A stretch of 40,363 nucleotides of DNA from Candidatus Dojkabacteria bacterium (GTDB lineage: Bacteria > Patescibacteriota > Dojkabacteria > J137). Position numbers and translations under genes: made by a program. How positions within the stretch are numbered: the stretch's first letter is position 1; each line of letters begins with the position of its first letter. This document shows positions 1-40,363 of the stretch, one piece after another. The notes below the pieces were generated by a model. That model made no database searches. It saw only the letters and a program-made list of their open reading frames with translations, and was not told the DNA's origin. The stretch spans positions 1 to 40,363 of the forward strand of contig JAMQHH010000016.1 of the NCBI GenBank assembly GCA_025993875.1. The letters are read 5' to 3'.

Positions 1-99
1 AAACAGATTCAGAAAGAAATCTATGATAATTGCCGCATTTCTTTTCGCTCTAAACTACTATACGTTAATGCGATTGAATTAATGGAACATCTTCAATAA
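1..99 (+). CDS. C-terminal end of an unidentified protein (partial)
   Basis: The window opens inside an open plus-strand frame of 32 codons ending at a TAA at 97-99. The tail is basic then mixed (it starts KQIQKEIYDNC and ends ELMEHLQ). The start lies upstream of the window, so neither family nor length can be judged. It converges on the ApbE gene with about 70 AT-rich bases between them, in which I see no clear terminator hairpin. It could be a chance open frame, but it covers the whole edge and stops cleanly before the next gene. Confidence 0.4.
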   Translation, partial: KQIQKEIYDNCRISFRSKLLYVNAIELMEHLQ

Positions 100-171
100 G
101 GTAAACTTTTTAAAATCAAATTATAAAAAAAGGTACATAAACAGTAATCTTTTGACTGTAAGAAATCTTGT

Positions 172-1035
172 TTACACAAAATAATAAACTACTTCTTTTG
201 GCAGTTTGAATAAAAAGTCTTTTCCCGCGCAGAATAAAACAGTTGCCCAGCTATCGGCAACAATTGCGCTTTTAGCAATTGTAAAGACAGTTGAATAGTC
301 TCTTTCTACAGGCTTGCCTGTTTTAGTATCCAGTAGATGGTGAAAATTTTTTACCCTTCTTGCCCAAGAACCGGAAGAAGCGATGGCTTCGTTTTTAATA
401 AAAACAGAATTTACAGGCAAGCTTTCTTTGGAAGTTTTTAAGGCTACCTCCCATGGATCATCTTCGCTTTTTGCTCTAATATCTCCTCCTGCGTCTATTA
501 AAAATCGAGTACTTTCTTTTTCCAGAATTTTATAAGCGCAATCGATTGCATATCCTTTTCCAATCCCTCCTAGTTCAACTCGCTGATTTTTTGCCAGCCT
601 AATTTTTTTGTTCTTTTTATCAAGCGCTATTTCTTTAAAAGATGCTCTGGTTTTGGATAGTAAAGCTATTTCGCTTTGCAAATTTTTATTTTCCAGCTTA
701 GAAAAATTGTAATCTTTATCGTATCCATATTTTTCCAGATAATCTATTACAGTGGGGTCAAAAATTCCATCTGTTTTGAGAGCCAGATTTAGTGCAAACT
801 CAATTAAAAAAAAGAACTCTTCGCTTAAGCGTACCCATTTTTCCTGTTGCAGATTGAGTATAGAAAGCTCGCTTTTTGGGTTAAATCGGCTATATAATTT
901 TACTATTCTGTCAAATTCCCCAAATGCTTTTTCGATTGCTGTTTGAATACCCACAGTGTTTTTTCCGGCGCGGGCTTTGATTGTTATTCTGGTATTCATA
1001 AAATTTTTTTGGTGCTCGATGATATCTTTTTTCAT
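172..1035 (-). CDS. apbE: FAD:protein FMN transferase (ApbE family)
   Basis: ApbE enzymes use FAD to attach FMN covalently to Ser/Thr residues of target proteins, with Mg2+ as cofactor. The 287-residue protein shows the family order: an N-terminal strand-helix part, an SRFNPKSELSILN stretch (residues 49-61) followed by TDGIFDPTV (88-96), the FAD-binding VELGGIGKGYAID (153-165), DAGGDIR (181-187), and the Mg-site segment ADSWAT (260-265) with Asp261. It is a little shorter than the usual 300-350 residues and has no signal peptide or lipobox, so it is probably cytoplasmic here. A second, much decayed ApbE-like protein is encoded at 8100-8789. No flavoprotein target such as Nqr/Rnf subunits is seen in the window. 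Family assignment is secure from motifs; the substrate is unknown. Confidence 0.92.
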   Translation of the reverse strand: MKKDIIEHQKNFMNTRITIKARAGKNTVGIQTAIEKAFGEFDRIVKLYSRFNPKSELSILNLQQEKWVRLSEEFFFLIEFALNLALKTDGIFDPTVIDYLEKYGYDKDYNFSKLENKNLQSEIALLSKTRASFKEIALDKKNKKIRLAKNQRVELGGIGKGYAIDCAYKILEKESTRFLIDAGGDIRAKSEDDPWEVALKTSKESLPVNSVFIKNEAIASSGSWARRVKNFHHLLDTKTGKPVERDYSTVFTIAKSAIVADSWATVLFCAGKDFLFKLPKEVVYYFV

Positions 1036-1062
1036 ATGCTAGATTATACCTTCGATTGCAGT

Positions 1063-1068
1063 TATAAT
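1063..1068 (+). promoter_or_regulatory. -10 box (TATAAT) upstream of the superoxide dismutase gene
   Basis: A perfect TATAAT lies 30 bases before the sod ATG at 1099, leaving a predicted leader of roughly 20-25 bases. No good -35 hexamer is found 16-18 bases upstream. Shown as a candidate only. Confidence 0.35.
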
Positions 1069-1098
1069 TAAATTAGTAATATATTTTACAAATTTTTT

Positions 1099-1704
1099 AT
1101 GTATTTGTTGCCAACCCTTCCTTTTTCGTACGATTCGCTTGAGCCATTCATTGACAAGGAAACAATGGAAATTCATCACACTAAACACCATCAGGCGTAT
1201 ATAAATAATCTTAATACTGCATTGGAACAGTTTCCCGATTTGCATGGTAAAAAAATAGAAGAACTTCTGGCCGATGTTAATGCAGTGCCGTCGGAGATAA
1301 GGCAGATCGTTGTAAATAATGGCGGAGGGCATGCAAACCATAATTTGTTCTGGGAGATATTAGCTCCAAAGGCGCCAAAAACTCCCGGAGGAAAGTTAGA
1401 AGAGGCAATTGTTTCCACTTTTGCAGATTTTGAAAGTTTTAAAGCAAAGTTTTCCGACGCAGCTTTAAAAAGATTTGGAAGTGGCTGGGCATGGCTTGTA
1501 CGCTCAAAAGATGGTGAATTGGAAATTTATTCTACCCCAAACCAAGATTCCCCGATAATGGAGGGAAAAAAACCTATTTTAGCCCTAGATGTGTGGGAGC
1601 ATGCATATTACTTAAAGTATCAAAATAAAAGAGCCGACTACATTGAAGCATTTTGGAATATTATTAACTGGGACAAAGTACGGGAAAGATATTTGGAAGA
1701 CTGA
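1099..1704 (+). CDS. sodA: Superoxide dismutase, Fe/Mn family, probably Mn-type
   Basis: Converts superoxide to hydrogen peroxide and oxygen in the cytoplasm. The 201-residue protein is full length for the family. All four metal ligands are present: His26 in [12 protein letters not shown], His81 in [11 protein letters not shown], and Asp164 and His168 in LDVWEHAYY. The outer-sphere Gln149 in NQDSP sits where manganese enzymes carry it (iron enzymes supply Gln from the GGGH region), so the Mn type is favoured by this rule. Gene context gives no metal transporter. The C-terminal coding end is followed directly by a small alpha/beta hydrolase gene. Symbol sodA is inferred from the Mn-type residue pattern. 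Confidence 0.95.
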
Positions 1705-1735
1705 TATAGCTAAAGTTATAAGCCGCTTTAAACAT

Positions 1736-2254
1736 ATGTTTGTAGTTTATCTGCCGGGATATTCAAAAAAAAACGAAGAAGAACTAAAATCGTTTGTAGC
1801 ATGTTTTAAGAAAAATAAGATTGAATTTTATGCTCATAGATGGAACCACTGGGAACATCCCGAGGAGGAAAATTACGAAAAATTTTTTGAAATAGAAGTC
1901 CCTGCTATTATTTCTGCGCTCAAAGAGAAAGATGAAATCGTTTTTATTGGTAAGTCCGACGGAAGTAGAGTTGCAATGAAAGTAATTGAAGAGGGAGGCC
2001 TTTCCCCTCAGCAAATAATTCTTATGGGATTACCGCTAAGTAAAGATAGGGAAGAAAAAATAAAATTGTACCAAAGGGTTTTAAAAAAGCAGAATTGCCC
2101 AATTGTAATTATTCAAAATAATCACGATCCATATTCTTCGCCGGAAGAGGTTAGAAACGCGTTAACCGATATCTGTTGTCAATTGATTATAAAAGAATTA
2201 GATACACACGTTTATAATTATTCTGAAGATATTGTAAGTCTACTGGCAAATTAA
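1736..2254 (+). CDS. Small alpha/beta-hydrolase-like protein
   Basis: Unrecognised at gene level; the pattern is that of a compact alpha/beta hydrolase. In the 172-residue form the segment MFVVYLPGYSKKNEEE resembles the strand and loop near an oxyanion hole, FIGKSDGSRVA (70-80) a nucleophile elbow with Ser74, NNHDPYSS (128-135) supplies a candidate Asp131, and LDTHVYNY (155-162) a candidate His158, so a Ser-Asp-His triad in the right order can be drawn. The frame is open further upstream to an ATG at 1643, but that start would overlap sod by 62 bases; the ATG at 1736 is preferred because it begins exactly at the first core strand and has a TATAAG box 13 bases before it. Substrate unknown. Confidence 0.7.
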   Translation: MFVVYLPGYSKKNEEELKSFVACFKKNKIEFYAHRWNHWEHPEEENYEKFFEIEVPAIISALKEKDEIVFIGKSDGSRVAMKVIEEGGLSPQQIILMGLPLSKDREEKIKLYQRVLKKQNCPIVIIQNNHDPYSSPEEVRNALTDICCQLIIKELDTHVYNYSEDIVSLLAN

Positions 2255-2535
2255 TTTTGGTTTTCTTTAGTTTTATGCCTATTGCTTCTAGCAGCATTCA
2301 TAAATTTTAGGAGCAATATTGTCTTTATCCCTCACTCGACATTTGTAGAAACGTTATTCTTAACGGGGGTAAATCATTAATGCTTCCTGTAAGAAAAAGC
2401 TTGGAGAATAAACTAGCACCACCTGCTGTAACAAAAATAGCTCTTAATAAAGCTTGGTGGATAGCGTTAGAAAAATACTGCAATCAAAGTTTCATTTTCG
2501 GAAATATAAAAACAGTGTAAAAGACTGTTTTAAGG
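2255..2535. other. Intergenic stretch with no convincing gene
   Basis: About 280 bases between the hydrolase and tsaD. A 46-codon plus-strand frame (2380-2520) starts with ATG and contains a TKIALNKAWWIAL stretch, but it has no recognisable homology, no ribosome site and no distinctive codon use. I see no tRNA cloverleaf and no strong hairpin. It may hold a decayed gene or a small RNA; nothing firmer can be said. Confidence 0.4.
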
Positions 2536-2541
2536 TATAAT
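2536..2541 (+). promoter_or_regulatory. -10 box placed for a leaderless tsaD transcript
   Basis: TATAAT ends 8 bases before the tsaD ATG at 2550. A start site 6-8 bases after the box would fall at or just before the A of ATG, giving a leaderless or nearly leaderless mRNA. No good -35 is seen at 2513-2518. Confidence 0.45.
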
Positions 2542-2549
2542 TCAGCACT

Positions 2550-3719
2550 ATGAAAAAGAATTTCTCATCAACAAACCCGTTAATTTTAGGAATAGATACC
2601 TCTTGCGACGAAACCTCTGCATCTGTTGTTCGAGGGGTAAAGGTTCTTTCTAACGTTATGCCTTCACAGATAGAATTTCATTCAAAATATGGAGGTGTGG
2701 TGCCGTCTTTAGCAAAACTTGCACACACCGAAAGAATAGACAATGTTGTTAAAGAGGCATTAAAGAGAGCAAGAGTTACAATGGAACAAATAGATGCGGT
2801 TGCCGTAACTTATGGCCCAGGGCTTGCCATTGCGTTAGAAGTTGGGCTAAAAAAAGCAAAAGAACTTGCCGAAAAATTTAACAAGCCTTTGATTGCAATT
2901 AACCACATGGAGGGTCACCTGTTATCCTCTTTTGTAGAGCCAAATGGCAAGAAAAATATTTTGGTTAAAGATTTAATGCATGATTACAAAATTAAATTTA
3001 AAAAAGGATCAGCGATTGGAGTTTTAGTATCGGGGGGGCATACCGAAATTATTTTAGTAAAAGACTTTTTTAACTATCAAAAGATTGGCGAAACCGAGGA
3101 TGACGCCTGCGGCGAGTGCCTTGATAAGTGCGCCCGAATGCTAGGACTTGGATATCCCGGAGGTCCTGTAATATCTAAACTTGCCAAAGAAAACAAAAAA
3201 AATATTCAATATACTATTTTAAATAAAAATCAATCTCGAATTGTTACCCTGAAAAACATCAATACCGGCAGAACCTATCAACTTCCTGTGCCAATGGCTT
3301 TCTCACCAAATTTAAATTTTAGCTATTCGGGATTAAAAACCGCGTTTTCTTCTTTAGTAAGTTCACTTAGTGTAACTAAAGACGAAATATTTGATCTTTG
3401 TTCAATTATTGAAATTGCTGCATTTGAAGAGGTCAGGCTAAAGGTCTTTAAGGCTTTCGAAAAATACTCTCCATTTGAACTTTGGCTGGGGGGAGGTGTA
3501 GTAGCTAATGCACATCTTAAATCCGTTTTAAGAAAAGTGTCTGGAAGAATTAAAGTAAAAGTTCCATATTCAAATAAGCTTACAGGTGATAACGCTTCTA
3601 TGATAGCATTAGCCGGTGCGTTAAGGTTTAATTCATTTGTTAACAGCCATAACCCAAAGGTTGGAATTTTTACAAAAGAGTACGAAAAAATAGATAGAGA
3701 ACCTAATTTAAGTTTATAA
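2550..3719 (+). CDS. tsaD: tRNA N6-adenosine threonylcarbamoyltransferase TsaD
   Basis: Transfers the threonylcarbamoyl group from TC-AMP to A37 of tRNAs that read ANN codons, working with TsaB and TsaE (not in this window). Motifs in order: LGIDTSCDETSASVV (13-27), YGGVVPSLAKLAHTERI (47-63), the metal-site INHMEGH (117-123) with His119 and His123, LVSGGHTEI, CGECLDKCARMLGLGYPGGP, NFSYSGLKTAF, WLGGGVVAN and LTGDNASMIALAG with the third metal ligand Asp. At 389 residues it is longer than the usual 330-350; the extra length lies in loops after the HMEGH motif (about 130-155) and before the SYSGL motif. The DDACGECLDKC segment has Cys where most bacterial TsaD carry Ala (DAAGEAFDK). Family assignment is secure. 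Confidence 0.95.
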   Translation: MKKNFSSTNPLILGIDTSCDETSASVVRGVKVLSNVMPSQIEFHSKYGGVVPSLAKLAHTERIDNVVKEALKRARVTMEQIDAVAVTYGPGLAIALEVGLKKAKELAEKFNKPLIAINHMEGHLLSSFVEPNGKKNILVKDLMHDYKIKFKKGSAIGVLVSGGHTEIILVKDFFNYQKIGETEDDACGECLDKCARMLGLGYPGGPVISKLAKENKKNIQYTILNKNQSRIVTLKNINTGRTYQLPVPMAFSPNLNFSYSGLKTAFSSLVSSLSVTKDEIFDLCSIIEIAAFEEVRLKVFKAFEKYSPFELWLGGGVVANAHLKSVLRKVSGRIKVKVPYSNKLTGDNASMIALAGALRFNSFVNSHNPKVGIFTKEYEKIDREPNLSL

Positions 3720-3752
3720 TTTGTAACAGGAATTAAATTTATCTAAAAATCT

Positions 3753-4430
3753 ATGAATTCTGAGTTCTGGAACTTTTTAGGATTGCAAAAACCGGTAATG
3801 GAATATTGTGAAAAAGCAGGAGGAGGAATAATTGCCCGTCCTGGGTATTTTATTTCTAATTTTGCATACATAATTATTGGATTTGTTTTGTTAGCAAAAA
3901 AAAGAAAAATTTCTAAGACTTTTGGTATTTTTGCGATTTTAATTGGAGTAGCTTCTGGAATATACGATGCGTCTTATAGGGCAAACGCACAATTTCTCGA
4001 TGTTACTGTTATGTTTGGCTTTGTAATATTTTTATTTTGCCTAAACCTTAAATATATTTTTAATTTAAACATTCGTAAGCTTATTTTGCTTTACATACTA
4101 TTTATAATTATTTACTTTGTTTCTATTGATTTCTTGTTTGCAAAAGGGGCAGATCTAATACCTTTTGGAGTAGGAGTATTTGGTGTAATAGCATCCCAGC
4201 TTTATATTTGGGTTAAATTGGATAAAAATACATATAGTGCAAATAATAAAATGTGGGTTGCAGCCTTTATTCTTTTTTTTACAGGATATTTAATTTGGCA
4301 ATTTGATGCGCACAATATTATATGTGATACATTAAATCTATTTAACGGAAGAGGGATTTTTCATTATTTAACATCTATTGTTATTCTACTTCTAAGTAAT
4401 TTCTACTGTTCTATAAATTTCAAAAAATAA
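3753..4430 (+). CDS. Ceramidase-like (CREST superfamily) multi-pass membrane protein with altered active-site residues
   Basis: A 225-residue protein with about seven hydrophobic segments. It lines up with alkaline ceramidase/CREST membrane hydrolases: RPGYFISNFAYIIIGF (29-44) matches their SN-containing first helix, ASGIYDASYRANAQFLD (67-83) matches the S-x-x-(F/Y)-H ... LD block, and FNGRGIFHYLT (197-207) matches the HxxxH block near the C-terminus. Known family members bind zinc through three histidines with a Ser and Asp nearby. Here Ser68, Asp83 and His204 remain, but the first His is Asp72 and the first His of HxxxH is Arg200. It may be inactive, use other ligands, or belong to a distinct clade. 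TATAAT at 3715-3720 could be its -10. Following sequence to the comM gene holds no clear gene. Confidence 0.6.
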   Translation: MNSEFWNFLGLQKPVMEYCEKAGGGIIARPGYFISNFAYIIIGFVLLAKKRKISKTFGIFAILIGVASGIYDASYRANAQFLDVTVMFGFVIFLFCLNLKYIFNLNIRKLILLYILFIIIYFVSIDFLFAKGADLIPFGVGVFGVIASQLYIWVKLDKNTYSANNKMWVAAFILFFTGYLIWQFDAHNIICDTLNLFNGRGIFHYLTSIVILLLSNFYCSINFKK

Positions 4431-4737
4431 TGCAAGCTCTCCAAATAAGGCTAAGGTGAGTTTAATTTTATAAACTGATAATTGGCTTGTTGGCACAAGA
4501 AAAGAAAGACATTAAAAAAATTGATGTAGAGCCAGGGCTCAGTTTAATCTTACCCTTCTTTTTGTGAGGCTGGATTTGCGGTTTCCATGCTTGTAGATAG
4601 CCCGCGCTGACGGTGTGGTTTCTATATTCACCCATTTGTAGTTTTATAAGGCAAGATCTAAGTTGCTGTTGTCAAACAATATTGTATTTAGTTATAATCC
4701 ACTTGCCCCAGAAAAAATATTTATTATTCTTTTTGGG
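4431..4737. other. Intergenic stretch before comM, no clear gene
   Basis: Roughly 300 bases. The minus strand has a 55-codon frame (4635 down to 4468) beginning MGEYRNHTVSAGYLQAW and ending in a hydrophobic tail, but I recognise no family and it lacks any promoter or ribosome site I can support. GAGCCAGGGCTC at about 4530 is a small local palindrome. The comM reading frame is also open back to a TTG at 4663. No tRNA or terminator seen. Confidence 0.35.
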
Positions 4738-6264
4738 ATGCTCTCCAGACTTTATACTGCAACCCTTATCGGGTTAGATTGCAAAATTGTTGAGGTAGAG
4801 GTGGATTATCGAAAGGGAAATTCATATTTTTCTATTGTAGGGCTTGCCGATAAATCAATACAGGAAGCACGCGATAGAATTCCATCTGCAATTAGAAACT
4901 CGGGCGCAGAATTTATTCCAATGCAAATTGTTATTAACCTTGCGCCTGCAGAACTTCACAAGTCGGGTCCCAGTTACGATCTTCCTCTCGCTGTTGGATA
5001 TTTATTAGCTTCAGATCAAATAAAAGAGGTATCAAGTAAAGCTATTTTTATTGGTGAACTTGCTCTAAATGGTGATCTAAGAGCAGTAAATGGCATTTTG
5101 CCAATTGTAGATTCTGTATCCAGGCTTGGATTTACAGAAGTCTTTTTGCCAAAAGATAACGCAGAAGAGGCAGCTAATGTTTCAAAAATAAAGATCTTTG
5201 CTGCATCATCTATTAAGGAAATCATAAAACACCTAAATCGGGAAGAATTTATTGATGAGTATAAAGTAAATCCAAGGGATTTTAGTTCCCAAAAGGGTGA
5301 AAACAGGTATGATTTTAGTAGTGTAAGGGGTCAGAATTTTGCAAAAAGAGCACTCGAGGTAACTGCGGCAGGAGGGCACAATGTTTTACTTTCAGGATCA
5401 CCGGGATCGGGGAAAACTTTACTTTCAAAGTGTTTTGCCGGTATTTTACCGGAAATGACAATAGAGGAAAAAATGGAGGTAACAAGAATTTACAGCGTTG
5501 CAGGTTTAACTAATAAAAAGAATCCCACAGTCGAAACAAGACCCTTTCGTTCGCCTCATCATACTAGTTCTCAGGCAGCTATGGTTGGTGGAGGAACATT
5601 TCCAAAGCCCGGAGAGATATCTTTGTCGCATAGGGGGGTTTTGTTTTTAGATGAATTTACAGAGTTTACAAATATGGCGCTAGAAGCTTTAAGACAGCCT
5701 ATGGAGGATAGGGTTGTAACAATTTCCAGAGCAAACGGTTCTACAACATTTCCTGCAAATTTTATCCTTGTTGCTGCAATGAATCCTTGCAAATGCGGAT
5801 ATAAAGGAGATCCGGAAAAGGAATGTGTATGCTCGCAAATAGAGATCTCTAAATATCAAAAAAAACTTTCCGGCCCAATCTTGGATAGAATTGATTTGAT
5901 GATTAATGTTTTAAAGGTAAAAAATGAAGAATTATTTTCAAATTTTTCTGCCGAGAATTCTTTAGAGATAAAAAAAAGAGTAGTGTCTGCCCGAAACATT
6001 CAGCTTGATAGATACAAAGGGTTAAATATTTTTAGCAATGCAGAGATGGGGCAGAGCGAAATTGGAAAATTTGTGGAACTTACAGAGTCTTCTCAAAAAT
6101 TATTAAGAACTGCCGTTGATAGGCTTTGTCTTTCGGCAAGATCGTATTTTAGGGTGTTAAGAGTGGCCAGAACAATTGCCGATCTTGGTGGCTCTGAAAA
6201 AGTAGAGGAACAGCATATTGGCGAGGCTTTAAGCTACCGGTTAAGCAGCGCTTCGGATTTATAG
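4738..6264 (+). CDS. comM: YifB/ComM-family AAA+ Mg-chelatase-like ATPase
   Basis: In Vibrio and Haemophilus, ComM is a hexameric branch-migration helicase that helps integrate single-stranded DNA taken up by transformation. The 508-residue protein has the N-terminal ChlI/Lon-like fold (TATLIGLDCKIVEVEV, residues 7-22, and NLAPAELHKSGPSYDLPLA, 67-85), Walker A GSPGSGKT (220-227), Walker B GVLFLDEF, a Cys-rich loop with NPCKCGY, the LSGPILDRIDL sensor region and a C-terminal Mg_chelatase_C domain. The frame is open to a TTG at 4663, but the ATG at 4738 starts where family members start. The stop overlaps the end of the convergent dnaA by 6 bases. With the PilN/PilO genes nearby this fits a DNA-uptake capability, though no ComEC or DprA is in the window. 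Confidence 0.93.
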   Translation: MLSRLYTATLIGLDCKIVEVEVDYRKGNSYFSIVGLADKSIQEARDRIPSAIRNSGAEFIPMQIVINLAPAELHKSGPSYDLPLAVGYLLASDQIKEVSSKAIFIGELALNGDLRAVNGILPIVDSVSRLGFTEVFLPKDNAEEAANVSKIKIFAASSIKEIIKHLNREEFIDEYKVNPRDFSSQKGENRYDFSSVRGQNFAKRALEVTAAGGHNVLLSGSPGSGKTLLSKCFAGILPEMTIEEKMEVTRIYSVAGLTNKKNPTVETRPFRSPHHTSSQAAMVGGGTFPKPGEISLSHRGVLFLDEFTEFTNMALEALRQPMEDRVVTISRANGSTTFPANFILVAAMNPCKCGYKGDPEKECVCSQIEISKYQKKLSGPILDRIDLMINVLKVKNEELFSNFSAENSLEIKKRVVSARNIQLDRYKGLNIFSNAEMGQSEIGKFVELTESSQKLLRTAVDRLCLSARSYFRVLRVARTIADLGGSEKVEEQHIGEALSYRLSSASDL

Positions 6265-7656
6265 GTCTTCCTCCCCTATTGCAGCCGAATCGTGAATAGC
6301 AGTTATTGTTTTTGCAACCTGAAGATTAAACCCGTCTTCGATAAGCATTTTGCTTTTTACTTTATCTATTCCATGCATAACAGTTGTGTGATCTTCCCTG
6401 TTTAAAAATTTTGCTATCTCTTCCAGTTTATAGTTAAATTCTTCCCTTAGTATAAACATTGCTACCTGTCTGGCAAGAGCTACCTCTTTTGTTCGCCCCG
6501 ATCCTTTTATCTCTTTTACTGAAACACCAAAATTTTTAGAAATCTCTTTTAAAACCTTGGGAACTTTAATTTTTTCTCTTCTAGCCTGCGAGTCCTTTCC
6601 AATTGTATGCGCAACCTCCTCTAATGTAAGTTCTCCCGACGGCTTTAACTGGTTAAATAGTGCAACTTTTTGCAGTGCACCTTCCAGCTCTCTAATATTG
6701 TCGTTAACAGAGCGTGCAATAAATTCTATAACTTGGTTTTTAAGGTGCACTCCGGAACTCTCGGATTTTCTTTCCAAAATTGCAAGTCGTGTTTCGTAAT
6801 CCGGTTGAGCAATATCTACAACCATCCCTCCCTGCATTCTCGATCTTAACCTGCTCTCTATATTTTGAATATCTTCCGGTTTTCTATCGGCAATAAAAAT
6901 TATTTGCCTTCCCGCATTGTACATTTCGTTGAACATGTTAAAAAATTCACCTTGTGTTGCAATCCATTTCGAAATAAGCTGCATATCATCAATTATAAGA
7001 AGGTCTACCGGCCTGTATCGTTGCCTAAATTTTTCGGTTTGACCGGTTTTGATTCCTTTTACCATATCGTTTAAAAATCCCTCGGATGTTGTATATACAA
7101 TCTTCTTTTTTAAGTTTCTTTCCATAACTGCTCTTCCTATGGCTTGTGCAAGATGGGTTTTACCTACTCCGGTTTTGCCGTAGATAAAAAGGGGGTTATA
7201 TATTGCTCCGGGTTTATCTATAACTGCCAGAGCAGCAGCATGCGCAATTCTATTACTGTTTCCTACGATGTAGTTGGACATAGAGTATTTTGGATTAATC
7301 CCGCTTTTGCTTATTATCTCCATTAGATTGCCTGCCATGCCATTTTCTACAGAAAGAAGAGGCGATTTATCGGAGTAAGCAACAGGGACTGAGATCTCTC
7401 TTTGGTAAACCTGAAAAACAGGGCTTAGCGGATCTCCATAAACATACGAAAGAGTCTCTTTAATAATATTTTCGTATTTGGTTTTAAGCCATTCGGCAGT
7501 ATATGGATTAGGAACTCCAATTATTGCGGAATTGTCGGCAATTTTAAGAAGCTTTGTTTCGTTAAAAAATGTTTTAAATTGCGCGGGAGCATCCAGCTTA
7601 ATTTCTATTTGAGCTAGAACAGTTTTCCAAAGCTGCTTTTCTTCTTTTATTTTCAT
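6259..7656 (-). CDS. dnaA: Chromosomal replication initiator DnaA
   Basis: Binds DnaA boxes at oriC and melts the origin to start replication. The 465-residue protein has domain I (1-75), a short linker, the AAA+ domain with Walker A GKTGVGKT (160-167) and Walker B IIDDMQ (221-226), the sensor II region, and the DNA-binding domain IV with the signature REDHTTVMHGIDKV (420-433). The signature is slightly changed from the usual G(G/R)RDHTTVxHA but keeps the DHTTV core that contacts the box. It is transcribed away from a 16-bp DnaA-box palindrome at 7714-7729. rpmH, rnpA and dnaN, often neighbours, are absent; only yidD is present on the other side. Confidence 0.97.
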   Translation of the reverse strand: MKIKEEKQLWKTVLAQIEIKLDAPAQFKTFFNETKLLKIADNSAIIGVPNPYTAEWLKTKYENIIKETLSYVYGDPLSPVFQVYQREISVPVAYSDKSPLLSVENGMAGNLMEIISKSGINPKYSMSNYIVGNSNRIAHAAALAVIDKPGAIYNPLFIYGKTGVGKTHLAQAIGRAVMERNLKKKIVYTTSEGFLNDMVKGIKTGQTEKFRQRYRPVDLLIIDDMQLISKWIATQGEFFNMFNEMYNAGRQIIFIADRKPEDIQNIESRLRSRMQGGMVVDIAQPDYETRLAILERKSESSGVHLKNQVIEFIARSVNDNIRELEGALQKVALFNQLKPSGELTLEEVAHTIGKDSQARREKIKVPKVLKEISKNFGVSVKEIKGSGRTKEVALARQVAMFILREEFNYKLEEIAKFLNREDHTTVMHGIDKVKSKMLIEDGFNLQVAKTITAIHDSAAIGEEDL

Positions 7657-7698
7657 AGTGATATAATTATTGAATTACAAAAGTTGAGAGGTAAGCTC

Positions 7699-7704
7699 AT
7701 TATA
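7699..7704 (-). promoter_or_regulatory. -10 box (TATAAT) of dnaA
   Basis: On the minus strand a perfect TATAAT lies about 43 bases before the dnaA ATG. The corresponding -35 region falls in or next to the DnaA-box palindrome at 7714-7729, so DnaA bound there would be placed to repress its own transcription. No consensus -35 is present. Confidence 0.45.
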
Positions 7705-7713
7705 CATTAAAAT

Positions 7714-7729
7714 TTGTCCACGTGGATAA
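7714..7729. promoter_or_regulatory. Inverted pair of overlapping DnaA boxes (possible oriC element or dnaA operator)
   Basis: TTGTCCACGTGGATAA reads as TTGTCCACG on the plus strand (7714-7722) and TTATCCACG on the minus strand (7721-7729), each one or two bases from the TTATCCACA consensus. The two 9-mers share the central CG, forming a 16-bp palindrome with one mismatched pair. A weaker box-like TTATACATT is at 7700-7708. The region is only 106 bases between dnaA and yidD, AT-rich, and lacks the usual cluster of many boxes, so it is either a minimal origin or only the dnaA autoregulatory site. Confidence 0.5.
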
Positions 7730-7762
7730 CCTATAAAATTTTTGTTTAGAATTTTCACAGTT

Positions 7763-8062
7763 ATGGCAATAGAACGGGAAAAAAAATTACTTTTTGGTGC
7801 AATAGTAATTCTTTTTATAAGAATTTATCAAAAACTTTTTTCTTTTGACCATGCATTTTGGAAAAAATATGCGGGAAACTTTAGAGTTTGTATTTATCAC
7901 CCATCATGTTCGGAATACACAGTTTTATCAATAAAAAAACATGGCGCCTTTAATGGAATACTTATGGGAATAGCTCGGATAATTAGATGTAATCCGTTTT
8001 GCAAAGGAGGAAGCGATCCGGTTCCCAATAAAGTTAGTTTTAGAAGGAACAAAGAAGGTTAG
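7763..8062 (+). CDS. yidD: Membrane protein insertion efficiency factor YidD
   Basis: YidD is a small membrane-associated protein that aids YidC-dependent insertion. The 99-residue protein has the family markers [20 protein letters not shown], the [21 protein letters not shown] block and the KGGSDPVP tail motif. The ATG at 7763 is chosen over an in-frame TTG at 7742 because it gives the normal N-terminus. It is divergent from dnaA. Usually yidD sits in rpmH-rnpA-yidD-yidC; here those partners are missing from the immediate neighbourhood. Confidence 0.93.
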
Positions 8063-8099
8063 AAAACATTATCAGTCGGTTAAGTTCTTTCCTAAAAAT

Positions 8100-8789
8100 T
8101 TATTCACTCTCGATAGAAACATTATATTTAGAAGCAAAAGTTTCTATCTCTAAAAAGTTTTCAAAATTTTCTTTTAGAAAAAACTCTTTAAATAAAATAA
8201 GCATAAAAAGGTTATGAGCAAAACATTTTAGGCTATTTATTTTTTTTACTGCAAACTGGGGATTACTAAAAAATCTATTGGGACTTCCAATTATCAAATC
8301 TTTATCAAGTTTTAGATTTAAAAGAAATGTAATCCTATTGTTTTGACAAGTAACTTTAAAATCGCTCCAGAAAATCTGGTAATTAAAATTTTGTGTTTCT
8401 TCTAGCCAATCTAACAAGACCTTTACTACAAAACCTCTTTTAAGCTGTAAAAAGTTTTTTGCGGGAGTTTTTTTAAGAAGATATTTATTTGTGCTTAAAA
8501 TCGAAAGATCTTCTTTTTCAAACTCTTCTCCAAAAGGCATAAATCCAAAAGAATATAAACTAATATTAATTTTCAAAAATTCAATAAAAGTCAAAGTAGT
8601 GCTTATAGGAATATTCTTTTGGGCATTTAAAAAAGAATTGGCAGGAGAGTTTGTTTTATATATATCAAGTTCATTTTGCAGAATTTCTATAATTTTTACA
8701 ATTTCTATGACGGATTCTTTGTTTAGTGGGTTTTCAAAGACAAATTCCAGCTCACTCGAAAAAAATTTAAAACAATATTTGTGCGACAT
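8100..8789 (-). CDS. Degenerate ApbE-like protein of unknown function
   Basis: 229 residues with no intact enzyme motif. Side-by-side reading with the ApbE protein at 172-1035 shows the same order of elements: a predicted helix then YKTNSPANSFLN where ApbE has YSRFNPKSELSILN; IEFLKINISLYSFGFMPF where ApbE has IEFALNLALKTDGIFDP; LQLKRGFVVKVLLDWLEE where ApbE has VELGGIGKGYAIDCAYKILEK; IFWSDFKVT where ApbE has LIDAGGDIRA; NPQFAVKKIN where ApbE has SGSWARRVKN; and CFAHNLFMLILF where ApbE has AIVADSWATVLF. The glycine-rich FAD site and the Mg-binding Asp are lost, so FMN transfer is unlikely. It may be a non-catalytic paralogue that binds a flavin or protein. The relation is inferred from pattern only and needs profile comparison. 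Confidence 0.5.
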   Translation of the reverse strand: MSHKYCFKFFSSELEFVFENPLNKESVIEIVKIIEILQNELDIYKTNSPANSFLNAQKNIPISTTLTFIEFLKINISLYSFGFMPFGEEFEKEDLSILSTNKYLLKKTPAKNFLQLKRGFVVKVLLDWLEETQNFNYQIFWSDFKVTCQNNRITFLLNLKLDKDLIIGSPNRFFSNPQFAVKKINSLKCFAHNLFMLILFKEFFLKENFENFLEIETFASKYNVSIESE

Positions 8790-8918
8790 AAATTCGTAAG
8801 GTTATGCTCAAATATTCTAACGGTTAGGAGGTAAAGTTTAAAGCTAAATTTTTTGATTATTATAACCCTTGCCGCCTGTACACTTGAATATTAGGAAGTT
8901 AAACTATAGACTGTATTT

Positions 8919-9491
8919 ATGCAAAAAAAGAGAATCTTTAACCTTTTAAAACCCATAAAACCACCGCCGACTGTGTGGGATAAAATTTACGACTGGATAA
9001 TCGGAAAGGCACGTGTTGTAATAATTTTTGTAGAGCTTCTTGTTGTAAGTGCTTTTGTTTTAAAAGTGGTAGAAGATACTAATGCAAAAAATAAGCAAAA
9101 AGAGATTGAATCTTTAAATACAGAACTTTCATTCTATTCCATCGAAATGGAGCCAAGATTTAGGGAGATAATAAAAAAATCAGATATTTACCTCGAAATG
9201 CAAAGAGAATCATCTGTTTATTATAAAGTATTGGAAGAGGTGTTTGGTTTTATTGGGCTTGATCAGCCAAGTGTTAATGTAAGAATTGCCGCTAATAAAT
9301 TAACTATAGTTGGTTATGACAATCTTTCAAATTTAAAAAAACTTGAGGAAGCTTTAAAAACAAAATCCAAAACCTTACAGCTTTCCTCGGTTAAGGTTGG
9401 GAATTTAACTTTAGATCAGGAGGATATACTAGCCCAAAAAGGGCAGATAGTTTTGGAAGCCAGCTTACTCGAAGATCTTTTAAGAAAATAG
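8919..9491 (+). CDS. PilN-like type IV pilus inner-membrane assembly protein
   Basis: PilN and PilO form the inner-membrane alignment complex of type IV pili. This 190-residue protein has a short cytoplasmic N-terminus rich in Lys and Pro, one transmembrane helix (about 32-52), then a coiled-coil region and a small alpha/beta domain with SVNVRIAANKLTIVGY and a length of helix-strand repeats. Topology, size and the immediate PilO-like neighbour (2 bases downstream) support the call; residue-level similarity to PilN is weak, as is usual in this family. No PilM, PilQ, pilin or ATPase gene is in the window, so partners must be encoded elsewhere. Confidence 0.6.
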   Translation: MQKKRIFNLLKPIKPPPTVWDKIYDWIIGKARVVIIFVELLVVSAFVLKVVEDTNAKNKQKEIESLNTELSFYSIEMEPRFREIIKKSDIYLEMQRESSVYYKVLEEVFGFIGLDQPSVNVRIAANKLTIVGYDNLSNLKKLEEALKTKSKTLQLSSVKVGNLTLDQEDILAQKGQIVLEASLLEDLLRK

Positions 9492-9493
9492 AT

Positions 9494-10123
9494 ATGGCAA
9501 TAGATTATTTACAAAGAATAGCTAAGCTTAATGCTTACCTTTCGGAGACAAAAAATAAAACAATTTTTACTGTTGCGGTAACAATATTTTTGCTTATAGC
9601 GCTTTTAATTTTAGGGATTTTGCCTGCTTACAGTTCTTTGGGAGCACAAAGATTTGATAATCAAAAAAGAGATATTTTAATAACCGAACTGAAAAAGAAA
9701 CTTTCAGATTTAAAAACTCTTACTGCCAATTTAACCCAAGTTTTGGACCAAACAAAATATTTAGATCATATTATGCCAAAAGACCTTCCGCAAAACGAAC
9801 TTATAGAATTTTATAATGATTTGATAACTTTGAGTGAAGTAAACATGGTTGAAATAACCTTTAACAACAGCGTAGATACAAACACCTTTGTAGTAAATAA
9901 CGTTAACGTCCCTGTAGAAATTTTCCCTTTGGGAATAAATCTAGTAGTACAAGGAAGCAGGGAATCTATAATGAAATTAGTAACAAATATCGAGAGCAAC
10001 AGCAGGCTTATGAATATCATAGCTTTTCAAATAACAAAAAAAACTCAGGATGATCAAAAGAGAACAGGAGGATTAGGAGAATATAATTCAACAATAAATT
10101 TATTTTTATATAACTGGTTATAA
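9494..10123 (+). CDS. PilO-like type IV pilus inner-membrane assembly protein
   Basis: 209 residues: a short N-terminus, a transmembrane helix (about 23-45, ending in the ILPAY turn typical of PilO), a coiled coil (52-95) and a periplasm-side ferredoxin-like domain with the VNVPVEIFPLGINLVVQGS and LMNIIAFQITK strands. The pattern AYSSLGAQ ... LKTLTANLTQVLDQ followed by IMPKDLPQNELIEFYNDL matches the PilO layout closely. It follows the PilN-like gene by 2 bases and precedes a small membrane protein by 3 bases, so the three are one transcription unit. Confidence 0.68.
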   Translation: MAIDYLQRIAKLNAYLSETKNKTIFTVAVTIFLLIALLILGILPAYSSLGAQRFDNQKRDILITELKKKLSDLKTLTANLTQVLDQTKYLDHIMPKDLPQNELIEFYNDLITLSEVNMVEITFNNSVDTNTFVVNNVNVPVEIFPLGINLVVQGSRESIMKLVTNIESNSRLMNIIAFQITKKTQDDQKRTGGLGEYNSTINLFLYNWL

Positions 10124-10126
10124 AAA

Positions 10127-10354
10127 ATGTCAAAAACCTGGAGTGCATTAATAATAATAGGAGTGAGCTTGCTGTTTATTCTGTTTGGCTGGGAGATTAT
10201 TCAAATTACAGGAGGAGCAAGGTCGGCTGTTAATCAAGTTGTTATTACTATGCCACGCAATAACCTTATCCCCGATGAACTTTTAGAGCAGTTTGCATCT
10301 TCGAACGAATACCAATCATTTTTGCAAAGAGAGGCAGCTCAAGGAGCCGAATAA
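10127..10354 (+). CDS. Small single-pass membrane protein of the pilN-pilO operon
   Basis: 75 residues: a hydrophobic helix at 7-27 followed by an extracytoplasmic tail with ITMPRNNLIPDELLEQF and a polar end. I do not recognise the family. It starts 3 bases after the PilO-like gene and ends the operon, so a role with the pilus inner-membrane complex is the simplest guess. It could stand in for PilP, but it lacks a lipobox and the PilP beta-sandwich length. Confidence 0.6.
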   Translation: MSKTWSALIIIGVSLLFILFGWEIIQITGGARSAVNQVVITMPRNNLIPDELLEQFASSNEYQSFLQREAAQGAE

Positions 10355-10357
10355 ATT

Positions 10358-10375
10358 GATTATCTTAATCTTTTT
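10358..10375 (+). terminator. Weak hairpin plus T-run after the pilN-pilO operon
   Basis: GATTA TCT TAATC followed directly by TTTTT forms a 5-bp AT-rich stem with a 3-base loop just after the last stop of the operon and before the convergent ftsK end. The stem is weak, so termination strength is doubtful. Confidence 0.3.
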
Positions 10376-10386
10376 GGGAAAATATC

Positions 10387-12615
10387 TTAAGCTGTGCCTT
10401 TAAGCCCTTCTAAAAACTCGTCCGCATTAGAAATTAGTACCTCTCTTGGTTTGCTACCATTTGATGGTCCTACTGCGCCTATCTCCTCCAGCTCTTCCAG
10501 TAATCTTGCAGCTCTATTAAACCCAATATTTAGCCTTCTTTGCAAAAAAGATGAAGACCCTTTTTGATACTGTGCCACAATTCTTACCGCCTGTTCTAAA
10601 AGATTATCTCCCGAAATATCGCCAAAGCTTTCATCTTTTTCCTGGCCAGGCAAAACCTGTTTTTCTAAAATTTCGTTTACATATTCAACCTCGGGAGCCT
10701 GAGACTTTATAAAATCAACGATTCTAATAACTTCCTGCTGATCAATAAACGCACTTTGAAGCCTTACCGATTTTGGCTTATCGGGTGCTTTATATAAAAG
10801 ATCTCCATAACCTAAAAGGCTTTCAGCACCAATTCTATCTAAAATAACCCTGGAATCGGTACTAGAGGTTACACTCATACCCACCCTCCCCGGAATATTT
10901 GCCTTAATTATCCCTGTTATAACATTTACGGATGGTCTTTGTGTTGCAAGTATAAGATGAATACCAACCGCTCTTGCCTTTTGTGCAAGTCTTACAATCG
11001 ATACCTCCGCCTCTACACGGCTAGATGTCATCATCATATCGGCCATTTCGTCGATTACAACCACTATATAAGGCATTGCTGCAAAGCCTTTCTTTTCGTT
11101 ATATCCTTGAATATTTCTAACCTGTTCTTTTGCAAGATTGGTATATCTTCGTTCCATTTCGCCTACTGCCCATTTAAGCGCATTTACAACCTGATCCATG
11201 TTTGTAATAACCGGAGTTAAAAGATGGGGTATGCCGTTGTAGTCGGAAAGCTCAACCTGTTTTGGATCAACTAATATAAGTTTTACCTCGTCTGGAGTTT
11301 TTTGCATTAGTATTGAGGAGATAAAGGCATTCGTTAAAACCGATTTTCCTGATCCGGTTGCCCCCGCTATAAGCAAGTGAGGCATTTTCTGGATGTCTGC
11401 AACTACCGAACTACCATCAATATTCTTGCCGATAGGGGCGGGAAGTGACATTTTGTTGCCCGCCATCTCCTCCGATTCCATTATTTCTTTAAACCTAACC
11501 ATCTCTCTTTTTGTTCTTGGCACTTCTATCCCTAAAAATGTTGTATCGGGTATAGACTCTATTCTAACTGCTTTCGAATCTACTCCTAATGCCAAAGCCA
11601 AATTTGCACTTAAATTAACAACCTTCTCTACCTTTGTTCCGAGTGGAAGATTAAGCGCGTACTGAATTACAGATGCACCTACAAATGCATCTTCTACTTT
11701 GGCTTCGATTCCAAAACTGTTAAGTGTTTGCTCGATTATTCCGGCATTTTGGTCAATTGCCGGTTCATTTCCGGTACTTTTTTTGTATGGGAGTAACAAA
11801 GAAAGCGGAGGAAGTTTCCACCCAGGAAATTTTAGATTTTCCTGCTTTAATCCCTCCTCTCCAACAGATGCTTCTTTAATTTCTACATTCGCAACCTCTC
11901 TTCGTAACTTTGGTTGCTTTTCTGCTTTGCCGTCGGGTTCGGGTTTAACAAATTTTTTATCGTTTTTCTCCTCAACTTTTTTGTTTTTTATCATTTTATT
12001 AAAGTCTCCAAAAGTAGAGGCTTTGTTTATCTCATCCATCTTGCTTGGTGATTTTTCGGCTGCAAATTCATCTTTTCCAAAAAATGGGTCGATAATAATT
12101 TTTAAAACCTTCCCGGTATTTTCGATAATAAAGCTTAGAGGTATTGCTAAAGCTATAGGCAGTGCAAGTAGTGTCATTAAAAATAGAATAAGCCTAGTGG
12201 CTGGCTCTGTCGGGAAAGTTTCTCCCATTAAGTCTTGCACAATAAAACAACCAACTTGCCCCCCATACATTCCGCTATCACAGTCCATTCTTGCCAGCTC
12301 ACGAGTACCATTTCCAAATGAAGTTATTAACGCCGGCAAAATAAATATTAACAGTAATTGCGCAGCAAGACTTAATCCTCTTGTAAAAGGTGTTTTAAGA
12401 CCCAGTAGCCTTGCCCCGAGGAAAAATAAAAAGACAGAAGTGAGTGGAGTAGAGACACCAAAAATGTTTCTTGCTATCAGGAAAAGATTATCGGTCTTTT
12501 CGACAGTGATAAAAGATGAGAGCAAGAAAAAGACCCCAAGAATTAAGCAGATTAATCCAAAAATAGTAAGAGTCTCTTTGCTGTCGTATGTAACATGCTT
12601 TTTTCTTCGAGCCAT
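10387..12615 (-). CDS. ftsK: FtsK/SpoIIIE DNA translocase
   Basis: Hexameric motor that pumps chromosome ends through the closing division septum. The 742-residue protein has about four N-terminal membrane helices (17-165), a charged linker (about 175-260), the alpha/beta motor with Walker A GATGSGKS (418-425), a VVVIDEMADMMM Walker B, the ATQRPSVNVITGIIKANIPGRV segment in two parts, and the C-terminal gamma winged helix with SSSFLQRRLNIGFNRAARLL, which reads KOPS/SRS-type orientation sequences. All domains are present and the linker is short, as in SpoIIIE. It is divergent from the methyltransferase gene; an antisense frame of 312 codons opposite it is a shadow. Confidence 0.97.
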   Translation of the reverse strand: MARRKKHVTYDSKETLTIFGLICLILGVFFLLSSFITVEKTDNLFLIARNIFGVSTPLTSVFLFFLGARLLGLKTPFTRGLSLAAQLLLIFILPALITSFGNGTRELARMDCDSGMYGGQVGCFIVQDLMGETFPTEPATRLILFLMTLLALPIALAIPLSFIIENTGKVLKIIIDPFFGKDEFAAEKSPSKMDEINKASTFGDFNKMIKNKKVEEKNDKKFVKPEPDGKAEKQPKLRREVANVEIKEASVGEEGLKQENLKFPGWKLPPLSLLLPYKKSTGNEPAIDQNAGIIEQTLNSFGIEAKVEDAFVGASVIQYALNLPLGTKVEKVVNLSANLALALGVDSKAVRIESIPDTTFLGIEVPRTKREMVRFKEIMESEEMAGNKMSLPAPIGKNIDGSSVVADIQKMPHLLIAGATGSGKSVLTNAFISSILMQKTPDEVKLILVDPKQVELSDYNGIPHLLTPVITNMDQVVNALKWAVGEMERRYTNLAKEQVRNIQGYNEKKGFAAMPYIVVVIDEMADMMMTSSRVEAEVSIVRLAQKARAVGIHLILATQRPSVNVITGIIKANIPGRVGMSVTSSTDSRVILDRIGAESLLGYGDLLYKAPDKPKSVRLQSAFIDQQEVIRIVDFIKSQAPEVEYVNEILEKQVLPGQEKDESFGDISGDNLLEQAVRIVAQYQKGSSSFLQRRLNIGFNRAARLLEELEEIGAVGPSNGSKPREVLISNADEFLEGLKGTA

Positions 12616-12771
12616 AATTTATTCAAAGAAAATATAGATTATCACACAATAATTAAAACACATTATATTATACATATAAATTTGAAAAAGAGAAAAAGAA
12701 TATCCGGCGCAATAGTTTTCTATTAAATTTTAATATGATATTCTTTTTAAAACAGATAGTCTCTTTTAAAG

Positions 12772-13554
12772 ATGAAACAACTTAGTGTCGATACGAAATT
12801 TGCATACCTTGGCAAAGCAGGCTCTGTTTTTACCCCCGGATTTAGAAGAAGGCTTGAGAAGATTACTAAATTTCTCGATTTACAAAACAAAACAATACTC
12901 GATATGGGGTGTGGAGAGGGTGTTTGGCTAGAGGAATTTGCAAAGTATACTAATATATCTTCTGTATTTGGCTCGGAATACGATAAGGAAAAGATTGATG
13001 CTTTAACAAAAAAGATTGGTCTAAAAGAGAGTAAAATTCTACCTCAAAACATAAAACACTGTCCGGGCGAGGCGCTAGGTTTTCCTTCAAATTTCTTTGA
13101 TATTGTTTTTCACAACGAGGTTTTAGAGCATGTGCAAGACGATGTAAAAACATTACAGGAGTGCTTTAGAGTTTTAAAACCAAATGGGTACCTTGTCTTT
13201 TTCACTCCCAATAGAGGCTGGCCTTTTGAGCAACATGGAATTTTTCTAAATGGAAAGTACATTTGGGGCAATATACCGCTATTACCCTGGTTGCCAAAAT
13301 ATTTTTATAAAAAATTTGCTTATCATGTTAGAAATTATTCTAACGGTGATATAAAGAAGGTTATTAAAAGTTCTTCTAAGGGAGTGGAAATACAAATAGT
13401 TAAGCATACAAGAATTTTCCCGGGGTTTGATGGAATGGTAAGAAGGCTAGGTTTATTGGGAAGAATTGTTAGAAAGATTTTCTTTATTTTAGAGGGCACG
13501 CCTTTAAATTTTTTTGGTATTAGCCACTTTATTATTGTAAGAAAAAATAAATGA
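12772..13554 (+). CDS. Class I SAM-dependent methyltransferase
   Basis: 260 residues with a Rossmann-type methyltransferase core: motif I LDMGCGEGVW (43-52), the acidic end of strand 2 at GSEYD (67-71), a DIVFHNEVLEHVQDD segment (motif IV and the EHV helix), and LQECFRVLKPNGYLVFFTPN (motif V-VI). The C-terminal third has an amphipathic basic region and IPLLPWLPK, as in methyltransferases acting on lipids, quinones or glycans. The stop overlaps the start of the GH1 gene (ATGA), so they are translationally coupled, hinting at a shared glycoside or glycolipid substrate. The actual substrate cannot be read from sequence. Confidence 0.85.
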   Translation: MKQLSVDTKFAYLGKAGSVFTPGFRRRLEKITKFLDLQNKTILDMGCGEGVWLEEFAKYTNISSVFGSEYDKEKIDALTKKIGLKESKILPQNIKHCPGEALGFPSNFFDIVFHNEVLEHVQDDVKTLQECFRVLKPNGYLVFFTPNRGWPFEQHGIFLNGKYIWGNIPLLPWLPKYFYKKFAYHVRNYSNGDIKKVIKSSSKGVEIQIVKHTRIFPGFDGMVRRLGLLGRIVRKIFFILEGTPLNFFGISHFIIVRKNK

Positions 13555-14822
13555 TAGAAAAAAATGAGATTAAGTTTCCAAATAATTTTTTGTGGGGAGC
13601 AGCAATTGCCGCACATCAAACAGAAGGAGATAATAATAATAACTGGAGTGTATGGGAAAAAAGCAATGCAAACAGGCTGGCGGCTAATTCGGAACAAACT
13701 TTTTCGAAGTTAAGCCCTGTGTGGAAAGAGATAAAAGAGGATGCTACGAATCCATCAAATTATATTTCGGGAAAGGCATGCGACCACTACAACAGGTATA
13801 GCGAAGATTTTTCACTGGCAAAAAAGCTGCATATTCAGGCAATAAGAACTTCAATTGAATGGTCTCGAATAGAGCGGGAAAAAGGACAGTTTAATTATAA
13901 AGAACTAGACCATTACAAAAGTGTTTTTGCCGATTTAGCGTCAAAAAATATTAAACCGATAGTTACATTGTGGCACTGGACTTTCCCTTTGTGGATAGAA
14001 GAAAAAGGCGGCTGGTTAAATAGAAAAACGGTAAGTTACTTTTGCCGGTTTGTAGAAAAAGTTGTAAGTTATTTCCCCGAAATTGACTTTTGGGTAACTC
14101 TAAACGAAGCAGAGATTTTTGCCCGCGAATCGTATCTTTTGGGAAGGTGGCCGCCGGGTAAAAAAAATCCATTTAGGTATTTTATGATAGTTAATACTCT
14201 TATCTTGGCTCATAACAAAGCATTTAAAGTAATCAAAAAAATTAATCAAAATGCTACTGTAGGATTTTCTCAAAATATAACTTTTTTCGAAGCTAATAAA
14301 AAAAGACTTCTAAACAAACTTGTTGCTAAAATTTTGTCTTTTTTTGCAAATGAGTATTTTTTAAATAGAACTGCACACTACACCGATTATATTGGACTTA
14401 ATTATTATTTTCATACAACTATAAATCTTTTTAAGGAACAAAAAATTGTCTGTGTTAAATCTGATATGGGTTGGGATTTGTGCGAATACGGAATATTTGA
14501 CGTTCTTGTAAATATTGGCCGTTATAAAAAGCCTATTTATATTACCGAAAACGGCCTAGCCGATAAAAATGATACTTACAGAGAGGCCTTTATAAAAGAT
14601 ACTCTTTTCTACATTAAAAAAGCAATGGATAAGGGTGTAGAAGTAAAGGGGTATATCTATTGGAGTCTAATAGACAATTTTGAATGGGACAAAGGATTTT
14701 GGCCAAGGTTTGGACTGATAGAGATTGATTACAAAAATAATCTGGAAAGAAAAATTAGGAAAAGCGCAATCGCTTTTAGCGAAATTATTGCAAATAATGG
14801 TTTTACAACTACCCCTGGTTAA
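13551..14822 (+). CDS. Glycoside hydrolase family 1 (beta-glycosidase)
   Basis: Retaining beta-glycosidase of clan GH-A. The 423-residue protein opens with FPNNFLWGAAIAAHQTEG (9-26), the family 1 N-terminal signature, has ETSIEWSRIE-like strand residues (RTSIEWSRIE, 99-108), the acid/base Glu186 in TLNEAE, the nucleophile Glu333 in ITENG, and YWSLIDNFEWDKGF near the C-terminus. The usual TLNEP has Ala in place of Pro. No signal peptide, so cytoplasmic. Coupled to the upstream methyltransferase by a 4-base overlap and overlapping the convergent FMN reductase by 14 bases. Which glycoside it cleaves (glucoside, galactoside, glycolipid) is not decided by visible residues. Confidence 0.93.
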   Translation: MIEKNEIKFPNNFLWGAAIAAHQTEGDNNNNWSVWEKSNANRLAANSEQTFSKLSPVWKEIKEDATNPSNYISGKACDHYNRYSEDFSLAKKLHIQAIRTSIEWSRIEREKGQFNYKELDHYKSVFADLASKNIKPIVTLWHWTFPLWIEEKGGWLNRKTVSYFCRFVEKVVSYFPEIDFWVTLNEAEIFARESYLLGRWPPGKKNPFRYFMIVNTLILAHNKAFKVIKKINQNATVGFSQNITFFEANKKRLLNKLVAKILSFFANEYFLNRTAHYTDYIGLNYYFHTTINLFKEQKIVCVKSDMGWDLCEYGIFDVLVNIGRYKKPIYITENGLADKNDTYREAFIKDTLFYIKKAMDKGVEVKGYIYWSLIDNFEWDKGFWPRFGLIEIDYKNNLERKIRKSAIAFSEIIANNGFTTTPG

Positions 14823-15330
14823 GTTTTTTGGCAAGCAAGATCAGTTCGGTAACAGATTTTATTATGTAATCGGGCAGGGTAGAATCGAGTAGCACCCCCT
14901 CTTTCGAAAATTTCTTATCAACGTTATTAATTAAAATGTCGTTTCCTAATACAAACATTTTATAAGCCTTTAAAACGTTAACGAATGCTTCTACCCCTCT
15001 TGCACCACCAAATTGCCCATCCGATAGCCCGGTAACCAGTACTGGCTTGCCAAAATAATTCTCGAACTCTAAATCCATTAGAGATTTTAGCATGCCCGGA
15101 TATCCGTGGTTGTATTCCGATACTACTACAATAAATGCGTCGGTGTGTTCGACTAATTGAGTGTATTCTTTTATTTTGGCACCATCGTATGGGATGGTAA
15201 AGTTTTTTGGAGAGATAACTTTCAAATTAATATTGGAAAAATTTTTAGCAGTAATGTTGTTAATTGCGGCAGCAACAAATTGCCCGTAATTACCTGGTCT
15301 TGTTGCTCCGTAGATTATTGTTATATTCAT
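14809..15330 (-). CDS. NAD(P)H-dependent FMN reductase (flavodoxin-like fold)
   Basis: 173 residues with the flavodoxin-like layout: the phosphate loop TIIYGATRPGNYGQFVAA near the N-terminus, VVVSEYNHGYPGMLKSLMDL (the PEYNxSxPGxLKN signature that binds the flavin ring), and LVTGLSDGQFGGARGVEAF. Such enzymes reduce FMN, azo dyes or quinones with NAD(P)H. The gene is convergent with GH1 and shares 14 bases with it; about 65 bases separate it from the M20 peptidase on the same strand, so co-transcription is possible. Confidence 0.9.
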   Translation of the reverse strand: MNITIIYGATRPGNYGQFVAAAINNITAKNFSNINLKVISPKNFTIPYDGAKIKEYTQLVEHTDAFIVVVSEYNHGYPGMLKSLMDLEFENYFGKPVLVTGLSDGQFGGARGVEAFVNVLKAYKMFVLGNDILINNVDKKFSKEGVLLDSTLPDYIIKSVTELILLAKKLNQG

Positions 15331-15395
15331 ATCTTTAATTCTACATCAATTTATTACCCATTGCTAACCTGGCTTGTGGCACAGATACTTTCCAG

Positions 15396-16592
15396 TTATT
15401 GTTCCGCACTAATTTGGCATGAAGAACGTACTGCCAGCGGTATAACATTTTCTAATAGCTCTAAAAGATTACGAAGTATTGGTAATAATCCCGATTCCAA
15501 AGAAGTATGCCGGCCTAAATCAGGTCCACCTAATATAACTGCTTCTGGAAGTTTTAAAATGCTTACCTGGCTAGCAAAAAATCCCTGTAAAACAAGCTGG
15601 TCACTGTTTGTCTGTAAAACACCAGTGCGAGATGTAGAAAGTGGGAGTATTGGATTTGAACTTTCGGCAGCTTTTTTTATTGACTGGTTAAATGGTGATT
15701 TTGTGTGCATAAACCCAGGATTAAAATAATCCCCTCTCTCTGTTTCTAGAGCCGATGTAATATAAGCCATAAGTTGCCCTGCATGTGGAGAATCAGTACA
15801 AATAGAGATATATAAAAAATTTTTATCGATATCGGTAAATATATGTGCTCCGAGTTTTTTAGCTATTGCTAGAATATTTTGTACACTTACACTATCAGAC
15901 ACATTTATATTAATAAAAAAATCGTATGATGGCACAACCCCTTCTATGGCCGATATGCCTCTTGCATTTCCTGTAGGCTCAATATCAATAACAAACGGGG
16001 CATTTTTTAACTTCTTTATAAGGTCAATGCCGCTATAGATTAACGCGATTTCTTCGTCGGGTGCGGAAATAATTGTGGTTTTTGGAAAAGATACAATCTT
16101 GTTAGAGAGTGCAAGCCTAAATATTAAAACTATAAGTGTTGCGAGTTGCCCCTTAACATCGCACACCCCTAACCCCCAGATTTTCTTGTTCAAAGGATTA
16201 TAATGCACACTAAAAGGATCGGTTTGGATAGAGGGTTTGGTAGTATCGTGATGGTTTAAAATTACCACAGGAGGATTTTGGTAGGAAAAAGTCAACCCAA
16301 AAGTTATTTCCACAATGCAAAATTCAGGCTTTTCGGTGGTAGTTATTGTTAGTGAAACTAAATCTTTTAAAGGTTCAAAAATATATTGTAAAAGCTGATA
16401 AAATTGGCCAAATCCCTCTCCAACTGCTCCCCATATGCTGCAGGTATTTATGGAAACTAAAAGAGCTGTAAGATCCATAATTACCTCTTCAGTAAAATTA
16501 GTATCTGTTAAGATCCTTGTATCCATAACCTTATTAAGGATTTGTTCACGATTTAAAACGTTCACCCTTGTTATTGATTGTTCATTTTCCAT
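15396..16592 (-). CDS. M20-family metallopeptidase (DapE/ArgE/CPG2-like)
   Basis: 398 residues. Zinc-site motifs of the M20 family are visible: NHHDTTKPS (113-121) with His114 and Asp116, GLGVCDVKGQL (140-150) with bridging Asp145, APDEEI (177-182) with Glu180/Glu181, IDIEPTGN (202-209), and a late GRHTSLESG that carries the last His. The middle lid domain (about 220-320) is present. Members remove acyl groups or cleave dipeptides; which one is not determined. The motifs depart from the textbook GHxDVVP and GRGxxDMKG, so substrate and even activity are uncertain. Upstream DNA is AT-rich and divergent to the next gene. Confidence 0.75.
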   Translation of the reverse strand: MENEQSITRVNVLNREQILNKVMDTRILTDTNFTEEVIMDLTALLVSINTCSIWGAVGEGFGQFYQLLQYIFEPLKDLVSLTITTTEKPEFCIVEITFGLTFSYQNPPVVILNHHDTTKPSIQTDPFSVHYNPLNKKIWGLGVCDVKGQLATLIVLIFRLALSNKIVSFPKTTIISAPDEEIALIYSGIDLIKKLKNAPFVIDIEPTGNARGISAIEGVVPSYDFFININVSDSVSVQNILAIAKKLGAHIFTDIDKNFLYISICTDSPHAGQLMAYITSALETERGDYFNPGFMHTKSPFNQSIKKAAESSNPILPLSTSRTGVLQTNSDQLVLQGFFASQVSILKLPEAVILGGPDLGRHTSLESGLLPILRNLLELLENVIPLAVRSSCQISAEQ

Positions 16593-16709
16593 TCGGTGAT
16601 TTTAGCAAAGCCGGCAATAATTTTCAGCTTTTAATCTGTGCCCTATACACTTTAGCTTTGGGTGGGAGTAAAAAATAATGATAAAATTAAAGAACAAAAT
16701 TATAAAAAT

Positions 16710-16853
16710 ATGAAAAAAGATAAGGTTAGGGCGGCATGGGCACTTTTTTTTACATTGTTTTGGCTGAGTGTTATTTTTATCATTAAGTACATAAAATATA
16801 AAGTTATAAAAGTAAAAAAAACTAATGAAAAAGTTTCTAATCCTTCTAACTGA
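16710..16853 (+). CDS. Possible 47-residue single-pass membrane protein
   Basis: Starting at the ATG at 16710, the frame gives a basic N-terminus, a hydrophobic helix (about 9-25, AWALFFTLFWLSVIFII) and a Lys-rich tail. It overlaps the start of the glycosyltransferase gene by 29 bases, which could mean coupling or that it is spurious. I recognise no family. The positive-helix-positive composition is unlike random antisense frames, hence listed with low confidence. Confidence 0.35.
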   Translation: MKKDKVRAAWALFFTLFWLSVIFIIKYIKYKVIKVKKTNEKVSNPSN

Positions 16854-17922
16854 TGCAGGCTCAGGCCACAGATCGGCGGCAAATGCATTAAAAAAAGCCA
16901 TAGAAATTGTTTCTCCAGATCAGTTCGATGTTGAAATCCACGACATTTTAAAACTGCTTGCAGTTCCTCCATATGATTCGGGAGACCGGCTTTATTCCAG
17001 TGTTACAAAAAATGCCGTATTAGAATACATACATAATATAATTTTTAATATTGCCAACGGGGATATTGGGTTCGAAGTTATGTCTGATGAATTGGTTAAA
17101 AAACTGTATAGCGGATTCGAGAAATTTGTATTTTCACAGAGTCCAGAATACATTATCTCTGTTCATCCAACTATAAGCATACTTCTTTCGGAGTTTAAAA
17201 AAAGAAATCCAAAATTTAAAACTGCAACTGTAATTACTGATCTTGTTACTTTAAACAGGGGATGGGCTGATTTAAATTCCGATCTGGTTTTTTCACCTAC
17301 AAAGGAAGCTGTTTCTGTACTTACTTCTTACGGAGTTAAAATGGAGAAAATTAAATATCCTCTTTTCCCAATAAACCCCGATATCCAGTTATTTAATAAG
17401 GATAAGAATGCAGTATTAAGCGCGATAAATTTAGACCCCGAAAAATTTACAATTTTTTTTACCAGCGGAGGGCTGGGAACTATTAAACTGCTAAGTCCGA
17501 TTGCAAAAATTGCGTCTGATACATCTAAACAGGTAATTATTGCAGCGGGAAAAGATGAAAAATTAAGAGATAAGATATCATCAAAACTGGCAAAATATAA
17601 AAATGCAGCCGTGTTGGGCTTTTTAAACAATATTCAAGACTACTATAATGCTGCCGATACGATTGTTGGAAAGCCAGGACCTGCAACATTATTGGAGGTG
17701 TCGTTATTTAAAAAGAAGATGTTAATTACCGAAAAAATTGGAATACAGGAGCAGGGCAATATTGATTATGCAGTAAACTCTATCAATTTCGTTTATGTGG
17801 GCGCGAGCTCAAAAAAACTGCTTAAGGAGATAAAAACAAAAGACAGCAAAAGAGATAGCGGGTTGGGAAGGGACTGGGACGAAAGTTTACATATAATAAA
17901 AGAAGTTTTAAAAATATCCTAG
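16825..17922 (+). CDS. GT28-type glycosyltransferase (MGDG synthase / MurG-like)
   Basis: 365 residues with the two Rossmann halves of GT-B enzymes. The N-terminal LLTDAGSGHRSAANALKKAI (7-26) is the monogalactosyldiacylglycerol-synthase form of the MurG GxGGH loop; the C-terminal half has FTSGGLGTIKLL and the nucleotide-sugar motif GKPGPATLLEVSLF (about 282-295). Family members add galactose or glucose to diacylglycerol at the inner membrane face, or GlcNAc to lipid I. Lipid glycosylation is more likely than MurG because of the SGH loop type, but a true murG may exist elsewhere. No SD; the ATG follows a run of A. It precedes dnaJ by 60 bases. Confidence 0.85.
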   Translation: MKKFLILLTDAGSGHRSAANALKKAIEIVSPDQFDVEIHDILKLLAVPPYDSGDRLYSSVTKNAVLEYIHNIIFNIANGDIGFEVMSDELVKKLYSGFEKFVFSQSPEYIISVHPTISILLSEFKKRNPKFKTATVITDLVTLNRGWADLNSDLVFSPTKEAVSVLTSYGVKMEKIKYPLFPINPDIQLFNKDKNAVLSAINLDPEKFTIFFTSGGLGTIKLLSPIAKIASDTSKQVIIAAGKDEKLRDKISSKLAKYKNAAVLGFLNNIQDYYNAADTIVGKPGPATLLEVSLFKKKMLITEKIGIQEQGNIDYAVNSINFVYVGASSKKLLKEIKTKDSKRDSGLGRDWDESLHIIKEVLKIS

Positions 17923-17952
17923 CATTATCACCTCCCCAATATATTTGCTAGC

Positions 17953-17961
17953 TGTTATAAT
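17953..17961 (+). promoter_or_regulatory. Extended -10 promoter of dnaJ
   Basis: TGTTATAAT is a perfect extended -10 (TGnTATAAT), 20 bases before the dnaJ ATG at 17982, giving a leader of about 13-15 bases without a Shine-Dalgarno sequence. An extended -10 does not need a good -35, and none is seen. Confidence 0.55.
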
Positions 17962-17981
17962 ACTCTGAATAATTTTTCACT

Positions 17982-19061
17982 ATGGCAGAAAAAAAAGATT
18001 ACTATGATGTTCTTGGATTATCAAAATCGGCATCTAAAGAAGAAATAAAAAAAGCTTATCGAAAACTTGCTAAAGAATTCCATCCTGATAAAAACAAGTC
18101 TCAGGATGCAGAATCGAGGTTTAAAGAGATACAAGAAGCATACGATATTTTATCGGATGAACAAAAGAGGTCGGCATACGACCAATATGGATTTGCTGGA
18201 AGCCAGGCGTTTGGCGGTAGCCAGTTTAGCGGAACGGGGTTTGACCCATCAGATCTATCAGGGCTTTTAGGAAATTTTTTTGGAAGTGGTTTTGGTGGGT
18301 TTGACTTCGGCACAGGTTCGAGAAGGTTTAAGGCAGAAACATCGGGATCTGATTTGGAATACACTATTCAAATAGAATTTATGGAAGCAATCTTCGGAGT
18401 AGAGCGTGAGATTTTATATAAACGAGATGTTCAGTGTACTGAATGTAAAGGTAGTGGTGCAAAGGATGGTAGGCGAAAAACCTGTGCGACTTGCAATGGC
18501 AATGGAAGAGTTAGACAGGTTCGCAACACAATATTCGGCTCTATGCAGGTAGTTGCCGAATGCCCCGACTGCCGAGGAGATGGGGAAGTGGTAGTAGAAA
18601 AATGTCATCTTTGCAAAGGAAAAGGAATAATTAAGCAGGAAGAAAAATTAAACATAAAAATTCCTGCAGGTATCCCGGATGGTGTAACATTAAGGTTTTC
18701 ATCGAGGGGAAACGCCGGGGTTAGGGGCGGAAATTATGGAGAGCTTTTCTTAACAATTGAAATTAAACCCGATACCGAACTTGAAAGAAGAGGCGATGAT
18801 ATATATTCCGAAAAAGAAATAGATGTTGTAACGGCAGTTATAGGTGGGGAGATGGAAATTAGAACAGTTCATGGTAAAGTAGTTATGAAGGTACCGGCAG
18901 GGACACAGCCAGGTAAGCTTTTAAGGTTAAAGGAAAAGGGAGGACCCAAATTTAAAGGTAATGGAAAAGGAGATCATTACGTAAAACTTAATGTCCGAAT
19001 TCCTGCAAAATTATCCTCAAAAGAAAGAGATTTATGGGAATCTTTAAAAGAGCTTCAGTAA
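17982..19061 (+). CDS. dnaJ: Molecular chaperone DnaJ (Hsp40, type I)
   Basis: Co-chaperone that stimulates DnaK ATPase and delivers substrates. The 359-residue protein has the J domain with HPD (34-36), a Gly/Phe-rich linker (about 71-112), four CxxCxGxG zinc motifs (Cys152/155, 168/171, 194/197, 208/211), and the two C-terminal substrate-binding beta domains with IPAGIPDGV and VPAGTQPGKL. All type I parts are present. DnaK and GrpE are not in the window. An extended -10 is placed right before it; no CIRCE or HrcA operator is visible upstream. Confidence 0.97.
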   Translation: MAEKKDYYDVLGLSKSASKEEIKKAYRKLAKEFHPDKNKSQDAESRFKEIQEAYDILSDEQKRSAYDQYGFAGSQAFGGSQFSGTGFDPSDLSGLLGNFFGSGFGGFDFGTGSRRFKAETSGSDLEYTIQIEFMEAIFGVEREILYKRDVQCTECKGSGAKDGRRKTCATCNGNGRVRQVRNTIFGSMQVVAECPDCRGDGEVVVEKCHLCKGKGIIKQEEKLNIKIPAGIPDGVTLRFSSRGNAGVRGGNYGELFLTIEIKPDTELERRGDDIYSEKEIDVVTAVIGGEMEIRTVHGKVVMKVPAGTQPGKLLRLKEKGGPKFKGNGKGDHYVKLNVRIPAKLSSKERDLWESLKELQ

Positions 19062-19080
19062 AGAGAATCCGCTTAAGAAG

Positions 19081-19953
19081 TTGACAATTTTTTTTGTATA
19101 TCCCTATAATGAGTATGTAAGCAAAGATATTAAGTTTGCTAGTGGATATATTTTTTGGCATATGGTCGATTTGTCGGAAATAAGTGGAATTTCTCTTTTT
19201 GTTAACGAGGAACTAAAAAAATTAGATTTAGGACATGAGGTAAAATTTAAGGAGGAAATCCTGGTTAAGCTTTCACACCTCTCACCAATTCTTTTAAATA
19301 AGTATTTAAAGTATCCCGAGTCGGTATATTGGCATCTCAAAAATCTCTATTTGGAAGAAAAAAACGTAAAAGACAGCTCTATATCGTACGATCTTTTTTT
19401 TATGCCGGCAGGACTTTTGGGTATTGAGTGTGTAAAAACTCATGTGTTTTATTCTCCAGCTTCGCCCGATAAATTTGCTTGTATTGTAGAAGTGCTGATG
19501 GGAGAACTTACAATAACACTTCAAAAGAACGAGGAAAATAGTTACTGCAACAATTTTGAAACACCAACAGTAATTAAAGAGCTATATATTATAAGGGTAA
19601 AAAAAGGGGAAAGATTTGCCATACCAACAGGGTATTTTTATACATTTTCTAATACCTCTTTTTCTCTTCTTGTTTTTGCAAAAGTTTCGGGAGTGGAACT
19701 GAAAGAGATCAATTACTCTTTGCTACAAAAAGAAAAAGGGTTGGCTTTGTATTTAATTTTAAAAAATGCCAAAGTTGAAGCAGTTGCTAATCCAAAATAT
19801 AAAATTACAGAGAAAATTAAGCCTACTTCTTTGGAAAGATTTTTAAAAAATAATAATATTTACAGGCCGCTACCTTTGTTAAAAGAGCGTAAGCCGTTGT
19901 ATTATCTTTTTAGAGATTTAATCTCTAAAAAGGTTACTAAGATTTTAGTATAA
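19081..19953 (+). CDS. Cupin-type glucose-6-phosphate-isomerase-like protein with lost metal ligands
   Basis: 290 residues. The middle (about 105-245) follows the archaeal cupin phosphoglucose isomerase: VKTHVFYSPASPDKF (118-132) corresponds to KTHGHYHPxPE, EVLMGELTITLQK to the EVLxGxGxxxLQ strand, IPTGYFYTFSNTS (181-193) to VPPGYAHRTVNTG, and a late ALYLILKNAKVEAVANPKY to the AYYxI ... VxNPxY tail. In the enzyme the metal is held by THxH, a Glu and a later His; here His121 remains but the other His positions read Phe123 and Tyr187. It is likely inactive as an isomerase or uses another mechanism. The start is a TTG at 19081 just after dnaJ; the first in-frame ATG is much further in (residue 28). 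Alternative: another cupin. Confidence 0.55.
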   Translation: MTIFFVYPYNEYVSKDIKFASGYIFWHMVDLSEISGISLFVNEELKKLDLGHEVKFKEEILVKLSHLSPILLNKYLKYPESVYWHLKNLYLEEKNVKDSSISYDLFFMPAGLLGIECVKTHVFYSPASPDKFACIVEVLMGELTITLQKNEENSYCNNFETPTVIKELYIIRVKKGERFAIPTGYFYTFSNTSFSLLVFAKVSGVELKEINYSLLQKEKGLALYLILKNAKVEAVANPKYKITEKIKPTSLERFLKNNNIYRPLPLLKERKPLYYLFRDLISKKVTKILV

Positions 19954-19958
19954 CGGCT

Positions 19959-20678
19959 ATGAATATTGAATTTAAAATTTCACCCAACCCATTAAATGTT
20001 TTAATTTTTCTAAATGTTCTTATTTTTATCTTTGCCCTTTTTATAACAAATAACTTAGGGCTCGATAAAAATATGTTTACAATTTTAGGCGGGCTTTCCA
20101 CATTCGATATAAGTAAGGGAGCATTGTATCAACTAGTAACAGCTAACTTTCTTCACATACAGGTTTTACACTTTATTTTTAACATGTACTCCTTAATTGT
20201 TGCAGGAAGACTGGTAGATTATTTTTATGGAGGAAAAAAGTTGCTGATTACATACATAATAGGTGGAATAGCGGCAAGTTTATTAACCTATTTAGGAGGA
20301 GTAATAGAGCAAACAAATATTTTATCTTTAGGAGCCTCGGGTTCGATATTTGCCTTGGTAGGTCTTCTTATAGGTGGAGTCTTGAAAAAAAACAGATACG
20401 GTATGGATTTGCCTTTTTCTTTAAGAGAAATTCTCCCCTTTGTTGTTGTCTCTTTTGCTTTAGGCTTTATTCCGGGATCCAGTATAAACAACTGGGCACA
20501 CTTTGGCGGACTAATAGCAGGAATTTTACTAGGCTATTTTTTGAAAACCCTAAATAACGAGATTTTTAATCAGCAGGAGCGTTCTGTTGTGAAGCTGCTG
20601 GATTTTACTGTTAAAATTATTCTAGGACTTTCCTTTTTAACACTTATAACAATTTTCTTGCAGTTAATTATCTTTTAA
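19959..20678 (+). CDS. Rhomboid-family intramembrane serine protease
   Basis: 239 residues, six or seven membrane helices. The catalytic Ser127 sits in LGASGSIFALVG (GxSG) and the partner His181 in NWAHFGGLIAGILLG. The oxyanion-side helix has NFLHIQVLHFIFNMYSL with His71 and Asn75. Rhomboids cut membrane proteins within their first transmembrane segment; possible targets here would be single-pass surface proteins, but none is proved. Five bases after the cupin gene and 11 before adk, so likely within an operon. Confidence 0.93.
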   Translation: MNIEFKISPNPLNVLIFLNVLIFIFALFITNNLGLDKNMFTILGGLSTFDISKGALYQLVTANFLHIQVLHFIFNMYSLIVAGRLVDYFYGGKKLLITYIIGGIAASLLTYLGGVIEQTNILSLGASGSIFALVGLLIGGVLKKNRYGMDLPFSLREILPFVVVSFALGFIPGSSINNWAHFGGLIAGILLGYFLKTLNNEIFNQQERSVVKLLDFTVKIILGLSFLTLITIFLQLIIF

Positions 20679-20689
20679 TATCAAATCTT

Positions 20690-21328
20690 ATGAACCTTGT
20701 TTTTTTAGGAGCATCGGGAAGCGGAAAGGATACCCAGGCAGAGCTTTTAGTAAAACAATTTGGATATACAAGGCTTTCGACGGGAGACCTTTTACGTATG
20801 TTAACCCATGGTGAAAGTGAGATGCAGAAAATTATTAAATTAGCTATGAACGACGGGTTTCTTAACGATTCTTTTGTGTACGGGCTTTTAGAAATATACT
20901 TTAAATACAGCAAATTGAACAATGCGATTTTGTCGGGAGTGGTTAGGTCTGTTAATCAGGTAGAACTTTTAGACATAGCATTAAAGAAAAACGGAATGAC
21001 TGTCGATAAAGCCGTATATTTTGAATTGAGCGACGCTGAAGCAATTAAACGCTTAAGCGGGAGGCGGTATTGCCCTAATTGTAAGGAAAATTATCACAAA
21101 GAATTTAAACCGGAAAAAATTGAAGGCAAATGTGATTTTTGTAACTCTTTACTGGCAACCAGAGAAGACGATAACCCCGAATCGATAAAAAAACGGCTTA
21201 CCGATTTTCATAAAGAAAACGATTTGATTATCGAAAAATACAAAAACAGGGGAATTTTAGAGGTTATTGACGCATCCCCTTCGATCGAAGAGATCTATAA
21301 AATTCTTTTATTAAAACTGGGGTTATGA
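20690..21328 (+). CDS. adk: Adenylate kinase with zinc-type LID
   Basis: Interconverts ATP+AMP and 2 ADP. The 212-residue protein has the P-loop GASGSGKDTQ (7-16), LSTGDLLR (29-36) of the AMP site, and a LID with four Cys (128, 131, 148, 151) that bind zinc as in Gram-positive enzymes. The usual DGFPR motif is changed to SGVVRSVNQ (82-90); the AMP-contacting Arg86 is kept. It lies between the rhomboid gene and a MurE-type gene whose start overlaps its stop (ATGA). Confidence 0.92.
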   Translation: MNLVFLGASGSGKDTQAELLVKQFGYTRLSTGDLLRMLTHGESEMQKIIKLAMNDGFLNDSFVYGLLEIYFKYSKLNNAILSGVVRSVNQVELLDIALKKNGMTVDKAVYFELSDAEAIKRLSGRRYCPNCKENYHKEFKPEKIEGKCDFCNSLLATREDDNPESIKKRLTDFHKENDLIIEKYKNRGILEVIDASPSIEEIYKILLLKLGL

Positions 21329-22665
21329 TAAAAAATCTGTTAAGGTATATAAAAAGGCAATACAGAATTTTTAAGTCCATTGCCGCATTAATATATTATG
21401 GATTTCCTTCAAGAACAATAAAATTAATTGGGGTTACTGGCACTTCGGGTAAATCTACAACGGCATTTTTAGTATATACATTGCTCAAAAATTGTGGCTA
21501 TAAAACAGGGGTAATTTCCACAGTAGGGGCATTTATTGGCAGCAAATCGATCGATACCGGGCTGCATGTTACAACTCCGGATCCAATTGAACTTGTGAGA
21601 TTACTTAGCACAATGAAAAAAGAAGGAGCAAAGTTTATTGTTATAGAGGCTTCTTCTCATGCATTGGAGCAGGGAAGATTGGGAATTTTAAGATTTGAAT
21701 ATGCTGTTTTTACAAACATAAAAAGAGATCATCTCGACTACCATAAAACCTGGGATAATTATGCTTTATCTAAGGCAAGATTAATCTCCAGGCTAAAACG
21801 AAAAGGTAAAACTATTATAAATAAAGACGACTACAACTCCCTTACTTTTTTGCAAAAATATAAGGTACCAAAGATTTTTTACTCTAAATACCAGGAGGTG
21901 AGTAAAATTAAGTTTTCTAACACTGGGATTACTTTTGAGTACAAGGGTACAAATTTTAGTTTAAACATTTTGGGCGAGTATAATATCGAAAATGCTCTTG
22001 CTGCTATAAAAATTCTGGAAGAGATGAACGTTTCTTTAAAAGAAATTTCAAAAGCTTTAAGTAGCTTTAAAGGATTAGAAGGGAGAATGGAGATTATATA
22101 TAATGGTCAATTTACTGCTATTGTTGATTTTGCTCATAATACAGATTCCTTAATACAATCGCTAAACTCAGCAAAAACATTGTCGGCAAATGGAAGAATT
22201 ATTACTGTATTCGGTTCGGCAGGTTTAAGAGATAAAGAAAAGAGATTTGAAATGGGCAAAGCATCGGGAGAAATTGCCGATATAACTGTAGTCACTGCCG
22301 AAGATCCCAGAACCGAGAAATTATATAACATAAATTCTGAGATAATAAAGGGAGCAGAGAGTTCGGGAGCAGTTTTAATTAAACGATTCTCAAATACCGA
22401 AGAGTATTTACAATTTATCTCCGGTTTGGAATTTGCAAAAATTAAAAAAGAAGGTAAAAAGTTCATTTTTGCCTTCGATATGGAAGATATTCAAAGTCGA
22501 ATAAATGCGATAGAATTTGCACTAAGGCTTGCGCAAAAAGGGGATATCGTAATAACCGAAGGCAAAGGTCACGAGCAAAGTCTTTGCTTTGGGACAATCG
22601 AATACCCTTTTACAGATAAGAGTGCTCTTACTTCGGGATTAAAAAACCTTGGTTTAACAAAGTAA
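21325..22665 (+). CDS. murE: MurE-type Mur ligase lacking the N-terminal domain
   Basis: Adds the third amino acid to UDP-MurNAc-dipeptide in peptidoglycan precursor synthesis. The 446-residue protein starts only about 35 residues before the ATP loop GVTGTSGKSTT (36-46), so most of the UDP-MurNAc-binding domain found in normal MurE (about 90-100 residues more) is missing. The central and C-terminal domains are intact: TSPDPIEL-like TTPDPIEL, EASSHALEQGRL, TNIKRDHLDYHKTW, VDFAHNTDSL, and the selectivity region TAEDPRTEKL where meso-diaminopimelate enzymes have DNPR. The overlap with adk (4 bases) shows coupling. It may act on a different carrier than UDP-MurNAc, or be a MurE/MurT-like or cyanophycin-type branch. 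Confidence 0.8.
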   Translation: MIKNLLRYIKRQYRIFKSIAALIYYGFPSRTIKLIGVTGTSGKSTTAFLVYTLLKNCGYKTGVISTVGAFIGSKSIDTGLHVTTPDPIELVRLLSTMKKEGAKFIVIEASSHALEQGRLGILRFEYAVFTNIKRDHLDYHKTWDNYALSKARLISRLKRKGKTIINKDDYNSLTFLQKYKVPKIFYSKYQEVSKIKFSNTGITFEYKGTNFSLNILGEYNIENALAAIKILEEMNVSLKEISKALSSFKGLEGRMEIIYNGQFTAIVDFAHNTDSLIQSLNSAKTLSANGRIITVFGSAGLRDKEKRFEMGKASGEIADITVVTAEDPRTEKLYNINSEIIKGAESSGAVLIKRFSNTEEYLQFISGLEFAKIKKEGKKFIFAFDMEDIQSRINAIEFALRLAQKGDIVITEGKGHEQSLCFGTIEYPFTDKSALTSGLKNLGLTK

Positions 22666-22671
22666 AAATTC

Positions 22672-22680
22672 TGATATACT
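22672..22680 (+). promoter_or_regulatory. Extended -10 before the PPDK-like gene
   Basis: TGATATACT (extended -10 type) ends 23 bases before the ATG at 22704 and lies just after the murE stop, so the gene can be transcribed on its own. No SD follows. Confidence 0.35.
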
Positions 22681-22703
22681 GAATTTGGATTATATATGTT
22701 CCC

Positions 22704-23642
22704 ATGGCAAGGTATTATTCTGATATGCTTTCTTTAAAACCTGCTTTAAGTAAGGTTACACTTTGCATGTCTAATTATAATCCAGCAAATTATAGAGCTT
22801 TGGTTATAAACAGCAGAGCCTGGACTGATTTTTGCCAGAAAAACAAAGAAGTAAATTCTATCGGGCACTTTTTACTTCCAAACGAGATCGAATCTGAACT
22901 GCAAAAGTTATATTTACAAAATGCAAATTTATACTTCAAAGTTAGCTTTTATAATGGTGAGTTCCAGCGTTACTCAAGAATTTTTTTTATGAGCTCGTAC
23001 AAAGAGTTTATCTATTTACTAAAAAATTTTTGGATAGATACATTTAAAAATCCCGAGCTTTGGGATCGAAACAACTATGTTATTTTGTCATTAATTAAAC
23101 CTTTTACCGTTACAGGATCGTTTTTTCATTATTTCGATAAAAATTATGTAACCGATTTCGAAATTAGAGCTAATTACGGTATTTTACATAATGTAAATTC
23201 CAAATTCGATACATATTCTTTTGATAAAAAAACTAAGGAGCTAAAAGAAAAAATGGTAGTAGAGCAGGAAAAAATGTATTTTCTTTCGAAGGGAAAGCTA
23301 TCTAGCATGGAGGTTAGTTTTGAATGGCAAAAAATGCCTAAGTTGGATATACACAAATTGAAACTGATTTTAGGTTTAGGAGAAAGGATTGAAAAAATTC
23401 TAAAAAGACCGATCGAATTATACTGGGGAGCAACAGATAAAAATATCTACATTTTAAATATAAACCCGCAGTACGACGGTGTTATAGATTATTTGCCTAA
23501 TATATTTAGCTTTAGTTCTAGTGATAATCTTAATAATTACAAAGTAGATACTCAGCAATCTATTCCCGCACAAAAAAAAGTTATAAAAGAAAAACCTAAC
23601 CAAGTGCAAAAACTTATAACCCGTCTTAGGGTTGGCCTCTAG
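22704..23642 (+). CDS. Orphan ATP-grasp fragment resembling the N-terminal domain of PEP synthase/PPDK
   Basis: 312 residues, no standard name. The middle and C-terminal parts follow the PPDK/PEP-synthase ATP-binding domain: VILSLIKPFTVTGSFFHYF (126-144) matches VxVQxMVxxxxSGVxFT, FEIRANYGILHN (152-163) matches IxAxxGLGE, and LKLILGLGERIEKILKRPIEL (219-239) with NIYILNINP (247-255) matches LxxLGxxIExxxGxPxDIEWA and LYILQxRP. The catalytic histidine swivel and the PEP/pyruvate barrel are wholly absent and the nucleotide-contacting Gln, Arg and Glu residues are mostly replaced. So it looks like a binding-only relic or a new function such as ATP or phospho-substrate sensing. Lies between the murE and argS genes, each with its own promoter. 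Confidence 0.55.
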   Translation: MARYYSDMLSLKPALSKVTLCMSNYNPANYRALVINSRAWTDFCQKNKEVNSIGHFLLPNEIESELQKLYLQNANLYFKVSFYNGEFQRYSRIFFMSSYKEFIYLLKNFWIDTFKNPELWDRNNYVILSLIKPFTVTGSFFHYFDKNYVTDFEIRANYGILHNVNSKFDTYSFDKKTKELKEKMVVEQEKMYFLSKGKLSSMEVSFEWQKMPKLDIHKLKLILGLGERIEKILKRPIELYWGATDKNIYILNINPQYDGVIDYLPNIFSFSSSDNLNNYKVDTQQSIPAQKKVIKEKPNQVQKLITRLRVGL

Positions 23643-23651
23643 TGGTATAAT
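23643..23651 (+). promoter_or_regulatory. Extended -10 promoter of argS
   Basis: TGGTATAAT is a perfect TGnTATAAT, starting one base after the preceding stop and ending 18 bases before the argS ATG at 23670. It gives a leader of about 11-13 bases with no SD. Confidence 0.55.
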
Positions 23652-23669
23652 ATTCAATAAAAATTTTTT

Positions 23670-25463
23670 ATGAATAAAACTCTCCTAACATTTCTAATTA
23701 AAAAAAGCATAAACGATGCAATACAAGACTTGTATCCCGATATTAGTGGTGAAATAAAGTATCTGGATATTATTCAATTTATACCTAAAGAGCAAAGAGA
23801 ATTTGGAATCTATAAAACTACTGTTGCTTTTATTGTTGCTAAAAAAAAATCAATCTCGCCGGTAGAAGTTGCTAATCAAATTGTTTCTAAGGTAATTGAT
23901 TTAAACAAAGAAGGTTTGGGTTTTAACTTAAAATCAGCAGGAGGATACATAAATATTAGTGTTTCAGATTCCTCTTTATTAGCTGATTTAATAAGCATGT
24001 TGGAATCGGAGCAAGCTACCAGAATTAAAGATAAAATTGATACATTAAATGTTGGCGATGAAGATAAAACTAATAATGAGGTTATGATTGAGTTTGGGCA
24101 ACCTAATACACATAAGGCCTTCCATGTAGGGCATTTAAAAAGTGCAATAACAGGAGAATCTTTAGCCAGACTGTTTCAATACATTTCAAAAAAAGTTGTA
24201 AGAGTAAATTATTTTGGCGATGTAGGGATGCACGTTGCCAAATGTACCTGGGGATTTATACAAAAGGGGGAGCCTAGCGGATTTAGTAGCTGGCATCCTC
24301 ATAAAAGAATGCAATACATAGATGAGTGTTATGTTTTTGGAGCTAAAGAGTTTAAAGAAAATATAAAATCAGAACAAGAGATTAGAGAGATAAACAAATT
24401 GATTTATAAAGGAGAGAATTGTTTTGAATTAGAGGTATATAAAAAGCTAAGAGACTATAGCCTGGAGCATCAAAAACTAGTTTGGGAGGTCTTAAATATT
24501 AATTTTGATAAAAGCTATCCTGAGAGTGAGGTATATAAAGATGCTATTGCAATTGTAGATAAGTATAAGGACAAAATATTTAAGAAAAGTGACGGTGCAT
24601 GGATTTTTGAAGGAGAAAAAATTAAAAAAGATTTAAAAACTTGGGTTTTTCAAACCGGTGAAGGAAACCCTACATATTCCGCAAAAGATCTGGGACTTGC
24701 AGTTAGAAAATTTGACGAGTTTCCCAATTTAACAAAAGGCTACATAACTACATCTGTAGAGCAAAAAGATTATTTTAAAGCTGTTATAAAAGTTTTAGAG
24801 CTAATCGATGAAAAATTTAATGGAAAATATATTCATATACCTTTTGGGTGGATGCTAAGAGAAAGCGGGCAAAAATTCAGTTCCCGTATGGGCGATACGG
24901 TAAAAGGAATGGATATTTTAAACGAAGTTTTTGCAGAAGCTAAAAAAAGGATCTCAGAAAGTAAGGGATACGCAGAGGAAGAAAAAGAAGAGATTGCAAA
25001 AAATGTAGGATTGGCAGGATTAAAATTTTTAATCTTAAGCCATAAACTGCATGAGGATTTTAACTATAATCCCGACCAGTTTCTATCTTTAAAAGGTTTT
25101 TCGGGGCCATATATCCTGTACACTTTAGTTAGGGCAAAATCGATAATTAATAATAGCAATGCCCAGGTAACAGATATAATAACTAGTTTACAAATTTCCG
25201 AGAAAGAAAGGGATCTGCTAATTGAACTTGTAAAGTTTCAAACTGTAATCGAAGATGCTGCTATAACGAGAGAACCTTATAAAATATGTCAGACACTTTA
25301 CTCTATATCAAAGCTTTACAATGACTTTTACGATTCGCATCCGGTTTTACAAGCGGAGAGCCCCCAAATTAAAGCTTTTAGATTAGGGCTTTGTAAATTG
25401 ACAGCACTTTATTTGGAAGATGGCCTCTATTTTTTAGGTATCGATTCTATCGAACGGATGTGA
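23670..25463 (+). CDS. argS: Arginyl-tRNA synthetase
   Basis: Class I synthetase that charges tRNA-Arg. The 597-residue protein has the N-terminal add-1 domain (about 1-110) with GFNLKSAGGYINI, the class I signature FHVGHLKS (151-158), the KMSKS-equivalent QKFSSRMGD (about residue 405), and the DALR anticodon-binding C-terminal domain with GPYILYTLVRAKSII. Full length. The stop overlaps the convergent O-antigen-ligase-like gene by 30 bases, an extreme case of compact packing. Confidence 0.96.
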   Translation: MNKTLLTFLIKKSINDAIQDLYPDISGEIKYLDIIQFIPKEQREFGIYKTTVAFIVAKKKSISPVEVANQIVSKVIDLNKEGLGFNLKSAGGYINISVSDSSLLADLISMLESEQATRIKDKIDTLNVGDEDKTNNEVMIEFGQPNTHKAFHVGHLKSAITGESLARLFQYISKKVVRVNYFGDVGMHVAKCTWGFIQKGEPSGFSSWHPHKRMQYIDECYVFGAKEFKENIKSEQEIREINKLIYKGENCFELEVYKKLRDYSLEHQKLVWEVLNINFDKSYPESEVYKDAIAIVDKYKDKIFKKSDGAWIFEGEKIKKDLKTWVFQTGEGNPTYSAKDLGLAVRKFDEFPNLTKGYITTSVEQKDYFKAVIKVLELIDEKFNGKYIHIPFGWMLRESGQKFSSRMGDTVKGMDILNEVFAEAKKRISESKGYAEEEKEEIAKNVGLAGLKFLILSHKLHEDFNYNPDQFLSLKGFSGPYILYTLVRAKSIINNSNAQVTDIITSLQISEKERDLLIELVKFQTVIEDAAITREPYKICQTLYSISKLYNDFYDSHPVLQAESPQIKAFRLGLCKLTALYLEDGLYFLGIDSIERM

Positions 25464-26765
25464 TTGTAACTTTAGGGTAATGGCAATTAAAATAATAAAC
25501 TGTAAAATATTTACAACTCCGCTTTCGTTAACAACACTTCTAAAAATCCAAAGCAAGGTTATAAGGGAAAAGTAAATGGTAATCTTACTGTAAAAAAGCT
25601 TTTGAATATTTTGGAAAATGTACGCAATAAATGTAAAAAAGATTATTATCCCCAATACTCCATTTTGCGATAGCACATCTAAAAAAACGTTATGAGCTCT
25701 ATCTACACGGTTTAAGCTTAAAAAACCGAAATCGACAAAAACAAGTCGTAGCGTATCAAAACCGTAGCCAAAAATAAAGTTACCAATAGGTATGGCGCCT
25801 CCCAAAAAGATTTTTAGAATCGAGTCCCATATCTCCGGCCTAAGTTTAAATCCTTCTAAAAATTCAATCTCGGCAGTATAGCGAAAAAGAAAAATAAACA
25901 AGATAACAGTAACCACAGTTAGAACACATAAACTTGCCGTAAATGCTTTTGGTTTTTTAAATCTAACCAAAACCTCGTAAAAAATTAGTAAAAGAGCTCC
26001 TAAGGCAGCCGAAATTATTCCCCAATAAGAGAGAGAAAATATTAACGGTATTAGGCTTAACACAATTAATATAAAATAAAGAACTTTACCTGAGATCTTT
26101 GATTTAATAAAAAAATAGATAGAAAAAAATAGTCCAATAATTATGTAACCCGAAAAAAAATTTGATTGACCAAAGCTCCCGTTAATGTAAAGCCCTTTCC
26201 CAAAAAGTTCATTTTGGTTGTTTTGAAAAAAATAGTAAACCTGGTTAAAAGCTATAATTGCCTGTATTGCACAACCTAAAATAAATGATTTGGCAATAAG
26301 TGTAGCTTTATCTTTTGTAAAAAGACTAAATGTTAAATATCCAAAAACAATCAGAGTAAAATAAAATATAACACCCTGGTCCCTAAAAGAATTCCCATTA
26401 ATTGCAGTTTGGCGGTATAGTTCGGGCAAAAAAATAATTGTTGCCAATAGACTCGCCACTAAAAGTCCCGTTATTATAGTGCTTTTGTTAAGTGCAAGAG
26501 GATTGAGACTTTTTAAATTATATAAAATGGCCGGAACAATATATGCTATGGATATTAAAATTGCCCCCCATAATATAAAAGAAACTTTAGGCAGCTCGTA
26601 ACCAATGCCTGAGGAACTAAAAAATTTAAAAATAAAAGAAAAAAGATTAAACGATGTCGCGGTAAAATCTTTAATATTACTCGATAATATAAGTGGAGAA
26701 ACAACAATGAGCATTGCAATCAACGAAGGAAAAATTTCTCGATAAAGCTGTAAGTATCTTTTCAT
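25434..26765 (-). CDS. O-antigen ligase / Wzy-like multi-pass membrane protein
   Basis: 443 residues, about a dozen membrane helices and a polar segment near residue 300-360 containing RAHNVFLDVLSQNGVLGI, the signature of the Wzy/WaaL (PF04932) family (R-x-HNxxL-x(3,6)-xxGxxG). Such proteins polymerise or ligate surface glycans; in a bacterium of this kind it may link oligosaccharides to lipids or glycosylate surface proteins (as in pilin O-ligases). The start is set at the Met at 26765 because it begins 1 base after the cupin stop at 26767; an upstream ATG at 26789 would overlap the cupin gene. Co-transcribed with the cupin gene. Confidence 0.85.
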   Translation of the reverse strand: MKRYLQLYREIFPSLIAMLIVVSPLILSSNIKDFTATSFNLFSFIFKFFSSSGIGYELPKVSFILWGAILISIAYIVPAILYNLKSLNPLALNKSTIITGLLVASLLATIIFLPELYRQTAINGNSFRDQGVIFYFTLIVFGYLTFSLFTKDKATLIAKSFILGCAIQAIIAFNQVYYFFQNNQNELFGKGLYINGSFGQSNFFSGYIIIGLFFSIYFFIKSKISGKVLYFILIVLSLIPLIFSLSYWGIISAALGALLLIFYEVLVRFKKPKAFTASLCVLTVVTVILFIFLFRYTAEIEFLEGFKLRPEIWDSILKIFLGGAIPIGNFIFGYGFDTLRLVFVDFGFLSLNRVDRAHNVFLDVLSQNGVLGIIIFFTFIAYIFQNIQKLFYSKITIYFSLITLLWIFRSVVNESGVVNILQFIILIAITLKLQSHPFDRIDT

Positions 26766-26766
26766 T

Positions 26767-27186
26767 CTACAGCCCTTCGTTAGGAGCACTCTCAGTTGTT
26801 AACCCGTCAAAGTCAGGGCTGCTTTGCTCTGCCTCCTCTTTGGTTAATCTCGTTACACCATTCTTGTGGTGCGGGGGAGAATAAATTGTATAAAGCTTTA
26901 GATCAAACTGAGTAGAGGAATTGATCACATTGTGTTTTGCTCCTGCTGGCACAACTATTGCTGACCCATCCTTTACTGGATATTCATTTCCGTCAATTAT
27001 CACCTTGCCCTCTCCTTTTTCAAATCTAAAAAACTGATCGTTATCTTGGTGAGTTTCTAAACCGATTTCTTCACCCGGCTTTAAACTCATTAAAACAAGC
27101 TGAGAATGCCTACCTGTATATAAAACCTTTCTAAAATTCTGGTTTTGAAGAGTAAGCTCTTCAATCTCTCCGAAAAATCCTTTCAT
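26767..27186 (-). CDS. Single-domain cupin protein
   Basis: 139 residues, small beta-barrel. Cupin motif 1 is THQDNDQFFRFEKGEG (45-60) with His46 and motif 2 is VPAGAKHNVIN (79-89) with His85; Asp/Gln residues probably complete the metal site. These short cupins are often mannose-6-phosphate isomerase- or sugar-binding-like. The gene is upstream of, and nearly abutting, the O-antigen-ligase-like gene, so a part in nucleotide-sugar or glycan metabolism is plausible. A weak promoter lies in the 26 AT-rich bases upstream. Confidence 0.85.
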   Translation of the reverse strand: MKGFFGEIEELTLQNQNFRKVLYTGRHSQLVLMSLKPGEEIGLETHQDNDQFFRFEKGEGKVIIDGNEYPVKDGSAIVVPAGAKHNVINSSTQFDLKLYTIYSPPHHKNGVTRLTKEEAEQSSPDFDGLTTESAPNEGL

Positions 27187-27212
27187 ATAAATAGTAATAA
27201 GAATTAATTAAT

Positions 27213-27629
27213 TTAATATTTTGATTTTAAAAATTCGATTGTTGCACTCATAATTTTTTTTAACTGTTCTAGGTTAATATCGGAAAGTTTTTTAACATAT
27301 ATGCATACTTTCCCCATTTTAAACTTTCCAAGGTTTTTGAGTAAAGGCAGGTGCTCTTTTAGACCTGTAAACACGTAAAGAGACAATGCTTGTTTTCGTG
27401 GAGAAAACCCAAGTATCGGCGCATCTCCCTCGTGTCCACTGTCGTACTTGTAATGATACATACCAAACCCAATAATGCTTGAACCCCACATTACAGGTTT
27501 AAAACCGGTAATCTCCTGCATTAATTTTACAAGCGCAAAACTATCTCTTCGCTTTGCTTCCGAATCTGCAAAGTCGTTAATAAAATCGGCTACATTAACT
27601 TCGGTAGGAGCTGTTTTATTCTTAGTCAT
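27213..27629 (-). CDS. DUF1801 (YdhG-like) domain protein
   Basis: 138 residues. FINDFADSEAKRRDSFALVKLMQEITG then MWGSSIIGFGMYHYKYDSG and GFSPRKQALSLYV (in order) are the family signature. The fold is distantly similar to iron-chaperone/YdhG proteins; no biochemical role is settled. A perfect TATAAT lies 5 bases upstream of the ATG, fitting a leaderless mRNA. Confidence 0.88.
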   Translation of the reverse strand: MTKNKTAPTEVNVADFINDFADSEAKRRDSFALVKLMQEITGFKPVMWGSSIIGFGMYHYKYDSGHEGDAPILGFSPRKQALSLYVFTGLKEHLPLLKNLGKFKMGKVCIYVKKLSDINLEQLKKIMSATIEFLKSKY

Positions 27630-27634
27630 AAAAA

Positions 27635-27640
27635 ATTATA
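27635..27640 (-). promoter_or_regulatory. -10 box of the DUF1801 gene, leaderless geometry
   Basis: TATAAT on the minus strand with only 5 bases to the ATG (27629). Transcription starting 6-7 bases after the box begins on the start codon. No strong -35. Confidence 0.5.
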
Positions 27641-27964
27641 ACTGTATAAATTTTATAATTAAACAACCATACTTGTTAAGAGAAAAATTTTTAAAAACCT
27701 TTTCGCTTTCAACTCCCTGGATTAATGGCAAACCAACTAACATCTTTGCAATTAAGTTACTTGCAGGCGCAACGCGGCATGGTAATTTAACTTTACAGAA
27801 GACATTTGTAATATCGATCTGATAGGAGCTCAACTCAACAAAATCTGTAAAGCATGCAAGGCAATAATAAAGGGGTTCTCATGGAGGTGGGCCGGATTGC
27901 GCAGTATGTCTAAATAATGATGGGAGTAGAGCAGATAGAGCGGTTATATTCAGTAAGACTGCTA
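27641..27964. other. Unassigned stretch between the DUF1801 gene and the giant adhesin gene
   Basis: About 320 bases. Part of it (27850-27964) is noticeably richer in G than its surroundings and carries short open frames on both strands. The minus frame runs to a TGA at about 27894 and again ends at about 27636, with a segment PASNLIAKMLVGLPLIQGVE that looks protein-like but has no start codon. I cannot assign a family and see no tRNA cloverleaf. It could hold a decayed gene or a small RNA. No terminator of the giant gene is evident. Confidence 0.3.
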
Positions 27965-30900
27965 CTAATTGTTAAGAAAAAATTTATTTACCTCTTGGTT
28001 AATGCTTTCGGAAGATTGATTTTCTGGCAGATTCTCAGATAAATATACATTTGAAACAACCCCTTTGTTTGTAATATCTACCTCTGCAATTTTTAGCAAC
28101 CCTTTTTCGACAACTTTATTTTTTAGTTGATCCAGTCTGTATCCTTGTTTCCAGCAATTAATAAAGTGAGTTCCATTGGCGGCATTAAAGCGTATTGAAC
28201 CATCTTTACCTGATATTTTTACGTCTACAATGTCAAATTTTCTGTTATACAACCTTGCCACAACTCCCTGTATGCCTGATTGGTCGACAGCTTTAATAAC
28301 TCTGCCTTCTTTTATTCTCCCCATATTAAGAAAAACGGGAATATTTAGTGCAATAATAAAAATGTACAACAATAAAAGCAATAGATTAATAGTAGAAAAG
28401 GATACAAGCGTTGATGAAACTGTATAACCAAATCCAAATAAAATGAGTATACCTAGGACAATCTTAATAAAATTAAATATCTCTGTTTTGGAATAGTAAG
28501 ATAATTTTTTAAATCTACTAAATAAAGAGATATTTTCTAGTTTTGTTAACGCAATATCGGATATTATTGCTCCGTTAGTTACATTAATCGCCGTTTCGAA
28601 AGGAAAATACCCGCCAGAGGAAACTTCGAGTTTGTAACTTCCGTTATTTAACACTTTTATAAAATACTTTCCCTCAGTGTCGGACACAGATTTATAAATC
28701 TCATTTGAGTTTGCTAAATTTTTTGCAACAATGTTTGCAAAAGGTACTGGTTTATTTTGAGATAAATCGACTATAATTCCCCAGTATTTTCTTTTTCGTG
28801 GAATTAAAAGACCCAGCACCATTAAACCTTTTAAAAACTGGTGGCCGCCACTAGATAAAGCTATTCCTGTTATAGCACTTAATGAAACAGCAACCAAAAT
28901 TGGAGAAGCAGTTACAACAGTATCAATAACAGTAAGAGTAGTTGCAGATCTACCGGTTTGTGTTAAAGAAATAGGTATAATAGGAACGTCGTTTAACTCT
29001 GTTGGTACAGGAATATTTAATGTGAATTCCCTGATTTCGGATGCTCCGCTTTGCGAATTATCTGCTTTAACACTAATAATTTGCCATATGTTTTGTCCCG
29101 ATTTAGCATGCAGGTTTGAAAGAGTGTATTGTAAAACACTACTTTCCACTTGCGCTATTTCCCTGCCGTTTACAAGTATTTTGTAACCTGTTACAAGAGG
29201 GTCTGTAGACTCCAGCCATTTGAGTGTAGGAAACGAAGTAACAAATTCAAGGTGCAATGGTGCTACAAGAGTAATCGGAAAACTAAAAGTGAATACTCTG
29301 GTTTCGGAAATACCGCTTTGAAAATTGTTTGCTCTTTTTGCAACAATGTGCCAGGTATAATTTCCGGAGGCAAGGGTGTTTGTTAAAGTATAAGTTGTAG
29401 TTGGGTGAGCAACTGTTGCCAGAAAGGTAGTGTTTAAATATATTTCATATGTTGATATTAAAGCATCGGTAGATGCCTGCCACTCAAGAACGGGAGAATT
29501 TGTGAGTGCTACATTATTATTTGGTGAAATTAATGTTATTGGAAAAGAGAAATCACTTACTGCAAAAATGCTTGTTGCCGATATAGCGCTTTGAGAGTGA
29601 TTTAGTCTTTTGGCTACAACGTACCATGTATAATTACCCGGAGCCAGATCTGTTGTTAATGAGTATGCTGTAACAGGGTGGGAAACAGAGGCTAAATGAT
29701 TCCCGTTTAAATATATGTCGTACGAACCTATCCATGGGTCTGTCGATGCAGTCCAAGATAGAGTAGGGAGGTTTACCGATACAGTTGCCCCGTTTACAGG
29801 AGCAGTTAAAGTAATTGGGTAAGGTGCATCAGGTGTGGTGATTGGATCAAAAACAATTTGTACCGGATTTGAAAAAATGCTAGCAACATAGGCAGCTTCT
29901 AAATATGAAGTTCTCCCGTTTGCAATTCCATCCGGTCCATTTACACCTCCTCCCGAGTAGCTGCCGGCTCCGTCGTCAAACCCTAGAAAAGATACATTAT
30001 CTTCAACAAGTGTAGTATCTACAGTTATTATCCACTGTGAACCATTCCAAACTGGGTTTGCATCTACCATTTCCAGCTCTATTGCCGTTCCGCCTCCTAA
30101 GCTATTGGTGGCATAATCGCGTGTTGCAGCTGGATTATAGGCCCACTGGTGAGCCCTATCAGTAAGAGTTTGAGGCTGACTTGTAGAGTTTCCGTCTGTG
30201 GTAAAAGTCTCAGCTTGCGCTATATGGTTTTGGTCAATTTTGTATGTAGAATAGTAGGTTTTCGTACCTGTCTGGTTAATAATGTACTCTACAAATGATC
30301 CGCGTAAAAGCGCCCAACTGTAAACCCCTAATGGTAATGGATTTAATCCAAATACTGCAGATTTGTTTAGTTCTCCACTGGTTGCGCCCGAAGCTGGGCA
30401 ATATCCTGCAGAAGAACAGTCCTGTTTAAAATTCCCTAATGTCTGCACCCTGGACGATGGATCTAGACTTTGTTGAACAATATTTGTAGATGGAATACTT
30501 AGACTTATAAATTCGTCTGCTAGGTCAGTTCTTCTAATGTTTCCCGAAAAAAGTTCAAAAAAACCGCTCCAGCTTTGAACAATATTTTCGTTATTTCCAT
30601 TTCCTGTACTAAAATCATTATCATTAAAAAGTGTCGATTCGTTTGCCGGCAGCGAATCAATACTGATAATACCACCCCAGCCGTTATCAGAAATACAATT
30701 AGCTTCCAATCCATTGCAGAGCGATCCAGTTAAAGTAGTCGTTCCACCAATTAAAAGTCTCGATGGACTTACATCAAACATATAAATATTTGGGTCAAGA
30801 TGGTACCCAAAACTAAACACCCCATATTGGTTGTTGCCCTTAATAGTGTTTCCATACAACTGACTAACTGCTGTAAATGTTCCTATCCCGTTTTTTAAAT

Positions 30901-33900
30901 TCCCTCCAAGGGGAAGTCCGGCAATTACCCTTCCCGTTCCTGCTCCAATGATATTATTACGAATTATTGGCCAGTTTGTGGAAGAATCCGCAACAACACC
31001 AAACCCGGGGTGATTTAAAATTAAAATACCGTCACCTTTGTTATCTGATATATCGTTATCTTCTACCACAAGCTGATTAGAATGTAGTAAGGCTTGAAAC
31101 TGTATTCCACCATATGAAGTAAAATATCCGTAGGCATTTTCACTCTCTTCTTGGTTATTAAACCTAATTAGATTTCCCGAAACAAGAAAATTTCCGGTAA
31201 CGGTTGTCTGAGAAGTTTGAAAAACTATTCCTCCCCTTTTATTTCCAAAATTTACGGTTCCTTCTTCGTTGGAACCAATAATATTTCCCTTTATCTCAAT
31301 ATCGTCCCAGACTGTAGAAAGCCCTGTGGCATTTAAAAAGTGCACTCCTCTAAGACCATTAGAAATAACATTGCCATCGTCAGGATTGCTTCCCCCAATA
31401 TATATGTTGGTACAGCTTCCCGGACAACTAATATAAATATTGACTCCTGCGTTTTCTCTCGCAATAGAGCCGGTGTTATCCAGTCCAAAGTAATTTCCTT
31501 TTATCGTTAAATTGTCGAGGCTAGAGGAATCAGTACCGGTAAAAGATATTGCAACATCTAAATCGCCAAATATATTTCTACCTGCCAAGCTCCCATCCCC
31601 AATGCTAATATCCGAAATGGATAGAGCGTTTTGCGTAAAGGATATGCCTGCATCTTCATTGACTCCCGGAGAAATGGATACTGGGGCGAATGCAGTATTT
31701 AGCCCGAAAACATTTCCCAAAATGGTAGTATTAGAAGCATCTGCATCAAAAAATATACATCCCGCACTGATACCTCCAGCACAAAAGTTTTCGGAAATTT
31801 CCATCCCTCCAAGAGGTCCGGTCAATGTAATTCCACTTCCAAGCGATATTGTTGAAGAGGTGAGCCCATCTGCAACAAGTCCAAAAGTATTGCCATTAAC
31901 AACAAAATTGGAAAAATTTGAATCAATACCCGAATTGTTTGCTACATTGATACCAGAGGAAGAACAATTAGAACAAACCAGCCCGCTTATCACATTGTCC
32001 GGGCCAATATTAATATTTGATGCCTGATTCGCAGATATCAAAATTGCAAAACTAATATTATCTGATCTTTCGAGCAGCCCTGTTGGGTCTAGTCCAAAAT
32101 AGTTATGGGAAATGGTTAAATCACTTATGGAATCTGTGGACACTATGCCAAGAAAAGTAGAGTTTTCCCCGGTAGCATTACCCGCAAAAATATTCATCTC
32201 GCCTATAACCGATCCTCCGATTTCCAGCTGAGAAATGTTGTTAAATGTTGGTGCGGGGTTCGAGCCGAATCCTGTTCCTGCTTGACCAAGTCTGTTGAGA
32301 CCAAAGTAATTTCCCTTTATCTCACTGGCTAACACATACGATTCAGGAGTTGAGTCTAGCCTTAGGCAAAAAGGTTGTCCTATTATGTTATTCAACAAAT
32401 GAAAATTAGAAATAGTCACACCAGCTGTTCCTTCGTAAGTTATGCAACCAGGTCTTGTAGAAGATGCATTGTTTTCAAAATACTTAAATCCGATTCCCCT
32501 TGGGTCCAATGCAATGTAATTTTCTAAAACCCAAACATGACTAATATTAACTCCAGACGGAATCCAGATTGCAGAGTGAGAATTGTTTAGAGCAAAACCT
32601 TTAATGGTTGTGTTATCAGCTCCATTTAAATTAAATATTGGAATTCCTGGCGTAAAAATGCTCACTTCAATTTCAGGACCGTCAATATTAAAATCACCAA
32701 CATTTATTGTCTGGGTAGATCCATCAATATTTACTGATTCTGAAATTGCATCAAAGCCCGAACTTTCTATTGTCCAATAATCATCGCCACCTGTACCGTC
32801 GCCGGAACCTGGGGTAGTGGGATCATCATAGTCCCTATAGCCCGGATCAAGTTGGGGAATATTAAAGTAAATGTTATCACTGCCAATAAGTGTGTTGGCT
32901 TCATTAATGGCAGCTTTTAGCGTACATGTTGCTATGGAGGTGGCACATAAACCATCACCCGGGGTATCGTCGGCTTCATCTCCTGTAGAATCCACTGTAA
33001 AGGTAGAATTTTCCATAACCTGAGATCGCACTTTTTTAATAACTGCCCCGTCTTTATCTAAAAGTTCAATTTCGGCGTAAACATACCCCCCTGGCCTATT
33101 TTGCGATCTTAAAATAAATACTGTTTCTCCTCTTACATTATTTTTAATCTCTGCTTCGCCAATAAATTCACCTGAATCGTAATAGATCTTTACAGAAAAT
33201 CTATGGAGTAATTCATCAATAATTATCTGGGATGTTTTTCCGTAAACAACCTTGTTGCCGTTTGCAAACGATGCCTGAAAAATTACAGGAAAAGGAATGT
33301 CTATAGCACTATCGGCTAAATCTATCTCTGTTATAAACGAAACTGGTGTTTCGGCAAATTGTTCATACGATACCGGCTCTTCTAAATTAAAGACTTCAAC
33401 TTTTTGTTTTTCTTTTTCTACTACTGTCGGATCTTCTACTGCATAAACAACCTGTAATTCTCGTTCAATTAACAAAGAGGATAGTGATGTGGGTGTTTTC
33501 CCATCGGAATTTAAGAATGCTTTTACATAAAGAGTGTTGCCTCCAATAATTGTGCCTAGCTCGTTCATTTTTTCCGAGACAGTTTTTGCTAAATTTGAGC
33601 TTGCCCAGCCAGATTCGGTTTTCTCCCATCCACTTAACCCGTAATAATACCAATGTGTTTTATCGGGAGAAAATTGGTATGTCACTGTTGAAAGTGGAGA
33701 TTGATTTGTTTCGATAGTTAGATTATTTAAGCTAGTGTAAGTACTATCTAGTATTCCTGCAAGTGAGGAAAATATAATAGGTTCTGTAAAAATAACATAG
33801 GGGCTTGTAGTAGTGTAGCCTTTAGAAACAAGCTCAATAGATTTACCTTCAACACTACCGCTTATAGGCACTTCTTGTTCTGTTGGGATCACAGTTACTT

Positions 33901-34942
33901 CCGGGCTTGTTTCAATAATATTATCGGGTAACGAAGAACTCTCAATCTGTTCTTCTGAACTTTCAATTTCTAGAGCTTCATTTGATAAATTTTCTATTAT
34001 TTCTGCAGGTTCAGAGGGATTGAGATCTGTATTTAATAAATTTTCTAATCCGAATAATTCCTCCGACGGTATTTCTTTGTCTAAACTATCTAATTCTAAA
34101 ATTTCCTGTGGATCAAACTGTTCCTTTAACTGAAGTTTTCCATCGACTATTTCGATTAGGGCAGAATCAAATTCACTTTTTTCCAAATCGATATAAACTT
34201 CCCGGGAAAAATCTGCAAATACGCTTTCTATTCTTACATTGTTAAATATTACAATGCCTCCGGCAATAAAAAGAGCAACCTGGCATATCAGAATAAAAAC
34301 ACCAGCAATTAGTGCAACCAAAGTAGGATATACTTGAACGCGAAATTTTTTAAGATCTTCTTCGGATTGAGCTATATTGGCATCTTTTCCTTTATGTGTA
34401 GTTACCAATAAAATTGCCAAATTTAAACTACTAACGATCTCATTTAATATCCATGGGAAAAACAGAAAAACCTTGTTTAAAAAAGTTTTTCCCATTCTCC
34501 ATCTAATAATATCTCTCTTGTTAGACAAGTTTAGCAAAGTTGTTCTAAAAAAAAGTTTATATTTCGAACCAATAGTTAACAATCCTGCTTGCTTTCCCAT
34601 GCAGGATAGAAATTTATTTAAAAATCCCGAGTCTTTTTTTTCAATGATAGAAAAATTTTGAGAAAATTGGGTTTTTATATTATAAGAGCCATCGGTGAGC
34701 ACAATAACTTTTCGGCTGTTTAGCCTTTGACTGCTTATAATAAAATCAAGAACCTCGCGGCCACTGTATTTAGGAAGGGTTGCATCAATTACTATAACCT
34801 CTGGGTCGGTGGCAAAAATTAAACCCAGCCCTTGTACACCATCCTGTGCGGTAAAAACTTCTATTCCGGGAAATTGCTCAGCAAGCAAAGACTTAAGAAT
34901 AAACCTTATTGCAAAATTATCATCAATAAGTACTAGTTTCAT
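27965..34942 (-). CDS. Giant receiver-domain surface protein: REC + membrane anchor + CSLREAI beta-helix + FN3-like repeats + two CarboxypepD_reg domains
   Basis: 2325 residues. Residues 1-115 are a response-regulator receiver with acid pocket Asp7/Asp8, phospho-acceptor Asp53 in VIDATLP, Thr83 and Lys102/103, so phosphorylation-competent. A hydrophobic stretch at about 158-180 and a strong transmembrane helix at 208-233 follow, then an acidic Ser/Glu-rich spacer (250-360). A CSLREAI-type module (CTLKAAINEAN, 673-683) leads into a long right-handed beta-helix (about 720-1480) with recurrent GNYFGLD-like turns. Three FN3-like repeats occupy 1700-1798, 1799-1886 and 1887-1978. Then a hydrophobic segment (2012-2048), a carboxypeptidase-regulatory-like domain (2053-2135), two helices (2155-2207) and a second such domain (2210-2300). 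The ectodomain is an adhesin by architecture. No kinase gene is near. The fusion of a cytoplasmic REC to an ectodomain is unusual; the frame is unbroken. Confidence 0.8.
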   Translation of the reverse strand: MKLVLIDDNFAIRFILKSLLAEQFPGIEVFTAQDGVQGLGLIFATDPEVIVIDATLPKYSGREVLDFIISSQRLNSRKVIVLTDGSYNIKTQFSQNFSIIEKKDSGFLNKFLSCMGKQAGLLTIGSKYKLFFRTTLLNLSNKRDIIRWRMGKTFLNKVFLFFPWILNEIVSSLNLAILLVTTHKGKDANIAQSEEDLKKFRVQVYPTLVALIAGVFILICQVALFIAGGIVIFNNVRIESVFADFSREVYIDLEKSEFDSALIEIVDGKLQLKEQFDPQEILELDSLDKEIPSEELFGLENLLNTDLNPSEPAEIIENLSNEALEIESSEEQIESSSLPDNIIETSPEVTVIPTEQEVPISGSVEGKSIELVSKGYTTTSPYVIFTEPIIFSSLAGILDSTYTSLNNLTIETNQSPLSTVTYQFSPDKTHWYYYGLSGWEKTESGWASSNLAKTVSEKMNELGTIIGGNTLYVKAFLNSDGKTPTSLSSLLIERELQVVYAVEDPTVVEKEKQKVEVFNLEEPVSYEQFAETPVSFITEIDLADSAIDIPFPVIFQASFANGNKVVYGKTSQIIIDELLHRFSVKIYYDSGEFIGEAEIKNNVRGETVFILRSQNRPGGYVYAEIELLDKDGAVIKKVRSQVMENSTFTVDSTGDEADDTPGDGLCATSIATCTLKAAINEANTLIGSDNIYFNIPQLDPGYRDYDDPTTPGSGDGTGGDDYWTIESSGFDAISESVNIDGSTQTINVGDFNIDGPEIEVSIFTPGIPIFNLNGADNTTIKGFALNNSHSAIWIPSGVNISHVWVLENYIALDPRGIGFKYFENNASSTRPGCITYEGTAGVTISNFHLLNNIIGQPFCLRLDSTPESYVLASEIKGNYFGLNRLGQAGTGFGSNPAPTFNNISQLEIGGSVIGEMNIFAGNATGENSTFLGIVSTDSISDLTISHNYFGLDPTGLLERSDNISFAILISANQASNINIGPDNVISGLVCSNCSSSGINVANNSGIDSNFSNFVVNGNTFGLVADGLTSSTISLGSGITLTGPLGGMEISENFCAGGISAGCIFFDADASNTTILGNVFGLNTAFAPVSISPGVNEDAGISFTQNALSISDISIGDGSLAGRNIFGDLDVAISFTGTDSSSLDNLTIKGNYFGLDNTGSIARENAGVNIYISCPGSCTNIYIGGSNPDDGNVISNGLRGVHFLNATGLSTVWDDIEIKGNIIGSNEEGTVNFGNKRGGIVFQTSQTTVTGNFLVSGNLIRFNNQEESENAYGYFTSYGGIQFQALLHSNQLVVEDNDISDNKGDGILILNHPGFGVVADSSTNWPIIRNNIIGAGTGRVIAGLPLGGNLKNGIGTFTAVSQLYGNTIKGNNQYGVFSFGYHLDPNIYMFDVSPSRLLIGGTTTLTGSLCNGLEANCISDNGWGGIISIDSLPANESTLFNDNDFSTGNGNNENIVQSWSGFFELFSGNIRRTDLADEFISLSIPSTNIVQQSLDPSSRVQTLGNFKQDCSSAGYCPASGATSGELNKSAVFGLNPLPLGVYSWALLRGSFVEYIINQTGTKTYYSTYKIDQNHIAQAETFTTDGNSTSQPQTLTDRAHQWAYNPAATRDYATNSLGGGTAIELEMVDANPVWNGSQWIITVDTTLVEDNVSFLGFDDGAGSYSGGGVNGPDGIANGRTSYLEAAYVASIFSNPVQIVFDPITTPDAPYPITLTAPVNGATVSVNLPTLSWTASTDPWIGSYDIYLNGNHLASVSHPVTAYSLTTDLAPGNYTWYVVAKRLNHSQSAISATSIFAVSDFSFPITLISPNNNVALTNSPVLEWQASTDALISTYEIYLNTTFLATVAHPTTTYTLTNTLASGNYTWHIVAKRANNFQSGISETRVFTFSFPITLVAPLHLEFVTSFPTLKWLESTDPLVTGYKILVNGREIAQVESSVLQYTLSNLHAKSGQNIWQIISVKADNSQSGASEIREFTLNIPVPTELNDVPIIPISLTQTGRSATTLTVIDTVVTASPILVAVSLSAITGIALSSGGHQFLKGLMVLGLLIPRKRKYWGIIVDLSQNKPVPFANIVAKNLANSNEIYKSVSDTEGKYFIKVLNNGSYKLEVSSGGYFPFETAINVTNGAIISDIALTKLENISLFSRFKKLSYYSKTEIFNFIKIVLGILILFGFGYTVSSTLVSFSTINLLLLLLYIFIIALNIPVFLNMGRIKEGRVIKAVDQSGIQGVVARLYNRKFDIVDVKISGKDGSIRFNAANGTHFINCWKQGYRLDQLKNKVVEKGLLKIAEVDITNKGVVSNVYLSENLPENQSSESINQEVNKFFLNN
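29011..29845 (-). repeat. Three tandem FN3-like repeats inside the giant surface protein
   Basis: Residues 1700-1978 hold three copies of about 88-98 residues. Each begins with PITL, has a W in the B strand (LSW, LEW, LKW), a STD turn, a YxIYLN strand and a NYTWxxVAKR-type strand, and ends in SGISE or similar. Copies 1 and 2 are closest; copy 3 has diverged. This is internal duplication within the coding frame and serves as a stalk. Confidence 0.75.
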
Positions 34943-34999
34943 AATTTTGGTTTAAACGACACACCAAACCTAACGTAAATAAAAACGTTTTCTTAAAAC

Positions 35000-35028
35000 A
35001 GTTTACATTTATGTTATATCCTGTGCAA
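35000..35028 (-). promoter_or_regulatory. Candidate promoter of the giant surface-protein gene
   Basis: Read on the minus strand: TTGCAC (35028-35023) and TAAACT (35005-35000) with a 17-base spacer. Predicted start is near 34993, giving a leader of about 50 bases, longer than for other genes here. The leader contains a small hairpin AACGT...ACGTT (34972-34989). The divergent gene at 35168 shares the region. Confidence 0.4.
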
Positions 35029-35167
35029 GCAACTAATGTGACTTAAAGGTCGAAAATTACAAATTTGGCACTAAATTTTTATCCCATAAAATTTTTTTGC
35101 TTCTTTCTGTTATTTAATTATGGTAGCCTTAAAAAAGTAAAAATTTTGCTTTTATGGGTAGCCAAAC

Positions 35168-37501
35168 ATGCTAGGCCAAAAAGGCCAAATCTATTCGGAA
35201 CCTTCCCAATTTCGCCCCCATGTTACAGAAGATGTTTCTCCCAAGACAAGAGACCAAACAATGGGTATTTCGTTATCTTTTTTGGCAGAGATTTTTAAAA
35301 TGATGGTGCCACATGGCCATCAATTACAATGGAATCCTGACAAAGATGATACTACATTAGACTATTGGTTTCCTAAACAAAGTATTGCCAACGCAATAGC
35401 TTCGTTTCTAGATTATATAGCAAAGAATTTTAATCCAGGTAGTTTAAAAAAAGAGGACTCTCGTAAAGATAATCTTAGTTTACCGTCGGGAGAAGATAGA
35501 GAAGACATATTAAGGCGAATAAAAATTGCCATAGAAAAAAAAATGATAGGAGAGCAGGATTGTGAATTTGAACAAATAGAGGGTTTATATCTTGCCATAT
35601 TGGGCTGGTATGGGATTATTTTTCATATGCAGGAAAATTTAATTGAGGACTGGCTTTTTTTAAGGCAAAATCAGCAAATCAATATTCGGGAGAACTTAGA
35701 AAGAAAGTACAAAACAACTCCTGGATATATTTTAGATATTTTTGAAGAGTTTTTGCAAAAGGTGAAGGATAGCGATTCTATTGATCTATTCTGTGAGGAA
35801 TTCGGAATTATTATATGTAAAATGCAGTTTTCAAAGAATTTTTCCGGTCTTACGGACGAAGAGCTGCAAGAACTTTTATATACCGAAAATCTTTATGACA
35901 TAATATACAAAATTGCAACGACAAGAAGTGCAAAAGAACACAACGAGGGTTTGCAAACATATTCTGAAGTAAGTGTTAAAGCGAAGCTCTTTTTTAACCC
36001 CGAAAAGCCCCTGGAAAGAGTAACAATCGATATCAGGTTCGATAAAATAGAAGTAGTAAGAGATGAAAATGGAAAAATTACCGAAGTGAGGATAAGAGAT
36101 TTTAAAAGCGGGATGTTAGGCGGTATTCTAACTCTATCGGCCGGCGAGTTACTGCAGTGGGTATTAAACATTATTGTTGTCTCCGAATTGGTTTCTAAAT
36201 TATCAAGAGATCCTGTTAAAAGTGAAGACGATTTTAAATTCTTTCTTGTGGAGATTAAACTTTGGGAATTTTCCGATCACTATAAACATGCCAAGAAGCT
36301 GGCAAGGGTAAAGCAGAGCTGGATTCCTACGGGTGAGAATGTTGACGGGAAAACTCTTGATTTCGAATTTTCTTTAACCGAATTAATGCGTGTTTTGCAT
36401 TCCATTGCCGATCTTTTTGAACACTTATTGGATTGTAAAAAAAGAATTTCTGAATTAAGAAAGTCGGAAACGAAAAAAGCTGAATACCCAGTGCTGGCTT
36501 TTCCTAAGCCACCGCCAAGTAATAAAGTTTCACCAGAATGGGCATTAAAGTCTCCTCCAGGCTTACAAACAGCAATTGTCTCTGAAAACCCTTATAATTT
36601 AATCGATAGACCAATGGAAATGATGGATGGCGTTGATCTAATTGAACCTTTGAATAACAGGCCAATTCTAAAGATAATAAAAGGCGGAAGGTTAACAGAG
36701 GTTACACTTTTTAAAGGAAGAGGTAGTTCATTTCGGGATGCGCAAATCCAATATGTTTTTAATGGTCCGGATGTATTAGATGAAGATAATAATCTTTATT
36801 ATGGGATTACAAGAGAGACTCTTTATATCGTTATCAATGGAGAGGTTTTTATTCTTTCAATCCCACAACAAAGATATTTCGCCTTAAAGGGCCTAGATGG
36901 GATATTTTGTTTTGACCAACCAAACTCTCTAATTTATCTATCACTATTAACTCCAGGTAATCTTCCAGCCTATCGGCAAAACCTAAATCTAAGAGTTAAT
37001 TTTGAACGTAAAAAATTACCTGGGTTTCAAAAAACAAATGATTATGCATTTTATGATAATAAGTATTACCCTATTTTTGAATACAAGGGGATATTTTTTA
37101 TAAAGTATTCGGTAAATATATATTTTATTGTGGATAAGCAAAGTAGAGATGTTTATAATAATCGATTTTTTACAACATGCGAATTATTGGCATTTGCCGA
37201 TGCAAGCGTTACTAGGGAACAATGGGATAAGGTTTTTGAAGAGCTTGAATTAAGCCGGTTCCCTGTTAATTTGTATTACTACAACGATAGGCATGGCAAT
37301 CCACAACCACCCTATGTGGAGATAATAGGTAAAAATACATCTTACCCACTATCAGAAGACAATACATTTACTATAGACGGTATTATTAAATACGGACTAT
37401 ATTTAGGGGAGGAAAACGAGGTTATGGCTTATAGATTGCATGCAGGATTTAACGGCAGTATGTTAGAGAGGGAGGAGTATGTTAGTGCCATAGAACAATA
37501 A
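35168..37501 (+). CDS. Unknown protein with a PD-(D/E)XK nuclease-type core and a beta-rich C-terminal half
   Basis: 777 residues. The N-terminal helical part (about 40-250) precedes a segment with the exact spacing of RecB/Cas4-type nuclease motifs: SEVSVKAKLFF with Glu267, a strand ending TIDIRFDKIEV with Asp292, and RIRDFKSG with Asp311 and Lys313, followed by ELLQWVLNIIV (327-337), which resembles the QxxxY helix. Residues 450-500 are a Pro-rich linker. The C-terminal 280 residues are beta-rich with repeated aromatic and Asn/Asp turns (for instance YFALKGLDGIFCFD, FYDNKYYPIFEYKG) and resemble no family I can name. The ATG at 35168 is used; a second ATG at 35261 is possible. No SD. Divergent from the giant surface protein. 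Confidence 0.55.
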   Translation: MLGQKGQIYSEPSQFRPHVTEDVSPKTRDQTMGISLSFLAEIFKMMVPHGHQLQWNPDKDDTTLDYWFPKQSIANAIASFLDYIAKNFNPGSLKKEDSRKDNLSLPSGEDREDILRRIKIAIEKKMIGEQDCEFEQIEGLYLAILGWYGIIFHMQENLIEDWLFLRQNQQINIRENLERKYKTTPGYILDIFEEFLQKVKDSDSIDLFCEEFGIIICKMQFSKNFSGLTDEELQELLYTENLYDIIYKIATTRSAKEHNEGLQTYSEVSVKAKLFFNPEKPLERVTIDIRFDKIEVVRDENGKITEVRIRDFKSGMLGGILTLSAGELLQWVLNIIVVSELVSKLSRDPVKSEDDFKFFLVEIKLWEFSDHYKHAKKLARVKQSWIPTGENVDGKTLDFEFSLTELMRVLHSIADLFEHLLDCKKRISELRKSETKKAEYPVLAFPKPPPSNKVSPEWALKSPPGLQTAIVSENPYNLIDRPMEMMDGVDLIEPLNNRPILKIIKGGRLTEVTLFKGRGSSFRDAQIQYVFNGPDVLDEDNNLYYGITRETLYIVINGEVFILSIPQQRYFALKGLDGIFCFDQPNSLIYLSLLTPGNLPAYRQNLNLRVNFERKKLPGFQKTNDYAFYDNKYYPIFEYKGIFFIKYSVNIYFIVDKQSRDVYNNRFFTTCELLAFADASVTREQWDKVFEELELSRFPVNLYYYNDRHGNPQPPYVEIIGKNTSYPLSEDNTFTIDGIIKYGLYLGEENEVMAYRLHAGFNGSMLEREEYVSAIEQ

Positions 37502-37512
37502 TAACATGACAT

Positions 37513-38019
37513 TCAAATCTTTCTGCTATCGTATGCCCAGTGCAAAAGCGCCTGCCTTTGTACAGGTCTGCAGCTTGCGTCTCCTATATACATACAGTTC
37601 TTCTTTACCTGAGCAATATGCCTTTTCATTGCTTTCCATCTTTTTATTTGACGAGCGTCGTCGGGGTGCCTTCTACCCATATAATAACGGCAGTACCATT
37701 GAAACCATCCTCTTGGATCGTCGGGATTGATCCAACCTTTTTGCTGCCAAACTTTTAAAGGCTGGCCGGCGTTAACTTTGTAGTAATTTAGCAAAGGATC
37801 TTTTTTAAGAGGAGAAAGTTTTGCTGTAATAAACCAGTCTTTTGGAAATTCATTAACACAATCGGTTAGGTATTTACCTCCAAATACTCCTATCGAAAGC
37901 ATCTCTTTTGGCGATAAATCCGGGTTAAAATCCAAATCAAAGTTCTTCCCTATGGGTTCAACCAAGAAATATTCATATTCTTTTTGCATTTTATCGCTCA
38001 CTATTACTCGCTTTGGCAT
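37513..38019 (-). CDS. Conserved-type hypothetical protein, Trp/Arg-rich C-terminus
   Basis: 168 residues, no family recognised by name. Landmarks: LSPKEMLSIGVFGGKYLTD in the middle, then a strongly basic and aromatic run with WFQWYCRYYMGRR and RQIKRWKAMKRHIAQVKKN, and a C-terminal RQRQALLHWAYDSR-like end. The conserved look of the C-terminal block suggests a nucleic-acid or protein contact surface. It converges on the PD-(D/E)XK gene with 11 bases between stops. A candidate -10 is in the shared divergent promoter at 38060-38065. Confidence 0.7.
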   Translation of the reverse strand: MPKRVIVSDKMQKEYEYFLVEPIGKNFDLDFNPDLSPKEMLSIGVFGGKYLTDCVNEFPKDWFITAKLSPLKKDPLLNYYKVNAGQPLKVWQQKGWINPDDPRGWFQWYCRYYMGRRHPDDARQIKRWKAMKRHIAQVKKNCMYIGDASCRPVQRQALLHWAYDSRKI

Positions 38020-38059
38020 ACAGCTTTTGCTAAAAAGTCAGTTAGATATATCTATGTAC

Positions 38060-38077
38060 ATTATATTCTACTATAAT
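38060..38077. promoter_or_regulatory. Overlapping divergent -10 boxes
   Basis: ATTATA TTCTAC TATAAT is an inverted pair: a perfect -10 for the plus-strand gene at 38103 (38072-38077) and a perfect -10 for the minus-strand gene at 38019 (38065-38060). The matching -35 regions cross over each other, so only one polymerase could occupy the site at a time. No clear -35 on either side. Confidence 0.45.
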
Positions 38078-38102
38078 ACAGTATATTGTTTAAATTTCGC
38101 TT

Positions 38103-38486
38103 ATGGACAATATATTGCCATCACTTAAATCGGAAGTCAGTAAAAAAAATATTATGACTATAATGATTTTAATTGTAATAGTTGTGATAGGAATTGCGGT
38201 GATGGTTTTAGCTCTTGTACAGTCTTCTAGGACTGTAATAAAGGATTCCGAAAACATTGCAACTGAACCGGCAATTTCAAATATGATCCTAGATTTTTTC
38301 GATAATCAATCCACTGTTTCACCTACTCCTGTGAGTACATGCAATAACCTCATAGTAACAACATGTAGCAAGGAAGGGGAAAAGTGTTATGTCTATAGCC
38401 AGGGAGTAGGGGGAGGTGATAGCTGTTTTGTTGGCTTGAAATGTGATGGTAGCGGAGAAGATCATCTAACAGGATATTGTATATAG
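38103..38486 (+). CDS. Signal-anchored secreted Cys-rich small protein
   Basis: 127 residues: a short cytoplasmic N-terminus, one strong transmembrane helix (about 18-40), then an outside domain with six Cys in the last 50 residues (for example STCNNLIVTTCSKEGEKC and SCFVGLKCDG), probably three disulfides. No family recognised. The cysteine spacing resembles small knottin-like or EGF-like folds. A perfect TATAAT lies 25 bases before the ATG. Confidence 0.6.
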   Translation: MDNILPSLKSEVSKKNIMTIMILIVIVVIGIAVMVLALVQSSRTVIKDSENIATEPAISNMILDFFDNQSTVSPTPVSTCNNLIVTTCSKEGEKCYVYSQGVGGGDSCFVGLKCDGSGEDHLTGYCI

Positions 38487-38489
38487 ATG

Positions 38490-38774
38490 CTATATGTTGC
38501 TATTTATATTTAACAATAATTTGTTAAAAGCAGGGTAAGATAATTTAAGCATATAAATTTCTTTGAATAGTTTCACAAATTGATCGTTGCTTTTGTATTT
38601 AGATAACCCCATCTCTTTTTTACACAGCAAAACATCTTCTTTGGTGTTTAAAATAAAGATATTTGGTTTATTCTAAACACAATTTAACTGGTAAAATCCA
38701 TTCAGTTGCTTAAATGCATCGGTATAAAACTGTGAAAGTTTAATATCGTTTTGGACAGAAATGTTACTGATCAT
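38490..38774 (-). pseudogene. Broken hypothetical gene with one in-frame TAG
   Basis: A 95-codon minus-strand frame starts at ATG (38774) and ends at TAG (38490-38492), interrupted only by a single TAG at 38673-38675 (codon 34). The first part reads MISNISVQNDIKLSQFYTDA, the second part IFILNTKEDVLLCKKEMG and FVKLFKEIYMLKLSYPAFN. Composition is protein-like throughout and the frame is otherwise open, which suggests a recent nonsense mutation rather than chance. No family is recognised. It lies directly upstream in the same direction as nothing functional and ends 4 bases past the plus-strand gene at 38103-38486. Confidence 0.45.
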
Positions 38775-38781
38775 ATTTTAC

Positions 38782-39144
38782 TTAATTAAAGTAGTGCCTT
38801 TCATCCTGAAACCTGTTGGGCCAGAAGTCTAATTGCTTTTCTGGAATACCAAGGGACTTTCCGTACTCAAAGACTGGAGTCCATGATGATTGATGGGGAG
38901 TAACCTTAAATACCTTATTTTTGAAGATAACAAACATTTCGTTATCGTTATAAGCGTGTGCGTACCAGGTTTCATTTGGTCTCATATTTTGTTGGACTTC
39001 TGAAATAAAGGCATCCAGTTCACTATCTTCCACTTTTACTCCAAAAATCTCCCAATCCCCATCAACTTTCTTCGCCAATACATCTTTTGTATTAGGATAA
39101 TTGCTGTCTACAAACTGTTTGTTAATGATAATTGCATGATACAT
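38782..39144 (-). CDS. Hypothetical protein
   Basis: 120 residues, cytoplasmic, compact alpha/beta composition. Landmarks: YHAIIINKQFVDSNY at the start, WYAHAYNDNEMFVIF in the middle and EKQLDFWPNRFQDERHYF at the end. I do not recognise a named family; a mixed alpha/beta domain of this type occurs as small stand-alone proteins. It lies just downstream of the 39169-39639 gene (24 bases) and may be co-transcribed with it. Confidence 0.6.
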   Translation of the reverse strand: MYHAIIINKQFVDSNYPNTKDVLAKKVDGDWEIFGVKVEDSELDAFISEVQQNMRPNETWYAHAYNDNEMFVIFKNKVFKVTPHQSSWTPVFEYGKSLGIPEKQLDFWPNRFQDERHYFN

Positions 39145-39168
39145 GAGTCAAATATTAAAAAATAAGAT

Positions 39169-39639
39169 TTAGCTTTCGATCACTCTGCTTATCCCAAATG
39201 TATGTACAAAAACTGAGTGACCTTTATAAAAAATCTCCTCGATTCCGTTGATAATATAAGGGTCTTCTCGTTTGTAAGTTACTGTATAAGTATAACGCCA
39301 ATCATCTAGTGATATTACAAAATCGCTATCCAGTCTAATTTTATCGCCGTTTTCAATAATCACCTTTTTAAGTACAGCCATCACGTCGTTCTCTGATATT
39401 CCCAATGCCTCCAGCTTTTTGTGTGCAACAACATTTCCTACATATGTTCGTGTAAAAGATTTCCCGTCTTCTGTTGTTCCAAGTTCTTGCCCCCCACCAC
39501 TTACCCACTCGTCGTGGTAAATTCCATTAACACCTTCGTAATGGCTTTGTGTAATGGCAAAACCTCCTCGTGAAGTCTTCGCGATCTTTGATGTCCCCCC
39601 AAAGCCTTCCTTCAGACCTTCGCTTAATATTGCGACCAT
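39169..39639 (-). CDS. Hypothetical protein with weak DUF5680-like features
   Basis: 156 residues. The beta-rich pattern GGFAITQSHYEGVN, YHDEWVSGGGQELG and FTRTYVGNVV recalls DUF5680 proteins (strand-rich, with a Gly-Gly turn before an acidic residue), but the second half (RLDSDFVISLDDWRYTYTV and EEIFYKGHSVFVHTFG) is not diagnostic. A perfect minus-strand TATAAT (39666-39671) lies 26 bases before its ATG. Confidence 0.5.
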   Translation of the reverse strand: MVAILSEGLKEGFGGTSKIAKTSRGGFAITQSHYEGVNGIYHDEWVSGGGQELGTTEDGKSFTRTYVGNVVAHKKLEALGISENDVMAVLKKVIIENGDKIRLDSDFVISLDDWRYTYTVTYKREDPYIINGIEEIFYKGHSVFVHTFGISRVIES

Positions 39640-39665
39640 ATATTTGTAGAATGATTTATGAATAG

Positions 39666-39671
39666 ATTATA
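39666..39671 (-). promoter_or_regulatory. -10 box of the 39169-39639 gene
   Basis: Perfect TATAAT on the minus strand, preceded by TG without the spacing base, 26 bases before the ATG. No SD in the short leader. Confidence 0.4.
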
Positions 39672-39679
39672 CATCGTCT

Positions 39680-39708
39680 TTGGAATTTTTTTTGTATAGA
39701 AGTATAAT
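39680..39708 (+). promoter_or_regulatory. Promoter of the GyrI-like gene
   Basis: TTGGAA (39680-39685), a 17-base spacer and a perfect TATAAT (39703-39708) before the ATG at 39737. One of the best two-part promoters in the window. Confidence 0.5.
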
Positions 39709-39736
39709 TAAAATATATCTGTTTAAATTTTAAAAA

Positions 39737-39970
39737 ATGGGCAAACTAAATTTTATTAAAGACAATAAATCGCTTTATTCTCCGTCCGCTAAAGAGCCTT
39801 CGATTATCGAAGTGCCTTCAATGCAATTTATTGCGATCGAAGGCAGCGGAGACCCAAACACCTCACAAAGCTATAAACTTGCTGTTGAGGCATTGTATTC
39901 TATTTCGTTCACTATTAAATTTCTTCCGAAAAAAGGGACTAACGTGACCCCCGTAAACTGTACAGTGTAA
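39737..39970 (+). pseudogene. Truncated GyrI-like small-molecule-binding protein
   Basis: The 77-residue frame matches only the first third of GyrI-like proteins (normally about 200 residues): KSLYSPSAKEPSIIEVPSM (11-29), FIAIEGSGDPNTS (31-43), YKLAVEALYSISFTIKFLPKKG (46-67, here split as YKLAVEALY and SISFTIKFLPKKG). After KKG the family continues with an aromatic DYTVMPLEGLWW-type part; here it becomes TNVTPVNCTV and stops. The break is followed at once by a serine-recombinase fragment in the same frame (39998), so the gene was probably cut by a recombination or insertion event. It has its own promoter. Confidence 0.6.
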
Positions 39971-39990
39971 AATATAATAATTGTTACACT
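39964..39990 (+). promoter_or_regulatory. 27-bp inverted repeat enclosing a TATAAT box
   Basis: AGTGTAA (39964-39970) and TTACACT (39984-39990) are a perfect 7-bp inverted repeat separated by 13 bases that contain a perfect TATAAT (39973-39978). The layout is that of a repressor operator across a -10. ACTGTACAGT (39957-39966), a perfect 10-bp palindrome, overlaps its left edge. It sits between the truncated GyrI-like gene and the recombinase fragment, 7 bases before the ATG at 39998. Confidence 0.35.
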
Positions 39991-39997
39991 AAAAGCT

Positions 39998-40231
39998 ATG
40001 GCAGAAAAAGAAAAGATTCAGAAATTGAACAAAGACAGCAATAAGTATTATCAGGTTGGTACTCTTGTTTATTTAGTTGCCCAATATGCTGACGAGATTT
40101 ACGATGTTCTCGGTCCAGAAGATGTAAGTGGCTTAATGAAATACATCTTTGGTGATATAACCCTCTACAACGGCAAAATGCAATATAAATATAAGGAACC
40201 TTTTAAGGTTTGTCAAGACCCCATTTTTTAG
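39998..40231 (+). pseudogene. C-terminal fragment of a large serine recombinase, end replaced by IS sequence
   Basis: The 77-residue frame shows the end of phage/SpoIVCA-type serine recombinases: a helix region KIQKLNKDSNKYYQVGTLVYL followed by EIYDVLGPEDVSGLMKYIF then GDITLYNGKMQYKYKEPFK. The catalytic N-terminal domain and zinc ribbon are missing, so it cannot be active. The last codons (after KEPFKV) coincide with the start of the insertion-sequence end at 40211, so the native C-terminus has been replaced by CQDPIF and a stop from the IS. Follows a truncated GyrI-like gene; both are remnants of a mobile-element event. Confidence 0.6.
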
Positions 40232-40363
40232 TACAGGTGTTATGTGGATAAGATAGATCTAGTTGTATAAAGTTTTCTGAATTTAGTAGGAGGCATTTTA
40301 AGTTTGGAATGTATTCTTTCGTTGTTGTAGTAATTTATGGTTTGATGTATTCCTTCTACTAGT
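40211..40363 (-). mobile_element. Insertion sequence end (IS3/IS481-like), running off the window
   Basis: The element's outer edge is put at 40211 where TGTCAAGACCCC begins: it breaks the serine-recombinase frame, starts with the TGT(N) common to IS3-group ends, and lies 30 bases outside the transposase stop (40240-40242). The transposase is read toward the window end on the minus strand, so the other end and the rest of the gene are beyond 40363. The direct repeats that would flank it are not visible because the far end is missing. Boundary inferred, not confirmed. Confidence 0.55.
40240..40362 (-). CDS. DDE transposase, C-terminal part (IS3/IS481-type)
   Basis: The last 40 residues of a minus-strand frame that enters from outside the window. 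They read LVEGIHQTINYYNNERIHSK and PPTKFRKLYTTR in order, ending in LST. The YYNNERxHxxL block followed by a PP.KF segment is the C-terminal part of integrase-core (rve-type) transposases, just after the catalytic Glu helix. The frame ends in TAA at 40240-40242. Which family (IS3 or IS481) needs the missing N-terminal part. Confidence 0.65.
   Translation of the reverse strand, partial: LVEGIHQTINYYNNERIHSKLKMPPTKFRKLYTTRSILST

Follow-up and report, generated by a model that had tools for sequence, protein, structure and literature searches.

Receiver domains normally end in cytoplasmic outputs. The receiver pocket and the Thr/Ser–Tyr/Phe switch that accompanies it (Y/T coupling) have been described (PMC4395418), and in the anti-sigma factor RsiV protective amphipathic helices are required just after the signal-peptidase site (PMC6066255). 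A literature search found no description of a receiver–signal segment–adhesin architecture, which is not proof that none exists. Here we analysed a window of 40,363 nucleotides from a Candidatus Dojkabacteria genome, the whole stretch of DNA under study, in which a receiver that looks competent for phosphorylation is encoded in-frame with a giant surface protein. The evidence supports a conserved architecture and not a join, and suggests that an internal signalling module forms part of the end by which a cell-surface adhesin is exported, and that it may be cut off from the adhesin in the process.

The gene is a single uninterrupted ORF of 2325 amino acids whose ATG start lies three codons inside the open frame, and the unbroken run from receiver into adhesin that had been claimed was found exactly over 27965-34942 on the minus strand (Table 1). 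The domain order is receiver (REC), juxtamembrane helices, membrane segment, a CSLREA-type beta-rich ectodomain, three Ig/FN3-like repeats and a C-terminal membrane/CarboxypepD_reg module. Hydropathy placed membrane segments at about residues 200-236, 2001-2033 and 2153-2210, with a weaker one at 162-180. In the AlphaFold model (20-sequence alignment, pLDDT 83), a receiver fold (2-115) is followed by two helices (127-150 and 154-181) and a long helix (190-245).

Table 1. Features of the REC–adhesin gene and their positions in the window.
Feature	Residues	Window position	Strand	Basis
Whole ORF, REC–signal-anchor–adhesin	2325 aa	27965..34942	-	ORF and translation
Receiver (REC); D7, D8, D53, T83, K102; helix alpha4 absent in model	1-115	34598..34942	-	Pfam, AF2 model, PDB fold search, site table
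Juxtamembrane helices	127-150 and 154-181	34400..34564	-	AF2 secondary structure, conservation, hydrophobic moment
Hydrophobic membrane/signal-sequence segment	about 200-236	34235..34345	-	Hydropathy 2.92; model helix 190-245
Predicted signal-peptidase site (V-F-A, cut before D244)	241-243	34214..34222	-	(-3,-1) rule; A243 nearly invariant
CSLREA-like motif (CTLKAAI)	650-683	32894..32995	-	TIGR04214 20.7 bits, below cut-off
Three tandem Ig/FN3-like repeats	about 1790-1963	29054..29575	-	Pfam and repeat visible in translation
C-terminal membrane segment, then RKRK	2001-2033	28844..28942	-	Hydropathy; aligned in relatives
CarboxypepD_reg domain 1	2055-2125	28568..28780	-	Pfam 45.5 bits
Membrane hairpin	2153-2210	28313..28486	-	Hydropathy

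The profile check of the N-terminus, set beforehand as a test, gave a Response_reg (PF00072) match over residues 4-84 at 34.5 bits, above the Pfam cut-off of 30.2; several relatives score below that cut-off. Foldseek comparison of the modelled receiver with the PDB returned DivK as the best match, and other receivers matched too. With the modelled REC fold and D7, D8, D53, T83 and K102 all in place, the original prediction of a receiver stands. D53 and K102 are kept in all 23 receivers of the site table, which rules out an aspartate-less receiver; position 7 is Asp or Glu in 23/23, and position 8 is Asp in 19, Asn in three and Glu in one. The Thr83 position, Thr in the window protein, holds Thr or Ser in only 6 of the 23, and the residue three before Lys102 is Tyr or Phe in none of them, leaving no aromatic switch. 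The beta4–beta5 stretch measures 16-20 residues in the family, here called REC giants, compared with 22-23 in the genome's own four regulators, and the AF2 model of the window receiver has no helix alpha4 between beta4 (78-83) and beta5 (97-101). As read from these sequences, the pocket of PMC4395418 is kept in REC-giant receivers and the usual switch is not. Because the Thr/aromatic switch is lost in most members and helix alpha4 is lost in the model, a standard receiver output is unlikely. These same losses, together with the Asn that replaces the second acidic pocket residue in three members, would suit a receiver that serves passively in the cytosol, as a plug or for retention, fixing an N-in topology, with phosphorylation being irrelevant. 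A plug, however, needs neither Asp53 nor Lys102, and both persist in every receiver despite much variation; we judge this reading improbable.

Of six receiver matches in the window genome, two lie in giant frames (the window protein and a paralogue on contig C23). Searching with the first 253 residues recovered more giant frames at the family, order and class levels. Elsewhere in the class the same N-terminal module opens giant frames of 750-4672 aa, and one of the genomes concerned, Candidatus Dojkabacteria KatS3mg085 (G004, AP024679.1), is a single contig. The search of other genomes for the REC–membrane–adhesin arrangement, proposed with the original prediction, was positive within the class: a profile built from only the juxtamembrane and membrane part matched 12 of the 86 class genomes. 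Among 380 genomes drawn across the phylum, the sole match outside the class was one weak, unrelated-looking sequence. Two candidates were set aside as looking unrelated, the weak match in G317, a membrane protein without a receiver start, and a Spo0A-like regulator at a Clostridiales locus (L087). Named records are almost all Candidatus Dojkabacteria, one being labelled Doudnabacteria and some only 'bacterium'. The receiver precedes the juxtamembrane part in the fetched members that are intact there, the exceptions being a copy truncated by a contig end (G011:C3) and the frame-broken G002 copy, which is split into several frames (L063:4317-14001). Behind this one conserved module the outer parts are swapped, being of the CSLREA type, NHL propellers, Laminin_G_3/F5_F8 type C or Beta_helix. 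An assembly or binning artefact that joined a receiver gene to an adhesin gene might be suspected in a metagenome-type assembly of 40 contigs, but GC runs smoothly across the junction, and an assembly join is refuted by homologous junctions, one in the C23 paralogue and others in independent genomes, the single-contig one among them; we regard an artefact as extremely improbable.

Further copies of the module occur in other settings. A 273-aa ORF in G001 (contig C44) comprises the REC and membrane parts with no adhesin, which shows, at the level of sequence, that this module can stand alone; it is divergent from an ECF-sigma-like gene (L066:4300-5782), and seemingly the same arrangement in G007 (L067) is cut by the contig end. 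Two REC giants lie in tandem beside a cysteinyl-tRNA synthetase-like gene at L054:6340-16584, with a similar pair in G042 (L055). The single-contig genome also encodes a receiver of 155 aa that belongs to this family but lacks the membrane part (L068:3841-4308).

A new feature of the family, read from the alignment, is a (-3,-1) signature for signal peptidase, present behind the membrane segment in every member readable there. The rule is obeyed in 21/21 rows, which are related sequences and not 21 independent events. The -1 position is Ala in 20 rows (Ala243 in the window protein) and Gly in one; the -3 position is small or aliphatic in all 21, compared with 7/21 at -2 and 4/21 at -5, and -2 is charged, aromatic or polar in 14/21. 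The residues allowed at -3 (A, G, S, T, V, I, L, C and M) were our own choice, and one row uses M. Because only the -3 and -1 positions are kept in an N-terminal alignment whose members are just 25-40% identical to the window protein (mean column identity 36%), we argue that this site is a functional one for signal peptidase. Giants that lack the receiver but have the same C-terminal module, in some cases encoded by the same genomes, start with an extended hydrophobic signal sequence that closes with an Ala site; a REC-less CSLREA protein reading EEVEA/ATIEVNSTGD (slash, site) aligns where a REC giant has EDVKA/LVTLTVDSTLDD. Leaders of other exported proteins in the window genome end in V-x-A (SVVA/Q, RVLA/S), and signal peptidase I is encoded twice in this genome. 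The signal sequence most likely carries the receiver as an N-terminal addition. Given the 21/21 signature and the ordinary signal peptides of REC-less relatives, the mature adhesin is probably cut from the receiver at export, at the predicted site A243. The juxtamembrane helix 154-181 is hydrophobic and mildly amphipathic by its hydrophobic moment. The first hydrophobic helix of the juxtamembrane part could in principle be a second transmembrane helix. A receiver lying outside the cell, with two transmembrane helices before the adhesin, is unlikely, since REC-less ectodomains start right after an N-in signal peptide.

These observations divide the signalling reading of the original prediction. 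A real receiver does share one frame with a giant surface protein, and the arrangement is conserved; the idea of a single chain coupling a phosphorelay to the surface is weakened, because the signature and the REC-less signal peptides point to separation at export. What this leaves would be a membrane-tethered, phosphorylatable-looking receiver made one-to-one with an adhesin. The length of the hydrophobic segment counts against cleavage and can favour an uncleaved anchor. It would fit, as would the model helix continuous to residue 245 and the conserved phospho-pocket, an uncut protein in which the segment is a permanent anchor and receiver phosphorylation alters adhesin clustering or presentation from inside, the inside-out signalling first proposed. 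Such an anchor leaves unexplained why -3 and -1 alone are kept amid freely varying neighbours. The model also lacks helix alpha4, which belongs to the usual dimer face, and members do not conserve the Thr switch. We consider an uncut protein unlikely, though it keeps appreciable weight. The conserved signature would also accommodate outside-in signalling by regulated cleavage, in which adhesin binding exposes the site and the cut releases or alters the tethered receiver, with parts ordered as in RsiV (PMC6066255). RsiV, however, needs its protective amphipathic helices just after the site, whereas here the residues following A243 are variable and often beta-like, and in some members the CSLREA motif begins only a few residues later; this route appears quite improbable.

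The exported part matched the predicted domains unevenly. The CSLREAI motif reads CTLKAAI in the window protein and falls short of the NCBIfam cut-off for TIGR04214 (20.7 against 25 bits), although the C23 paralogue passes at 34.0. A beta-helix was not confirmed for the window ectodomain, which had no beta-helix match in Pfam, no PDB relative by profile search and a pLDDT of 42 in an AF2 model built on a five-row alignment; one relative (G031:C9) does pass Beta_helix. Two of the supposed FN3-like repeats gained Ig-like Pfam matches, Big_7 in two stretches (best 1802-1863) and Ig_RIMBP2 at 1915-1964, which pass, while the third repeat is seen by eye and not by Pfam. Likewise, the first of the two CarboxypepD_reg domains scores 45.5 bits and the second is visible by eye but not to Pfam here, relatives scoring two stretches. 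By the positive-inside rule, basic residues flank the cytosolic side of a membrane segment. The basic RKRK after the C-terminal segment therefore suggests that the CarboxypepD_reg modules face the cytosol.

The explanation we prefer, to which we give about an even chance as a whole, is a giant adhesin-like protein with a cytoplasmic receiver added N-terminally to its signal sequence. Residues 1-115, the receiver, would fold in the cytosol, the two juxtamembrane helices would lie on the inner membrane surface, and the hydrophobic segment at about 200-236 would direct export while the N-terminus stays inside. A cut by signal peptidase I after Ala243 would yield two products, a receiver part of 243 residues tethered to the membrane and an exported part of about 2080 residues held by the C-terminal membrane segments. 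Asp53 would be phosphorylated by one of the cell's few histidine kinases, and the receiver would act at the membrane by a non-standard switch. Its most likely target would be insertion or export of its own adhesin, or else the tethered receiver would report that export; control of its own adhesin's insertion or export, and a tethered receiver made one-to-one with the adhesin, are in our view the two best options for it. A possible role in export is suggested by the receiver's position. The stronger proposal is that selected giant adhesins are exported or presented at the surface under the direct control of a phosphorelay, with the phosphorylation state deciding insertion, cutting and display; we offer it only tentatively, as a possibility somewhat on the doubtful side.

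As first stated, no kinase lies nearby: there is no histidine kinase on the window contig, no signalling gene adjoins the window gene, and no constant neighbour was noticed by eye in the fetched loci of members. The window genome has three HisKA matches, with kinase-type ORFs on contigs C6, C38 and C9. Since HisKA kinases occur in 77 of the 86 class genomes, co-occurrence of kinase and receiver is uninformative; the only HisKA kinase of G008 adjoins an OmpR-length regulator. A type IV pilus-like operon, recognised by eye at L013:3583-12561, encodes a receiver on its own (4105-4596) together with a histidine kinase of 808 aa (10135-12561), and is a candidate for supplying the kinase. Elsewhere in the window, a 777-aa protein with no Pfam match is encoded divergently from the REC gene (35168-37501, plus strand), and a gene for a Rhomboid-family intramembrane protease (Pfam, 100.8 bits) lies at 19959-20678 on the plus strand.

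In this lineage of largely uncultured bacteria with very small genomes, one receiver module has repeatedly been placed at the export end of giant surface proteins of different kinds. Should phosphorylation influence export or display, two-component signalling would have a direct post-translational path to attachment at the cell surface, which would hint at how these cells select the adhesin that they display. REC, juxtamembrane helices and signal segment together form a compact, conserved module that is testable in isolation.

Compared with known systems, REC giants share with CheY/DivK-type and stand-alone receivers (PF00072) the receiver fold, the acidic residues, the phospho-Asp and the Lys, but differ in having no alpha4 (in the model), a short beta4–beta5 stretch and neither the conserved Thr/Ser nor the aromatic switch, and in being fused to a membrane segment and a giant ectodomain. 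REC-less giant surface proteins of Patescibacteria, CSLREA-type and others, have the ectodomain motif and the C-terminal CarboxypepD_reg module in common with REC giants, and carry a plain signal peptide in place of the receiver and signal segment. LapD resembles them as inside-out signalling in which an intracellular signal controls adhesion outside, but is a separate c-di-GMP receptor that controls periplasmic proteolysis, with no known receiver domain or fusion to the adhesin. RsiV/DUF4179 anti-sigma factors (PMC6066255) likewise have a regulatory domain in the cytosol, a single membrane segment bearing a signal-peptidase site and an extracellular domain, whereas REC giants have a receiver instead of the anti-sigma domain, a giant adhesin-like ectodomain and no evident protective helices. 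By analogy, RsiV is an earlier example of a regulator in the cytosol that is linked to an ectodomain with a signal-peptidase site between the two.

Follow-up and report, generated by a model that had tools for sequence, protein, structure and literature searches.

The 777-aa open reading frame (ORF) at 35168-37501 on the plus strand of the window (the whole stretch of DNA analysed, 40,363 nt, corresponding to contig C13, one of 40 in a 96%-complete genome of 0.93 Mb) may encode a stand-alone, probably cytosolic and strongly diverged RecB-type PD-(D/E)XK nuclease with its core in the middle third of the protein. We assign this reading, which is based on sequence comparison, a probability of roughly 0.6. 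At the search sensitivity used the gene is a singleton, and we refer to its product as the orphan. The gene, the site upstream of it and its divergent neighbour are as follows:

35168-37501 (+): orphan protein, candidate RecB-type PD-(D/E)XK nuclease (ORF, codon usage, zero relatives found)
35065-35092 (+): promoter-like site TTGGCA-16-TAAAAT, upstream of the orphan ORF (consensus match only)
27965-34942 (-): receiver-domain giant surface-type protein, divergent neighbour (shown as context; recurs without the orphan)

Sequence checks agreed with the original prediction on the ORF, which has an ATG start, and on the positions of Glu267, Asp292, Asp311 and Lys313. The codon usage of the gene is typical, its leave-one-out score ranking 66th among the 127 ORFs with 250 or more codons in 221 kb of its own genome plus the window, a set chosen on length alone and including some antisense frames; its GC3 is 0.299, compared to a mean of 0.278 (sd 0.027) for these long ORFs. 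This mid-range codon usage suggests an ordinary resident gene rather than a chance frame. Translation may start at the ATG at 35168 or at codon 32 (35261), the ribosome-binding site being unclear by eye for either. The promoter-like site is weak, since shuffles of the 3.3-kb region yield 12.9 (sd 4.4) such sites and the region itself 21. A 168-aa ORF converges on the 3' end of the gene, and no gene for a helicase, a Cas protein or another DNA-processing function was recognised directly beside it. By eye no signal peptide is seen, and the most hydrophobic segment (residues 320-338, mean of 1.77 over 19 residues) coincides with the putative motif IV helix, although this value by itself would not exclude a membrane helix. 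DNA capture at the cell surface, one of the roles proposed in the original prediction, is thus disfavoured; the orphan is probably a cytosolic protein.

Searches for relatives returned the orphan itself and matches that we attribute to chance. For the whole protein, no family was found at E 1 in Pfam, NCBIfam, PADLOC and PHROGs, and Pfam at E 10 gave nothing for the core, the tail or the N terminus taken separately. None of the PADLOC-DB models of anti-phage defence matched at E <= 1 (this protein alone being scanned), and a sequence search with the core found no PDB chain up to E 10. Toxoflavin lyase in the PDB was matched by the whole protein at E 0.24 and by the tail at E 0.065, which was judged to be chance. 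In translated searches the gene was matched in its own genome (1/1), namely by itself; in 2 of 191 relatives at E 0.001, i.e., the orphan and one match judged spurious; in 1 of 85 genomes of the class at E 0.01, again its own; and in 2 of 379 genomes of a phylum sample, its own and the same spurious one. A further phylum sample with identical tallies added nothing beyond the spurious match; the samples of relatives, class and phylum overlap and their counts are not additive. The spurious match (G185, E 7.9e-4, 27% over residues 654-728) falls in a frame that by eye looks like a VirB4/TraD-type ATPase; a match in a genome of the same family (G002, E 0.11) has two stops inside and another (G190, E 0.16) also contains stops, and both were considered noise. 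Phage and plasmid collections held no match at E 1. Seed scans of genome and viral contig collections, which demand exact eight-residue seeds and detect close relatives only, gave 8, 176, 2, 13, 1, and 12 pattern matches, none confirmed as relatives. Literature searches gave no work devoted to an orphan nuclease in Patescibacteria, the group to which the genome probably belongs, judging from its size and gene content.

Profiles of nuclease domains from related genomes nevertheless match the middle of the protein, as follows:

35954-36187 (+): candidate nuclease core, residues 263-340 (hmmsearch match to 263-316, hhalign match to 282-338)

A PDDEXK_1 domain scores above the Pfam cut-off in 52 of 57 relatives, that of the own genome lying within a 1029-aa frame. 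A first profile was formed from the 30 of these domains whose loci were available, the own-genome nuclease among them; with it, hmmsearch (all filters off) gave the orphan 9.5 bits over residues 263-316, placing RFDKIEV on GkiDriD and VRIRDFKSG on kivDYKtg. This score was reached by 0 of 2000 full shuffles (best 7.1 bits) and 0 of 2000 block shuffles (best 8.2 bits). In a set of 302 stop-to-stop frames, each 120 aa or longer (221 kb of the own genome plus the window), the orphan ranked third, after the genome's own RecB-like nuclease (193.2 bits) and a 207-aa frame (13.1 bits) and before DnaJ (7.2 bits). Because the top frame had itself contributed to the profile, a second one was built from 29 PDDEXK_1 domains of related genomes with the own nuclease held out. 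The orphan then scored 11.8 bits, higher than all of the same 4000 shuffles (best 9.4 bits), and was again third, after the own nuclease (146.7 bits) and the 207-aa frame (14.4 bits), with the next frame at 4.7 bits. The 207-aa frame, present in neither profile, is a true Cas4 (4.8e-55, PADLOC). With the own nuclease and Cas4 on top and the orphan following with a wide gap behind it, the profile supports a nuclease core, short of proof, and the held-out test raised our confidence in the nuclease reading from 0.55 to 0.6. Other comparisons are less favourable. The hhalign match of the 30-domain profile to residues 282-338 has a probability of 21%, and among 170 frames scored the orphan ranks third when ordered by score, and fourth when ordered by probability or E-value. 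Ahead of it, at 27.8%, is a frame that looks membrane-anchored, lacks the motifs and matches the C-terminal end of the profile only. The curated Pfam PDDEXK_1 model gave 0 matches, either with the whole orphan (E <= 1) or with the core alone (E <= 10). The RecB/Cas4-type core of the original prediction is favoured by profile scores that exceed those of 4000 shuffles, and finds weaker backing from hhalign, at 21%, and none from curated families.

RecB-type nucleases carry the motifs Ia (His), I (Glu), II (Asp), III (Asp-x-Lys) and IV (QhxxY), described for MGME1 in PMC6237815 and for Cas4-like proteins in PMC4625639 and PMC3466216. The candidate counterparts in the orphan are:

35609-35626 (+): YGIIFH, residues 148-153, candidate motif Ia histidine (His153; [FYL]GxxhH-like shape)
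35966-35968 (+): Glu267, candidate motif I (sequence position and spacing)
36041-36043 (+): Asp292, candidate motif II, GxxD column (hmmsearch and hhalign profile alignments)
36098-36106 (+): Asp311-Phe-Lys313, candidate motif III, DYK column (hmmsearch and hhalign profile alignments)
36152-36154 (+): Gln329, candidate motif IV, QWVLN for QhxxY (sequence; inside the hhalign range)

Asp292 and Asp311/Lys313 stand in the register of the catalytic columns in both hmmsearch (filters off) and hhalign; the glycine of GxxD is missing. The spacing of 19 from Asp292 to Asp311 compares with 14-18 in 25 of 26 measured references. His153, Glu267 and QWVLN are present in the expected order, but His and Glu are unplaced by the profile and the Tyr of motif IV is missing, being replaced by Asn. 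Counted by eye, the distance of 25 from Glu267 to Asp292 equals that in the own-genome reference L050, although the profile alignment sets its conserved Glu on Lys273 rather than on Glu267. Gln329 lies outside the hmmsearch match and within the range of hhalign, near the Gln of the references. The [FYL]GxxhH motif occurs in 30 of 30 references (FGTAIH, YGSVIH, etc.), yet neither a profile alignment nor MAFFT put His153 on their His column, and its distance to Asp292 is 139 compared to 86-103 in 23 of 26 measured references, i.e., ca. 40 residues longer.

The E, D, DxK, and Q residues by themselves would be weak evidence: the E..D..DxK..Q pattern occurs in 26/30 references and 4/302 frames, and also in 208/5000 shuffles of the orphan. 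A pattern from GxxxH to DxK was found in 29/30 references, 4/302 frames, and 49/5000 shuffles, and the five-motif pattern, with GxxxH added, in 26/30, 2/302, and 9/5000, respectively. The two frames are the orphan and the genome's RecB-like nuclease, the latter being among the references that shaped the pattern, and the five-motif odds flatter the orphan because the spacing limits were set with it in view. All three patterns miss the genome's Cas4. Of the other patterns tried, a narrow one found nothing among the 302 frames, the orphan included, a looser one found three with the orphan among them, and an intermediate GxxxH...DxK pattern found the orphan alone and was replaced because it missed the genome's true nuclease. 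We consider the profile scores a fairer test than residue patterns drawn up with this protein in view.

When compared to known nucleases, the orphan shares with the PDDEXK_1 (PF12705) or RecB-AddB-type domain the GxxD-like and DxK columns, a Glu and Gln in order and a candidate GxxxH. It differs in showing no sign of a fused helicase and no YSxLxxYxxCP-like entry motif, in the ca. 40 residues of additional H-to-D spacing and in a score below the curated cut-off. With the Cas4 of its own genome (L069:15959-16579) it has the RecB-type order of the Asp and DxK motifs in common, but that protein comprises 206-207 aa, in contrast to 777, and lies beside cas12a, cas1, and cas2, whereas no cas neighbour of the orphan was recognised among the window ORFs scanned. 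Its six cysteines (132, 209, 217, 423, 581, and 671) are, by eye, scattered with no C-terminal trio in the nuclease part; lacking the four Fe-S cysteines and matching 0 PADLOC families at E <= 1, the orphan does not group with Cas4. The type V-A CRISPR-Cas locus of the genome (L069:12191-18109, contig C16) comprises Cas12a (1199 aa), Cas4, Cas1, and Cas2 (PADLOC), followed by two 36-nt repeats ending TTTCTACTTTTGTAGAT with a spacing of 63, up to the contig end. MGME1, a mitochondrial RecB-type exonuclease, is likewise stand-alone with motifs Ia, I, II, III, and IV according to PMC6237815, but with a tighter spacing (H180, E223, D238, D251, K253, Q271) than that of the orphan; the sequence search of PDB chains with the orphan core gave, as stated, nothing at E 10.

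Structure prediction was run without an alignment, since a forced PDDEXK_1 alignment would have imposed the answer. The single-sequence AlphaFold2 model of residues 221-442 has a pLDDT of 36.6, and its order of elements around the motifs (helix, a run of strands, helix, strands, helix) is compatible with a nuclease core, which at this pLDDT is no evidence of the fold. The best 50 of the 727 Foldseek matches to this model, kinesins and others with E values from 0.026 upwards, contained no nuclease and none with E <= 0.001. The C-terminal part was modelled likewise:

36596-37498 (+): C-terminal region, residues 477-777, perhaps beta-rich (AlphaFold2 mostly strands, pLDDT 36.8)

This tail has no credible sequence match (Pfam at E 10, PDB sequences) and no internal repeats above the level of 30 shuffles. 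The original proposal that the C-terminal half is unlike any family is borne out, at the thresholds applied, by Pfam, NCBIfam, PADLOC, PHROGs, and PDB sequences. The beta-rich character suggested with it fits the predominance of strands in the model, but a model of pLDDT 36.8 is too poor for use and the tail is only perhaps beta-rich.

The orphan could instead be an unrelated protein whose beta-hairpin region resembles a PD-(D/E)XK core by chance. The failure of all curated families to match speaks for this, as do the hhalign probability below that of a motif-less frame and the 208 of 5000 shuffles that carry E..D..DxK..Q. Yet not one of 4000 shuffles reaches the orphan with either the 30-domain or the held-out profile, only two true nucleases precede it, at 11.8 bits versus 4.7 for the next frame, and the profile columns, GxxxH and Gln occur in the right order; we therefore regard a chance resemblance as unlikely. 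Alternatively, the protein may have kept a RecB-type fold but no catalysis, and serve in DNA binding or as a structural component. Such a loss would suit the degenerate motif IV (QWVLN) and the missing GxxD glycine, and it has a reported precedent in the nucleocapsid protein TP1 of TTV1 (PMC4625639). Since D292, D311, and K313 are all retained, along with a candidate Glu and His, this seems improbable.

The original prediction also inferred a shared role with the giant neighbour from their divergent layout. The layout itself was confirmed: the 2325-aa ORF at 27965-34942 (-) carries an N-terminal receiver domain, joined in one frame to a giant surface-type protein with Big_7 and carboxypeptidase-regulatory-like domains, and the starts of the two genes are 225 bp apart, which would suit a functional partnership in surface DNA capture or the processing of imported DNA. 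However, the N-terminal 281 residues of the giant found a match at E 1e-8 in 15 of the 85 class genomes, while the orphan was matched in 0 of the 84 other class genomes at E 0.01. Ten of the 15, among them the own genome, have this match in an open frame of 900 aa or more; the remaining matches, in short frames, may be cut-off copies or plain receivers. The own genome has a second copy of the giant on C23. From 29 match places, 13 stretches upstream of giants were picked, including that of this second copy and two that are short (contig ends), and none held an orphan-like or nuclease-like ORF, the best nuclease-profile score being 2.7 bits. Nor did any frame match the orphan at E 0.1 in nine loci at the 168-aa neighbour and nine at adhesin matches (best nuclease-profile score 5.6 bits). 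One adhesin-flank frame matching residues 196-350 (E 0.21) is a LigD-type DNA ligase and was judged a chance match. The survey thus revealed no joint recurrence among the 85 class genomes beyond the own one; orphan and giant adjoin here and are not a recurrent pair. With, in addition, no secretion signal seen by eye, a partnership is highly improbable, and this check removes a tempting link between the receiver-adhesin and DNA processing.

If the orphan is a RecB-type nuclease, its chemistry would, by analogy with MGME1, involve His153, Asp292, and Asp311 in holding divalent metal ions, with Glu267 acting through water; the scissile phosphate would be the site of action of Lys313, and Gln329 would contact the DNA backbone. 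The protein would then cut DNA, with single strands or ends as the likely substrate. Being encoded by one gene and having no recognised DNA-processing neighbour, it would have to choose its substrate by itself, and, because no such gene lies directly beside it, the N-terminal helical part and the C-terminal region might supply this choice or a restraint. Its biological role, as a defence effector or in processing the cell's own DNA, is a guess. A single-protein effector of defence or DNA surveillance, i.e., a RecB-type nuclease restrained by a C-terminal sensor of a new beta-rich fold and private to one reduced-genome lineage, would be a long shot. If the core is true, the orphan is a stand-alone RecB-type nuclease of large size whose architecture is described by none of the libraries searched, and it would show how far such a domain can diverge in bacteria with reduced genomes; if it is false, the protein is one more lineage-specific orphan.

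Two observations concern the remainder of the contig. The convergent 168-aa neighbour (37513-38019, -), which has no Pfam family, is conserved but patchy, with ca. 70% identity across several families of the class yet present in only 11 of 85 genomes. Close to the contig end, at 39737-40231 (+), lie two short adjacent frames, the first of which matches approximately the first 45 of 155 GyrI-like positions, below the cut-off, so that they may be a broken or split gene.
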